This document shows positions 1-44,118 of a DNA stretch of 44,118 nt, in pieces. Each line of letters begins with the position of its first letter. The stretch's first letter is position 1. The notes under the pieces were generated by a model. That model had not been told where the DNA came from, ran no database searches, and saw only the letters and a program-made list of their open reading frames with translations. Origin of the DNA: Patescibacteria group bacterium (lineage in GTDB: Bacteria > Patescibacteriota > JACPGU01); the NCBI GenBank assembly GCA_028718745.1, contig JAQULF010000007.1, positions 1 through 44,118 on the forward strand. The letters run 5' to 3'. Position numbers and translations under genes: made by a program.

Positions 1-70
1 CTAAATATTCTTCATACTTTTCAAAAGTATTCCCGCCATGAATTGTTACAACCTGTTTTTTACTTTCCAT
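1..70 (-). CDS. Partial CDS, N-terminus only (possible alpha/beta-hydrolase-like protein)
   Basis: An ATG read from position 70 towards the left edge gives 23 codons with no stop, starting MESKKQVVTIHGG and continuing NTFEKYEEYL, so the gene runs out of the window. A hydrophobic strand followed by HGG near the N-terminus is a common opening of small alpha/beta hydrolases (oxyanion-hole strand), but 23 residues cannot prove this. It is probably co-transcribed with the membrane-protein gene that ends its frame upstream at 75, since only four bases separate them. The reading frame is convincing; the function is a guess. Confidence 0.55.
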   Translation of the reverse strand, partial: MESKKQVVTIHGGNTFEKYEEYL

Positions 71-74
71 AAAA

Positions 75-647
75 TTATTTTACTAGTTTTTTTCTCGGGA
101 TAACAATTAGCAACAGCATTACAAAATTGATTATAAATATATATAGAGGATAAGCAAATCCCTGTACCTCCCACTTTTGAATTGCAAATAATGTAAACAG
201 CCCGGCTAGAACATCTAAGATATATGAGAAATAATATTCAGTGTGCGGTAAACGGTAAGTCTTCAAGAGCGCCGGAATCATGCCAACAAAATCCGCCATA
301 ACTGATGCATAGAGACCGAGCGCTGGATTGTCCGTTACTTGCCAAGTAATAATTCCAATAATTGCGATTGCGAGGCAAACCAAGTCGGTTTTTGCCCATC
401 CCCCCATTCCATATTTAAAAGAGAGTAAAAAGATTATCAAGGACGATATGGCACAAATTCCTATAAGCCAAATAGCTACGCGATCATGCCCGGCAAAAAG
501 CGAAGCGGTTCCAAGCACGGTAATGAGAAGCAATACAAGTCTTGTCGTTCTGTGCGGTTTCGTTTTTCCCACCACAATAGACCAACCATAGATAAGATAT
601 GCAATAAAAACTAAAATACTACTGATTAAAATAAACATCGATTGCAT
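75..647 (-). CDS. Seven-helix membrane protein of unknown function
   Basis: 190 residues, almost wholly hydrophobic. I count about seven membrane helices (roughly residues 4-26, 36-52, 57-77, 87-104, 108-128, 139-156, 163-183), ending in a short basic tail PRKKLVK. The segment GMIPALLKTYRLPHTE near residue 121 recalls the proline turn of PQ-loop/SWEET-type transporters, and seven helices would suit that fold, but I do not see a clear PQ motif. The start at 647 lies five bases after the upstream cytidylyltransferase-like gene, so coupling is likely. A second ATG three codons in (638) is possible. No function can be assigned from sequence alone. Confidence 0.7.
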   Translation of the reverse strand: MQSMFILISSILVFIAYLIYGWSIVVGKTKPHRTTRLVLLLITVLGTASLFAGHDRVAIWLIGICAISSLIIFLLSFKYGMGGWAKTDLVCLAIAIIGIITWQVTDNPALGLYASVMADFVGMIPALLKTYRLPHTEYYFSYILDVLAGLFTLFAIQKWEVQGFAYPLYIFIINFVMLLLIVIPRKKLVK

Positions 648-652
648 GAGGA

Positions 653-1123
653 TTATTTCTTCTTTATTTTATTAATTATCGCAGTACTTGATAACCCTTT
701 TTGTGAATTTTCCGGAATCACTTTTAATTTCCAACTATAGCCCTGATACATTTTATCCAATTTATGTTCAACATGAGTTATGGCTAAAATATCTGGTCGC
801 AAATATTCCAAAAGTTTTTTAAATTCTTCGCGAGTAGTCGATTTTTCTAAATAAGTGTAGTCCACACCTTTTAATGCATCTACTACTTCCGCTCTTTGTT
901 TTTGGCTATTAACAGGACGATTCTCTCCTTTCCTTTTTTTTACCAACTTATCTGATTGAACCATAATAATCACTACATCCGCAATTCTGTTGAATGATTT
1001 GACGGCCGAGATATGGCCGGGATGAATAATATCAAAAACCCCACGCTTCACGAGAACCTTTTTCCCTGCTCTCTGCGCTTGATTAATAATCTTTTTGAGT
1101 TCCGCTTTGGATTTAACTATCAT
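653..1123 (-). CDS. Cytidylyltransferase-like nucleotidyltransferase (RfaE2/TagD fold)
   Basis: 156 residues with the signature of the HxGH nucleotidyltransferase superfamily. GVFDIIHPGH at residues 28-37 is the nucleotide-binding HxGH loop. RPVNSQKQRAEVV at 69-81 matches the R-x-x-x-x-x-x-R region after it. KGLSSTAII at 142-150 corresponds to the family's C-terminal ISTS-like motif. Known relatives transfer a nucleotide onto a sugar phosphate, glycerol 3-phosphate or similar small phosphate (RfaE C-domain, TagD, phosphopantetheine adenylyltransferase). The substrate here is not determinable. About 25 extra residues precede the first strand, as in stand-alone RfaE2 proteins. It lies one base from the preceding membrane-anchored gene and five from the next, so an operon is likely. 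Confidence 0.8.
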   Translation of the reverse strand: MIVKSKAELKKIINQAQRAGKKVLVKRGVFDIIHPGHISAVKSFNRIADVVIIMVQSDKLVKKRKGENRPVNSQKQRAEVVDALKGVDYTYLEKSTTREEFKKLLEYLRPDILAITHVEHKLDKMYQGYSWKLKVIPENSQKGLSSTAIINKIKKK

Positions 1124-1124
1124 C

Positions 1125-1430
1125 CTATTTCTTGTATTTCAATAAATTCAATATGACCTGGCAATCAAAATCCGCCTGATTAATCTCGGGATGTTTGACG
1201 CATTCGTCGTAAGCCGCTTGCAATTCTTCTTTGGATAACCCTTCAAATGCTTTTACCATATCTACCGGCTCCGTTTGCTCTGTTGTGTTTTGTGTTGTCT
1301 GTGTCTGCGGAGTTGTTGTAACCGAAATATTCTTTTTCTTAAAAACCAATAAGTAAACTGCTGTCGCAGCAATAATAACGACAACCGCTATTACCGCTAT
1401 CCAAATCCCGGTTTTGTTTTTTGTCTTCAT
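1125..1430 (-). CDS. Membrane-anchored small secreted protein, unknown function
   Basis: 101 residues. A basic N-terminus is followed by one hydrophobic helix (about 9-30), a Thr/Gln-rich linker (about 36-55) and a small charged C-terminal domain containing two cysteines (C77 and C90) that could pair outside the membrane. The start is well supported: a strong Shine-Dalgarno AAGGAGG lies at about 1436-1442, seven bases before the ATG. Single-pass proteins with such linkers are common in CPR genomes as surface-exposed hypothetical proteins. It is the first gene of the minus-strand group that runs to the window edge. Confidence 0.75.
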   Translation of the reverse strand: MKTKNKTGIWIAVIAVVVIIAATAVYLLVFKKKNISVTTTPQTQTTQNTTEQTEPVDMVKAFEGLSKEELQAAYDECVKHPEINQADFDCQVILNLLKYKK

Positions 1431-1539
1431 AAATCCTCCTTTTACCCCGTCAAATTGAATTTTTATTTGACCGGGGTTATTATTATTAATTTTCTAATTA
1501 CTATTTATTTTATTCTAACACAAAAATCTGAAAATGCGC

Positions 1540-1565
1540 AAAATAAAAACCCACCCGTCGGTGGA
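1540..1565 (-). terminator. Rho-independent terminator (bidirectional-looking) ending the putative RNA
   Basis: CCACC at 1551-1555 pairs with GGTGG at 1560-1564 around a four-base loop. On the minus strand the stem is followed by GTTTTTATTTT, a good U-tract. On the plus strand it is followed by ATTTTTA. The minus reading fits as the end of the RNA transcribed from the promoter at 1786-1814. Confidence 0.7.
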
Positions 1566-1779
1566 TTTTTACATTCCTGGAGGGACTCCCATGTCCTCTC
1601 ATACTCGCACCTCAAAAAGAGGCAGCCGGACGGAGATTTTCCGGTCTTCAGGAATTTGTTTCATGAAAACACCGGTACTTTCGGATGGTCTACAAAATCC
1701 ATCATCATGCATTTGCAAGGTTGAATCTCTCGCAAGCAAACCGGCAGTGTGTAGATTCTCTGCTCTTCAAAAGTACAGG
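1541..1779 (-). ncRNA. Putative structured non-coding RNA of about 240 nt (class not recognised)
   Basis: A consensus promoter (1786-1814) and an intrinsic terminator (1540-1565) bracket about 240 nt on the minus strand that hold no convincing reading frame. The region is more GC-rich than its AT-rich flanks and is full of local complementarity. The 5' end TCCTG can pair with CAGGA near the 3' end; GAATCT pairs with AGATTC (plus 1748-1753 and 1718-1723); there is a GATGG/CCATC hairpin, a CCGG/CCGG hairpin and a GCCTC-TTTTT-GAGG hairpin. Pairing of the two ends resembles a closed rod such as 6S RNA. I see none of the diagnostic sequences of RNase P RNA, tmRNA or SRP RNA, so I leave the class open. 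It lies between xseB and the small gene at 1125-1430. Confidence 0.6.
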
Positions 1780-1785
1780 AGGGTA

Positions 1786-1814
1786 ATTGTATTACAAAAA
1801 GAAAATAGTGTCAA
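1786..1814 (-). promoter_or_regulatory. Consensus sigma-70-type promoter for the putative RNA
   Basis: Read on the minus strand: TTGACA (1809-1814), a 17-base spacer, then TACAAT (1786-1791). This is a perfect -35 and a one-mismatch -10 at optimal spacing, one of the two best promoters in the window (the other precedes uvrA). Transcription should start near 1779, where no gene but the structured region follows. Confidence 0.75.
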
Positions 1815-1896
1815 ATCTTTCTTCTCTCTGCCATTTATAAAAATTAATGTGTTTGGTTTTTATTTAAAACTATTTATTTTAAAAAATCGGATTTGA

Positions 1897-2136
1897 TTAA
1901 AATTCTACATCCTCAATTTCTGGCTCAATTTCTTCTTCGATATCGATCCCTTTCTTTATCTCTTCAAATTCATTTTCGATACTCTTTAATCTAGCTTTAC
2001 TGGATTTAATAAGTTCTACTGCTTCTTTAACTTTCTTCAGCCCCTCCTCAACATCTACTTCTTCTTGATTCTCAAACCATTCTGTAATTTCAGATAACTT
2101 TTTTAAATTTTCATTAAGATTTTCATTTTTTGCCAT
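1897..2136 (-). CDS. xseB: Exodeoxyribonuclease VII small subunit
   Basis: 79 residues, all helical and strongly acidic, with the usual family layout: an N-terminal LKKLSEITEWFE, then a helix EEGLKKVKEAVELIKSSKARLKSIE. XseB binds XseA as several helical hairpins in the enzyme that degrades single-stranded DNA to acid-soluble oligonucleotides in either direction. Length matches the family (about 60-85). It lies six bases after xseA, the standard gene pair. The acidic tail (EEEIEPEIEDVEF) is somewhat longer than usual. The identification leans on the neighbour as much as on the sequence. Confidence 0.85.
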   Translation of the reverse strand: MAKNENLNENLKKLSEITEWFENQEEVDVEEGLKKVKEAVELIKSSKARLKSIENEFEEIKKGIDIEEEIEPEIEDVEF

Positions 2137-2141
2137 AATGA

Positions 2142-3455
2142 TTATTTATTAATATGTTTAATTTCAGAATCAATATTTCCGTCAGAAACTCTGATATTTA
2201 TATCAGACCCAATATTTATAGCTTTAATCGAACGGATTACCTTGCCATTACTTGTTGCTATACTATAACCAAGCCTTAACTGGCGCTCCGGATTATCTCT
2301 GTTAATCAGTTTTTCTGAATTATTTAATTGTTTATTAATACTTTCCAAAGCTAATTCAAAATTAGAAAAAGAATAAGTTAGAATAGTATTCATTTTATTA
2401 TTAATACTTTTAGTTGTATATGCAAACTGTTTGAATAGGTATTTAAGAGAATTATCCAAATCAATTTTTGCATTTTGAATTTTGTTTCTATAATTTTGTA
2501 GCGCGATTAATAAATTCTTTTCAATATTATTATATTTATTGGCTATCTTCTCGCCTTCAGCAAGAACAAGGTTGGTTATTTTGTTTATTAAATCATTATT
2601 ATACTCAATCATATTATCGTACAGATTTAATATTCTCCTTTCATTTTTTTCTAACAATAATGCGGCCTGATTCCATGAACTAGAAAGTGTAGTAGCCGCG
2701 ATACTGGAAGTTGAAACAGCAAGATCTGCCGATAAGGCAGCTAAAGGAATATCTTTGTCATGACCAATAGCTACAATCACAGGAACTGGAAATTTGGCGA
2801 CTTCCCTTACTATCATTTCATTATTAAATGGCAACATTGATTCCAATGGACCACCACCACGGGTTATGACCAAAACATCAATGTCAATTTTTTTAAAACT
2901 TCTAATGGCCGATAAAATACTTGGAACTGCCTCTTGCCCCTCAACTCTTGCATCAATAAGTTTTATTTGAAACCCAAATCTATCTAAATTATTAAGAAAA
3001 TCCGCAATAACGGCTCCTTGCCTAGAGGTTATAATGCCAATCTTTTGTGTGTATTTCGGAATCGGTCTTTTTTTACTTTCTTCGAAAAGTCCTGCTGCTG
3101 TTAGTTTGGTCTTTAATTTCTCATATTCTTTTTTTAGTTCTCCTTCCCCGACAAGCTCTACAGAGTCTACCATAAATGTAAGCCTACCCCTAACTGGGTA
3201 TATTTCGGGATGACCAGAAATTATAATCTTCATGCCATCTTCCAATTTAATACCATATATATTATATTTACTTTTCCAAATCACGCACTTTACTAATCCA
3301 CTACCATCTTTTAAGGAAAAATAAATATGACCGGTTGGTCCCATACTGAATTCGCTTACCTCTCCTTCAATTTTAACGATAATTTTACCAAGGCCTCTGT
3401 TAAGCCTTTCGATAAATTCAGAAACTGAAAAAATTTTATTATTACTTGACTCCAT
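2142..3455 (-). CDS. xseA: Exodeoxyribonuclease VII large subunit
   Basis: 437 residues. Residues about 8-100 form the OB-fold DNA-binding domain (IIVKIEGEVSEF, GHIYFSLKDG, VKCVIWKS). The catalytic core follows, with IGIITSRQGAVIADF near 140-155, VITRGGG near 195 and VIVAIGHDKDIPLAALSADLAVSTSS near 227-252, all characteristic of XseA. A long coiled region and a short C-terminal domain (LRLGYSIATSNGKVI) end the protein. With XseB it makes the metal-independent single-strand exonuclease used in repair. It starts 32 bases after the end of the defence-associated rloB-like gene, so it may be read partly from that unit. I see no clear promoter or ribosome-binding site in that gap. Confidence 0.95.
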   Translation of the reverse strand: MESSNNKIFSVSEFIERLNRGLGKIIVKIEGEVSEFSMGPTGHIYFSLKDGSGLVKCVIWKSKYNIYGIKLEDGMKIIISGHPEIYPVRGRLTFMVDSVELVGEGELKKEYEKLKTKLTAAGLFEESKKRPIPKYTQKIGIITSRQGAVIADFLNNLDRFGFQIKLIDARVEGQEAVPSILSAIRSFKKIDIDVLVITRGGGPLESMLPFNNEMIVREVAKFPVPVIVAIGHDKDIPLAALSADLAVSTSSIAATTLSSSWNQAALLLEKNERRILNLYDNMIEYNNDLINKITNLVLAEGEKIANKYNNIEKNLLIALQNYRNKIQNAKIDLDNSLKYLFKQFAYTTKSINNKMNTILTYSFSNFELALESINKQLNNSEKLINRDNPERQLRLGYSIATSNGKVIRSIKAINIGSDINIRVSDGNIDSEIKHINK

Positions 3456-3487
3456 CTTATTTTTCCATTTTTACTATCTATTTAAAA

Positions 3488-4018
3488 TTATCCATTCTCC
3501 ATAATGGAAATTAATTTATTCAATTCGCAAACCTTTAATCTTTGTTTATCCAATAATTCTTTTGGAAATATATTTGAATATTTTGCCAATTCGCCCCTAT
3601 TCTTTTTATTGATATAATTTGATTCAAACTCGCTCTTGCACCAAACAGAATTTTTCCCGTTTGAATTTTTTCCCAAAATTGTTAAAAGCATAAATTCTAA
3701 ACAGGGCGTATTTTCAATCAATTCGATACTTCTTTTTTGCGCTTCTTGTCTTGCCTTTTCCATTTCTGCTTTCGCTTTATCATTATCTAGCATCACTATT
3801 TTTTTACTATAATCACCGGGTACTCTATCGGCATCTATAACAATGCCATCAGCAGTACCACCTCTACCCTTTGATATCGTCACACTAGTACCACTATCCC
3901 GAGAATAAAGACCTCTCAAGTGTTTTAGAAAAACTTCTTCTCCTAATCCTTCACCGACAATAAGAAGCGTTCTTTTGGCTTGGCGTCTTTTTTTCTTAAA
4001 TGGATTGGTTCGCGACAT
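3488..4018 (-). CDS. RloB-like protein, partner of the adjacent AAA ATPase (putative abortive-infection component)
   Basis: 176 residues matching the RloB family by eye. A basic N-terminus (PFKKKRRQAKR) leads to a strand-loop LLIVGEGLGEEVFL at 18-31, like the VEGxTE opening of TOPRIM-type nucleases. An acidic pair VMLDND follows at 75-80, then NTPCLEFMLL at 103-112, the family's conserved SNPCFE-WLL-like segment. RloB proteins are found in phage-defence loci, including AbiL, next to an ATPase of the kind encoded just upstream (18-base gap). The expected role is a nuclease-like effector unleashed by the ATPase on infection; this is inference. The protein is at the short end for the family and I saw no frameshift. 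Confidence 0.8.
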   Translation of the reverse strand: MSRTNPFKKKRRQAKRTLLIVGEGLGEEVFLKHLRGLYSRDSGTSVTISKGRGGTADGIVIDADRVPGDYSKKIVMLDNDKAKAEMEKARQEAQKRSIELIENTPCLEFMLLTILGKNSNGKNSVWCKSEFESNYINKKNRGELAKYSNIFPKELLDKQRLKVCELNKLISIMENG

Positions 4019-4036
4019 TTTTGTTTATTCTTAGTA

Positions 4037-5260
4037 TTATAATTTAGGTATAGCCCCATAAGCTCCAGCGATATATTTGGTATAGTAATTATCGTCCGCT
4101 CGAACACCTGACACTTCATCAAGTCGCCAAGCTTCACTAACTCCTTTTTCATTTTTCTCTACAAGGATAATTTGCTGTTTATCTAATTTGCTTAAAATCA
4201 TATGACTATGGGTACTTAGCAAAAGCTGCGCATTTTTAGGATTGGTTTCGGGTTGAATGAATAATTCAAAAAGATGCAATACCATTTCTGGATGTAAATT
4301 GACATCAAATTCATCAAGCACGGCTATACCACCCTGACTTAATACTAAAAGAATGGTTTTAAGCAAAGCAAACAATTGCTGGGTACCAGAAGACTCGTAA
4401 TGCATAGGAAGATATTCCTTTTTCCCGTCAAACAGGTGAGCAACTTGAGCGGTAAAACGAGGCGCACCATTTTCTTTTTTTTGCTTGCTTATTTCAAACC
4501 CAGTTAGTCCAAGATCAAATTGTGACAATAATTTTTCCGCTTCTTCTTTTAGTTTTTTATTTTCGATGTTGCTATAAAAGTCAAAAGCGTCGAACAATTG
4601 TATGTTTGAACTATGCAATAAACTATTACCGGCCCAGCCAGCCTCAATAACATTGGTTTCGACCTGCTGCCAAGCAGTAGAAATTTTTTTACTCTCCTTG
4701 TGATTTGAGCGGATAGCCGTCTCAATTATACTGGCGTTGGAACGCAACATGTTCGCAAAGCCTTTCGGCAAATTAAAATTTTTTTCTTCAAGTTCGTATT
4801 TATTGTTTTTCCCATTCCATTTACGATAAAAAACTTTCTTAACAGTGCTTTTTTCCCGAGTTTTGTTTTTTATTTTCAATTCTTCTTCTAATATCTTTTT
4901 TTCATCCAGCTTAAAACTATAGAAATAAATATCGCTATCAATTTCAAATACGACGGAAAGCTCAATCAGATCTTTCGCACGACTGCCAAATATAAAAGGC
5001 TTTACCGGCAACGGAGCTGAAGGGTTGAGATTATAGGAATCAGTAATCAACCATTTTAAAAATGGCAATGCTTTAAGCAAGTTGGTTTTTCCTGACGCAT
5101 TGGGACCAATGACAATTTCCGCCTTGGAAAGCCGAACCCCCGATGAAGCCTTGAAATATCCGTTATTAGCGGGAGCTTTGTCATTCACTACAAAATCAAT
5201 AGTTGTTGTGTCGCCGAAGGAATAGAAATTTTTACATGAAAAGGAATGTATTATTATCAT
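4037..5260 (-). CDS. AAA-family (OLD/RloA-like) ATPase of a two-gene defence unit
   Basis: 407 residues. Walker A GPNASGKT lies at 52-59 after an N-terminal strand layout typical of SMC/ABC-like ATPases (SFSCKNFYSFGD). The ABC-type signature ESSGTQQLFAL precedes Walker B AVLDEFD (about 313-319), and the switch histidine sits in STHSHMI at 349-355. This is the AAA_15/AAA_21 type seen in AbiL, PARIS and OLD-like systems, where the ATPase senses infection and controls a TOPRIM or RloB partner. The partner is directly downstream. A promoter lies at 5306-5334 with a short palindrome just upstream of it, so the pair is probably its own transcription unit, separate from the operon that ends at the terminator near 5465-5490. 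Confidence 0.88.
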   Translation of the reverse strand: MIIIHSFSCKNFYSFGDTTTIDFVVNDKAPANNGYFKASSGVRLSKAEIVIGPNASGKTNLLKALPFLKWLITDSYNLNPSAPLPVKPFIFGSRAKDLIELSVVFEIDSDIYFYSFKLDEKKILEEELKIKNKTREKSTVKKVFYRKWNGKNNKYELEEKNFNLPKGFANMLRSNASIIETAIRSNHKESKKISTAWQQVETNVIEAGWAGNSLLHSSNIQLFDAFDFYSNIENKKLKEEAEKLLSQFDLGLTGFEISKQKKENGAPRFTAQVAHLFDGKKEYLPMHYESSGTQQLFALLKTILLVLSQGGIAVLDEFDVNLHPEMVLHLFELFIQPETNPKNAQLLLSTHSHMILSKLDKQQIILVEKNEKGVSEAWRLDEVSGVRADDNYYTKYIAGAYGAIPKL

Positions 5261-5305
5261 ATTATTTTTTTTAATTATATTCTTTATAAACTTTCGACCA
5301 ATGTC

Positions 5306-5334
5306 ATTTTAGCGCACTTTTTGTATTATTGCAA
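5306..5334 (-). promoter_or_regulatory. Promoter of the ATPase/RloB-like unit
   Basis: On the minus strand TTGCAA (5329-5334), 17 bases, TAAAAT (5306-5311). It lies 46 bases upstream of the ATPase start. Confidence 0.5.
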
Positions 5335-5337
5335 TAC

Positions 5338-5359
5338 TTTATACAAAAGATTGTATAAA
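5338..5359. promoter_or_regulatory. Short palindrome upstream of the ATPase promoter, possible operator
   Basis: TTTATACAA (5338-5346) and TTGTATAAA (5351-5359) form a perfect 9-base inverted repeat around AAGA, three bases upstream of the -35 box. The position suits a regulator site. It could equally be a chance AT-rich dyad. Confidence 0.35.
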
Positions 5360-5464
5360 AAGACTTAATAAGACAATAATAAGCCCTTTTTAGCTGAAAA
5401 TGCGCTAACCAAAAAAATACTTTTCCACAACATACTTATCACAATTTTGTAACCCAGCTCAAAC

Positions 5465-5490
5465 AAAACCGACTCGCAAGAATCGGTTTT
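5465..5490 (-). terminator. Terminator after the five-gene defence operon
   Basis: AAAACCGA (5465-5472) pairs with TCGGTTTT (5483-5490). On the minus strand the stem ends in TTTTGTTTG. On the plus strand it runs into ATTTTTTTAG, so it could act both ways. It lies 54 bases beyond the stop of the last gene of the operon. Confidence 0.55.
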
Positions 5491-5543
5491 ATTTTTTTAG
5501 TTTTTTTGCCTCAAGAAGTTGTATGATTTTAGGCGTAAAATTT

Positions 5544-6122
5544 TTATTGTGGCATTGCATCCATAGATTTTAAAAACTCTTTGAGATCCCAGAACAATAG
5601 CTTTATAAAGAGAATAAATAAGACGACCAGAATTAAAGAGTTCAATATAAAGCCTAGATATCCAGAGAGGATCATGGCCACAAGAGACAACACAACAATT
5701 ATCAGCGACCATCTTACTACTGTTTTTTTAAAAATTAATTTTAAGCCCTCTTCGATAGACCTTACTGCTGCTAGAAGTTTAGCTGTTCTGTCTGCGGTAG
5801 CGCAATATTCTTCGTTCAATTTGCATTTGTTTTTTTCGAGTTTGTTCTGGAGTTCGCGAGGCTCCAAAAGTGCTGGTTCGTAAACCTTCCATTCACATTT
5901 ATTATCTACCTCGTTTTTTCTAATTTCGTCTAAAACATTTTTACTAGCATCCTTTATGCGGCGTAAATCATCCATAATGCTGGCTCTTCGATAAAAATAT
6001 GCTACGATCATAATAGAAATAAGTGTAAGAGATCCCATAAAGAACATTTCATATAGCAAAGCAAAATTAACCTTATTGCTTTCAATTAAATAATTAAACA
6101 ATTGTAAAATTTTTTGATCCAT
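5544..6122 (-). CDS. Small membrane protein with cytoplasmic coiled domain, last gene of the defence operon
   Basis: 192 residues not recognised. The layout is one membrane helix (about 22-44), a charged, mainly helical middle of about 90 residues (DDLRRIKDASKNVLDEIRKNE onward) with three cysteines, then two closely spaced membrane helices (about 138-156 and 159-176) and a short tail. Helical-domain plus paired-helix proteins at the end of defence operons often act as membrane effectors, such as SLATT-type two-helix proteins. I see no specific SLATT motif, so this is only analogy. It starts 17 bases after the DUF262-HNH gene and is followed by the operon's terminator, which argues that it belongs to the system. 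Confidence 0.7.
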   Translation of the reverse strand: MDQKILQLFNYLIESNKVNFALLYEMFFMGSLTLISIMIVAYFYRRASIMDDLRRIKDASKNVLDEIRKNEVDNKCEWKVYEPALLEPRELQNKLEKNKCKLNEEYCATADRTAKLLAAVRSIEEGLKLIFKKTVVRWSLIIVVLSLVAMILSGYLGFILNSLILVVLFILFIKLLFWDLKEFLKSMDAMPQ

Positions 6123-6139
6123 TGCTATATCCCTCGCCT

Positions 6140-7237
6140 TTATTTCCCCGATTTGGTTCGATTATGTTCTTTACACAGCATCTGACAATTTTTTGAAATT
6201 GTTTTTCCTCCTTCATGCCAAGGTTTTATATGATCAGCCTCCATCTCTTCAATTTCCCATTTCTTTTTCTTACTTTCCCCCTTGCAGTGCGGGCAGATTC
6301 CTTTTTGCTTTTCATATGCTTCGCGTTTCATTTTGTCGGTAAATGCTCGAATGTTCAAATATTTTTCATTTCTGGTTAAAACATATTCATAAATACCTGA
6401 TTTTCTGGTCACATCTTCATCTTGCATCAGCTTGGTTATCTCTTTTTCTAATTTAGCCGAATCAAATTTTTTATCTTTAAATTCATTATACAAAAAGCCA
6501 AATTGAACACCTTTCATTTCTTTGCGGTATTTTGGGAAAACCGCCTGCGCCCAATTTATCACATTTTGAAAATACATCCACAATTCTTCAGCTATTGCTT
6601 TATGCTGATTCTTCCCCATGTATTCCTCAATATTATCCTTACTGATCCATCTGATCGCGGTCTCCAAATAATCTTGGCGAATCGGTGAACCAGTTAAATA
6701 ATCATTACCCATGCCATAAGCTGGGCAGCCGGTTTTGCTAAAATATCTCTTGGCATCAGTCAGCCATGGTCCGGTATAAATTGCATTCCTTAATTCTTGA
6801 TCGGTCAGTTTCTCGCCGGCAATGTTTATGATTTTGAACCAATCCAATTTCTCCTTGTCTGTTCCTTCGCAAAAATAGATCATTAATTTGTAATTCAAAA
6901 TTTGTTCTCTGTCCGTGTCTGTAAGGTTGTGAAAGTACAAATTATTTAATGAAAACTTACCTTCAATATATTCGCAAAAACTAATAGTTCTCTGTTGACC
7001 ATCCAAAACTTCAAAAGTTCCATCTTCGTTTTTTACCCAATACATCACATTAAGCGGGAAATCTTTATTAATTGTTTCAATCACGGCGTTTCTTTTGTCG
7101 TCTTTATACACAAACTCGCGCTGATATTTTGGGCGAATATTTAATTTCCCGCCATAACCAACCACACCTTCTTCGTCGTTATTCTTATACCCATTCGCAA
7201 CTTCCTTAATTGTGATTTCTTTAAGTTGAATTTTCAT
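6140..7237 (-). CDS. DUF262 (GmrS/ParB-like) protein with C-terminal HNH nuclease domain
   Basis: 365 residues. The N-terminal DUF262 domain shows RPKYQREFVY at 35-44 and VLDGQQRT at 77-84, the motif pair of the ParB/Srx-like NTP-binding fold found in GmrS, SspE and DndB-like proteins. The C-terminal 50 residues are a zinc-type HNH endonuclease: CPHC at 315-318, EADHIKPWHEGG at 333-344 with the catalytic DH, N350, then C355-KEH-N. This joins in one short chain the two activities of GmrSD type IV restriction enzymes. All catalytic residues look intact. It sits fourth in the operon, 15 bases after the DUF6602 gene. A role as nuclease in phage restriction is inference from family and context. 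Confidence 0.88.
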   Translation of the reverse strand: MKIQLKEITIKEVANGYKNNDEEGVVGYGGKLNIRPKYQREFVYKDDKRNAVIETINKDFPLNVMYWVKNEDGTFEVLDGQQRTISFCEYIEGKFSLNNLYFHNLTDTDREQILNYKLMIYFCEGTDKEKLDWFKIINIAGEKLTDQELRNAIYTGPWLTDAKRYFSKTGCPAYGMGNDYLTGSPIRQDYLETAIRWISKDNIEEYMGKNQHKAIAEELWMYFQNVINWAQAVFPKYRKEMKGVQFGFLYNEFKDKKFDSAKLEKEITKLMQDEDVTRKSGIYEYVLTRNEKYLNIRAFTDKMKREAYEKQKGICPHCKGESKKKKWEIEEMEADHIKPWHEGGKTISKNCQMLCKEHNRTKSGK

Positions 7238-7252
7238 AAAATTATTTTTAAT

Positions 7253-8077
7253 TTATTCAATTTTCTCTAAAATATCATCCGTTAAATATATTGTCATATC
7301 TAAATCCAGCAAAATGTTCATATTTAATGCCATTTGAAGTGCGCTTAGAAAATTAATTATTGGTATAGGAAAGTCGCCAATATCATTTTTCCTAAAATTA
7401 TCTACATGGATATTGTTTCCAGCGAAGGGGAAAGAAAGATTATTAGTTTTTTTACTAATAGTTGAATAATCCAATATCCCATCCTGCAGACTTAACACTA
7501 AATTATGCTTAAATCTATGGTTCTCTGTATAGTTAATTTTGTTTAAATCAATACTAAATTTAAATTTGTGACATATTAAAAAGGTAAAAATATTATGAAA
7601 TGGGTTCTTTCTTGGATTAAAGTCTAATTTTTTACATCCATAATATGGGTCTGAGTTTTTAACTTTTTCTCTTTCCTCCTTTATCTCTGCTAGTTTTTTA
7701 AGATAAGTTTTTAGGTCTTCTACCGTATTTATGTCTGATTTTATTTCTCCAACACAAGATACCGTTTCAATTGGAAAAAATCTTTGTTTACCAACGCCTT
7801 CTATTGTAGGGGTTTTTTCTTTGTCATAAATAATAATATCGCATTGCGTGCTTACATATCCATTGGAATTTACAATGAATCCTGAGCTAACCCCAAACTT
7901 CTCTGGTATATATGAACTAAGCCACTTTTTAACTAAATCTTCTCGATATATGCCGTATTCTCCAGGATGTATTAACTTGTTGTTTTTATCATCCCAAAAT
8001 ATTTCTTTTGCATTTACAAAGGAATTTTTAAAATTATTATAATTTTCAACTGTTATGTTCTTGATAATTTTATTCAT
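7253..8077 (-). CDS. DUF6602-like putative PD-(D/E)XK nuclease
   Basis: 274 residues resembling the DUF6602 family. The N-terminal half has the pattern of a PD-(D/E)XK nuclease core: a helix EDLVKKWLSSYIP (46-58), then STQCDIIIYD with D80, a spacer, then VGEIKSD with E111 and K113. DUF6602 proteins are frequent in defence loci and are usually viewed as restriction-endonuclease-like. The C-terminal 150 residues are mixed and unrecognised. It lies directly downstream (7 bases) of the EcoRI-family methyltransferase, where the cognate nuclease of a restriction-modification pair would be expected. Neither cleavage nor specificity can be read from the sequence. Its codon usage appears more AT-rich than that of the flanking housekeeping genes. 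Confidence 0.75.
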   Translation of the reverse strand: MNKIIKNITVENYNNFKNSFVNAKEIFWDDKNNKLIHPGEYGIYREDLVKKWLSSYIPEKFGVSSGFIVNSNGYVSTQCDIIIYDKEKTPTIEGVGKQRFFPIETVSCVGEIKSDINTVEDLKTYLKKLAEIKEEREKVKNSDPYYGCKKLDFNPRKNPFHNIFTFLICHKFKFSIDLNKINYTENHRFKHNLVLSLQDGILDYSTISKKTNNLSFPFAGNNIHVDNFRKNDIGDFPIPIINFLSALQMALNMNILLDLDMTIYLTDDILEKIE

Positions 8078-8084
8078 TGTTAAT

Positions 8085-9206
8085 TTATTTTTTAACTTTC
8101 TTATTTCTAATAATTATGCGAGCGTAAATACTCGAATATAATTCTCCCGTATCACAATTCTTGAAAGCTGGAATGTCATCCGTCTTAGGGTTGTATACAC
8201 GATACAGGGTTCCTTTTGCGTTATAGGTAAATTTTCCTGTTGATTTACCATTTTTATCTAGGATTTCCATTTTTTTATTGCAAGAAAAATCAACGGATCC
8301 CACGATGCCGAGCGCTATTATTTTAAATTGATCTGGATTATATTTATCCAAAAAGGTAATTGGCACACCCATCGCTCCCTTGTAATTCGTAGGGATATCT
8401 TTTGTCACATCAACATTTATCGCGTCATAATTGTCATATTTTGGATATTCGTTTTCGTGTCCCTTGTAGGTCTTGATAAGAATTAAATCTTCGTGGCGTT
8501 CTTTGTAGTCCAAATTTGTGAACCAACGAACACCTTTCACTCTGATATACTTTTTGCCATTTTCATCAATTCTGCATCCGGCAGCGTTTAATGGATAATC
8601 ATCGGGAACGCCAAACTCTCTGTCCCCACTATGAATACTATGCCCCAGCCAAACTTCGTTTTCTTTAATAAGTTTAAAAAACTCTTTATATGTTATGGCA
8701 TTTAGACTACCAATGATAATAAACTTTTTATCGTATTCCATTAATTGCGCGACATATTCGCGGAACAACGAAAAGGGTGGATTAGTAACTACGATATCGG
8801 CTTGTTTCAAAAGCTCGATGCATTCCGGGCTTCTGAAATCACCGTCGCCTTTTAGATGTTTGATGCCTATTTCTTCCAATTCTGGTACTTTATCGCCATT
8901 TTTGTCGCCGGTGTATTCCAAATAAATCGCTTTTTCAGAATTGTTTTGACTGAACAGATCAACATTTTGATTTTTGTAGCAAGTGGCAATCAGCTTTTTC
9001 AAGCCCAATTTTTCAAAATTATAGGAAAAATAATGAAAGAAATTGCTCACTCTAGGATCATCGCAATTACAAAGAACCACCTTGCCTTTGAAATGCTTTT
9101 CATAATGTCCCAATTCTTTTTCAATATCAGAAAGCTGGGTGTAAAATTCATCCTTTTTTGCCTTGCTCGCCTGGTGCAGGTTTTTATTTGATGCTTTCCT
9201 TCCCAT
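8085..9206 (-). CDS. Adenine-specific DNA methyltransferase, EcoRI methylase family
   Basis: 373 residues, close in layout to M.EcoRI. The family's opening block KKDEFYTQLSDIEKELGHY lies at 17-35, GKVVLCNCDDPRVSNFF at 41-57 forms the AdoMet-binding region, and IVVTNPPFSLF at 138-148 holds the N6-adenine catalytic NPPF. IIGSLNAITYKEFF and WFTNLDY follow, as in the family. It should transfer a methyl group to the N6 of adenine in a fixed site. The site may not be GAATTC, since family members differ. No EcoRI-type endonuclease is present; the neighbours are DUF262-HNH proteins on both sides and a DUF6602 protein. It starts six bases after the upstream gene. Confidence 0.9.
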   Translation of the reverse strand: MGRKASNKNLHQASKAKKDEFYTQLSDIEKELGHYEKHFKGKVVLCNCDDPRVSNFFHYFSYNFEKLGLKKLIATCYKNQNVDLFSQNNSEKAIYLEYTGDKNGDKVPELEEIGIKHLKGDGDFRSPECIELLKQADIVVTNPPFSLFREYVAQLMEYDKKFIIIGSLNAITYKEFFKLIKENEVWLGHSIHSGDREFGVPDDYPLNAAGCRIDENGKKYIRVKGVRWFTNLDYKERHEDLILIKTYKGHENEYPKYDNYDAINVDVTKDIPTNYKGAMGVPITFLDKYNPDQFKIIALGIVGSVDFSCNKKMEILDKNGKSTGKFTYNAKGTLYRVYNPKTDDIPAFKNCDTGELYSSIYARIIIRNKKVKK

Positions 9207-9212
9207 ATATTT

Positions 9213-10997
9213 TTATAAGCTTTTATAATACCTCTCAATCTTCCTCGCCATAAGCTTCCTTCTGGTCTCAAGAAAATCAAAGTAGTCATCTATTTCCATT
9301 TGCATAGTTTCTTTAGGAATACAATGCTTTTCAAGATTTTCCAGAAGCTGTTTCTCATCTAGAATATTTCCATATTTTAATTTTCCTGTTTTGATTTGTT
9401 CCATTAGCTCGGAGAAATACTGTTTTGGCGCTTTTTTACCAATACGGATATTTATTTCCTGCTGGGCATAAACATAATTTCCGATTTGATTATAGTCAGA
9501 TCGCGAACTGTAGGTTTTTTTCAAAAATTCTTTTGGGAAAACATGGTGGATGTCTCCCCTGTGTTCAATCATATCGCGTACCTTGATATCATTCGAAAGA
9601 AATCCTTCGTCATTGGCGTAAACTTGAGAAGCAAAAAATACATTGATATATGGATTGGACAAAGATGCTTTTTCTAATTCTCCGGGCAACCCCACATCCC
9701 AAAATGCTTCGGACAATTCCGAATCCTCAATTTGTTTCAAGTATTTTTCAATTCCGTGTTCGGAGATATTGCGGATATCTTGATCAAACATTGATTCGGG
9801 CGACATGGAATAGCGTGTGGTAAGGTTGCTCATTACAAACCATTTCTTAACATATTTTTCGATATCTCCCGGCTTGTATCCCAGGTCTTTTAATTTCAAA
9901 TAAACTACATAGGCAAAATTGAGAACATTTTGAGAATTAATCATTGAGCTATCTATAAATCCGGTTGACTTTATAATCATTACAAATCTCTCGAAATTGG
10001 TTTGATTTATAAAATCAAGTACCCCACTCTCAAGATTCTTAAAAGATTTTTCTTCGATTTCTTTTTCAAATTCTTTGGTTTCAAAATTTCTACCGGAAAG
10101 CAGGCTGACCAAATCGCTCATCTTGCCGCGAGTAAAATTTTTCGTGAAAGAAACGCGGATGACATCGGTATAATCCGGATCATAAAGGTCGTCATTTACA
10201 TTTTTAAGCCATTCAATCTTCGGCAGATATGAGGTCTTAGCAAACTCTGTATCATTCTCGCTGATTTGTTTAAAAAATTTCGGTTCGCGCGCTAAATGGC
10301 AGAAGTAATCTATAAGTTTGCGAAGGTTTACGCCAAAATCCCCCGTAGATGCGATCTTGCTCATCGCGAAGTCGGCTTGAGAAAGAACTACGCCTTTGGA
10401 ATTTATGCGAATAAAAATTTCCGTTACCGTTTCTATATCCAGCCCTTCAGCCAATTCGATAAAGCCAACCTGTTTATTTTTTATTGCTAAAAGTTGCTGA
10501 AAATTCTTTTGAATTTGTCGTCTCTCTGCCTCCGGATTTTTTTCGCAATAATCCTCTACGGTTTCAAAAAGATCATCATTATTAAGAAATTCCGAAATGT
10601 CAGCGATCCAATTGGGATCTTTTTTGATAATCGGAGTAAGAGTTGCGAATTCTTCCTTTTGAGGATTAAAAGATATTTGGATCCGAACTTCCTTATATTC
10701 TTTGTTCACAATTTTTTCGCCAAGAATTGCAGCGCGCAACGCTGTAATTCTTTGCTGACCATCAATCAAAACTTTCTTGCCGGCAGAAATCGTACCATCT
10801 TTTAGTCTAACATCGGGGTTTTTCCAAGCGATAATATAACCGATCGGGTATCCTTGATAAAGAGAGTCCATTAGATCACGAACTTTGGAAGCGTCCCAAA
10901 CAAAGGGTCGCTGAATTTCCGGAATGGCAATTTGCCCCATTTGAACATCGCTTAAGATATTGGAAATCAAGTACTGATTGACAGCATATTTTTGCAT
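9213..10997 (-). CDS. GmrSD-like DUF262 protein with C-terminal HNH/DUF1524-type domain, first gene of the defence operon
   Basis: 594 residues. DUF262 at the N-terminus shows IPEIQRPFVW at 25-34, YPIGYIIAW at 50-58 and LIDGQQRITAL at 78-88. A long helical middle follows. The C-terminal part has RGDIHHVFPKEFL (about 480-492), then YNQIGNYVYAQQEINIRIG (about 502-520), the H-H/N pattern of DUF1524-type HNH domains in GmrSD and SspE. Length is near that of full-size GmrSD fusions (about 550-700). Known relatives cut modified DNA (GmrSD) or act when phosphorothioate is sensed (SspE). Here the companion is an adenine methyltransferase, so sensing of methylation status is an attractive but untested idea. 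A promoter lies at 11025-11053. Confidence 0.9.
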   Translation of the reverse strand: MQKYAVNQYLISNILSDVQMGQIAIPEIQRPFVWDASKVRDLMDSLYQGYPIGYIIAWKNPDVRLKDGTISAGKKVLIDGQQRITALRAAILGEKIVNKEYKEVRIQISFNPQKEEFATLTPIIKKDPNWIADISEFLNNDDLFETVEDYCEKNPEAERRQIQKNFQQLLAIKNKQVGFIELAEGLDIETVTEIFIRINSKGVVLSQADFAMSKIASTGDFGVNLRKLIDYFCHLAREPKFFKQISENDTEFAKTSYLPKIEWLKNVNDDLYDPDYTDVIRVSFTKNFTRGKMSDLVSLLSGRNFETKEFEKEIEEKSFKNLESGVLDFINQTNFERFVMIIKSTGFIDSSMINSQNVLNFAYVVYLKLKDLGYKPGDIEKYVKKWFVMSNLTTRYSMSPESMFDQDIRNISEHGIEKYLKQIEDSELSEAFWDVGLPGELEKASLSNPYINVFFASQVYANDEGFLSNDIKVRDMIEHRGDIHHVFPKEFLKKTYSSRSDYNQIGNYVYAQQEINIRIGKKAPKQYFSELMEQIKTGKLKYGNILDEKQLLENLEKHCIPKETMQMEIDDYFDFLETRRKLMARKIERYYKSL

Positions 10998-11024
10998 AAC
11001 AAAGAGATTAATGCTATTTTCCCC

Positions 11025-11053
11025 ATTCTACCACAAAACCGAGGGTGTTTAAA
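11025..11053 (-). promoter_or_regulatory. Likely promoter of the five-gene defence operon
   Basis: On the minus strand TAGAAT (11025-11030) is preceded by TGG, giving an extended -10, with a weak -35 TTTAAA 17 bases upstream (11048-11053). The ATG at 10997 follows after 27 bases. It lies immediately beyond the terminator of the redox operon, so the defence operon starts its own transcript. Confidence 0.5.
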
Positions 11054-11087
11054 CCCAAAAAAAGAGCGGCCCCAATAGGCCGCTCTT
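11054..11087 (-). terminator. Strong intrinsic terminator ending the redox/glycolysis gene block
   Basis: AAGAGCGGCC (11062-11071) and GGCCGCTCTT (11078-11087) form a perfect 10-base stem with a six-base loop. On the minus strand a run of seven T follows directly. It closes the minus-strand series whose last gene is at 11101. Confidence 0.9.
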
Positions 11088-11100
11088 AAAAGTCCGTTTT

Positions 11101-11457
11101 TTATTTCTTCTTCCTTATCACCCCCGCAACCAGAGGCAGGATAAATGTTAGCGCGTAGTATAGATATATATCAAATTTATAGTAACCTACTATTTGGAAA
11201 AGTTGAACATTAAATATATAATCCAGAACCACAGCAAGTAGTGTCCAAATAACAGCAATTTTCAGATAATACTGGAATGAATCACCTTTTACTTTTTTAA
11301 ATAAAACTAACAGTGCAATAATGATACCGATTGGCATTATTATCCAACCAATAAGGCTTGGCGATACCATCTTAAATAGTATAATCCCCAAAATCCATCC
11401 AATTAACCAAAGTAAGAATCCCCAACCCAAAGAATCTTTTAAAAATTGCTTTTGCAT
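11101..11457 (-). CDS. Four-helix membrane protein of unknown function
   Basis: 118 residues with four predicted membrane helices (about 10-30, 34-53, 65-85 and 95-115) and basic ends (VIRKKK). I recognise no family. It is the last gene of the minus-strand series before a strong terminator and follows the FTR-like gene by 24 bases. Nothing in it suggests a redox role beyond this placement. Confidence 0.7.
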   Translation of the reverse strand: MQKQFLKDSLGWGFLLWLIGWILGIILFKMVSPSLIGWIIMPIGIIIALLVLFKKVKGDSFQYYLKIAVIWTLLAVVLDYIFNVQLFQIVGYYKFDIYLYYALTFILPLVAGVIRKKK

Positions 11458-11481
11458 ATTTTTATTTTATTCATATTATTT

Positions 11482-11820
11482 TCATTTTGTTCTCAACTCT
11501 TTGGGACGCCTTTCCGGAATAGAATGTGTTTTTTTCGTTCCATCATTTATTTCTTTGGATACATACAGCGAGCAATAGCAATTACCAAACTCTGCTACAT
11601 CGGGATCTCGATAAAAACAAGGGCAGATAATATCGCTGTCTTTTTCCAATACGCCCGATGCCAATCGGCAAGGACAAGAAGTGTAACCGTACCTTTCTTT
11701 ATTTTTCATTAAACCTCGGACCAAATCTTTAGTGAATTCAATATCAGGATTGAGGAACTGCCCCAAATTTTCCGTCGCCCCTTTTAGAGATTGATAAAAT
11801 TGATCAACTTGTTCTTCCAT
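11482..11820 (-). CDS. Ferredoxin:thioredoxin reductase catalytic-subunit-like protein
   Basis: 112 residues carrying the three cysteine pairs of the FTR beta subunit: CPC at 49-51, CPC at 66-68 and CYC at 81-83. They ligate a 4Fe-4S cluster next to a redox-active disulfide, and N-terminal helices precede them as in the family. FTR passes electrons from ferredoxin or a similar donor to thioredoxin. FTR-like proteins also occur in non-photosynthetic anaerobes. The start codon overlaps the stop of the glutaredoxin gene (TAATG), so the two are translationally coupled, and the two proteins may form one electron path. No FTR alpha subunit is seen here, which is usual outside cyanobacteria and plants. 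Confidence 0.88.
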   Translation of the reverse strand: MEEQVDQFYQSLKGATENLGQFLNPDIEFTKDLVRGLMKNKERYGYTSCPCRLASGVLEKDSDIICPCFYRDPDVAEFGNCYCSLYVSKEINDGTKKTHSIPERRPKELRTK

Positions 11821-12095
11821 TATTTTAGCGCCTCCTTTATTCCCTCTTCATCAAATCCTTGAATTATTTTTTTGCCGTCGATAATTAATAAAGGAAAGGA
11901 AATATCCGAAGTGAATTTGGCAATCTCCTCACTCACTTTTTTATCTTCCGCCTCATCCAATAAATCAACATCAATAAAGTCATAGGCCACACCTAATTCG
12001 TTTAAAAGATTTTTGGTTTTGTGACACCAAGGACAAGTGGAGAGCGCATAAAGCATTATTTTTTTATCGCTTTTTCCTTCAACATGTTTTTGCAT
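11820..12095 (-). CDS. Glutaredoxin-like thiol oxidoreductase
   Basis: 91 residues with a glutaredoxin fold. After an N-terminal extension of about 12 residues comes IMLYALSTCPWCHKTKNLL with the active site CPWC at 21-24, then DVDLLDEAED, ISFPLLIIDGK (the cis-proline SFP) and a C-terminal IQGFDEEGIKEAL. It reduces disulfides using glutathione or, as the neighbour suggests, electrons from the FTR-like protein whose start overlaps its stop by one base. CPR bacteria generally lack glutathione synthesis, so the FTR route is plausible. It starts nine bases after gapN. Confidence 0.92.
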   Translation of the reverse strand: MQKHVEGKSDKKIMLYALSTCPWCHKTKNLLNELGVAYDFIDVDLLDEAEDKKVSEEIAKFTSDISFPLLIIDGKKIIQGFDEEGIKEALK

Positions 12096-12104
12096 AGATT
12101 TATT

Positions 12105-13574
12105 TTACTTATTGTCCACAATACTTTTTATTCTCATCATAGCAATGATAGACCATCTGACTCCTTGAGTTCCTAATCCTGAATCTTTGACGCCCAGAAA
12201 AGGAAAATTGTCAGGATATCTCTCGCTCTTTTTGTTGATTTGAATAACTCCGGTTTGAAGTTGCTTGGCAATCTCTTTAGCTTTTTCAATGTTAGTCGTG
12301 AAAATTGATCCGCCCAAACCATATTGGCTCCTGTTGTGAATTTCAATCATCTGCTCTACATTGTCGCAAGAAATAATCGGAAGTACCGGGCCAAATTGTT
12401 CTTCCCAAGCGATGCGCATATCCGTATTAACGCTATCTAATACCGTGGCATCAAAGTAGTTGAGCTTGCGGGCTCCGCCAATGACAATTTTCGCGCCATT
12501 TTCCACCGCGTCAAAAACCAGCTCTTGAATATATTCGGCTTGTTTTTCTGAAATCACCGGCCCCATTTGGGTTTCGTCTTTTGAAGGATCACCTACCAAA
12601 TTATATTTCTCTTTTGTTTTGGCAATTATTTTTTCGAGAAGCTGATCGTGAACGATTTTATCAACCAAAACTCTTTTGATAGCTGTGCATCTTTGTCCCG
12701 CATAAGAAAAAGCGCCATCAACTATTTCGGCAGCGGTAAGATCTAAATCAGCGTCATCAAAAACTAAAGCCGCGTCTTTTCCTCCCATTTCAAGAAGAAG
12801 TGGTTTGTAGCCGACTTTGGTAGCAATCGATTTACCCACTTCGGAACTGCCCGTAAAATCGATCATATTGATATCTTTGTGAATTACTAGGTAATCACCA
12901 ATTTCCGATCCCCTACCGCTGACAAAATTGATAACGCCCGCCGGCACACCGGCTTTGTTAAATACTTCCACCAACATCGCTGTTGAGATTGATCCTTGAG
13001 TTGGACCTTTGACAATAACGCTATTGCCAGCCAGCAATGCCGGAGCAATTTTGGTAACCGCCAAATTGATTGGATAATTAAATGGCGAGATGGCTAAGAC
13101 CACTCCCCAGGGTTCTTTTGAAACTAACGCCGTCTTACTCTCCCCTGCTCCGGGGAAATCTTTGGAATAAAAAACTTCGGGGTGATTGGCAGCCTCAATT
13201 TGATCGGCCGTGTAAGAAATAATATCGGCCGAGCGCAGGATGCTCGATTCCCCTGCTTTTTTCGTTTTGCCAATTTCCATTATTTTGATAGGCAAGATCT
13301 CATCCATATTTTCACGAAGTAGATCCGCCGCTTTTTTAATAATAGCCGCTCGATCCTCAACCGGATAATTAGCCCAGAGTTTTTGAGCTTTTACAGCTCC
13401 ACTAACCATTTCATCAATTTCTCCTTGACTCACAGCTTGAACCTCTCCGACCTGTGATCCATCCACCGGAGAATTTATTTTGATGGTTTGTCCGTCTTTG
13501 CTTTTTTGCCAAACCCCGCCGGAAAAGAACTTGTAAACACTACCATCTTTTATGTTTTGAAAAAAGTTGTCCAT
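12105..13574 (-). CDS. gapN: Non-phosphorylating glyceraldehyde-3-phosphate dehydrogenase (NADP-dependent type)
   Basis: 489 residues, full-length aldehyde dehydrogenase fold. VLAISPFNYPINLA lies near 159-172, the Rossmann segment IDFTGSSEVGKSIA at 238-251, the general base E262 in LLLEMGGKDAALV, and the nucleophile C296 in SYAGQRCTAIKRVLV. The GQRCTAIKR context is that of GapN rather than of general ALDHs; I recall S. mutans GapN having nearly the same string. It oxidises glyceraldehyde 3-phosphate straight to 3-phosphoglycerate, making NADPH but no ATP. It lies beside the PfkB-family kinase, aldolase and tpiA genes, which supports a glycolytic role. About 70 bases of AT-rich simple repeat separate it from the kinase gene. 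Confidence 0.92.
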   Translation of the reverse strand: MDNFFQNIKDGSVYKFFSGGVWQKSKDGQTIKINSPVDGSQVGEVQAVSQGEIDEMVSGAVKAQKLWANYPVEDRAAIIKKAADLLRENMDEILPIKIMEIGKTKKAGESSILRSADIISYTADQIEAANHPEVFYSKDFPGAGESKTALVSKEPWGVVLAISPFNYPINLAVTKIAPALLAGNSVIVKGPTQGSISTAMLVEVFNKAGVPAGVINFVSGRGSEIGDYLVIHKDINMIDFTGSSEVGKSIATKVGYKPLLLEMGGKDAALVFDDADLDLTAAEIVDGAFSYAGQRCTAIKRVLVDKIVHDQLLEKIIAKTKEKYNLVGDPSKDETQMGPVISEKQAEYIQELVFDAVENGAKIVIGGARKLNYFDATVLDSVNTDMRIAWEEQFGPVLPIISCDNVEQMIEIHNRSQYGLGGSIFTTNIEKAKEIAKQLQTGVIQINKKSERYPDNFPFLGVKDSGLGTQGVRWSIIAMMRIKSIVDNK

Positions 13575-13643
13575 GGTTTTATTTTAATTTTGTGATTTTG
13601 AATTTATTTAGAAATTAGAAATTAGGATTTAGAAATTTGAGAC

Positions 13644-14624
13644 TCAAAATTTTTTCACCCTGACCTTATTCTTATTATATCTCTTAAGAATCTCCCTCTC
13701 ACCCAGCAGTCCCTTCTGCGCTCCATAAACCGAAACTACATTGGCCGAATTGATTGAGGCCAATTTCAAACAGTCTTCTATATTATATCCTTTTTTATGC
13801 ATCGCTACGAATGTACCCGCAAAACTATCGCCCGCTCCGGTAGTATCAACTCTTTTTGAAGGATAAATTCCTGATTTGTAAAAAGTTTTTCCATCATAAA
13901 CATATGATCCTTTCCGACCATCGGTAATCACGATAATTTCTGTGCCAAGATTTTTTATTTTTTTCAGAAGCTCTTTTATATCTATTCGTTTTTTTATTTT
14001 CAAAATATTTTTAGCCTCTTCTACATTTAAACATAAAATTTTTGTTCTGGAAATCAACCTTTTTAATATCGGCAGATCATTTTCTATCTGATAGATGCTG
14101 GGATTCATATATAGAGGCTTTTTTGTTTTTAAAATATGCTTATAAATATCGGGTAAAATAATTTTTGAATATCTTGTTATCCCCGCAATGTAGAAACCTT
14201 TGGAAAACAAAAATACCTTTTTAAGCCTCATTCTCTTATAATCATTCTCCGGACGAAAAGTTAGAATCGTTCTATCGCGGTCAACCCCAAGTAAAATAAA
14301 AGAGCGCCCGAGATTTTTATTTTTTTGTTTTACCAAAAAGCTTGTTCCGACTTTTTTTCTTTTCAGTTCTTCGACAACTTCCCTACTATACATATCATCT
14401 CCCAGCATTGAGACCATCGCATTTTTAATGCCCATTTTTTTCATTGCGACCCCCGCGTTGCAAGCTGATCCGCCCAGGTCATATTTGAGTTCATCGATGC
14501 CAATCTTTTCACCATATAAATAGGAAAGATATTTTAAATCCTTTTTTTCTTTTATGATTTTGGATCGCGCTAAAATGAAGGTATCTTGAACGCAATCGCC
14601 AATTACTGCTATGTCGTATAGCAT
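13644..14624 (-). CDS. PfkB-family sugar kinase
   Basis: 326 residues of the ribokinase/PfkB family. YDLGGSACNAGVAMKKMG near residues 48-66 is the first PfkB signature, and RVDTTGAGDSFAGTFVA near 258-274 is the second, with the GAGD anion hole at 263-266 and D266 as catalytic base. Substrate is uncertain: the family includes ribokinase, fructokinase, adenosine kinase and phosphofructokinase 2. Placement two bases upstream of nothing but directly after class II aldolase and tpiA in the same transcript suggests a hexose- or hexose-phosphate substrate feeding aldolase, which would fill the phosphofructokinase step. That is inference. The start is two bases past the aldolase stop, implying coupling. 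Confidence 0.88.
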   Translation of the reverse strand: MLYDIAVIGDCVQDTFILARSKIIKEKKDLKYLSYLYGEKIGIDELKYDLGGSACNAGVAMKKMGIKNAMVSMLGDDMYSREVVEELKRKKVGTSFLVKQKNKNLGRSFILLGVDRDRTILTFRPENDYKRMRLKKVFLFSKGFYIAGITRYSKIILPDIYKHILKTKKPLYMNPSIYQIENDLPILKRLISRTKILCLNVEEAKNILKIKKRIDIKELLKKIKNLGTEIIVITDGRKGSYVYDGKTFYKSGIYPSKRVDTTGAGDSFAGTFVAMHKKGYNIEDCLKLASINSANVVSVYGAQKGLLGEREILKRYNKNKVRVKKF

Positions 14625-14626
14625 TT

Positions 14627-15526
14627 TTATTTTTTACTGAATAATTTTATTTTACCGATTACTTCTTCCGTCAAGACAACGCTGGCTTTTTCCAAAATTT
14701 TATAAAACCGATATTCCTTTGGATTCTCTTTTATATTTTTTATAAAGCCGTTCATCAATGATAATTGTAAATCAGTGTCTATATTTATTTTGCGAATTCC
14801 AAACTTAATTGCCTTTTTTATATCTTCATCGCTAACCCCAACTGCATTTTTCAAATTAAATCCATATTTGGATAGCTGCCTAGCCGTCTTTGGATTAATC
14901 ATGGATGCACCATGCAGAACCAAAGGAACATTGATCAAATGTTTGACCTTTTTTAAAACTTCAAAATTTAAATTGGACTTTTTAATAAACTTATTCGGTC
15001 CATGAGAAGTCCCGATGGCCACAGCTAATGAGTCGCAGCCGGTTCGCTTAACAAATTCATAAGCTTCTACCGGATTGGTATAAACGATTTTTTTCGAAAT
15101 CGCACTTTCTTCCGCCCCGCCGATTCGGCCGATCTCGGCTTCTACCCAAACACCATTTCTGTGCGCTTTTTTGACAATATATTTTGTTAGCGAGACATTT
15201 CTTTCAAATTTTTCGTGCGACATATCTATCATAACCGAATCAAATCCTTTGTCGATACATTCTAGAATTAAATCAATGTCTCTGCCATGATCGAGATGCA
15301 AGAATAATTCGATACCGTATTTGCCTTGAAAAAAGTTTTTCGCCCAGATGAAAAAATCTACACTAGCATGATGGATGGCTCCTTCAGATACGCCAATTAT
15401 AACCGGAGTTCTGGTTTTTTTGCTGGCAATAACAACCGCTTCAAAAGTTTCCAAATTGCTAACATTGAAATGCCCGATGGCAACTTCTTTTTTTTCTGCT
15501 AATTTGAATAATTTATCTAGTTTCAT
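14627..15526 (-). CDS. fba: Class II fructose-bisphosphate aldolase
   Basis: About 299 residues of a zinc-dependent class II aldolase. IGHFNVSNLETFEAV matches the N-terminal block, ELFLHLDHGRD carries the metal histidine region (two His around Asp), SVMIDMSHEKFE follows, then EAEIGRIGGAEE, LAVAIGTSHGPN, VLHGAS and INIDTDL, the classic substrate-loop series. It splits fructose 1,6-bisphosphate into dihydroxyacetone phosphate and glyceraldehyde 3-phosphate. I place the start at the ATG at 15526 (MKLDKLF); an in-frame TTG four codons upstream (15538) is possible but badly spaced from the AGG at 15541. The gene overlaps the tpiA end by 14 bases, so the two are coupled. Confidence 0.93.
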   Translation of the reverse strand: MKLDKLFKLAEKKEVAIGHFNVSNLETFEAVVIASKKTRTPVIIGVSEGAIHHASVDFFIWAKNFFQGKYGIELFLHLDHGRDIDLILECIDKGFDSVMIDMSHEKFERNVSLTKYIVKKAHRNGVWVEAEIGRIGGAEESAISKKIVYTNPVEAYEFVKRTGCDSLAVAIGTSHGPNKFIKKSNLNFEVLKKVKHLINVPLVLHGASMINPKTARQLSKYGFNLKNAVGVSDEDIKKAIKFGIRKINIDTDLQLSLMNGFIKNIKENPKEYRFYKILEKASVVLTEEVIGKIKLFSKK

Positions 15527-16301
15527 GAGAATTATCAAAACCTAAGGCGATTTCTTTGATATTGGAAGGATTTAAACTCTCCCGTCCCACAACAAAACCG
15601 CTTAAATCCGGAATTGAAAGAAATTTTTTATAATTTTGTAAATTGACACTGCCACCATAAAGTATGGCCGGTTTTGGTATATTATTTTTATTTCCTCCCA
15701 ATCCAAACATTCTAACAAATAATTTTTTTCGAAATCTCTGATAGATGAGTTTTTTAATTTGTCGAACAGCTTTTTCAACCTTTTCCGGATCTTCCGGATT
15801 ATTTGTTCCTATTGCCTCTATCGGTTCATAGGCAAAAATCATTTTATTAACTTCGTCGGAAGAAAAATCGTTCAAAACATTTAAAGTTTCTCGCAAATAA
15901 TCTTTGTGGCCTACACAAACTATTGGAGTAATGTAGTATTTCAGCGCTTCTTTTATTTTTAGATTAACTAAAATATCAGTGTCACCATTAGCCCTTAATT
16001 CCGAGTGTCCTATTATCACATACTCTACCCCGAAATCTTTTGCCATGCGAGCGGAGATCTGTCCTGTATAATTCCCCGTGCTTTTCCAGAAGATATTTTG
16101 GGAACCGAGTTTTATAGTATGAGTTCTTTTCTCATCAAAAAGTTGAAAAAAAGGAGCCGACGGGCAAACCACTATTTTCTTATTAATCCAATTTTCTTTT
16201 TTGGTTGGGGTAAAGAATTTATTATAGTCGGCCAAAAGAGCTCGGGCTTTACCGAAACTTGAAGGATACATCTTCCAATTACAAATAAAATAGTATCTCA
16301 T
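15513..16301 (-). CDS. tpiA: Triosephosphate isomerase
   Basis: 262 residues with all catalytic parts: FICNWKMY with the substrate lysine K10, YVIIGHSELR with H99 and MIFAYEPIEAIGT with E159, then ILYGGSV for phosphate binding near the end. It interconverts dihydroxyacetone phosphate and glyceraldehyde 3-phosphate, the two aldolase products. A Shine-Dalgarno AAGGGGGG lies just before the start. It heads a compact run tpiA-fba-PfkB kinase-gapN that covers the middle of glycolysis. One loop (FRKKLFVRMFGLGGNKNNI, about 212-230) looks longer than usual for the family. Confidence 0.95.
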   Translation of the reverse strand: MRYYFICNWKMYPSSFGKARALLADYNKFFTPTKKENWINKKIVVCPSAPFFQLFDEKRTHTIKLGSQNIFWKSTGNYTGQISARMAKDFGVEYVIIGHSELRANGDTDILVNLKIKEALKYYITPIVCVGHKDYLRETLNVLNDFSSDEVNKMIFAYEPIEAIGTNNPEDPEKVEKAVRQIKKLIYQRFRKKLFVRMFGLGGNKNNIPKPAILYGGSVNLQNYKKFLSIPDLSGFVVGRESLNPSNIKEIALGFDNSHETR

Positions 16302-16335
16302 ATCCCCCCTTATACTTAATTACAAAATTAGTAAT

Positions 16336-16542
16336 TTATTTCTTGCAACCATTACCGCAACCCGAACAACTACTACATCCACCCTTGGTCAGACCAAGGT
16401 TTATTTCTTGCAATTTTTTTACTTTTCCGCCGCACTTTAAACACTTCTCTTTTAATTTTTTCAGCTCGAGCTTATCTTTATAAAGCCGGGTAAAAGAGTT
16501 TTTGCATTTTTTATCTTCACATTCAAATTCTACTATGTACAT
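16336..16542 (-). CDS. Small zinc-ribbon protein with cysteine-rich tail
   Basis: 68 residues. CEDKKCKNSF and CLKCGGK form two cysteine pairs of a zinc ribbon like that of FmdB-type putative regulators, followed by a tail GGCSSCSGCGNGCKK with five further cysteines. Function unknown. It lies between thioredoxin and tpiA, 10 bases after the former. The Cys-rich tail could bind a metal or be a redox substrate of thioredoxin; both are guesses. Confidence 0.75.
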   Translation of the reverse strand: MYIVEFECEDKKCKNSFTRLYKDKLELKKLKEKCLKCGGKVKKLQEINLGLTKGGCSSCSGCGNGCKK

Positions 16543-16552
16543 AAATTGCTTT

Positions 16553-16882
16553 TTAACTATTAATTGCTGATTCCAATCTTTTGATTATCAGATCTTTAGG
16601 TTGAACACCAACAAATTGATCTACTATTTTACCTTTCTTAAATATAAGGATAGTTGGTATGCTCATTATTTTGTATTTGCTAGCTACCACCGGATTATCA
16701 TCAACATTGAGCTTGCCAATAAAAGCTTTCTCACCGATATCTTTAGCTACTTCCTCTACTACCGGCCCAAGCATTTTGCAGGGTCCACACCAAGGAGCCC
16801 AAAAGTCTACCAAAGAGACTTTATCAGTTTCCAAGACTTTCTTGTCAAAACTAAAATCATCCAATTCTAATACATTACCCAT
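16553..16882 (-). CDS. trxA: Thioredoxin
   Basis: 109 residues (start chosen here) with the full thioredoxin core: VSLVDFWAPWCGPCKMLGPVVEE containing the WCGPC active site, KLNVDDNP, then IMSIPTILIFKKG with the cis-proline. It reduces protein disulfides. The start is set at the ATG at 16882 because a good Shine-Dalgarno AGGAG sits at 16889-16893, six bases upstream. A longer frame from a TTG at 16903 would place that signal inside the gene. Together with the FTR-like and glutaredoxin genes downstream it suggests a ferredoxin-driven thiol system. The upstream gap holds an AT-rich dyad around TATAAT near 16927-16950 that may be its promoter. Confidence 0.95.
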   Translation of the reverse strand: MGNVLELDDFSFDKKVLETDKVSLVDFWAPWCGPCKMLGPVVEEVAKDIGEKAFIGKLNVDDNPVVASKYKIMSIPTILIFKKGKIVDQFVGVQPKDLIIKRLESAINS

Positions 16883-16960
16883 AGTAAACTCCTTTTCTAT
16901 CAATTATTTATCTTATGAGAACTATTATAATACTAAAAATAGTATAATAAAATACTTTTC

Positions 16961-18070
16961 TTATCGCTCTTTTTCCAGTTTCATAACTTCTTCAAAGGCT
17001 ATCAAGCCAACTTTTAGGTGTTTTTCGTCTGGGTTGTGAGTTAAGATGGCTTGAATAAGATAGAGAGGTTTTATAAAAATAAACTGCAAAAAATTAGATT
17101 TACCAATATAGGCTAATCTGGTTAACTCATAGGAAATAGAAAAAGAGGCAAAAATTAAGCCGATTGTAACCAAAAGCCCTAGCAGCCAGTTGGCTTCATT
17201 GAGCTTGAGAAATGTAACCAGAAGAGAAAGCACAACCGCTGCCCAGAAGAAAATTGCTATCGCGCATCTTTTGTTTATCAGATTCATTTTCTTGATACTC
17301 GTCGCATCCATTTTGCTTCCACTCTCATAAGCATCGATAATTTTATGTTCCGCTCCATGATAAGCAAAAATGTTTAGTTCTTCTCTTCTGCTTATGGCAA
17401 CCAAGAAAAATAGAACCGCAAACATACATATATATAGAAAGGTCAAAAGAAAGGCGGAAAAAGAGTAGATACCTGTTAGGTTGAAATCTATGTTCAACCT
17501 TATATATAAATAATCAAAAAGGCCGACCAGAAGAAAAAGATAGACTAGATAGACTATATATTGTCCGATCCTGTCCAACAGTCTTTCCGGTCTTGTTTTT
17601 TGCTTCAATGTTTTTTTTACAAAGGGCCTCTTGTACCAAGAAATTTTCAGAAAGAAATAGATATTTTCTATCAGAAAAGAAATGCCCCGAACAAAAGGGA
17701 TAAATAGAAATCTGAATTTATCTCGAATGTTTTTTAGTTTAAAAGAAATTAATTCCACTCTACCCGCATCATCAGCCATTACAATTGCCATATTATTCTT
17801 GGTTCGAAGCATGATGCCATTAGCAAAAGCCATTCCGCCCAAAGGAATTCTCCCCTTGGTTTTCTTGCGAATCACTTTTTTAATAATCCTTTTCTTTGCC
17901 TTGATCTTCCTTTTCGCAGATCTAACCATTCCCGTTGCGACAACTTTTTTAACCGCCTTCTTTTTCTTTGCGGTTTTTCTCACAACCTTAATCTTTTTTC
18001 TCGCGGTTATTCTTTTTTTACCCTTCTTCAACTTTTGATTTTTGATTTTTGATTTTTGATTTTTTTTCAT
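16961..18070 (-). CDS. DUF1385 membrane protein with long lysine-rich N-terminal extension
   Basis: 369 residues. From about 75 on it matches the DUF1385 (YqhQ-like) family: GGMAFANGIMLRTKNNMAIV at the domain start, then several membrane helices and the signature FAYHGAEHKIIDAYESG, followed by RCAIAIFF. The role of DUF1385 is not established. The first 70 residues are extremely basic (KKGKKRITARKKIKVVRK and so on), resembling a histone-like tail. The opening part is encoded by tandem heptamers (see repeat at 18037-18064), so the extension looks like repeat-derived sequence added before the conserved start. A Shine-Dalgarno AAGGAGG precedes the ATG, so the long form is probably real. Confidence 0.85.
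   Translation of the reverse strand: MKKNQKSKIKNQKLKKGKKRITARKKIKVVRKTAKKKKAVKKVVATGMVRSAKRKIKAKKRIIKKVIRKKTKGRIPLGGMAFANGIMLRTKNNMAIVMADDAGRVELISFKLKNIRDKFRFLFIPFVRGISFLIENIYFFLKISWYKRPFVKKTLKQKTRPERLLDRIGQYIVYLVYLFLLVGLFDYLYIRLNIDFNLTGIYSFSAFLLTFLYICMFAVLFFLVAISRREELNIFAYHGAEHKIIDAYESGSKMDATSIKKMNLINKRCAIAIFFWAAVVLSLLVTFLKLNEANWLLGLLVTIGLIFASFSISYELTRLAYIGKSNFLQFIFIKPLYLIQAILTHNPDEKHLKVGLIAFEEVMKLEKER
18037..18064. repeat. Tandem heptamer GATTTTT inside the DUF1385 gene start
   Basis: About four copies of a 7-base unit (plus strand GATTTTT) encode the NQKSKIKNQKLKK stretch. The unit length is not a multiple of three, so copy-number change would shift the frame near the start codon. Similar sequence recurs at 43509-43550. 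Confidence 0.75.
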
Positions 18071-18095
18071 TCCCCCTCCTTTGTTTATTAACTAC

Positions 18096-18155
18096 ATAAT
18101 ACTATATCCAAAATTTTTGGCAATAAAAAAAGAAAAAGCACAAAATTATTGCCAA
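18096..18155 (-). promoter_or_regulatory. Promoter with overlapping inverted repeat upstream of the DUF1385 gene
   Basis: On the minus strand TTGCCA (18118-18123), 16 bases, TATTAT (18096-18101). The -35 lies within the right arm of a perfect 10-base inverted repeat, TTGGCAATAA at 18117-18126 and TTATTGCCAA at 18146-18155. This could be an operator, or the weak terminator of the malic enzyme gene, as its loop is T-rich. Confidence 0.45.
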
Positions 18156-18191
18156 TCTTTCTAAAAACTTACAGATATATTTTGTTGATTG

Positions 18192-19331
18192 CTATTTTCT
18201 ATTTTTAAAAACACTAGAAATTTTTTTTACTACACGCTTATCAAATACATCCGGTATAATATTGGCAACCCCTGGTTCACTGACTAAGGATGCAATTGCT
18301 TTGGCCACATTTAATTCATCCTCTTCAGAAATACTTTTAACATTATTATCCAAAACACCGCGGAATATCCCAGGAAAAACAAGCACATTATTTATTTGAT
18401 TTGAATAGTCAGACCTGCCCGTAGCAACAATGAATGCTCCTCCTCTCTTTGCTTCTTTCGGCATAATTTCCGGAATTGGATTACTCATCGCAAATACAAT
18501 CGCTTTTTTACTCATCTTTGCTATATCTTTGGAGTTAAGAATATTTGGAGCAGAAACCCCAATAAAAATATCCGCTCCAGCAATAACTTCCCAAATAGAA
18601 CCCTGAATATTTTTTGGATTTGTTATTTTTGCAATTTCTTTTTTAATATCATTCATACCGCTTTCTCTGCCAATATATATGGAACCTTTGGTGTCACAAA
18701 GTATTATATTTTTCGCTCCATACTTTACAAGAAGCCTTGTTATTGCAATCCCTGCAGCGCCAGCCCCGGAAATGACAATTTTTATTTTATCAATATTCTT
18801 ATCCACTACCTTAAGCGCGTTAATTATACCCGCCAAAACAATGATTGCAGTTCCATGTTGATCATCGTGAAAAACAGGAATATCCAATTCTTTTTTTAAT
18901 CTCTCTTCAATCTCAAAACAGCGAGGCGCAGATATATCTTCAAGATTTATCGCACCAAATGTGGGAGCAATGTTTTTTATTGTCTTAATTATCTCTTCTA
19001 TGTCTTGTGTTGCCAAAACTATCGGAAAAGCATCTACTCCTGCTAGTTCTTTTAAAAGCAAAGCTTTACCTTCCATAACGGGAAGAGCCGCTTCTGGACC
19101 AATATTTCCGAGCCCTAAAACTGCACTGCCATCAGAAATAACAGCGATGGTATTTTTGCGTATTGTATATTGAAAAGAGAGAGATTTATCTCCTGCAATC
19201 GCCTCGGAAACATCGGCAACGCCGGGAGTATACAAAAAAAGAAGATTGCTCTTTGACAACTGCACCTTGGAGCGAATCTCTATCTTGCCACCAAATTTTT
19301 TTGATAATTCTATTGAATTCACAAACAACAA
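18192..19331 (-). CDS. NAD(P)-dependent malic enzyme, short bacterial form
   Basis: Up to 379 residues. LLFLYTPGVADVSEAI and AVISDGSAVLGLGNIGPEAALPVMEGKALLLKELAGVDAFPIVL open the family; the short strings DISAPRCFEIEERL and FHDDQHGTAIIVLAGIINAL form the metal and malate site; VISGAGAAGIAITRLL is the dinucleotide-binding loop; FAMSNPIPEI and ATGRSDYSNQINNVLVFPGIFRG follow. It decarboxylates malate to pyruvate. The start is unclear: no ATG fits, and TTG at 19331 or 19328 or GTG at 19322 are the options, with no Shine-Dalgarno. The 5' side carries only the tRNA gene and small palindromes. Confidence 0.93.
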   Translation of the reverse strand: MLFVNSIELSKKFGGKIEIRSKVQLSKSNLLFLYTPGVADVSEAIAGDKSLSFQYTIRKNTIAVISDGSAVLGLGNIGPEAALPVMEGKALLLKELAGVDAFPIVLATQDIEEIIKTIKNIAPTFGAINLEDISAPRCFEIEERLKKELDIPVFHDDQHGTAIIVLAGIINALKVVDKNIDKIKIVISGAGAAGIAITRLLVKYGAKNIILCDTKGSIYIGRESGMNDIKKEIAKITNPKNIQGSIWEVIAGADIFIGVSAPNILNSKDIAKMSKKAIVFAMSNPIPEIMPKEAKRGGAFIVATGRSDYSNQINNVLVFPGIFRGVLDNNVKSISEEDELNVAKAIASLVSEPGVANIIPDVFDKRVVKKISSVFKNRK

Positions 19332-19480
19332 ATTATTGATTATTGTTATTTTTTCCGCTTAATCTACACATAAGAGACTCTTCCTCGCTCCGACTCTCTC
19401 CTCGGGGCGCTTCACTTGAGAATGCTCCTTATGGTCGCATTCTACTCGCGCCCTTCTCGTCCCTTTCATATGAAATTTGT

Positions 19481-19510
19481 GAAATTATCGCTTATTCAAG
19501 CGATAATTTC
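19481..19510. repeat. 13-base perfect inverted repeat next to tRNA-Leu
   Basis: GAAATTATCGCTT and AAGCGATAATTTC around ATTC, beginning five bases beyond the tRNA 3' end. There is no T-run, so it is not a standard terminator. Another small hairpin (AGAATGC/GCATTCT) lies at about 19419-19443. Confidence 0.6.
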
Positions 19511-19515
19511 ATTAA

Positions 19516-19597
19516 TGCCCGGGAAGGGACTCGAACCCCCACGCCTTGCGGCACGTGCTCCTAAGGCACGCGTGTATACCAATTTCACCACCCGGGC
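19516..19597 (-). tRNA. tRNA-Leu (anticodon UAG)
   Basis: Read on the minus strand: acceptor stem GCCCGGG (19591-19597) pairs with CCCGGGC (19517-19523). The D arm is GTGAAATTGGTATACAC. The anticodon arm is CGTGC-CTTAGGA-GCACG with anticodon TAG. A long variable arm (TGCCGCAAGGCG) marks a class II tRNA, and the T arm contains GGTTCGAGTCC. Discriminator A is at 19516 and CCA is not encoded. The about 180 bases on each side hold no gene, only small palindromes. Confidence 0.95.
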
Positions 19598-19772
19598 GCG
19601 CGTCGCAGTTCGCTTCATTGCTCTTCATAAAAATTCGATTACGAATTTCTCTTGCGAGCATTCCGCAACTGCTCCTTTTACAAAAAAATCCTACTATATA
19701 TAATTGGTATAGATTTTTCTGTTATTTTTAGCGCTATTTTTTTGTTTATTCATTATATCAAAAAGAACGAAT

Positions 19773-20474
19773 TTATTCAATTGATATCTTATCCTTCAGT
19801 CCATCATAAACCGAATCGCCGATTCCTTTCACTTTTTTTATATCTTCCACGACCTCAAATCCTCCGTTGGCATCTCGCCAATCAATAATTCTTTGAGCTA
19901 AAGCAGGACCAATTCCGGAAAGAGTGTCCAGTTCCGCCAAGGTCGCTTTATTGAGATTTATCTTCGCACCACTTGCTTGTTGCGCTGAATCGCTAGATGA
20001 ACCACTGCTCGAAACATTTGAATAATTTTGGTTCGCCCCCATTGAAACTATTTTGACATCCTTATCGCCATTTTTGAAAATATAAATTTTACTGCCATCT
20101 CCTACCTGGCTTGCCTGATTTATCTCTCTTGCAATTCGATCACGATCAGCATCAGTAGAAAATCCTCCGGCTGCATTTACCGCGTCTATTAAAACACTTC
20201 CGACTGCTAATTTGTAAACTCCGGGAGTTACCACTGCGCCCTCTATATCAAAAATAATTTCTTTAGTTTCTTTATCCTGCGAAACTTTAGTAGCAAGAGG
20301 TGTCACGATATCCGCGCTTGTAATCGTATTAGCGTTTTTACTTGCGTTAGCGCCTTGAATCATTAGAATCGTACCGGCCAAAATAATAAAAATACTTAAA
20401 AACAAAGCCATATACAATCGGTACTTTTCAAAATACTCGTCTACTTTTTGTTTGATCGTCTTATCTGTTTCCAT
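19773..20474 (-). CDS. comEA: ComEA-like DNA-uptake protein (membrane anchor, SLBB and helix-hairpin-helix)
   Basis: 233 residues. A short cytoplasmic tail, one membrane helix (about 17-38), an SLBB domain (about 70-135; IIFDIEGAVVTPGVYKL, SVLIDAVNAAGGFSTDADRDRI, INQASQVGDGSKIYI), a Ser-rich linker and a double helix-hairpin-helix DNA-binding domain at the end (KINLNKATLAELDTLSGIGPALAQRIIDWR). This is the standard ComEA layout, the receptor that holds incoming double-stranded DNA outside the membrane. CPR bacteria are widely thought to rely on DNA uptake for nucleotides, so the gene fits. Its start overlaps the rsmD end by 14 bases. ComEC is not in the window. Confidence 0.92.
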   Translation of the reverse strand: METDKTIKQKVDEYFEKYRLYMALFLSIFIILAGTILMIQGANASKNANTITSADIVTPLATKVSQDKETKEIIFDIEGAVVTPGVYKLAVGSVLIDAVNAAGGFSTDADRDRIAREINQASQVGDGSKIYIFKNGDKDVKIVSMGANQNYSNVSSSGSSSDSAQQASGAKINLNKATLAELDTLSGIGPALAQRIIDWRDANGGFEVVEDIKKVKGIGDSVYDGLKDKISIE

Positions 20475-21009
20475 TTTTGTAAAAACAAACTACTGAATCC
20501 CCATATTTTTTTTCCAAAAATAATTCTAAACCATTTAATTCTTTTATGCCACCCCTTTTGCTTTGTTCCAAAACAAACAAACCATTTTGATTTAAAATTT
20601 TATGAACCTCATTTAACTTTTCAAAATCAAAATTATAATATGGCGGATCCGCAAAAACCAAATCAAACCTTTCATCACAGTTCTTTACGAACGCTTCAAA
20701 CTTTTTATTTAGTATCTTAATATCGTAATTTCTTAATATCTCAATGTTACCGATATTTTTTTTCAACTGTTCAACAATGTTTTTGCTCTCATCTATAAAC
20801 CAAGCGCTCCCCGCTCCCCGACTTATCGCTTCTATTCCATACATCCCGCTTCCGCAAAAAATATCAGCGACATTTATTTCCGTAAAATCAATTCTGCTTT
20901 TTAATACATCAAAAACCGCCTTGCGCACTTTTTCACTCGTTACGCGAGTTCCCTTTTGTTCTTTGTAATTGATTATGGTACCGGCAAGAGAACCTTCTAT
21001 AATTTTCAT
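20461..21009 (-). CDS. rsmD: 16S rRNA guanine(966)-N2 methyltransferase
   Basis: 182 residues. MKIIEGSLAGTII and TSEKVRKAVFDVL are the RsmD opening. VADIFCGSGMYGIEAISRGA is the AdoMet motif I, with WFIDESKN next, and DLVFADPPYYNF is the catalytic N/DPPY motif. It methylates G966 of 16S rRNA in the assembled small subunit. The length suits the family. It lies three bases after pyrB and overlaps comEA, so the three are probably one transcript, though their roles are unrelated. Confidence 0.93.
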   Translation of the reverse strand: MKIIEGSLAGTIINYKEQKGTRVTSEKVRKAVFDVLKSRIDFTEINVADIFCGSGMYGIEAISRGAGSAWFIDESKNIVEQLKKNIGNIEILRNYDIKILNKKFEAFVKNCDERFDLVFADPPYYNFDFEKLNEVHKILNQNGLFVLEQSKRGGIKELNGLELFLEKKYGDSVVCFYKNGNR

Positions 21010-21012
21010 TAA

Positions 21013-21954
21013 CTATTTCTTATTATTATCATTCAACATTTTCAATATTGCCATTCTGACATTAAGCCCATTTCTGGCTTGTTCGAAATATTTGGCGCGA
21101 GGATCACTATCTACCTCCGGCGCGATTTCATCTACACGCGGAAGCGGGTGCATTAGAATCGCATCTTTTTTCATCAACTTAATGTTTGCTTTATTGATAA
21201 CAAAAATACCCTTTGCTTTTTGATATTCTTCGAGATCGTCAAAATATTCTTTTTGAATTCTGGTCATATAAACCACATCTACCTTTTTCAATACACTATT
21301 TAAATCCGTAGTTTCGATATAACGTATATGGTTTTCATCCAGGTGTTCTGTGATACCTTCTTTTATTCTGCAATTTTCCGGAGCAACAAAATAAAATTCA
21401 TTGCCGTCATACCTGGATAAAAGATAAACCAATGAATTTACTGTTCTGCCACGAGCAAGATCGCCAACAACCGCTATTTTAAGATTTCTCGTTCGTTTAA
21501 AATTATTATATATAGTATAGAGATCAAGCAGTGCTTGCGTCGGATGCTGTCCCGTTCCCGAACCGGCATTTATAATAGGAACTTTTGAAACGCTTGCCGC
21601 CCTGTCCGAAGAATCATTTTCTTTGTGTCTCAAAACTATGAAATCGCTATAACCGTTTACTATCTTAATAGTATCTTCCAGGCTCTCCCCCTTTGAAACA
21701 GATGAAAAAAGTTCAGCGCTTTCTGTCATTAGAGTACAAGCGCCTAGTAATTTTGCCGCCGCTTCAAAAGAAAATCGGGTACGAGTAGATGGTTGGTAAA
21801 AAAGAAGACTGACAATTTTGTGTTTCAATTCCCCCTCTACCTCATTCTCATGCTTTTTCATATAATCAGTCAGTTCAAAAAACTTCTTGATGAATTTTTC
21901 ATCAAATTGCTGTGAATTAATAACATGCTTATAGGGACTGATGTTTTTTGCCAT
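21013..21954 (-). CDS. pyrB: Aspartate carbamoyltransferase catalytic chain
   Basis: 313 residues. FYQPSTRTRFSFEAAAKLLGA carries the carbamoyl-phosphate loop STRTR, VPIINAGSGTGQHPTQALLDLYTI holds the second substrate motif HPTQ, VAVVGDLARGRTVNSL and VVYMTRIQKEYF follow, and the C-terminal ILMHPLPRVDEI carries the HPLPR loop. The set is diagnostic for PyrB rather than ornithine carbamoyltransferase. It commits carbamoyl phosphate and aspartate to pyrimidine synthesis. No other pyr gene and no pyrI is in the window. It begins 18 bases after recG. Confidence 0.94.
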   Translation of the reverse strand: MAKNISPYKHVINSQQFDEKFIKKFFELTDYMKKHENEVEGELKHKIVSLLFYQPSTRTRFSFEAAAKLLGACTLMTESAELFSSVSKGESLEDTIKIVNGYSDFIVLRHKENDSSDRAASVSKVPIINAGSGTGQHPTQALLDLYTIYNNFKRTRNLKIAVVGDLARGRTVNSLVYLLSRYDGNEFYFVAPENCRIKEGITEHLDENHIRYIETTDLNSVLKKVDVVYMTRIQKEYFDDLEEYQKAKGIFVINKANIKLMKKDAILMHPLPRVDEIAPEVDSDPRAKYFEQARNGLNVRMAILKMLNDNNKK

Positions 21955-21972
21955 ATAGTAATTTTACTTATA

Positions 21973-24234
21973 TTACTCCCAATGATTAATTGTATTTATT
22001 TTTTCTAACCGCTCTTTTAGTTTACCCCATGAAATAATTTTGTCACTAACAAAATTATCGCTTCGCGATATTTCACGGGGTGAATCATATTTCCCAATCC
22101 CTTCGCCAATTATTTTTTGCGCTTCGGAGCGAGCCAGTTTGATTAAGGCTTGATCCCAAAGATTGGCGATTTTCATCTGTGGAAATCCGGATTGTTCTGC
22201 TCCCCAAAATTCTCCCGGACCGCGGTTTTTCAAATCAAACTCCGCCAGTTCAAATCCCGATGAAGTTTGCGCAAACTTTTTTAGTCGATCGATCGCTTCG
22301 GGATTTTTGCTTTCAGAGAATACCAAACAGTAGGATTGTCTCTCGCCCCTACCAACACGGCCGCGGAATTGATGCAGTTGCGCGAGACCAAATCTATCTG
22401 CGTTCTCAACCATCATTATATTGGCGTTCGGAATATCAATACCTACTTCAATTACTGATGTTGAAACTAGAATTTGAATTTTGCCATCGCGGAATTGATT
22501 TAAAACTTTTTCTTTCTCCTCTGACTTCATGCGACCATGCAAAAATTCAATTTTAAATTTTGGAAAAATCTTTTTTAGTTTGGCGGTTTCAGCAATCACC
22601 GTTTTTCTATCGTCTTGTAGAGACGCAAAATTTTGCGTCTCTACTAAATCAGAATCATCGCTTTCTTGTCCGCCGGCTGGCGGATTTGCTTTCTTGCTTT
22701 TTTGTTCTATCAACGGGCAGACTACAAAAACCTGCCCACCTTCATTAATCTTTTCTTCTACAAACTTATATGCGCCGGATCTTTTTGAAGCATCCACAAA
22801 TCTTGAAACAATCGGTTTGCGTCCTTTTGGTAATTCGTTAATTATTGAAATGTCTAGATCGCCATATAAAGTTAAGGCTAATGATCGTGGAATCGGCGTT
22901 GCTGTCATTGAAAGGAAATGTGGTATCGCTTTTTTTAATCCTGATTTATCTTTTATTTTTTTTCGCTGTGTAACTCCAAAACGATGCTGTTCATCAACGA
23001 TAACCAATCCGATATTTTTATAATTATTTTTTTCCGAAAAAAGTGCATGGGTTCCAATAAGGATGTTTGCATTTTGTAGGGGCGCAAAATTTTGCGCCCT
23101 CTTATTGGGCGGATAATTATCCGCCCCTACAATATATTCGCAACTCTTACCGGTAAACAAACAAATTTTAAATTTAAAATCTTTTAACAATTTTCTAAAT
23201 GTCTCAAAATGTTGTTGCGCCAGTATCTCCGTCGGCGCCATAATAACAACTTGATATCCGGCATTGCAACACATAAGAACTGCGATAGCCGCCACCAATG
23301 TTTTTCCGCTGCCTACATCTCCTTCCAGCAATCGATTCATCGGCGCATCTTTTTCTAAATCTTTCAGAATTTCCCAAACAGATTTTTTCTGATCACCGGT
23401 TAATTCGTATGGCAAAGTTTTTAAAAACTTTTTTATCAATTCTAAATTAAATTTTATTTTTGGCGCTTTACTTTTTTCTAATTCTTTTTTCTGCAGCAAT
23501 AATGAAAGTTGAATGAGAAATACTTCATCAAAAGCCAATCGACGGCGCGCCGCAATCAACTTCTCTCGACTTTCCGGAAAATGAACTTCGCTAATTGCAT
23601 TGTATAAATCTAAGAAGTTATTTCGCTCAACAATATCCTCTGGTAAATATTCATCGAATTGTAGAGACGAACGGCCGTTCGTCTCTACTAATAACGATCT
23701 GATTAATTTTCTCAAAAAATTTGAATTCAATCCCTCCGTTTGCGGATAGATCGGAATGATACCAAAGCCTCTCTCATCGGACGAACCTTGCCTACCGGCA
23801 GGCAGGTCGCCATTCGCCCCTACATCTAATTTCTCAATCATTGGATTGGTAAATTGCAGTCCCCTTTTACTAAAACCAATTTTTCCACTCAACATTACTT
23901 TATCCCCGACTTTATACATATTGGCAATATAGGGCATATTGAACCAAACTACTCCGATAGAACCGGATCCATCATTTATCACGGCTTCCGCCATTTTAAA
24001 TCTTCGGCGTCGGAAAGAAGAACGGGATTTGATATCCCATATTTCTCCTCTAATCGTGGCAGTTTCGTTAGCCCTTATCTGGCTGATCTTTTTGACATGC
24101 GAAAGATCCTCCCATTTGCGAGGAAAATGATAGAGCAGGTCTTCTATATTATATATACCCAGCTTATTTAGCTTTTCAGCAGTCTTGGCACCAATACCGG
24201 AAAGTTGAGAAATAGGAGTAGATAAGGTTAACAT
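21973..24234 (-). CDS. recG: ATP-dependent DNA helicase RecG, carrying several repeat-encoded insertions
   Basis: 753 residues against about 680-700 usually. The wedge/OB domain comes first ([36 protein letters not shown]), then the helicase: Walker A GDVGSGKT near 305-312, [21 protein letters not shown] near 411-416, [18 protein letters not shown], and the motif V/VI block [15 protein letters not shown] and QFRGRVGRG. RecG reverses stalled forks and branch-migrates junctions. The extra length comes from palindromic repeats at 22024-22081, 22617-22644, 22669-22684, 23076-23130, 23661-23688 and 23786-23823. They are read through in frame and fall mostly at surface loops between motifs. The motifs themselves are intact, so the protein is probably active. 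Confidence 0.95.
22024..22081. repeat. Y-shaped palindromic element in recG (C-terminal part)
   Basis: Outer arms ACCCC-TGAAAT and ATTTCA-GGGGT enclose two inner hairpins, ATAATTTTGT/ACAAAATTAT and ATCGC-TTC-GCGAT. It covers residues about 719-738 of RecG. Confidence 0.65.
22617..22644. repeat. 28-base perfect palindrome, GTAGAGACG family, in recG
   Basis: Arms GTAGAGACG/CGTCTCTAC with core CAAAATTTTG. It is identical to 44064-44091 in ksgA. RecG reads it as VETQNFASL(Q). Confidence 0.9.
22669..22684. repeat. NPPAGGQ-type palindrome in recG
   Basis: TCCGCC-GGCT-GGCGGA, read on the minus strand as part of [10 protein letters not shown]. The peptide is of the kind seen repeatedly in CPR proteins. 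Confidence 0.75.
23076..23130. repeat. 55-base composite palindromic element in recG
   Basis: Outer arms GTAGGGG/CCCCTAC. Inside are two palindromes, GGCGCAAAATTTTGCGCC and GGGCGGATAATTATCCGCCC. RecG reads [19 protein letters not shown] (residues about 369-387) between the motif before and IGTHALF. Same length and plan as 24513-24567. Confidence 0.85.
23661..23688. repeat. 28-base perfect palindrome, GTAGAGACG family, in recG
   Basis: Arms as at 22617-22644, but with core AACGGCCGTT. It is read as VETNGRSSL(Q), the same frame as the other copies in recG. Confidence 0.88.
23786..23823. repeat. PAGRQG palindrome nested behind a GTAGGGGCG arm in recG
   Basis: CCTGCCTGCCGG-TAGGCAAGG (minus strand, 23786-23806) encodes DLPAGRQG. 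It is preceded by GTAGGGGCG (23815-23823), the left arm of the other family, giving [14 protein letters not shown] at residues 138-151. Confidence 0.75.
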
Positions 24235-24318
24235 AAGCCTATTTTAGCATAAAAAAGAGAGAATTTCTTGGTTTTTTCCAACAATTCTCAATTATTGCCT
24301 TATCTAACCAAAAAACCC

Positions 24319-24347
24319 TTGACGCCCCTCAAGAAATGTGCTAAATT
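24319..24347 (+). promoter_or_regulatory. Promoter of the short plus-strand RNA
   Basis: TTGACG (24319-24324), 17 bases, TAAATT (24342-24347), with TGC before the -10 making it an extended -10. No annotated plus-strand gene follows, only the hairpin RNA at 24354-24448. Confidence 0.6.
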
Positions 24348-24353
24348 AGCTAT

Positions 24354-24448
24354 ATATTAAAAATCCAACCTGTTTTAAGAGGAAAAAAAGTGGGTGTATT
24401 ACATTTTTTACAAACCCGTTAATTCGGGTCATACACCCATCTTTTTTC
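24354..24448 (+). ncRNA. Putative small RNA or leader with a 10-codon reading frame and terminator hairpin
   Basis: The transcript expected from the promoter at 24319-24347 carries a Shine-Dalgarno-like AAGAGGA (24377-24383), then GTG at 24390 opening a 10-codon frame MGVLHFLQTR that stops at 24420-24422. The whole frame lies inside a hairpin. Outer arms TGGGTGTAT (24391-24399) and ATACACCCA (24431-24439) enclose an inner stem ACCCG/CGGGT (24414-24429), and CTTTTTT follows at 24441-24447, so the hairpin also acts as terminator. It stands alone between recG and uvrA, both on the other strand. It may be a small RNA, a tiny protein gene or a relic leader. Confidence 0.5.
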
Positions 24449-24465
24449 CCCTTATTCACAATTCA

Positions 24466-24496
24466 AGCAAAAAAGACCCATAGGGTCTTTTTTGCT
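24466..24496. terminator. Bidirectional intrinsic terminator between uvrA and recG
   Basis: AGCAAAAAAGACCC and GGGTCTTTTTTGCT form a 14-base perfect stem around ATA, with T-runs in the stem on both strands. It can stop uvrA transcription on the minus strand as well as leftover plus-strand transcription. Confidence 0.7.
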
Positions 24497-24512
24497 TCAT
24501 ATTTGCATTTTT

Positions 24513-24567
24513 GTAGGGACAATTCATGAATTGTCCTCCCCTTGGGCGTTTCATGAAACGCCCCTAC
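24513..24567. repeat. 55-base composite palindromic element overlapping the uvrA stop codon
   Basis: Outer arms GTAGGG/CCCTAC with two inner palindromes (GGACAATTCATGAATTGTCC and GGGCGTTTCATGAAACGCCC). The uvrA stop TAG at 24564-24566 is the TAG of the GTAGGGG arm. Confidence 0.85.
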
Positions 24568-27449
24568 AATATCTTCTTCAAATATTCCCCTGTATAACTC
24601 TTCTTATTCTTCGCAACAGCTTCCGGTGTTCCTTCGGCAACTATTTCTCCACCTTTGTTTCCGCCTTCAGGACCTAGGTCGATAATCCAATCCGAACATT
24701 TGATTACATCCAGATTATGTTCTATAACCAAAATGCTATTTCCTTTATCAACCAAGGCTTGCAAAACCGCGAGCAATCTTTTGGTATCATCAAAATGGAG
24801 ACCTGTCGTTGGTTCGTCAAGAATGTATAATGTTTTGCCAGTTGCTCGGCGCGATAACTCTGTCGCTAGCTTAACTCGTTGCGCCTCTCCTCCGGATAAT
24901 GTTGTAGCCGACTGACCAAGCTTCATGTATCCCAAACCGACCTTATTCAAAACTTCTAATTTAGTTTTTAAAAGTGGAATGTTTTCAAAAAATTTCAACG
25001 CGTCTTCAATTGTAAGATCCAAAACATCAGCGATATTTTTATCTTTATAATAAATATCTAAAACTTCCTGCGTATATCTTTTCCCATGGCAAACATCGCA
25101 GGTCACATAAACATCCGGGAGAAAATGCATTTCAATTTTATTAACCCCATCACCTCGGCAAGCCTCGCATCTCCCACCCTTAACATTGAACGAAAACCTT
25201 CCTTCGCCATATCCTCTCGCCTTAGCTTCTTTGGTTGAAGAAAATATCTCGCGAACCGTTGTAAATAATCCTGTATAAGTCGCGGGATTACTTCTAGGCG
25301 AACGGCCGATGGCTGATTGATCGATATTAATAACCTTATCCAAATGGCTAACGCCCTTTATTTCTTTGCATTTTCCCGGCTCTTGCAGTGAACCATGATA
25401 TTCAACTGACAATCTTTTGGCTAAAATATCATTAACTAAAGATGATTTTCCGGAACCAGAAACTCCGGTTACACAAACAAATTCTCCCAAAGGAATTTTG
25501 ACATCAATGTTTTTTAAATTATTTTCAGTCGCTCCGATGATTTCTAAAAATTTGCCGCTCCCCTTTCTTCTTTTGTTGGGAGTTTCGATTTCTAATTTAC
25601 CCGATAGATATTTTCCGGTCAAAGAATTTTTATCTTTTTTGACTTGTTCGGGAGTTCCTTGAGATATAACTCTTCCACCATGCTCTCCCGCTCCCGGCCC
25701 GATATCTATTAAATGATCCGCCGCCATCATTACCTGCTCATCATGCTCTACTACTATTAATGTATTATCCAAATCGCGAAGATCTTCTAGAGTTTTAATT
25801 AATTTTTTTGTATCTCGTTGATGTAAACCAATGGTCGGTTCATCCAATATATATAGAACGCCGGTAAGCCCCGATCCGATTTGAGTCGCCAAACGAATTC
25901 TCTGCGCTTCCCCACCGGATAGCGTATAGGCTGAACGATCAATTGTGATATATCCCAATCCAACATCAACAAGAAATCGCAAGCGCGCGTTTATTTCTTT
26001 GATGATATTTTTAGCAATTTCTTTATGTTTCTCGCCTAGTTTGTTTGGCAAGTTTTGAAAAAAGAAAATTAACCCTTCTACATTATCTTCAACCACCATA
26101 TCGATAGATCGATCCGCAACCTTTACGCCCAGAATTTCTTTTTTTAATCTTTTGCCATGGCATAGATCGCAAACTTTTTCGCGCATAAATTTTTCTATTT
26201 CTCTTCGAGCAATATCGCTATCGGTTTCTTTATAGCGCCTCTGCATATTTTTTATCACACCCTCATAAGTTACGGGGTATTCAGCGATTCTTCCGGAAGC
26301 CGTTCGGTATTTCAAATTGTATTGTTCATCACCGGTACCATTCATAATAATATCGAGCATCCCCGGCTTTAATTTCTCAATCGGAGTATTTGTATTAAAA
26401 CCATATTTTTTTCCAACTGCTTCCAGAATTCTCACATGCCAGCTGGTATTGCTAACCGAGCTTCTCGCCCAAGGACGAATTGCTCCTTCGGCAATTGTAA
26501 GGCGAGGATTAGGAATTGCCAGCTTCGCATCAACCTCTAACATTCGTCCCAATCCGGTACATTTCGGACAAGCGCCTTGAGGTGAGTTAAAGGAGAAAGA
26601 TCGAGGAGAAATTTCAGGAAGCGAAATACCGCAATCCGGACAAGCAAAATTTTCACTGAATATTTTTTCCTCTTTAGTGTCCGTATTATATATAGAAACA
26701 ACTCCCTTACTGTGGCGCAGCGCTACTTCGACTGAATCGCTTAAACGAACTCGAAGTGAATCCGATTTTGGATCCCCGCCTTCGGACGGGGCAAGCAAGG
26801 TTATGCGATCAACTACTATCTCTATATTATTCTTTTTATTTTTATCAATTTCGATTTTATCGTCTAAACTAATGACCACGCCATTCAAGCGAATGCGGAC
26901 GAAGCCGTCTTTTTTAATTTTTTCTAAAATCTGTTTTTGCTCGCCTTTTTCTCCTCGAACAATCGGAGACAAAATCAAAAGCTTTGGGATCGCTTGCCCC
27001 GAGCTTGCCGAGGGGTTTTTTTCTTTTAATATCTGCGAAACTATTTCGGGAATAGTTTGTGAAGTAACCATTTTATCGCATTCCGGACAATGCACTTCTC
27101 CTACATTGGCATATAGTAAACGAAGATAATCATAGATCTCCGTAACCGTTCCAACCGTAGAGCGCGGATTACTCGAGGTAGATTTTTGATCAATGGAAAT
27201 CGCCGGAGATAATCCTTCGATTTTATCTACATCCGGTTTTTCCATCAAACCTAAAAATTGACGAGCATAGCTGGACAGAGACTCTACATAGCGCCTCTGA
27301 CCTTCCGCATATAAAGTATCAAAAGCTAGAGAACTTTTTCCCGAACCGGATAATCCGGTTATTACAACTAGCTTATTTCGAGGGATTTCCAGATCTATAT
27401 TTTTGAGATTGTGTTCTCTGGCGCCTTTGATATTAATTACATTTTTCAT
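24564..27449 (-). CDS. uvrA: UvrABC system protein A (excision nuclease damage sensor)
   Basis: 961 residues from the ATG at 27449; a TTG three codons upstream is less likely. It has two ABC ATPase halves: Walker [10 protein letters not shown] at 32-40 and GVSGSGKSS near 661-670, two signature blocks ([14 protein letters not shown] and [14 protein letters not shown]), Walker [12 protein letters not shown] and [11 protein letters not shown], and zinc modules [37 protein letters not shown]. UvrA finds bulky DNA damage and loads UvrB. Two repeat-derived insertions are read through: NPSASSGQA near 146-152 and [10 protein letters not shown] near 220-228. A near-perfect promoter lies at 27483-27511. 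The stop codon comes from a palindromic repeat. Confidence 0.97.
26774..26791. repeat. Palindromic insert in uvrA ([10 protein letters not shown] type)
   Basis: CCCCGCC-TTCG-GACGGGG with one mismatch. It is read as part of [16 protein letters not shown] in a variable stretch of UvrA. Confidence 0.65.
26997..27015. repeat. Repeat-derived insert in uvrA (NPSASSGQA type)
   Basis: CCCCGAGCTTGCCGAGGGG. Read on the minus strand as NPSASSGQA, a peptide that recurs across CPR proteins. Confidence 0.7.
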
Positions 27450-27482
27450 AGGTATCAAAAAATGAAATGATATTAGTAGACT

Positions 27483-27511
27483 ATTGTACTACACCGGTCA
27501 AGAAATGTCAA
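27483..27511 (-). promoter_or_regulatory. Promoter of uvrA
   Basis: On the minus strand TTGACA (27506-27511), 17 bases, TACAAT (27483-27488), ending 34 bases before the uvrA ATG. I saw no LexA-type box around it. Confidence 0.75.
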
Positions 27512-27526
27512 GAATTTAAATTTGGA

Positions 27527-27604
27527 TGAATAAATAAATAAAAGATTAAATGAATATAGACATCAAGTTATTTTCCAATCATTTATTCATTAATTCATTT
27601 AATC
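27527..27604. repeat. AT-rich repeat/dyad between the uvrA and bactofilin promoters
   Basis: GATTAAATGAAT (27544-27555) is the exact reverse complement of 27593-27604, and ATGAATAAAT (27527-27536) is that of 27581-27590. The interleaved order means the two pairs cannot both fold as one hairpin. It looks like a simple-sequence family. Confidence 0.5.
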
Positions 27605-27615
27605 ATACCCCTTTC

Positions 27616-27644
27616 TTGATTAATCATCCGAAAAAAGGTATAAT
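27616..27644 (+). promoter_or_regulatory. Promoter of the bactofilin gene
   Basis: TTGATT (27616-27621), 17 bases, TATAAT (27639-27644), 35 bases before the ATG. Confidence 0.7.
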
Positions 27645-27679
27645 ACCTTAATATCAGTAAATAATAGTAATCAACTAAA

Positions 27680-28078
27680 ATGCCTTTCTTCAAAAAAAGA
27701 ACCATGCTCTCTCAAGTCCAACACGCGGAAACTATCGTTGGAGTTGGAGTAAATCTTTCGGGACGGATTGATGCAAAACAAGATATTCAGGTAAATGGCA
27801 CCTTCACCGGAGAAATAGTTGCGGAAAGAGACGCTATTATTGGAGACCGCGGCGAGGTAAATGGTCCCATCAGCGCAAAAAACATAACCGTTGCAGGAAC
27901 CGTTAATGGCGATATTAATGTTGTTAATGAACTAGATCTCCTTCCCTCCGGCAAAATATTTGGAAACATCTCCGCCAAAGTTCTATCGATTAAGCCCGGC
28001 GGGATACTCAATGGTAAGTGCGTCATGCATGCAGAGACCAAAGATCAGAAAATCGTAAAGCCAACCTACGAAACTTAA
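27680..28078 (+). CDS. Bactofilin-family cytoskeletal protein
   Basis: 132 residues. After a short tail comes the bactofilin beta-helix: ETIVGVGVNLSGRIDAKQDIQVNGTF opens it, then repeated short strands with G every few residues (GEIVAERDAIIGDRGEVNGPI, AKNITVAGTVNGDI), to PGGILNGKC. Bactofilins self-assemble into filaments without nucleotides and shape cells or anchor envelope machinery. Length is typical. It starts the plus-strand block and is followed after 29 bases by the lipid-kinase-like gene. A promoter lies at 27616-27644. Confidence 0.9.
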   Translation: MPFFKKRTMLSQVQHAETIVGVGVNLSGRIDAKQDIQVNGTFTGEIVAERDAIIGDRGEVNGPISAKNITVAGTVNGDINVVNELDLLPSGKIFGNISAKVLSIKPGGILNGKCVMHAETKDQKIVKPTYET

Positions 28079-28107
28079 TTTAATTAGCATTAATTCGCAT
28101 TGAAAAA

Positions 28108-28896
28108 ATGAACCTCTTTTTATTCAATCCATCGGCCAAAAAGGCTAAACTCAAAAATAAAATCATCGATTATCTTAATCACTTGAAAGTACCGGGTGAG
28201 TTTATTGATATAAGAAAAAAAGAAGACATTGCCAAAGTAGCCAAAGAAGCGTTAGAAAAAAAAGTGAAAAACATTATTGTCATCGGTGGAGATGGAATGG
28301 TCAACAGGCTCATACAAGTAATCGCCAAAGAAAATGTCAATTTGGGCATAATACCAATTGGTGAAACAAATTTTCTCGCCCATATTTTAAAAATTAATGA
28401 TTGGAAAAAAGGATGCGAGATATTAAAAAACCCCAAAGTAGTTCCAATTAATCTAGGATTGATTTCGAAAGAAAAATACTTTACCTCTTCGATAGAAATA
28501 GAAGGAAAAGATCAGCAAAGCAAAAAGTTTTTAGGAATATTTTCTAGAAAAAATAAAAGTAAATACTATCCTGTAACCCTAAGCGTAGAGGGAGATAATA
28601 CGAAATTCAAATTACAAACCAACATGTCTTCTTTGATTATCACTACGATCCCATTGCCTTTGCCTAAAAATTTTAAAATTGAAGATGCTATCGATGATCA
28701 GGAATTAAAAATTATAATCAAAAGCAAACCGGAACACAAAAGCCGCTTTGATGAAATAACCACCGTAAAAGGTAAAAAGATAGAAATTGAATCCAAGGGT
28801 CCGCTTTATATAAAAGCAGACGGCGAACACTCCGGAAAAGCTTCGGTAGACATTGAAATAGCGCCAAAATGTCTAAATGTAATTATCCCAGAATAA
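28108..28896 (+). CDS. Diacylglycerol/sphingosine-kinase-like protein (YegS/BmrU type)
   Basis: 262 residues. MNLFLFNPSAKKAK is the usual opening strand with NP-A. NIIVIGGDGMVNRLI at about 51-65 is the GGDGT loop, with M for T, and LGIIPIGETNFLAHIL is the P-GT-N motif, with E for the usual T. A C-terminal beta-rich half (PLYIKADGE-like ending) completes the DAGK catalytic plan. Such enzymes phosphorylate lipids or related alcohols with ATP. The two substitutions in core loops are notable: activity may differ from classical enzymes. It lies just upstream of the infC promoter. Confidence 0.8.
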   Translation: MNLFLFNPSAKKAKLKNKIIDYLNHLKVPGEFIDIRKKEDIAKVAKEALEKKVKNIIVIGGDGMVNRLIQVIAKENVNLGIIPIGETNFLAHILKINDWKKGCEILKNPKVVPINLGLISKEKYFTSSIEIEGKDQQSKKFLGIFSRKNKSKYYPVTLSVEGDNTKFKLQTNMSSLIITTIPLPLPKNFKIEDAIDDQELKIIIKSKPEHKSRFDEITTVKGKKIEIESKGPLYIKADGEHSGKASVDIEIAPKCLNVIIPE

Positions 28897-28901
28897 AATA
28901 A

Positions 28902-28930
28902 TTGATTAAAAGATAATTTTGTGTTAAAAT
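28902..28930 (+). promoter_or_regulatory. Promoter of infC-rpmI-rplT
   Basis: TTGATT (28902-28907), 17 bases, TAAAAT (28925-28930). It gives a leader of about 55 bases before infC; I recognise no leader hairpin in it. Confidence 0.65.
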
Positions 28931-28989
28931 TTATTAGTATTAATCCAAAGAATTAAAATTCATTTTTTCTTAAACACTAACAATAAAAA

Positions 28990-29535
28990 TTGAAAAGGTA
29001 TCAGCAGCAAAATAAACTTCATCCCAAGAACGCAGAAATAAGGGTTCCTTTTGTTACCCTTGTAACTGCCGATGGAGAAAAAATAGAAAACTGTGAAACC
29101 AAAAAGGCTTTAGCAATGGCCTATGATGATGGCCTTGATTTGATTCTAGTAGCGCCAAATGCCAATCCCCCCGTAGCTAGAATTATGGATTGGGGCAAAT
29201 ACAAATACGAGCAGCAGAAAAAAGAAGAGCAGAATAAAAAAGGTCAGAAGAATCTTGAGACAAAGGAAATTCGATTGCGTCCGCAAACTGGACAACACGA
29301 CTTGGAAATCAAAATGAATAAGATAAGAGAATTTTTAGAAAAGGGACATAAAGTTAAGATAACCATGATGTTCCGAGGCCGTGAAGTTGCTTATTTGGAT
29401 AAAGGAAAACAATCTTTAAATAACTTGATCGATCAATTGAATGATATAGCAAAACCGGATGATCGCCTAACATTTCAATTCAAAAGACTATCCGTAACAC
29501 TTTTACCGATAAAACAAGAAATTAAAAAACAATAG
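28990..29535 (+). CDS. infC: Translation initiation factor IF-3
   Basis: 181 residues. The N-domain motif IRVPFVTLVTADGEKI is followed by ALAMAYDDGLDLILVAPNANPPVARIMDWGKYKYE, the C-domain by KEIRLRPQTGQHDLEIKMNKIREFLEKGHKVKITMMFRGRE. IF-3 splits ribosomes and checks the start codon. The start is a TTG (28990): an in-frame TAA lies two codons upstream and no ATG fits. infC uses rare start codons in many bacteria so that IF-3 can limit its own synthesis. No clear Shine-Dalgarno is seen before it. It heads the usual infC-rpmI-rplT operon. Confidence 0.96.
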   Translation: MKRYQQQNKLHPKNAEIRVPFVTLVTADGEKIENCETKKALAMAYDDGLDLILVAPNANPPVARIMDWGKYKYEQQKKEEQNKKGQKNLETKEIRLRPQTGQHDLEIKMNKIREFLEKGHKVKITMMFRGREVAYLDKGKQSLNNLIDQLNDIAKPDDRLTFQFKRLSVTLLPIKQEIKKQ

Positions 29536-29536
29536 G

Positions 29537-29731
29537 ATGAAGCTCAAAACGCACAAGGGATTGGCAAAAAGAATTAAAGTTACCAAGACAGGCAAGCTCA
29601 AAAAAAGAAGAGCTTTCCGGTCTCATTTGTTATCAAAAAAATCAAAGAAAAGAAAAAGAAAAATGGCGAAGATGTATACGGTGAATAAAGTTGAGAATAA
29701 AAAGATAAGAAAACTATTACCATATCAATAA
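29537..29731 (+). CDS. rpmI: 50S ribosomal protein L35 (bL35)
   Basis: 64 residues, very basic. MKLKTHKGLAKRIKVTKTGKLKK-type opening and KKSKKRKRKMAKMYTVNK match bL35. It starts one base after the infC stop with AATAGG as a weak ribosome site inside the end of infC, so translation is probably coupled. Standard place in infC-rpmI-rplT. Confidence 0.96.
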   Translation: MKLKTHKGLAKRIKVTKTGKLKKRRAFRSHLLSKKSKKRKRKMAKMYTVNKVENKKIRKLLPYQ

Positions 29732-29740
29732 AAAGACGAC

Positions 29741-30085
29741 ATGCCACGCGTTAAACGAGGGGTAATCTCCAAGAAAAAACATAAGAAATTGAGAGCTCGC
29801 GCCAAAGGACGAAGAATGCTAAATCGTACTACTATTAAGCGCGCTCGACAAGCCGATATCAAGGCTGGCTGGCAATCTTATCGTGATCGAAAAGTTAAAA
29901 AGAGAACATTCCGAGCCTTATGGACCGTTCAAATCAATGCGGCTATTCGACCTTTGGGATTATCCTATTCCAGATTTATTAATGCTTTAAAGAAAAAAAA
30001 TATTGAGTTGGATAGAAAAATACTTTCTCAAATTGCTCGGGAAGAACCGCAGACCTTTTCACAAATAGTCGAATTTATTAAGTAA
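29741..30085 (+). CDS. rplT: 50S ribosomal protein L20 (bL20)
   Basis: 114 residues. MPRVKRGVISKKKHKK is the L20 opening; RTTIKRARQADIKAGWQSYRDRKVKKR and INAAIRPLGLSYSRFINALKK follow. It binds 23S rRNA early in assembly and in many bacteria represses its own operon. I see no obvious rRNA-mimic operator in the nine-base gap to rpmI. Confidence 0.97.
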   Translation: MPRVKRGVISKKKHKKLRARAKGRRMLNRTTIKRARQADIKAGWQSYRDRKVKKRTFRALWTVQINAAIRPLGLSYSRFINALKKKNIELDRKILSQIAREEPQTFSQIVEFIK

Positions 30086-30094
30086 AAAAACATC

Positions 30095-30928
30095 ATGGAA
30101 AAAGAAAATGACAATCTAAAAGAAGAAGTAATTGAAATTAAAGAGGAAGTAGAGGATATAAAAGAGGAAGTGGTGGAAATAAAAGAAGAAGTAGCAGAAG
30201 CAGTCACTGAATCCAAAAAGGAAAAGAAAAGCATACTAGTATATATTATAGTATTAGTTCTTGTTGTTGCAGCGGCCGTGGTTACCATACTGGATTATCC
30301 AAAAATCTCCAGTTATGCTAAAAATAAAATAAATCCTTATGGTTTTGATTACAATTATAAAAAAATCAAAGAGTATGACTGGGATACCATTTTAACCGAA
30401 AAAAAGATTGCCAATATCTGGAATACATCTCGCAAGAATATTAACAGCGCAAAAAATCCGGATTGGTCTTGGATCTTAGAAGATCCTAAGCAATTCGTAG
30501 ATGAAGCAAAATGTGTCCCTGTACTAGATGAGGATATATTAGATCAAGAAAATCAAGATAAAAAAAGTCTCATGGGTGTAACTATAACACTTTGCAAAAA
30601 CATAAATGAAGCTAAAGATACCTTTACCTCTCAAAAAGACGAGATAAAAAACATTAGCCAGACAGAAACTACTATGACATTAAAGAGTCTAAAAGATACG
30701 AAGGGATTGGGCAATGGTGGTTATGTGTACTCGATTGAAAAAGCAAATTCAGCGGAAGGAGCTGCATCAGACCAATACTCTGGAACGACTTTTCAGGAAG
30801 GACCTTTTATAATAACCATTAGCGAGTCAGATCGACAAGGAACCTACAATTTATTTTCCGAAGATATGGAATCGAAGATTGCAAAAAATCTAGATAAAAA
30901 ACTTCGAGAACTTCTGGCTTGGTACTAA
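30095..30928 (+). CDS. Membrane-anchored extracytoplasmic protein with acidic heptad N-terminus
   Basis: 277 residues. The first 40 are an acidic repeat with a seven-residue beat (EVIEIKEEV, EDIKEEV, VEIKEEV), likely a coiled coil in the cytoplasm. One membrane helix follows (about 47-66), then a 210-residue outside domain with two cysteines (CVPVLDED, TLCKNINE) that may form a disulfide. I do not recognise the outer domain. It is read nine bases after rplT and ends at a strong terminator, so it seems to ride on the ribosomal operon. Confidence 0.75.
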   Translation: MEKENDNLKEEVIEIKEEVEDIKEEVVEIKEEVAEAVTESKKEKKSILVYIIVLVLVVAAAVVTILDYPKISSYAKNKINPYGFDYNYKKIKEYDWDTILTEKKIANIWNTSRKNINSAKNPDWSWILEDPKQFVDEAKCVPVLDEDILDQENQDKKSLMGVTITLCKNINEAKDTFTSQKDEIKNISQTETTMTLKSLKDTKGLGNGGYVYSIEKANSAEGAASDQYSGTTFQEGPFIITISESDRQGTYNLFSEDMESKIAKNLDKKLRELLAWY

Positions 30929-30940
30929 AAAGAATTTAAT

Positions 30941-30972
30941 AAAAAAACAGCCCCTTAAGGGGCTGTTTTTTT
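30941..30972. terminator. Bidirectional terminator between the ribosomal block and secA
   Basis: AAAAAAACAGCCCC and GGGGCTGTTTTTTT form a 14-base perfect stem around TTAA. It overlaps the last bases of secA (stop at 30971-30973) and serves both converging genes. Confidence 0.9.
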
Positions 30973-33784
30973 ATTTATCTACTCCACAGCATTTTTTATA
31001 TTTTTTGCCGCTACCACAGGGACAAGGATCGTTTCTACCTACCTTATTTTTATTGATAACTTCTTGAGAGGATTCTTTATTATTGTTTTCCGGATTATTT
31101 GTTTTTTGATTTTCTTGTTTTATTGTTTTTTTGTTTTCTTGATTTCTTGCCCCCTCTACTTTGATTCTATAAAAAGTTCTGACAAAATTGCCATCAATCA
31201 TCCCGACCAATTGCTTGAACATCCCATAAGAACGATGCTTATATTCAACTAATGGATCCTTTTGACCGTAACCAACCAATCCGATACCTGTCCGCAAGTG
31301 ATCCATTTCGGTCAGATGTTGAACCCAATACATATCTATAACTCTAAGATACAAATAAGTGATTAACTTTTTTGTTTCTCCTTCGCCTAAATTGGCAACG
31401 ATGTCATTTAGTTGTTCTTCCAATTCTTGTGCTAACCTTAATTTTAGTTGATCAAAATTATTAATTTGATTAAATTCTTCAAATGTAATTTTTAGTTTTT
31501 CTTTTTCTATTAATCCACTAAAATTTTCCCAAACTTCTTTTTTTGCCTCATCAAATTCTTCCGCTTTAGATAAAGAGATATTAACCAATTTCTCTACTTC
31601 ATCGATGGAAACATCTTTTACTTTTTCAATCAAATCAACTTCTATTCCATCTACATCATCACGGCCCGACAATATCTTATCGCGCCTTGAATAAATGGCT
31701 TTTCTTTGTTTATTCATTACATCGTCGTATTCTAGAACATGTTTTCGAATATCAAAGTTATGACCCTCCACTTTCTTTTGTGCGCTTTCGATAGCGCGGG
31801 ATACCATGGAATTTTCTATCGGCTGATCATCCGGGATGCCAAATGTATTCATTAAATTTTTTATTCTGTCCGCTCCAAATATTCTCATCAAATCATCTTC
31901 CATCGAAATAAAAAACTGCGATTCACCCGGATCTCCTTGGCGTCCAGCGCGGCCGCGAAGCTGATTATCAATCCGGCGAGATTCATGTCGTTCTGTGCCC
32001 AAAACAGTTAGTCCTCCGAGAGATCTTACTTCGTCGGCCTTTGCCTTATCATATGGATGACCGCCAAGAATAATATCTACACCTCTGCCGGCCATATTTG
32101 TCGCTATAGTTACGGCTCCCTTCGCTCCGGCTTGTGAGATAATTGCGGCCTCTCTCTCATGATGTTTTGCATTTAGAACCTCATGCGTTATTCCTTGAAC
32201 TTTAAGCATATTGGAAAGCAATTCGTTTTTTTCAATTGAAATGGTGCCTACTAATACCGGCTGACCTTTTTCGCTTTTTTCTTTTATTTCACGAATTAAT
32301 GCTTCAAACCTCCCCTGTTCATTTTTAAAAATTTTATCTGAAAAATCATCTCTAATCATTGGGTTGTTTGTCGGTATTGCAATAACATCCAGTTTATAGA
32401 TTTTAAAAAATTCTTCCGATTCGGTCATCGCCGTACCGGTCATGCCGGCGAGTTTTTTATAAATTCGGAAATAATTTTGAAAGGTAATCGTTGCCATAGT
32501 AACGCTTTCTTTCTTTACCTCCACACCTTCCTTTGCTTCGATGGCCTGATGAAGTCCTTCGCTGTATCGACGGCCAAACATAAGACGGCCGGTAAATTCA
32601 TCTACAATTATTATCTCGCCATCTTTGACAACATAATCTTTGTCTCGAACAAACAAAACATTAGCCTTTAACGCTTGTTCCAAATGATGAACTAATTCCA
32701 CTCCTTTATCATAAATGTTTTCCATCCCCAAAATTCCTTCCATTTTTTTGATGCCGTCATCTGTCAAAGAAACTGCTCGCAATTTTTCATCTACGGTGTA
32801 ATCCTCCTCTTTGACCAATTGCGGCACAATGGCTGAAAACTTTTTATATAAATCTCCCGATTCTTCGGCAGGTGCGCTAATAATTAAAGGTGTTCGAGCT
32901 TCATCAATTAAGATTGAATCTATTTCATCCACAATCGCATAATGAAGTGGCCGTTGAGATTTTTGATCCCAATTATAAGCCATGTTGTCGCGAAGATAAT
33001 CAAAACCATACTCATTGTTTGTACCATAAGTAATATCAGCCTTATAAGCATCTTTGCGGCTTACCTCAATTAAATCTTCTTGCTCGATTTCAACTTGCTG
33101 TTCGACTTCAACTCCTAGGGATACCGTTGCTTTATTGTTTTCTTGTTTTTTTGCTTTTTTGACTTCTTCGTCAAAACTAACTAGATATGAATGATCATGA
33201 ATGATTACCCCTACACTTAGACCTAAAAAATCATATATCTTCCCCATCCATTGCGCATCGCGACGGGCTAAATAATCATTAACGGTTACCACATGCACTC
33301 CATGTCCAAGAAGTCCGTTAAGATAAATAGGTAAAGTTGAAACTAAGGTTTTACCCTCACCTGTTCTCATTTCCGCAATCTTACCACGATGTAAAACAAC
33401 TCCACCAATCATCTGCACATCAAAATGGCGCATTCCCAAAACTCTTTTTGATGCTTCTCTGACAACCGCAAAAGCTTCGGGCAAAATATCATTTAGAGCA
33501 TCTTGTTCCACAAGATAAATTCTATCCGAATTGCTTTCTTGCTTTCTTGCTTTCTTGCTTTCTTCATCACTTTCATCGGAAGAATCCTCTTCATTCTCTT
33601 GTAGCTTAACCTCATCAACTCTGCCCCTAATATATTCTCTGAAATACAATGACTTAGCTTTAAGTTCCTCGTCGGAAAGCTTTTCTATTTCTGGTTCTAA
33701 TTTGTTTATCTTGGCAATTATCGGTTGAATACTCTTCAATTCCCTACTACTAACACTGCCAAATATAGATTCGTAGATACTCAT
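30971..33784 (-). CDS. secA: Preprotein translocase ATPase SecA
   Basis: 937 residues. Walker A MRTGEGKTL lies near 137-145, HVVTVNDYLARRDAQWM next, YGTNNEYGFDYLRDNM, VDEIDSILIDEARTPLIIS, AGMTGTA, the second motor domain with TNMAGRGVDI and LRGRAGRQGDPGES, and the C-terminal zinc motif NDPCPCGSGKKYKKCC. It drives protein export through SecYEG. Two low-complexity charged inserts are present (about residues 65-92, and about 207-230 with KKAKKQENNK), plus a Gln/Asn/Lys-rich linker before the zinc motif. All three derive from A-rich simple repeats. The promoter is at 33818-33846. Confidence 0.97.
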   Translation of the reverse strand: MSIYESIFGSVSSRELKSIQPIIAKINKLEPEIEKLSDEELKAKSLYFREYIRGRVDEVKLQENEEDSSDESDEESKKARKQESNSDRIYLVEQDALNDILPEAFAVVREASKRVLGMRHFDVQMIGGVVLHRGKIAEMRTGEGKTLVSTLPIYLNGLLGHGVHVVTVNDYLARRDAQWMGKIYDFLGLSVGVIIHDHSYLVSFDEEVKKAKKQENNKATVSLGVEVEQQVEIEQEDLIEVSRKDAYKADITYGTNNEYGFDYLRDNMAYNWDQKSQRPLHYAIVDEIDSILIDEARTPLIISAPAEESGDLYKKFSAIVPQLVKEEDYTVDEKLRAVSLTDDGIKKMEGILGMENIYDKGVELVHHLEQALKANVLFVRDKDYVVKDGEIIIVDEFTGRLMFGRRYSEGLHQAIEAKEGVEVKKESVTMATITFQNYFRIYKKLAGMTGTAMTESEEFFKIYKLDVIAIPTNNPMIRDDFSDKIFKNEQGRFEALIREIKEKSEKGQPVLVGTISIEKNELLSNMLKVQGITHEVLNAKHHEREAAIISQAGAKGAVTIATNMAGRGVDIILGGHPYDKAKADEVRSLGGLTVLGTERHESRRIDNQLRGRAGRQGDPGESQFFISMEDDLMRIFGADRIKNLMNTFGIPDDQPIENSMVSRAIESAQKKVEGHNFDIRKHVLEYDDVMNKQRKAIYSRRDKILSGRDDVDGIEVDLIEKVKDVSIDEVEKLVNISLSKAEEFDEAKKEVWENFSGLIEKEKLKITFEEFNQINNFDQLKLRLAQELEEQLNDIVANLGEGETKKLITYLYLRVIDMYWVQHLTEMDHLRTGIGLVGYGQKDPLVEYKHRSYGMFKQLVGMIDGNFVRTFYRIKVEGARNQENKKTIKQENQKTNNPENNNKESSQEVINKNKVGRNDPCPCGSGKKYKKCCGVDK
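33135..33162. repeat. 28-base A/T-rich repeat in secA, identical copy in ksgA
   Basis: The 28 bases from TTGTTTTCTTG to GCTTTTTTGA are identical to 43740-43767. On the minus strand both are read in the same frame as KKAKKQEN. Confidence 0.8.
33531..33564. repeat. Tandem octamer TTGCTTTC x4 inside secA
   Basis: Four perfect copies plus two bases. On the minus strand this encodes ESKKARKQES. Loss or gain of one unit would shift the secA frame. Confidence 0.85.
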
Positions 33785-33817
33785 TTATTCTGATTAATTC
33801 TAATTTGCTACCTAGCA

Positions 33818-33846
33818 ATTATACCCCAAAATCACCTTTTTAACAA
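33818..33846 (-). promoter_or_regulatory. Promoter of secA
   Basis: On the minus strand TTGTTA (33841-33846), 17 bases, TATAAT (33818-33823), 33 bases before the ATG. Confidence 0.65.
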
Positions 33847-33860
33847 CTTTTAAATCAAAA

Positions 33861-33882
33861 TGTCCCGAGACTTGCCGGGACA
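33861..33882. repeat. Small palindromic repeat between hpf and secA
   Basis: TGTCCCG-AGACTTGC-CGGGACA, 7-base arms. It is similar in style to the other GC-rich repeats of the window, here intergenic. Confidence 0.55.
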
Positions 33883-33918
33883 CCTTAATTTTACACTTTA
33901 AATTTTCAACTTTTAACT

Positions 33919-33951
33919 TCATCGAATCAAAGTTTTACTTTGATTCGATGA
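33919..33951. repeat. 14-base perfect inverted repeat spanning the hpf stop codon
   Basis: TCATCGAATCAAAG and CTTTGATTCGATGA around TTTTA; the hpf stop is in the loop (33935-33937). It may serve as a transcript-end hairpin, but there is no T-run after it. Confidence 0.7.
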
Positions 33952-34462
33952 TCCCGTATCCCCCATCATCCCTTTTGTAAACAATGCTTTGCAGCCCTGT
34001 TTTTTCATTTATAAAAACATAGAAGTCGTGCCCCAGCAAACTCATACGATCTATCGCTTCATCTTCAGAGACCGGATTACCTAGATCAAATCTTTTTCTT
34101 TTGATAATTTTCTTGAGCTCCCTAGGATCAGCGCCATCCACCACCTTCTGTTTCCTTTCCGATAAAAATCTCTCTTTATAATCTCTGATTTTTCTCTCCA
34201 ATTTTTCTTGAACAATATCGATTGCCCCGTACATATCTTCACCGGTTTCAGTAGCGCGAATTATCGCTTCGGGCATTTTCAGCGTTACCTCGACTGTTTC
34301 GCGAGGCTGTCCTTTACCTTCACCGCTTGAATGCAATTCGACATCAATATTTACCGGTTCCACTCCAACTAAATATCGATCCAATTTATGAATTTTTTCT
34401 TCAACATATTTTTTCAAAGGATCGGTAAGTTTGATATTTTTACCACCAATGTTTATTTTCAT
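33935..34462 (-). CDS. hpf: Ribosome hibernation-promoting factor, long form
   Basis: 175 residues. The N-terminal HPF/RaiA domain (KINIGGKNIKLTDPLKKYVEEKIHKLDRYL, VEVTLKMPEAIIRATETGEDMYGAIDIVQEKLERKIRDYK) is followed by a basic linker and the C-terminal dimerisation domain (KRFDLGNPVSEDEAIDRMSLLGHDFYVFINEKTG and so on). Long HPF pairs two idle ribosomes into 100S particles. The last residues IIESK and the stop lie inside a 14-base inverted repeat. It follows serS by nine bases, an unusual but plausible translation-gene group. Confidence 0.95.
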   Translation of the reverse strand: MKINIGGKNIKLTDPLKKYVEEKIHKLDRYLVGVEPVNIDVELHSSGEGKGQPRETVEVTLKMPEAIIRATETGEDMYGAIDIVQEKLERKIRDYKERFLSERKQKVVDGADPRELKKIIKRKRFDLGNPVSEDEAIDRMSLLGHDFYVFINEKTGLQSIVYKRDDGGYGIIESK

Positions 34463-34471
34463 ATTAATTTT

Positions 34472-35755
34472 TTAATTTATTATTTTCTTAATTTCTTTTC
34501 TTCCACTCATATATCTCTGCAAAACTTCTGGGATTTTTACTGACCCGTCTTCTTGCTGATGATTTTCCAGTATCGCAATGATAGCGCGACTAATCGCAAT
34601 AGCTGTCCCATTTAACATATGAACAAATTCTTTTCTGCCATCTCCTGTTTTATACCTAATGCTTAATCCCCTCGATTGATAATTAGTACAATTTGAAGTC
34701 GAAGTTACCTCGCCCCAATCTCCTGCACCATTTTCTTTGTTTGCCTTACCGGGCATCCAGGCCTCTAGATCATAAGTACGGATTGATGGCGCACCAAGAT
34801 CGGCAGTACAGTGATCCACTACACGGAACGGGATCTCTAGCCCTTTGAATATCTCTTTTTCTATATCTAATATCTCTTGATGCGCTATTTCACTTTCCAA
34901 AGGTAATGTGTATTGAAACATTTCTACCTTAGTAAATTGATGAACGCGAAAAGTACCTTTAGAAAATTTAGAATAACTTCCCGCTTCTGTTCGGAAACAA
35001 TGCGAAACTGCAACATATTTTTTTGGTAAATCTTTTTCGTCCAGTACCTCATCCATATGATATCCGCCCATTGTGATTTCAGCGGTAGCAATGAGAGATA
35101 AGTCTGAATTTTCTATATTATAGATTTGAGTTGACTCTCCTCTCGGATTAAATCCTACACCTTCTAAAACCTCTCTTTTCGCTAGATCGGGGGTCGAAAA
35201 AGGAATAAAACCATGTTTTGTAGTAATATCCAACGCATATTGAATTAAAGCAAACTCCATTAAAGCCAATTCATTTTTCAAATAATAAAATTTTGCACCA
35301 CTAACTTTCGTAGCACGGTCAAAATCAATTAGGTCTAGATCTTCTGCGAGCGCCACATGATCTTTTGGAGCGAAATTAAATTTGGTTGGTTCGCCAACTT
35401 GTTCCAATACCGTATTATCATTTTCATCAGCGCTGATTTTAACATCCGGGTGAGTCATATTGGGAACTTTCATCCAAAGTTCTTTGAGTTCTTTTTCAAC
35501 CGGAACTAATTCTTCTCCTAGTTTTTTTTCTTCTTCTTTGAGTTTTCTACCTTGAACAACAGCATCTTCAGACGGAACGCCGCCTTGCGAAGAAAGTTCA
35601 TTGCTTTGCGATCTTATAGTTTCGATGTTTGTGAGTATTTTTCTTCTTTCCTTATCAAGCAATAACAAACGATTAATATCACAGTCATTTAATCGCGCTC
35701 TGCAATTTTCTTCCACTAAACTCTGATTTTCTCGAATAAATTTAATATCTAACAT
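34472..35755 (-). CDS. serS: Seryl-tRNA synthetase
   Basis: 427 residues. The N-terminal coiled-coil arm (MLDIKFIRENQSLVEEN to about 105) binds the long variable arm of tRNA-Ser. The class II core carries motif 2 (HCFRTEAGSYSKFSKGTFRVHQFTKVEMF), EVTSTSNCTNYQSRGLSIRYK and motif 3 near LNGTAIAISRAIIAILENHQ. Length is normal. It lies 24 bases after lysS. Confidence 0.97.
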   Translation of the reverse strand: MLDIKFIRENQSLVEENCRARLNDCDINRLLLLDKERRKILTNIETIRSQSNELSSQGGVPSEDAVVQGRKLKEEEKKLGEELVPVEKELKELWMKVPNMTHPDVKISADENDNTVLEQVGEPTKFNFAPKDHVALAEDLDLIDFDRATKVSGAKFYYLKNELALMEFALIQYALDITTKHGFIPFSTPDLAKREVLEGVGFNPRGESTQIYNIENSDLSLIATAEITMGGYHMDEVLDEKDLPKKYVAVSHCFRTEAGSYSKFSKGTFRVHQFTKVEMFQYTLPLESEIAHQEILDIEKEIFKGLEIPFRVVDHCTADLGAPSIRTYDLEAWMPGKANKENGAGDWGEVTSTSNCTNYQSRGLSIRYKTGDGRKEFVHMLNGTAIAISRAIIAILENHQQEDGSVKIPEVLQRYMSGRKEIKKIIN

Positions 35756-35779
35756 GGTATAAATTTTTCCTTTTATTTT

Positions 35780-37126
35780 TTATTTCTTCTCTCGCATATA
35801 AGGGAATAGCATTACTTCTCTCAATGTTTCACTATTAGTTAAAATCTTAACTAAGCGATCTACTCCCAATCCCCATCCGGCTGTTGGCGGCATGCCGTAC
35901 TCTAAAGCTTCTACATAATCGTAATCCACCGCATGTGCTTCTTTATCTCCTTTCTTTCTGTTTTTATCTTGTTCTTTAAATCGTTCCAGCTGATCTTGCG
36001 GATCATTCAGCTCGCTATACGCCTTAACTATTTCTGAACCATTGATAATCAGTTGAAAACTTTGAACAGTCTTGCCATCTTTATTTTTCTTGGCTAGCGG
36101 AAGAAGCTCGGTTGGATGATCTGTCACAAAAGTTGGTTGAATTAATTTCTTGATTCCTTCCTTAAATGCTTCATCGCTAACTTTGCCCCCCGTAACTTGC
36201 ATAAAAGTTTTTCTGGCAAAAGTTTTTTTAAATTCAATTTTCTTGCCATCACAAATACAAAAGTTTTTACCAAAAACTTGTTTGATCATTTTTACAAACA
36301 TTTCTTCGGTTAATTTCATCAAGTCGTTATAATCCGCGTAAGCGCAATAAAATTCTATAATTGTAAATTCCGGATTGTGATTATTGTCTACGCCCTCATT
36401 GCGAAAACATTTTCCGATTTCGTATACTCTTTCAAATCCGCCTACAATTAATCTTTTCAGATAAAGTTCCGGCGCGATACGAAGATAAACATCTGAATCA
36501 TATGCATTGTAACGAGTTTTGAATGGTGCCGCTATGGCTCCTCCGGCCATTGCTTGAATTATCGGCGTGTCGACTTGTAGAAAGTTTTTTGATTCGAGAA
36601 AGTCAGTGAGCGACTTAACGATCTTGTTTCGTAAAATAAATTTTTCCTTAACTTCTTTATTAAAAATAAGATCAAGATATCGATGACGATATCTTTCTTC
36701 TGTATCAGTTAAGCCATGCCACTTATCGGGAAGTGGACGAAGAGCTTTTGATAGCATTTCAAATTTTTTAACTAGAACCGTTATTTCGCCTTTATGAGTT
36801 TTGAACATCTCACCCTCTACACCGATAAAATCTCCCAGATCAAAATTCTTTATAAAGAATTTATATTTTTCTTTTCCAATATCTTTTTCATTAAAAGCGA
36901 TTTGAATTTTCCCTGATTCATCTTGTATGTGAGCAAAGCATAACCGGCCCATATCACGAATTAACATCAAGCGACCGGCTAACGAAACCTTTTTTGTACC
37001 AACCTTAAGTTTTAGCGCCTGATCCGTAGAATACTTTTTGTCAAAACTATAAGGATAAGGATCAACCCCTAACTTCTTGAGATTTTCCAGTTTTTCTTTT
37101 CTAATTTTAGTGTATTCGTTTTCCAT
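35780..37126 (-). CDS. lysS: Lysyl-tRNA synthetase, class II
   Basis: 448 residues, shorter than the about 500 of E. coli. The anticodon-binding OB domain comes first (VSLAGRLMLIRDMGRLCFAHIQDESGKIQIAF). The class II core follows: RYRHRYLDLIFN, APFKTRYNAYDSDVYLRIAPELYLKRLIVGGFERVYEIGKCFRNEG (motif 2), HNPEFTIIEFYCAYADY, and motif 3 MPPTAGWGLGVDRLVKIL. It is complete. The 147-base gap upstream to tatD holds the palindrome cluster at 37147-37231. Confidence 0.97.
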   Translation of the reverse strand: MENEYTKIRKEKLENLKKLGVDPYPYSFDKKYSTDQALKLKVGTKKVSLAGRLMLIRDMGRLCFAHIQDESGKIQIAFNEKDIGKEKYKFFIKNFDLGDFIGVEGEMFKTHKGEITVLVKKFEMLSKALRPLPDKWHGLTDTEERYRHRYLDLIFNKEVKEKFILRNKIVKSLTDFLESKNFLQVDTPIIQAMAGGAIAAPFKTRYNAYDSDVYLRIAPELYLKRLIVGGFERVYEIGKCFRNEGVDNNHNPEFTIIEFYCAYADYNDLMKLTEEMFVKMIKQVFGKNFCICDGKKIEFKKTFARKTFMQVTGGKVSDEAFKEGIKKLIQPTFVTDHPTELLPLAKKNKDGKTVQSFQLIINGSEIVKAYSELNDPQDQLERFKEQDKNRKKGDKEAHAVDYDYVEALEYGMPPTAGWGLGVDRLVKILTNSETLREVMLFPYMREKK

Positions 37127-37146
37127 AAATAAACCTTAACCCTCTA

Positions 37147-37231
37147 CTCGGCTTTAGCCGAGGTTTCTGAAGCTTTAGCTTCAATTATTATTTTGGAGCT
37201 AAAGCCCCCCCTAACCCCAACTAAAGTTGGG
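37147..37231. repeat. Cluster of palindromes sharing a CTTTAG/CTAAAG centre
   Basis: CTCGGC-TTTA-GCCGAG (37147-37162), GAAGC-TTTA-GCTTC (37169-37182), then GGAGCTAAAGCCCC and CCCAAC-TAAA-GTTGGG (37216-37231), all between lysS and tatD. They share the same loop and orientation pattern with different arms. Confidence 0.75.
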
Positions 37232-37273
37232 TAGAAAATCAGTATCTATATTATATAAAATCATTGGCTTTTT

Positions 37274-38062
37274 TCAAATACCAAATATTTTTTCAACATT
37301 TTCGCCCGTTTGTCTAGATATCTCCTCTAAACTAATGCCTTTTAACTCTGCTACTTTTTGCGCTACCAAGGGAATATAGGCTGGCTCATTTCTCTCCCCT
37401 CGGTGAGGAAGCGGTGCCAAAAAGGGGCAATCAGTTTCTAAAACTAACCGATTTATAGGGATTCCCTTTACAACCTGGCCAACCCCCTCATCATAAGTCG
37501 CGAGTCCATTGATTCCGAGCAAGAACTTGTCAAATTCAAGAAATCTTTTTAATCTCTTCTTACCACCGACATAACAATGAAAAACGCCTTTCATATTTTT
37601 AAGATCTAAATATCTGTCTAAAAAATAATCGTGAGCTTTATTGAAATGTAGCAAAATCGGCAGGTCGTATTTGTTCGCTAACTTAATTTGTCCCTGAAAT
37701 AATTCTTCCTGTTCCTCAATGCTTCTTTTTCTTTCTCCTTCTATAACCTCCGTAAAATCCAAACCGCACTCTCCGATCGCAACAACCACATCTTTATTTT
37801 CCGAGACTAATTTTTCTAATTTTTCCAACTGTGCGCTAATATCACCCTTATTCTCCGGATCAGTACATTGAGGATGAATCCCAACCGCGGCGAAAACTAT
37901 GCCTCTATACTTTTTGGCAATTTCAACAACGCTAATCGAATCAGCAATATTACTGCTAACACAAATAATTTTCTCAACACCAGATTCCCGAGATCTTTTT
38001 ATAACCTCATCAAGATCATTATAATCTTTGAAGTTCAGATGGGCATGAGTATCGATAAGCAT
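37274..38062 (-). CDS. tatD: TatD-family metal-dependent hydrolase (DNase)
   Basis: 262 residues. DTHAHLNF at the N-terminus holds the first metal histidines, AVGIHPQC and AIGECGLDF follow, LHFNKAHDYF and VFHCYVGG carry further ligands, and ETDCPFLAPLPHRGERNEPAYI closes the TatD signature series. Members hydrolyse DNA 3' ends or act on D-amino-acyl substrates. It is one of the standard conserved genes of small genomes and starts three bases after the EamA transporter gene. Confidence 0.95.
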   Translation of the reverse strand: MLIDTHAHLNFKDYNDLDEVIKRSRESGVEKIICVSSNIADSISVVEIAKKYRGIVFAAVGIHPQCTDPENKGDISAQLEKLEKLVSENKDVVVAIGECGLDFTEVIEGERKRSIEEQEELFQGQIKLANKYDLPILLHFNKAHDYFLDRYLDLKNMKGVFHCYVGGKKRLKRFLEFDKFLLGINGLATYDEGVGQVVKGIPINRLVLETDCPFLAPLPHRGERNEPAYIPLVAQKVAELKGISLEEISRQTGENVEKIFGI

Positions 38063-38065
38063 AAG

Positions 38066-38923
38066 CTATTGTATAAATTGTGCCACAACTACGCAAGCAA
38101 TAATAATTATTAAAGCGACGACATTTCTTTTTGTAACGCTTCTATCTTTTAGAAACAGGTAGGATCCCATAACTATCAAAACCGGTCCTAAAGATCCGAT
38201 CAGTTCGGTGTAAACAACGCCAACTTTCTGATAAGCATAATAATAAAATATCATAACTAATATCCAAGTAAAACTTACAATAAGTAGGTTTTTTATGTCT
38301 CCTCTGGTTAGTTCTTTAAACTTAGGTCTAAGAAAAGAGACTAACAGTAAAGCGATAAAAAACGATCTGATTGTATAAAGAGCTATGGGAGAAAAATTGA
38401 CAAGCAATTCTTTGGTAATGACATTTTCAGCCGCCGATAAGAGAATAACGCCAAACATTGGCAGTAAGGCTTTATGAAAAGTTAAGTGCTTTTTTCTGAT
38501 ATGAGATAAAACTAGTGTCAAAGAAGCAACTAAGGCTAACAGTAATATCATTGGATGACTTCTTTCGTCAGGATAAATTATACCGGCCATAACAATAGTG
38601 ACCAGTGGTATAAAAACTACAAAGGGTTCTATATCACAAAGCCCCTCTCTCTGGAAAGTATAATAGTAAAGCATATTGCGGACAGAAGCTATGGCAACCA
38701 TTGAAAAAAACAAAACCAAAGGAATAGTCGTGAAAGCTGCACTTTTTATACTATGGTCGAGAAAAGGAACAAATAAAACTATTAAAATTACAAAAGCAAG
38801 AATAAAAAGCATTGGAACAAATAATAGATATTTGTTTTTTCTTTTATTAAAAAAATATTTTTCGAAAACCGTATTGCCCGAGCCAATAATAGTCATGAGC
38901 AATGGATAGATGATTGGATTCAT
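38066..38923 (-). CDS. EamA/DMT-superfamily transporter
   Basis: 285 residues with about ten membrane helices. The C-terminal half (VSFTWILVMIFYYYAYQKVGVVYTELIGSLGPVLIVMGSYLFLKDR) is typical of the EamA domain, where this string ends the substrate path. The N-terminal half is less typical. Substrates in the superfamily range from amino acids to nucleotide sugars and none can be picked here. A GTA-rich repeat lies between it and metG. Confidence 0.88.
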   Translation of the reverse strand: MNPIIYPLLMTIIGSGNTVFEKYFFNKRKNKYLLFVPMLFILAFVILIVLFVPFLDHSIKSAAFTTIPLVLFFSMVAIASVRNMLYYYTFQREGLCDIEPFVVFIPLVTIVMAGIIYPDERSHPMILLLALVASLTLVLSHIRKKHLTFHKALLPMFGVILLSAAENVITKELLVNFSPIALYTIRSFFIALLLVSFLRPKFKELTRGDIKNLLIVSFTWILVMIFYYYAYQKVGVVYTELIGSLGPVLIVMGSYLFLKDRSVTKRNVVALIIIIACVVVAQFIQ

Positions 38924-38926
38924 GAG

Positions 38927-38956
38927 GTAGTAGTAAGTAGTAAGTATTATGTATTA
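38927..38956. repeat. GTAGTAAGTA-type simple repeat at the metG end
   Basis: A run of GTA/AGTA/TTAT modules (GTAGTAGTAAGTAGTAAGTA, then TTATGTATTA). It supplies the metG stop codon (38947-38949). Same modules at 41384-41446. Confidence 0.7.
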
Positions 38957-40368
38957 AGCTTTTTTGGAAAAAGCGGTTCCGCTTTTACAATTTTTTCGCT
39001 TTCAAAAATCTTCAAGATTTTTTCAGAAGTTTCGGGCATAAAAGGTTTTAATGCTTCCCCGATAGATTTTATTGAATTTAATAAATTATTCATAACTTCA
39101 TTTAGTTTTTCTGGATTGTCTTTTATAGCCCATGGCTTTTCATCATCAACATATTTATTTGCTTCGTGAACTTTTTCCCAAATCTTTTCTAAAACTTTAT
39201 CAAATCGGTATTCTTCACTTTCATTTTTAATATCTATTCTCAAATCCTGATTCTGAAATTCGATATTATTTTTTTCCACTATATTAGTAACTCGACTAAC
39301 TAGGTTTCCCAGCGAATTAGCAAGATCACTTTCGTATCGGGCATCGAACTTCTCAAATGTAAAATCACCGTCTTCTGTCGTTGGAATTTCACGGATCAAG
39401 AAATAGCGAAGCGCGTCAGCGCCGTAGCGAGACAATGCCTCTTCGGGATCAACTACATTACCAGTGCTTTTGCTCATCTTTTTTCCACCCGAAGTTACAA
39501 ATCCGTGAATCAAAATGTTTTTAGGTGGCTGAACACCGCCTGATAGCAACATTGCTGGCCAATAGATAGCGTGAAAGCGTGTTATATCTTTTCCGATCAC
39601 ATGAGTAACGGTTGGCCAAAATGCATTAAATTTCTCCATATCATTTGGCCAGCCCAATCCAGAAATATAATTGGTCAGCGCGTCAAACCAAACATACATA
39701 TTGTGGGTCGGATCGTCAGGAACTTCAATCCCCCAGCCCACTTTTTCTTTTGGCCGCGAAATACTGAAATCCTCAATTTCCTCCAAAACATTTAGAACTT
39801 CTTTTTTTCTGTGTTCGGGAATTATTTTTATCTCATCTTTCTCAATTAAATCTTTTATTTGATTTTTATAATTTGATAATTTAAAAAACCAATTTTCTTC
39901 TTCCACAACTTCCGGTTTGCAATCATGCTCCAGACATTTGCCATCTACTAAATCGCTTTCTTTTTTGAAAGATTCGCATCCCGCGCAATATAATCCCTGA
40001 TATTTTTTCAGATAAATATCTCCTTTGGCTTTACATCTTCTCCAAAGTTCTTGCGAAGCTTGAATGTGATCTTCATCTGTCGTACGAATAAAGCGATCAT
40101 AAGAAAGATTATATTTTTCTTTCATTGCCATGAAAGCTTTTACATTTTCATCAACTAAAACCTTTGGTGCTACACCTTTTTCTTTTGCCAATAATTCCAT
40201 CTTCGTACCATGTTCATCCGAACCCGTGAGAAAAAAAACATCATCGCCTTTCTCACGGTGATAGCGAGCTATCACATCGGTCAAAACTTTTTCAAAAACA
40301 TGACCAATGTGCGGCTTGCCATTTGTGTAATCAATTGCAGTTGTAATGTAGAATTTATTTTTTTCCAT
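38947..40368 (-). CDS. metG: Methionyl-tRNA synthetase
   Basis: 473 residues, the short form without the C-terminal tRNA-binding domain. Class I motifs are intact: [12 protein letters not shown] (HIGH at 20-23) and [11 protein letters not shown] (KMSKS near 297-302). A zinc knuckle [10 protein letters not shown] / CLEHDCKPE lies near residue 128-151, [23 protein letters not shown] follows, and a helical anticodon domain ends it. The start overlaps the stop of the NIF3-like gene by 14 bases. The last codons and the stop lie in a GTA-type simple repeat. Confidence 0.97.
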
Positions 40369-41308
40369 TTCTTTTTACCCTTATTATCCCCGAACAAGTT
40401 ATGACTTCAATACCTTTTTTCTCTAATTCATCAAAAAATAAATTCAATCCCAAAGAGTCAGAGCTCATGTGTCCGGCAATAACAACATTGATATGATATT
40501 TTTCCGCTTCTTCGCGAAACTCTTTACTCATATGCATGCCAACGATTGTGCCAACTCCTTGACCCGCCAGCCATTTATAAATATCTTTTGATCCCGATGT
40601 TCCACCGGTAATTTCCGTAAAAACAATTTTACCGCATCTTCTTTTTGGATTTCCCGCAAAAAGCATTGGGCCAGCGCCCATTTTTGTAGCTTCTCTATAT
40701 TCTGGGATTTCTTTTATCAACTTTAATAAATCCGAAACATATTCCGGTTTTTTTCTTTCAACCTCTTTTCTTAAAAATTGATAACAAAGATTATCACAAG
40801 GAGTATGCACACCAAAAAAAGGGATTTTTAATAATCTTGCTGCATCAATTGATTGATAGTGATTTGCTCCAGAAAGACTTTTTGATAACTCCGAAATTCT
40901 AATATCATATAATGCTTCGGCCACATTTATTGGTACGCCGAGATCTGCTAGCATATCAACCTGCAGATCCATAACATCATAAATCCTTGCCAAAGCTATA
41001 CCTTCGGGGTGATGACTCATTACGGCATCTACTCCTAGTTCTTTTGCTAATAACATTTCACCAGTATCAATATCAACGCCAGCTAAAAGTTTTTTTATTT
41101 TTTTATTTTCATCACCAAAATAAATTCTGGAATCTGCATAAGGATTATGTAGTCTTTCTTTATCAAAGAATTCTTTTTCTTCCTTTTTCAAATCTTCAAA
41201 TTCCTTTTTTGCGCGAACCAAGACTTTCTGAACCGTTTTTTTGTCCCGTGGATCATTTTCAATTCCGGTTTTAATGGCTAATTTGTAGATTTCATCTAAA
41301 GTTAACAT
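40355..41308 (-). CDS. NIF3-like dinuclear metal protein
   Basis: 317 residues. [29 protein letters not shown] near 70-97 matches the first metal-binding block of NIF3/YbgI proteins (D and HH), and [33 protein letters not shown] near 267-299 matches the second. The N-terminal 65 residues form a helical extension unlike short NIF3 proteins. Function of the family is uncertain (GTP cyclohydrolase I type 2 has been proposed in some bacteria). Its own promoter is at 41346-41373 and its end is coupled to metG. Confidence 0.82.
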
Positions 41309-41345
41309 GGCTTTTTATTACTAATAAAAACACCCTCTATATTAT

Positions 41346-41373
41346 ATTATACCCTAAAAATTCCTTTTTTCAA
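41346..41373 (-). promoter_or_regulatory. Promoter of the NIF3-like gene and metG
   Basis: On the minus strand TTGAAA (41368-41373), 16 bases, TATAAT (41346-41351). The -35 lies in the loop side of the rsmI terminator hairpin. Confidence 0.6.
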
Positions 41374-41383
41374 AGGAATTTTT
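41356..41383. terminator. Terminator hairpin after rsmI
   Basis: AAAAATTCCTTT and AAAGGAATTTTT form a 12-base perfect stem around TTTC. On the minus strand the stem's own T5 end acts as the U-tract. Confidence 0.65.
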
Positions 41384-41446
41384 GTAGTATGTAGTAAGTA
41401 GCATGTATTATGAACTTCCCTACTACATGCTACATAATACTTACTA
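41384..41446. repeat. GTA-module inverted repeat overlapping the rsmI stop codon
   Basis: GTAGTATGTAGTAAGTAG then CATGTATTATG on the left and, after a short centre, TACTACATGCTACATAATA then CTTACTAC on the right. The arms are built of the same modules in a different order. The rsmI stop TAG (41444-41446) is part of it. Confidence 0.7.
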
Positions 41447-42124
41447 CCTGTTATTTAACACTACCACAAATTCTCCCTTCTGATTCTTGCTGGTAATTCT
41501 TTTCGCAACATCGCTGATGTTGCCTCGAATAATTTCTTCAAACTTTTTGGTTAGTTCCCTGCCAATAGCAATCTCAATATTTCCTAGACATTTTTCCAGA
41601 TCTACCAAGGTTTTGCCAATTCGATGCGGCGATTCAAAAAATATGATTGTGGTTTTTTCATTTTTTATTTTTTCAAACAAAGTCTGTCTTCCTTTTTTCT
41701 TCGGTAGAAATCCGAGAAATAAAAAATCATCGGTTGGAAATCCGCAAACCGAAAGTATAGAGGTTAAAGAACTTGCTCCAGGAATCGGAATTATTTCTAC
41801 GGCCAATCCTTTTTCTTTTTCCTCCCAGATTTTTTCAAGCAAGTAATTTCCGGGATCGCTAATCCCCGGTGTTCCGGCGTCAGTAACCAAGGCTAGATCT
41901 TTTCCCGATTTTAATAGTTCAATGATATATTCTATTTTTGAAAGCTTTGAATGTTGGTAATAAGAAATCAGAGGTTTAGATATTTCGTATCGATCAAGCA
42001 GAATCTTCGTCTTCCTCGTATCTTCCGCTAATACAAAATCCACCTTTCGCAAAACATTGAAAGCGCGAAAGGTCAGATCTTCCAAATTCCCAATTGGTGT
42101 GCCTACTATATATATAGAAGCCAT
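41444..42124 (-). CDS. rsmI: 16S rRNA cytidine(1402)-2'-O-methyltransferase
   Basis: 226 residues. IYIVGTPIGNLEDLTFRAFNVL opens the family, VDFVLAEDTRKTKILLDRYEI follows, LALVTDAGTPGISDPGNYL is the AdoMet loop, IPGASSLTSILSVCGFPTDDFLFLGFLPKKKG and FFESPHRIGKTL complete the RsmI signature, and AIGRELTKKFEEIIRG ends it. It is shorter than E. coli RsmI (286), lacking the small C-terminal part, as in many small genomes. It starts nine bases after the Nramp gene. Confidence 0.95.
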   Translation of the reverse strand: MASIYIVGTPIGNLEDLTFRAFNVLRKVDFVLAEDTRKTKILLDRYEISKPLISYYQHSKLSKIEYIIELLKSGKDLALVTDAGTPGISDPGNYLLEKIWEEKEKGLAVEIIPIPGASSLTSILSVCGFPTDDFLFLGFLPKKKGRQTLFEKIKNEKTTIIFFESPHRIGKTLVDLEKCLGNIEIAIGRELTKKFEEIIRGNISDVAKRITSKNQKGEFVVVLNNR

Positions 42125-42133
42125 AAAATTATT

Positions 42134-43432
42134 TTACCAATAGTAAAACATCAAAACTGATGCAATTAACATAACCGCAAAAGTAATCCAGCCAAGAATA
42201 TTTGAAATTGGTTTATTTTTATACTTGCCCATTACTTTCTTTTTGTTTGCCAGAATTGTGATGAAAGCAATCAAAGGAACTGCCACTACTCCATTTACCA
42301 CGGCGGAGTAAAGCAAGGCTTTCATAGGGTTAATACCGATGAAATTAATTGCGAGACCAACGAGGGTTGAAAAAATTATTACTCCATAAAAGAATTTTGC
42401 ATCTTTTAATTTATGGGATAATCCCTCTCTTGCGCCAGCTACCTCGGATAGAGCATATGCCGCAGAGCCGGCTAACACTGGAACGCCCATGAGTCCTGCT
42501 CCAATAATTCCCACGGCAAAAAGCAGATACGCTCCATTGCCGGCCAGAGGCTGTAATGCTAATGCTGCTTCTTGTGCAGAATTAATATCGGTAATGCCAT
42601 GTTTAAAAAGTGTTGCGGAACAAGCCATTACTATAGCCAATGCGATGGCTTGAGAGAAGATCATTCCCACATAAGTATCAATTCTCATCCTTTTTATTTC
42701 GCCTTTCTCAACTTTTTGACATTTTTGTCCTATTTCTTTTATTCTACCATCTTTAACTTCTTCTTCTACTTCCTCTGATGTCTGCCAAAAGAAAAGATAA
42801 GGCGAAATCGTAGTCCCAAGAAAACCAACCATGACTATTAGGAAGTCTTTATTAAATTCTATGTGCGGCAATATGGTTGATCGGAAAATTGCCAACCAAT
42901 CCTGTGGCATCATAAAGGCAACTATGAAATATCCAAAAAAAGGAATGGTTAACCATTTGAGAATTCCGGCATAAACTTTGTAAGAAATAAAAACTTCTAG
43001 CAATATTATACCGATCGTTATGCCGATGGCCCATAAATCAATGTTACCACCCAAAACCATTTTGGATGATTCTGCCATGGCGGAAATATCCGCACCGATA
43101 TTTAAAGTATTCGCACAAACCAAAAGTCCCACTGCAAAATATAGCCAATAGCGATGAAAAAACTGCTTCATATTTCCAGCCAAGCCTTTTCCGGTTACCA
43201 TCCCCAGTCTTCCGCACATTTCCTGAACTGCAATCATCATTGGCAACTGGTAAAGAGCGAGCCATGCTTGACCAAGTGAAAACTTTGCACCAGCCGCAGA
43301 ATATGTTCCAATGCCCGAAGAATCGTCATCGGAAAAACCCGTAATAACACCGGGACCGATGATGCGTTTTACATTTCTAACCTGATTTTTAAAATAATCA
43401 GTAATCTTTGTTTTTTTATTATTTTTTACCAT
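42134..43432 (-). CDS. Nramp-related metal transporter with altered metal-site motifs
   Basis: 432 residues with about eleven membrane helices in the Nramp order. TM1 reads IIGPGVITGFSDDDSSG (residues 24-40), where classical Nramps have DPGN; TM6 reads GTTISPYLFFWQTSEE (206-220), where they have MPHN. Surrounding blocks (QLPMMIAVQEMCGRLGMVTGKGL, ANTLNIGADISAMAES) are clearly Nramp. The metal-coordinating methionine is thus missing and the aspartate cluster changed, so selectivity for Mn/Fe is doubtful. Nramp-related magnesium transporters also lack this methionine, which is one option. It sits upstream of rsmI with its own likely promoter. Confidence 0.88.
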   Translation of the reverse strand: MVKNNKKTKITDYFKNQVRNVKRIIGPGVITGFSDDDSSGIGTYSAAGAKFSLGQAWLALYQLPMMIAVQEMCGRLGMVTGKGLAGNMKQFFHRYWLYFAVGLLVCANTLNIGADISAMAESSKMVLGGNIDLWAIGITIGIILLEVFISYKVYAGILKWLTIPFFGYFIVAFMMPQDWLAIFRSTILPHIEFNKDFLIVMVGFLGTTISPYLFFWQTSEEVEEEVKDGRIKEIGQKCQKVEKGEIKRMRIDTYVGMIFSQAIALAIVMACSATLFKHGITDINSAQEAALALQPLAGNGAYLLFAVGIIGAGLMGVPVLAGSAAYALSEVAGAREGLSHKLKDAKFFYGVIIFSTLVGLAINFIGINPMKALLYSAVVNGVVAVPLIAFITILANKKKVMGKYKNKPISNILGWITFAVMLIASVLMFYYW

Positions 43433-43461
43433 AATTTAAAATTTAAATATCAAAGTTTAAA

Positions 43462-43485
43462 ATTATAGAGTCGCTTCGCGACAAT
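43462..43485 (-). promoter_or_regulatory. Possible promoter of the Nramp-like gene with a palindrome in the spacer
   Basis: On the minus strand TATAAT (43462-43467) is preceded by a palindrome GTCGC-GAA-GCGAC (43470-43482) where a repressor could sit. The -35 is weak (TTATAT/TATATT). The palindrome may instead be one of the window's small repeats. Confidence 0.35.
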
Positions 43486-43508
43486 ATATAATCATTATTT
43501 TTGAATTT

Positions 43509-43550
43509 TGAATTGCAATTTTGATTTTTAATTTTTAATTTTTGATTTGG
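43509..43550. repeat. AT-rich simple repeat at the ksgA end
   Basis: Repeated ATTTTTGA/ATTTTTA units (plus strand) run through the ksgA stop codon, encoding NQIKN. Same type as in the DUF1385 gene start. Confidence 0.6.
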
Positions 43551-44118
43551 TTGTAGATCCCCAACCAATCTTCAATGGATAAATCCTGCGCCCTTGCATT
43601 CTCGCTAATTCTCATCTCCCTAAATATATCATATATCTTTTCTTTGGGAATATCCAATCCTTTCGCTAAGTTATTTACCACTAATTTCCTCTTCGCTGCA
43701 AAACCAGCATGAACCACTTTAAAAAAATATTCTGTATTTTTGTTTTCTTGTTTTTTTGCTTTTTTGATTTTCAATCTTATGACTGCGCTATCCACTTTTG
43801 GCTTCGGCCAAAAACTATTCTTGGAAACATAAAACAATATCTCCGGATCTGTAAACATTTGAACCGAAATCGCGAGTAAATTCATTTCGCCTTTCTTGCT
43901 CCGCCCTTGGCGGGGTGAAGCTACGATTCTTTCTGCCACCTCTTTTTGTACCATTAGAATCATTTCCGACGGCTTGTCCTTCATCTCAAATATCTTGCGC
44001 AACAAAAAAGATGTTAAGTAATAAGGAATATTCCCAACGATCTTATAATTTCCTTTAATTTCCGTAGAGACGCAAAATTTTGCGTCTCTACAAATTTTTA
44101 ATTTATCTAAATATTCTA
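43535..44118 (-). CDS. ksgA: 16S rRNA adenine(1518/1519) dimethyltransferase, 5' end outside the window
   Basis: Reading frame open from the window edge (first full codon at 44116) to the stop at 43535, about 194 residues. IVGNIPYYLTSFLLRK is the NLPY-type catalytic motif IV, MILMVQKEVAERI follows, then LLAISVQMFT, FWPKPKVDSAVIRL and the C-terminal helical domain (HAGFAAKRKLVVNNLAKGL). It dimethylates two adenines at the 3' end of 16S rRNA. Three repeat-derived stretches are read through: [10 protein letters not shown] (44064-44091) just before motif IV, ASPRQGRSKKGE (43899-43915) and KKAKKQENK (43740-43767). A shorter start at 44005 would cut off motif IV and is rejected. Confidence 0.94.
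   Translation of the reverse strand, partial: EYLDKLKICRDAKFCVSTEIKGNYKIVGNIPYYLTSFLLRKIFEMKDKPSEMILMVQKEVAERIVASPRQGRSKKGEMNLLAISVQMFTDPEILFYVSKNSFWPKPKVDSAVIRLKIKKAKKQENKNTEYFFKVVHAGFAAKRKLVVNNLAKGLDIPKEKIYDIFREMRISENARAQDLSIEDWLGIYNQIKN
43740..43767. repeat. 28-base A/T-rich repeat in ksgA, identical copy in secA
   Basis: Identical to 33135-33162 and read in the same frame (KKAKKQEN). Confidence 0.8.
43899..43915. repeat. SPRQG-type palindrome in ksgA
   Basis: CTCCGCC-CTT-GGCGGGG (one G-T pair), read on the minus strand as part of ASPRQGRSK. Confidence 0.7.
44064..44091. repeat. 28-base perfect palindrome, GTAGAGACG family, in ksgA
   Basis: Identical to 22617-22644 in recG, but read in another frame as [10 protein letters not shown]. 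Confidence 0.9.

Follow-up and report, generated by a model that had tools for sequence, protein, structure and literature searches.

An EcoRI-type adenine methyltransferase gene (M) and the gene of a 365-aa DUF262-HNH protein (B) form a conserved two-gene unit, because M constantly adjoins B across the Patescibacteria phylum, on plasmids and in IMG/VR, and because B matches the PADLOC REase profile. The five co-directional genes among which the pair lies in the window (the whole 44,118-nucleotide stretch of DNA analysed here) are not one conserved system. We consider it probable that, within the pair, M supplies the target through two hypervariable modules (V1 and V2) and that B, itself non-specific, acts through M. 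Sequence comparison thus suggests a nuclease that works by way of its methyltransferase, that may use a nucleotide, and that would restrict DNA together with M.

Organisation of the gene cluster

All five minus-strand open reading frames of the initial annotation were confirmed, with identical gaps of 6, 7, 15 and 17 bases, in the order 594-aa DUF262 protein, M, DUF6602 protein, B and 192-aa membrane protein (Table 1). The source genome comprises 28 contigs and 888 kb, and its phylum-mates are mostly 0.5–2 Mb. Pfam agreed with the families that had been proposed (GmrSD_N/DUF262, EcoRI_methylase, DUF6602 with 91 bits, and GmrSD_N + HNH). Likewise, the catalytic motifs described as intact hold in alignment, namely DGQQR and the HNH residues in B and NPPF in M. 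A promoter before the unit and a terminator after it had also been described. The former corresponds to a weak site only, and the consensus scan called no terminator-like site 3' of the last gene (that of the 192-aa protein); a strong hairpin instead precedes the first gene. Promoter-like sites numbered 32, against 22.7 ± 4.9 in shuffles, an excess of about 2 s.d.

Table 1. Features of the gene cluster, in window coordinates.
Feature	Position	Strand	Remarks
Terminator-like hairpin (strong; 11087-11062; of the preceding gene) and weak promoter-like site (11053-11025), before the unit	11025..11087	-	consensus matches only
594-aa DUF262 + HNH-like protein, BrxU-like; accessory, co-directional with the M–B pair	9213..10997	-	GmrSD_N
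M, EcoRI-type adenine methyltransferase, 373 aa; core gene 1	8085..9206	-	PF13651, 485.8 bits
Module V1 of M, hypervariable, residues 189-227; proposed for target recognition	8526..8642	-	31 types in M–B pairs
Module V2 of M, hypervariable, residues 298-367; proposed for target recognition	8106..8315	-	64 types
DUF6602 protein, 274 aa, candidate NucC-like PD-(D/E)xK nuclease; cargo between M and B	7253..8077	-	PF20247
B, 365-aa DUF262 (ParB/Srx NTPase fold) + HNH nuclease, predicted cognate restriction protein; core gene 2	6140..7237	-	GmrSD_N + HNH
DGQQR motif of B, residues 79-83	6989..7003	-	invariant in 64/64 sequences
HNH domain of B, residues 315-363	6149..6295	-	PF01844
192-aa membrane protein, accessory, without family	5544..6122	-	no Pfam, PADLOC or NCBIfam match

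The methyltransferase and the 365-aa protein are a conserved pair

Among 80 IMG/VR loci seeded with B, M adjoins B in 78, and the remaining two start at or near a contig end. M is also present beside B in every clearly related plasmid locus that was fetched, 16 B-seeded loci spanning four phyla (Bacillota, Pseudomonadota, Actinomycetota and Bacteroidota). Profile and homology searches of 380 genomes of the phylum identified B homologues in 57, about 35 of them strong, with M directly upstream in almost every strong case. PF13651 exceeded its cut-off in 37 of the 380 genomes, nearly all at the same loci as those of the B search; B lies next to M in about 35 of these 37 genomes, and one exception (G309) carries an R.EcoRI-family nuclease in the place of B. 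Furthermore, M and B overlap or lie no more than 20 bases apart in 60 of 64 distinct pairs. The loci thus show the linkage of a methyltransferase gene to a nuclease gene by which restriction-modification systems are recognised.

The initial annotation had found no nuclease partner for M. That statement was wrong, because B, the constant neighbour of M and a full-length match to the PADLOC REase_II profile PDLC03418 (468.7 bits), is its cognate nuclease. The pairing supports the accompanying suggestion of a methyltransferase tied to a DUF262-HNH protein, most likely for restriction. It also rules out B as an unpaired GmrSD-like enzyme: the Type IV enzymes GmrSD and BrxU stand alone, with no cognate methyltransferase, whereas B is almost always found beside M.

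Two hypervariable modules of M re-assort independently

M is 55% identical to the M.EcoRI that adjoins R.EcoRI on E. coli plasmids, and NPPF (residues 142–145) is invariant in the M alignment. Sequence searching returned no solved relative of M, and comparison of its structure with the PDB gave general Rossmann methyltransferases only. Alignment of the pairs revealed hypervariable stretches in M, absent from B, that fall into discrete types. V1, of about 40 residues, is flanked by the LWLG and WFTNL motifs; V2, of 25–70 residues, lies at the C-terminus. Where B is at least 75% identical, mean identity is 34% in the V1 window and 13–16% in V2.

The 117 M–B pairs typed contain 31 V1 types and 64 V2 types in 97 combinations. 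At 80–90% B identity, V1 is shared in 27% of pairs, V2 in 10% and both in 8%. Mapped on the B tree, V1 changed at least 71 times and V2 at least 97 times. V1 and V2 re-assort independently. The V1 type of the present locus also occurs in Sulfitobacter, Gordonia and other loci, and its V2 type is found otherwise only in two loci (L049 and L335). The types of M.EcoRI itself recur beside B, V1 in eight M–B pairs and V2, almost unchanged, in two Patescibacteria pairs that carry other V1 types (L035 and L040).

In this class of methyltransferase the recognition domain is expected in the C-terminal half, after NPPF. Tyr204 of M.EcoRI (mature numbering), which we take to cross-link to the target DNA, is residue 205 of the open reading frame and lies inside V1. 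Because of their position, their freezing in EcoRI systems (see below) and this presumed cross-link, we infer that V1 and V2 are the recognition domains of M.

B is uniform across the pairs

The AlphaFold model of B (pLDDT 90) shows a ParB/Srx (DUF262) fold with the DGQQR motif, a helical part and an HNH domain. Its nearest solved structures, all of them weak matches, are BrxU (the closest), Noc/ParB, sulfiredoxin and an HNH nickase, with SspE also listed. Within the HNH domain C315, C318 and H336 are invariant and D335, N350 and N359 nearly so. Pfam detected no SF2 helicase motor in B.

In 180 pairs with B at least 75% identical, the protein was evenly conserved, every 25-aa window having a mean identity of 70–89%. 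No 20-aa window of B covaried with V1 or V2 type (|z| <2, 117 pairs); a hint of covariation at residues 161–200 (z up to 2.8 with 66 pairs) was gone with 117 pairs. Specificity that resided in a small number of B residues need not, however, produce a hypervariable window.

R.EcoRI-partnered loci provided a control; these came from E. coli, Klebsiella, Leuconostoc, Staphylococcus, Rhodococcus, one Patescibacteria genome and viral contigs. All 13 typed Ms from such loci have identical V1 and V2 types, at R.EcoRI identities from >90% down to <50%, and in the M-core tree the R.EcoRI-partnered Ms form one clade, which amounts to a single partner change. Since the modules are frozen in every one of these Ms and reassort beside B, an independent restriction endonuclease freezes the modules of M, whereas B does not.

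Two loci contain more than one M. In IMGVR_UViG_3300021256_004131 (L238) one nuclease accompanies two METHYLTRANSFERASES: two M genes are followed by a single B, all three overlapping, and the two Ms have near-identical cores and different V1 and V2. A Variovorax plasmid likewise combines one B with two Ms whose modules differ.

Proposed mechanism

Since the modules reassort, B is constant and does not covary with them, the modules of EcoRI systems are frozen and two Ms can share one B, B is probably non-specific in itself and directed to its target by M. M–B would then be a two-gene restriction-modification unit in which M owes its target specificity to the swappable V1 and V2 and modifies adenine within the site that they specify. 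B would combine a nucleotide-binding DUF262 domain of the ParB/Srx fold with an HNH nuclease and lack specificity of its own; most likely it would bind M, or the M–DNA complex, at unmethylated target sites and, once recruited, cut at the site or nearby. Exchange of one M module would in this scheme retarget modification and restriction together, in the manner of Type I and Type III systems.

Accessory genes and alternative explanations

The 594-aa protein matches BrxU (7p9k, E 2e-9) and PADLOC HEC-05. The surroundings of its homologues are unrelated to one another: one is inserted in a Type I locus, between the M and S genes, and another lies near an EcoRI system. When compared with solved NucC structures, the DUF6602 protein matched Serratia NucC over residues 32–129 (phmmer E 6.8e-12); the seven proteins profiled in or next to the unit included no cyclic-nucleotide synthase of CBASS or Type III CRISPR. 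DUF6602 was rejected as a constant partner, its homologues elsewhere occurring alone, in varied places and with no constant neighbour, and open-licence PMC papers yielded no description of the family. The 192-aa protein had no match in Pfam, PADLOC or NCBIfam.

That all the nuclease-like proteins of the cluster act together, as the initial annotation proposed in describing a five-gene system with three substitute nucleases, now seems highly improbable. The tight co-directional spacing speaks for it in this one genome, yet homologues of the 594-aa protein and of DUF6602 lie beside none of more than 100 other M–B pairs and are found in other contexts, and homologues of the 192-aa protein are absent from the phylum loci scanned for them. 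The neighbourhood search, named in the initial annotation as a refuting test, accordingly reduces the five genes to two, M and that of the 365-aa protein. Moreover, a minority of pairs have genes inserted between M and B, and these are of unrelated kinds: an AAA_13 ATPase (L033), DUF2806 (L055), a Bro-N protein (L164), membrane proteins (L039 and L041), optrA (L158) and small unknowns, the occupant here being DUF6602. Judged from these neighbourhoods, the 594-aa, DUF6602 and 192-aa genes are cargo in or around the M–B pair.

The main rival to recruitment by M concerns what B recognises. B would not bind M; instead its DUF262 domain would sense N6-methyladenine in any context and B would attack DNA lacking the host marks, as SspE reportedly does in the case of phosphorothioation. 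M specificity would be free to drift, B needing only the presence of marks. Because its DUF262 relatives GmrSD, BrxU and SspE sense modified DNA (PMC12707154; PMC4619093), B might read the methyl mark instead of binding M, and the B model, for which BrxU and the ParB/Srx fold are the closest matches and SspE is also listed, points the same way. Recruitment by M and sensing of the mark both predict the observed pattern of a constant B with a freely varying M. However, a nuclease that read the mark alone would need mark density to tell self from foreign, and unlinked methyltransferases should suffice for it, yet B is nearly always coupled to one methyltransferase family; we regard this explanation as unlikely. 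The pattern is not readily expected of an independent Type II enzyme, and it is still more doubtful that B is a sequence-specific HNH enzyme of an ordinary Type II system with a few specificity residues that co-evolve with M. The placement of B under REase_II by PADLOC and the gene pairing, typical of Type II, are consistent with such an enzyme, but B has neither a hypervariable window nor one that follows V1 or V2, about 92% of the pairs with B 80–90% identical do not share both modules, and it is in EcoRI systems, where the endonuclease is independent, that the modules are frozen.

Significance

No paper describing the methyltransferase and DUF262 pair or its module logic was found within the open-licence PMC papers. 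Annotators are probably aware of the pairing already, because the PADLOC profile files B-like proteins as putative Type II enzymes; the new part would be the division of labour proposed here. If it is correct, many gene pairs now classed as Type II follow the Type I/III principle but use another kind of nuclease, and a swap of two short segments within one protein is enough to alter the target. A recognition code could be derived, since modules of known meaning, for example those of M.EcoRI (GAATTC), recur in new combinations. Furthermore, the occurrence of the same methyltransferase family with either R.EcoRI or a DUF262-HNH protein offers a natural comparison for how DUF262 nucleases choose their targets, and provides an evolutionary context for the textbook EcoRI system.

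Comparison with known systems

On balance we lean towards a separate restriction-modification architecture, present in at least five phyla, in which a non-specific DUF262-HNH nuclease would be directed by an EcoRI-family methyltransferase with two independently exchangeable modules; EcoRI would belong to a single side clade in which an independent nuclease became the partner of the methyltransferase and the modules were frozen. The M–B loci share with EcoRI an EcoRI_methylase methyltransferase (55% identity) and the two-module layout. In EcoRI systems, however, the partner is the sequence-specific R.EcoRI, the order in annotated loci is R then M and the modules are frozen, whereas here the partner is a DUF262-HNH protein, the order is M then B and the modules reassort; Pfam found no R.EcoRI-family nuclease among the open reading frames adjoining M in the window.

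By analogy, the pair fits Type III (and Type I) systems, which combine a constant nuclease subunit with specificity in a hypervariable modification or specificity subunit. The components differ: Res of Type III consists of an SF2 helicase and a PD-(D/E)xK nuclease, whereas B has only GmrSD_N and HNH, with the DUF262 NTPase fold, and M belongs to the EcoRI family and carries two small modules. GmrSD, BrxU and SspE (DUF262 with HNH/DUF1524) have in common with B a DGQQR-bearing DUF262 domain and a nuclease of the HNH type. Their substrate is modified DNA, on which they work as Type IV or phosphorothioate-sensing enzymes, whereas B is tied to an adenine methyltransferase gene, is shorter (365 aa) and has a classical HNH domain (PF01844). 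Finally, the whole B family matches the PADLOC REase_II profile from end to end, a label that rests on similarity, and the constancy of B against a varying M argues against the independent specificity of a Type II enzyme.

Probable neighbouring defence genes and the third variable stretch of M

Directly downstream of the five-gene unit, the window carries an AAA_21 ATPase and an RloB-like protein, which likely constitute an AbiL-type defence pair; the surrounding region would therefore be a small defence island. Within the EcoRI-type methyltransferase M, a third variable stretch, V0, contains in many homologues an EF-hand-like DxDxDG segment (e.g. DIDGDGEFNLKDI), whereas the window M is a short version lacking it.

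Features of the window and of a compared locus
Feature	Position	Note
AAA ATPase (AAA_21; PADLOC AbiLi) and RloB-like protein (AbiLii)	window 3488-5260	same strand, directly downstream
V0, third variable stretch of M	window M residues 76-120	
AAA_13 ATPase, 729 aa	L033:9691-11880	between M and B; PADLOC candidate PDC-S06

Partners, cargo and possible controllers of M

Around a quarter of the M genes on viral contigs adjoin neither B, the DUF262-HNH protein usually paired with M, nor R.EcoRI, and these are either orphan phage methyltransferases or products of cut contigs. Loci with M and no B include L315, L319, L324, L349, L350 and L363. At L298, a truncated B is followed by another methyltransferase-like gene. 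On an Acinetobacter schindleri plasmid (L174), a methyltransferase of a different family lies beside an R.EcoRI-family nuclease as its pair.

An unrelated gene occupies the gap between M and B in the window and at L033, L039, L041, L055, L056, L057, L158, L164 and L255, and the junction may be a place where the insertion of defence genes is tolerated. The occupant in the small Enterococcus dispar plasmid pK205-4b-C (L158) is optrA, a linezolid-resistance gene. That of L033 belongs to the family of PrrC/RloC-like proteins, and its placement recalls PrrC inside a Type I locus. Several pairs (L032, L040, L045, L046, L052, L059 and L164) encode small XRE-type HTH proteins a short distance upstream of M, which recall the controller genes of restriction-modification systems.

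Follow-up and report, generated by a model that had tools for sequence, protein, structure and literature searches.

In-frame GTAG palindromes in recG and other genes of a Patescibacteria genome, their RAYT genes, and differing hairpins at shared sites

REPs take their name from their extragenic location. In the subclass 2.4 REPtrons of TnpA_REP, long REPs are tagged with GT[AG]G, double-foot REPs end in C[TC]AC, and REPs are likewise found, in-frame, within the transposase gene between its HuH and Y motifs (Quentin et al., 2018, PMC6006769). Both the linkage of REPs to RAYT genes and the in-frame REP within a transposase gene are therefore already known from that work. The TnpA_REP enzymes studied cleave at C|T. 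A preference of intragenic REPs for repair genes has also been seen before (Di Nocera et al., 2013, PMC3733652). Judged by its described features, the subclass 2.4 double-foot system appears to match the repeats that we describe here.

The window analyzed, a stretch of 44,118 nucleotides, is contig C7 of a Patescibacteria group bacterium genome (G000; 887,656 bases, 38.6% GC). Its recG gene encodes a protein whose AlphaFold2 model has 1gm5 RecG as the best fold match. A first-pass annotation had placed six palindromes in this gene and proposed that they are read through; we found all six in-frame within the 753-aa reading frame, at the exact spans listed in the table. The positions were real, but the repeat at 23076 proved to be a head-to-head pair and not a single repeat. 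Four of the six are GTAG REPs, and the remaining two come from separate dispersed palindrome families, namely a long hairpin (12 genome copies, 4 in genes) and the TCCGCCGGCTGGCGGA palindrome (6 copies, 5 in genes). Chance palindromes were rejected as an origin: counting arms of at least 9 with at least 5 G+C, the genome held 217 inverted repeats and a shuffled copy held 11, and the GTAG-stem pattern had 13 double-foot copies genome-wide and zero for its reversed control. Structured RNA in the window, searched with Rfam, was limited to a tRNA, and the palindromes were unmatched. The nested palindrome CTTGCCTACCGGCAGGCAGG, which encodes LPAGRQG, recurred within one mismatch in 35/192 phylum genomes, with none for its reversed control; it looks like another mobile palindrome.

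Table. Features of the recG region and related repeats in the window
Feature	Position	Strand	Remarks
recG	21973..24234	-	753 aa; RecG wedge/OB fold, DEAD and Helicase_C domains all found
Long hairpin, second dispersed family (TTTACCCC[AG]T[GC]AAAT...)	22021..22085	+	recG residues ~717-738
Double-foot GTAG REP GTAGAGACGCAAAATTTTGCGTCTCTAC	22617..22644	.	recG residues 531-540; other REPs at same codon in G001 and G002
Short palindrome TCCGCCGGCTGGCGGA, third family	22669..22684	.	recG residues ~517-522 (NPPAGG)
Head-to-head GTAG REP pair, cores CAAAATTTTG and GGATAATTATCC	23076..23130	.	recG residues 369-387
Double-foot GTAG REP GTAGAGACGAACGGCCGTTCGTCTCTAC	23661..23688	.	recG residues 183-192
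GTAG REP (GTAGGGGCGAATGGC...GTTCGTCC), degenerate, with second palindrome in loop	23779..23823	-	recG residues 138-152; read from sequence
Nested palindrome CTTGCCTACCGGCAGGCAGG in loop of the 23779 REP	23787..23806	+	One copy in G000
GTAG REP overlapping 3' end of neighbouring gene 24564-27449 (962 aa)	24544..24567	-	Foot TAG is the gene's stop codon
Double-foot GTAG REP, identical in sequence to the 22617 copy	44064..44091	.	Within ksgA/rsmA (43535-44116)

We aligned RecG with its homologs, using metagenome-assembled genomes of other genera and phylum relatives, with G001 half covered. The protein is 753 aa long here and ~690 aa in 29 phylum relatives, so the earlier estimate that the repeats add about 60 residues is correct. 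In these relatives the repeat stretches were absent or fell in variable loops, and they did not occur outside the repeat-bearing family, which ruled out conserved RecG loops as their origin. The hairpin at 22021-22085 forms a C-terminal extension that the RecG proteins of G001 and G002 do not have, while the pair at 23076-23130 substitutes for a variable helicase loop and is not a pure addition. As the first reading had suggested, the helicase motifs were unbroken: their invariant residues were intact and the inserts lay outside them. These alignments support the interpretation that dispersed palindromes were inserted in-frame into recG, a conserved helicase gene. Among the genomes compared, which belong to other genera and to phylum relatives, neither a true empty site nor a target duplication was seen. 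In the AlphaFold2 model (mean pLDDT 75), the segments with pLDDT <50 (138-153, 369-383, 510-539 and 719-736) covered all but one of the six palindromes, the exception (183-192) lying between two helices. The REP-derived peptides look disordered in this model. Some other REP hosts showed no net alignment gap against a relative, because the relative carries another variable insert at the same place.

Throughout the genome, a short GC-rich palindromic stem comes after the 5' GTAG foot of these REPs, which form units of 23-28 nt or dimers of 52-70 nt. A strict scan (GTAG[AG]G with 8-bp stems) detected 113 copies: 82 in called genes, 29 outside and 2 across gene ends. Genes were called with a home-made caller (81% coding) that missed two RAYT genes (on C6 and C9), which makes 82 a lower bound. 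The in-gene copies represent 69 events in 53 genes, including 13 head-to-head dimers beside single REPs, and many families have 4-22 copies. The impression that recG is a singular host did not survive this count. Taking recG by itself, P(>=3 events) = 0.0014; PolA, DusB and PrmC have three each as well, and RecG was dismissed as a single preferred host. Two 12-mers, TCGAGGATGACA with 39 copies and CTACGAATTACG with 25, signal additional repeat families in this genome.

All four GTAG copies in recG translate as V-E-T or V-G-A, as first proposed. Among events with the GTAG foot first, phases 0, 1 and 2 accounted for 46, 11 and 0, respectively; phase 2 would read TAG. The TAG frame is therefore unused, but TAG stays unread in either of the other two frames, so that the earlier explanation, a frame chosen to avoid it, is a partial account. 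The excess of phase 0 persisted after allowing for the position of YY sites in codons (p=7e-4). Insert length was discarded as proof of frame selection: 11/13 dimers within genes have a length of 1 mod 3, but so do most dimers outside called genes, and dimer length was therefore not used as evidence.

Two pyrimidines (YY) stand directly 5' of GTAG in 95/113 REPs, in keeping with the C|T cleavage of the studied TnpA_REP enzymes if the analogy holds. No target consensus beyond YY was found in the REP flanks. Single-foot in-gene REPs were sense in 30 cases and antisense in 8. The GTAG strand was the G-rich strand in 38/51, as insertion into the lagging-strand template would predict, although this figure is confounded with gene direction; among REPs outside called genes alone, the count was 11/16.

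The host genes, classed by NCBIfam name for the part of the hosts that was scanned, were enriched in two functions. Among 50 non-RAYT hosts, 12 act in repair or replication (RecG, PolA, UvrB, UvrC, a UvrD-like helicase, Mfd, PriA, RarA, GyrA, DnaE, 3-methyladenine glycosylase and LigD phosphoesterase) and 13 in RNA modification (QueA, TsaD, TsaE, RlmN, two RluA-family proteins, Tgt, Elp3, MiaA, MiaB, DusB, MnmA and KsgA). Together these make 25/50, against 4/40 in a control sample of genes drawn at random with weighting by length (p=4e-5). Such a bias would be expected if the hairpins were domesticated regulators, kept for tuning mRNA or for modifying repair and RNA-modification enzymes, a role that has been proposed for repair genes (PMC3733652). 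Weak constraint on such enzymes accounts for the bias equally well, however, and in-gene REPs are mildly rarer than the coding fraction predicts (82/113 against 0.81). As the cores also differ between genera and the recG peptides look disordered, we consider domestication very doubtful. An Mfd-like gene (L052, C12:28428-30593) encodes 721 aa, against ~1065 aa in orthologues, and carries two REPs; because it ends near a contig edge, it may be cut off there or truncated. Two in-frame GTAG REPs also lie in a group II intron reverse-transcriptase-like gene (L021, C1:142831-143910).

Five RAYT genes were identified in this genome (C12:11392, C12:23302-23853, C5:37383, C6:21653 and C9:1619-2230); in each, a REP belonging to the gene's own family lies in-frame downstream of the HUH motif. 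They match NF047646/PF01797; the NF047646 scores are 51-54 bits where the cut-off is 80. The probable cause of these low scores is the REP, which divides the domain in two, and this splitting also explains why they were absent from Pfam detection. The GTAGAGACGAACGGCCGTTCGTCTCTAC repeat of recG occurs both inside the RAYT gene at C12:23302-23853 and 20 nt downstream of it. No RAYT in this genome carries the CAAAATTTTG family; a REP identical to a member of that family lies inside a RAYT of G021. Across Patescibacteria, 27/35 Y1 loci examined had a REP in the ORF, and one more (L220) was overlooked by the GC filter and is thus not among the 27. Furthermore, RAYT genomes and genomes with the double-foot pattern coincide (17/24 vs 13/168, p=3e-11). 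Taken together, we infer that the five RAYTs likely move the GTAG REPs.

Eight Y1 transposases detected by Pfam were inspected and set aside as mobilisers; hairpins of a different family border at least four of them. Four Y1 genes (L070-L073, at C4:33002, C6:14581, C9:33008 and C18:2923) each have inverted hairpins on their flanks, most of which start from a GTTG foot (e.g. GTTGGTTCAAAGCTCCTGCTTTGAACC), and form with them a second hairpin-transposase family in this genome.

The likeness to Rickettsia palindromic elements noted at first sight holds for the outcome: in both cases palindromes are translated in-frame in unrelated, conserved proteins of a reduced genome (Ogata et al., cited in PMC10969869). 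It does not extend to the elements themselves. The repeats here have GTAG feet, units of 23-28 nt and their own RAYT transposases, whereas Rickettsia elements are ~150 bp and the intragenic R. conorii RPE-4/6 are classed among the CGTC repeats, a group with neither a transposase nor a RAYT link. CGTC feet, a ~150-bp RPE-1 unit or RPE homology were not seen among the repeats of this genome, and an origin of this type is hardly tenable.

Comparison with other genera showed that REP sites are shared while the hairpins mostly differ. At the recG 22617 site, the REPs of three genera occupy one and the same codon; their cores, CAAAATTTTG, AATTCATGAATT and GAAGCATGCTTC, are each perfectly paired. DusB, PrmC and Elp3 carry REPs at the same codon in this genome and G002 with different cores, and GatB does so with the same family. 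Outside RAYTs, the two genomes thus share five exact same-codon coincidences, where 0.037 are expected. The simplest reading of these sequences suggests inherited sites with hairpin turnover. In its stronger form, intragenic REP sites would be stable landing pads, inherited across genera, at which each hairpin in turn gives way to one from the family of the RAYT then active; we advance this tentatively, with slightly less than even confidence. If true, a peptide loop could be rewritten without moving, as at the recG site in three genera.

Two other histories of these sites were weighed. Lineages may have been hit separately in the same tolerated loops, the shared sites being hot or permissive positions. 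REPs are indeed concentrated (four genes with at least three events against 0.33 expected), and those of each genome belong to its own families; yet codon and frame match exactly at five non-RAYT genes, in recG across three genera, and the flanks offer no target consensus beyond YY, which makes recurrent insertion rather unlikely, though a serious contender. Alternatively, each palindrome may have stayed put while both arms mutated jointly by hairpin template switching (quasi-palindrome correction). The perfect covariation of the arms at shared sites (GAGAC/GTCTC vs GGGGC/GCCCC) is what this process would leave behind, but some shared-site cores match multi-copy families of the same genome; the G002 elp3 core, for instance, matches the REP of the RAYT at C1:289462. 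Mutation in place would not yield such matches, and we regard template switching as improbable.

As a whole, the data are best explained by RAYT-mobilised GTAG REPs that are tolerated in-frame, at sites that are inherited with replacement of the hairpin, and we hold this account to be highly probable. The four recG GTAG REPs would be non-autonomous single-strand mobile elements of a RAYT (TnpA_REP) system, inserting in single-stranded DNA, possibly the lagging-strand template, with GTAG as the 5' foot and 3' of a pyrimidine pair. Copies in coding sequence would persist if they add whole codons, leave TAG unread and occupy a surface loop. As the REPs of the RAYT genes lie in-frame within these genes, past the HUH motif, enzyme and hairpin would travel together. 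Once occupied, a site in a gene would be inherited, and its hairpin could later be swapped for another family member.

REPs are here mainly an element of coding sequence in a streamlined genome, where they rewrite loops in enzymes that act in repair and RNA modification. A fixed site with a changing hairpin provides a sequence-based test of REP turnover, and RAYT-driven insertion can be tested on genomes alone through the pyrimidine and strand signatures. For annotation, peptides such as LPAGRQG in Patescibacteria proteins are to be expected as products of REPs or other palindromes, not as domains.

Compared with the REPINs and BIMEs of Pseudomonas and E. coli (PMC3116915, PMC2817692), the present repeats likewise form head-to-head REP pairs in families tied to cognate RAYTs, but those elements lie mainly outside genes, and REPs flank their RAYTs without invading them. 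With the GTAG-superfamily REPs (PMC3733652) the present repeats have in common the GTAG foot and its short perfect stems, the head-to-head dimers, copies inserted in genes for DNA repair and RNA modification, and the use of the foot TAG as a stop codon; those REPs are mostly extragenic, in contrast to the 82/113 in called genes here, and the phase, strand and pyrimidine rules are quantified in the present work. The likeness to subclass 2.4 (PMC6006769) lies in the GT[AG]G / C[TC]AC double-foot REPs and in the REP held in-frame inside the transposase gene. The host differs: the words Parcubacteria and Patescibacteria are missing from the main text of that paper, and as far as the literature examined shows, Patescibacteria is a new phylum for the subclass 2.4 description. 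Here, moreover, most REPs lie inside host genes, and orthologous sites show turnover of the core. Intragenic REPs in repair genes have already been published (PMC3733652); the turnover of hairpins at shared sites is the less expected result.
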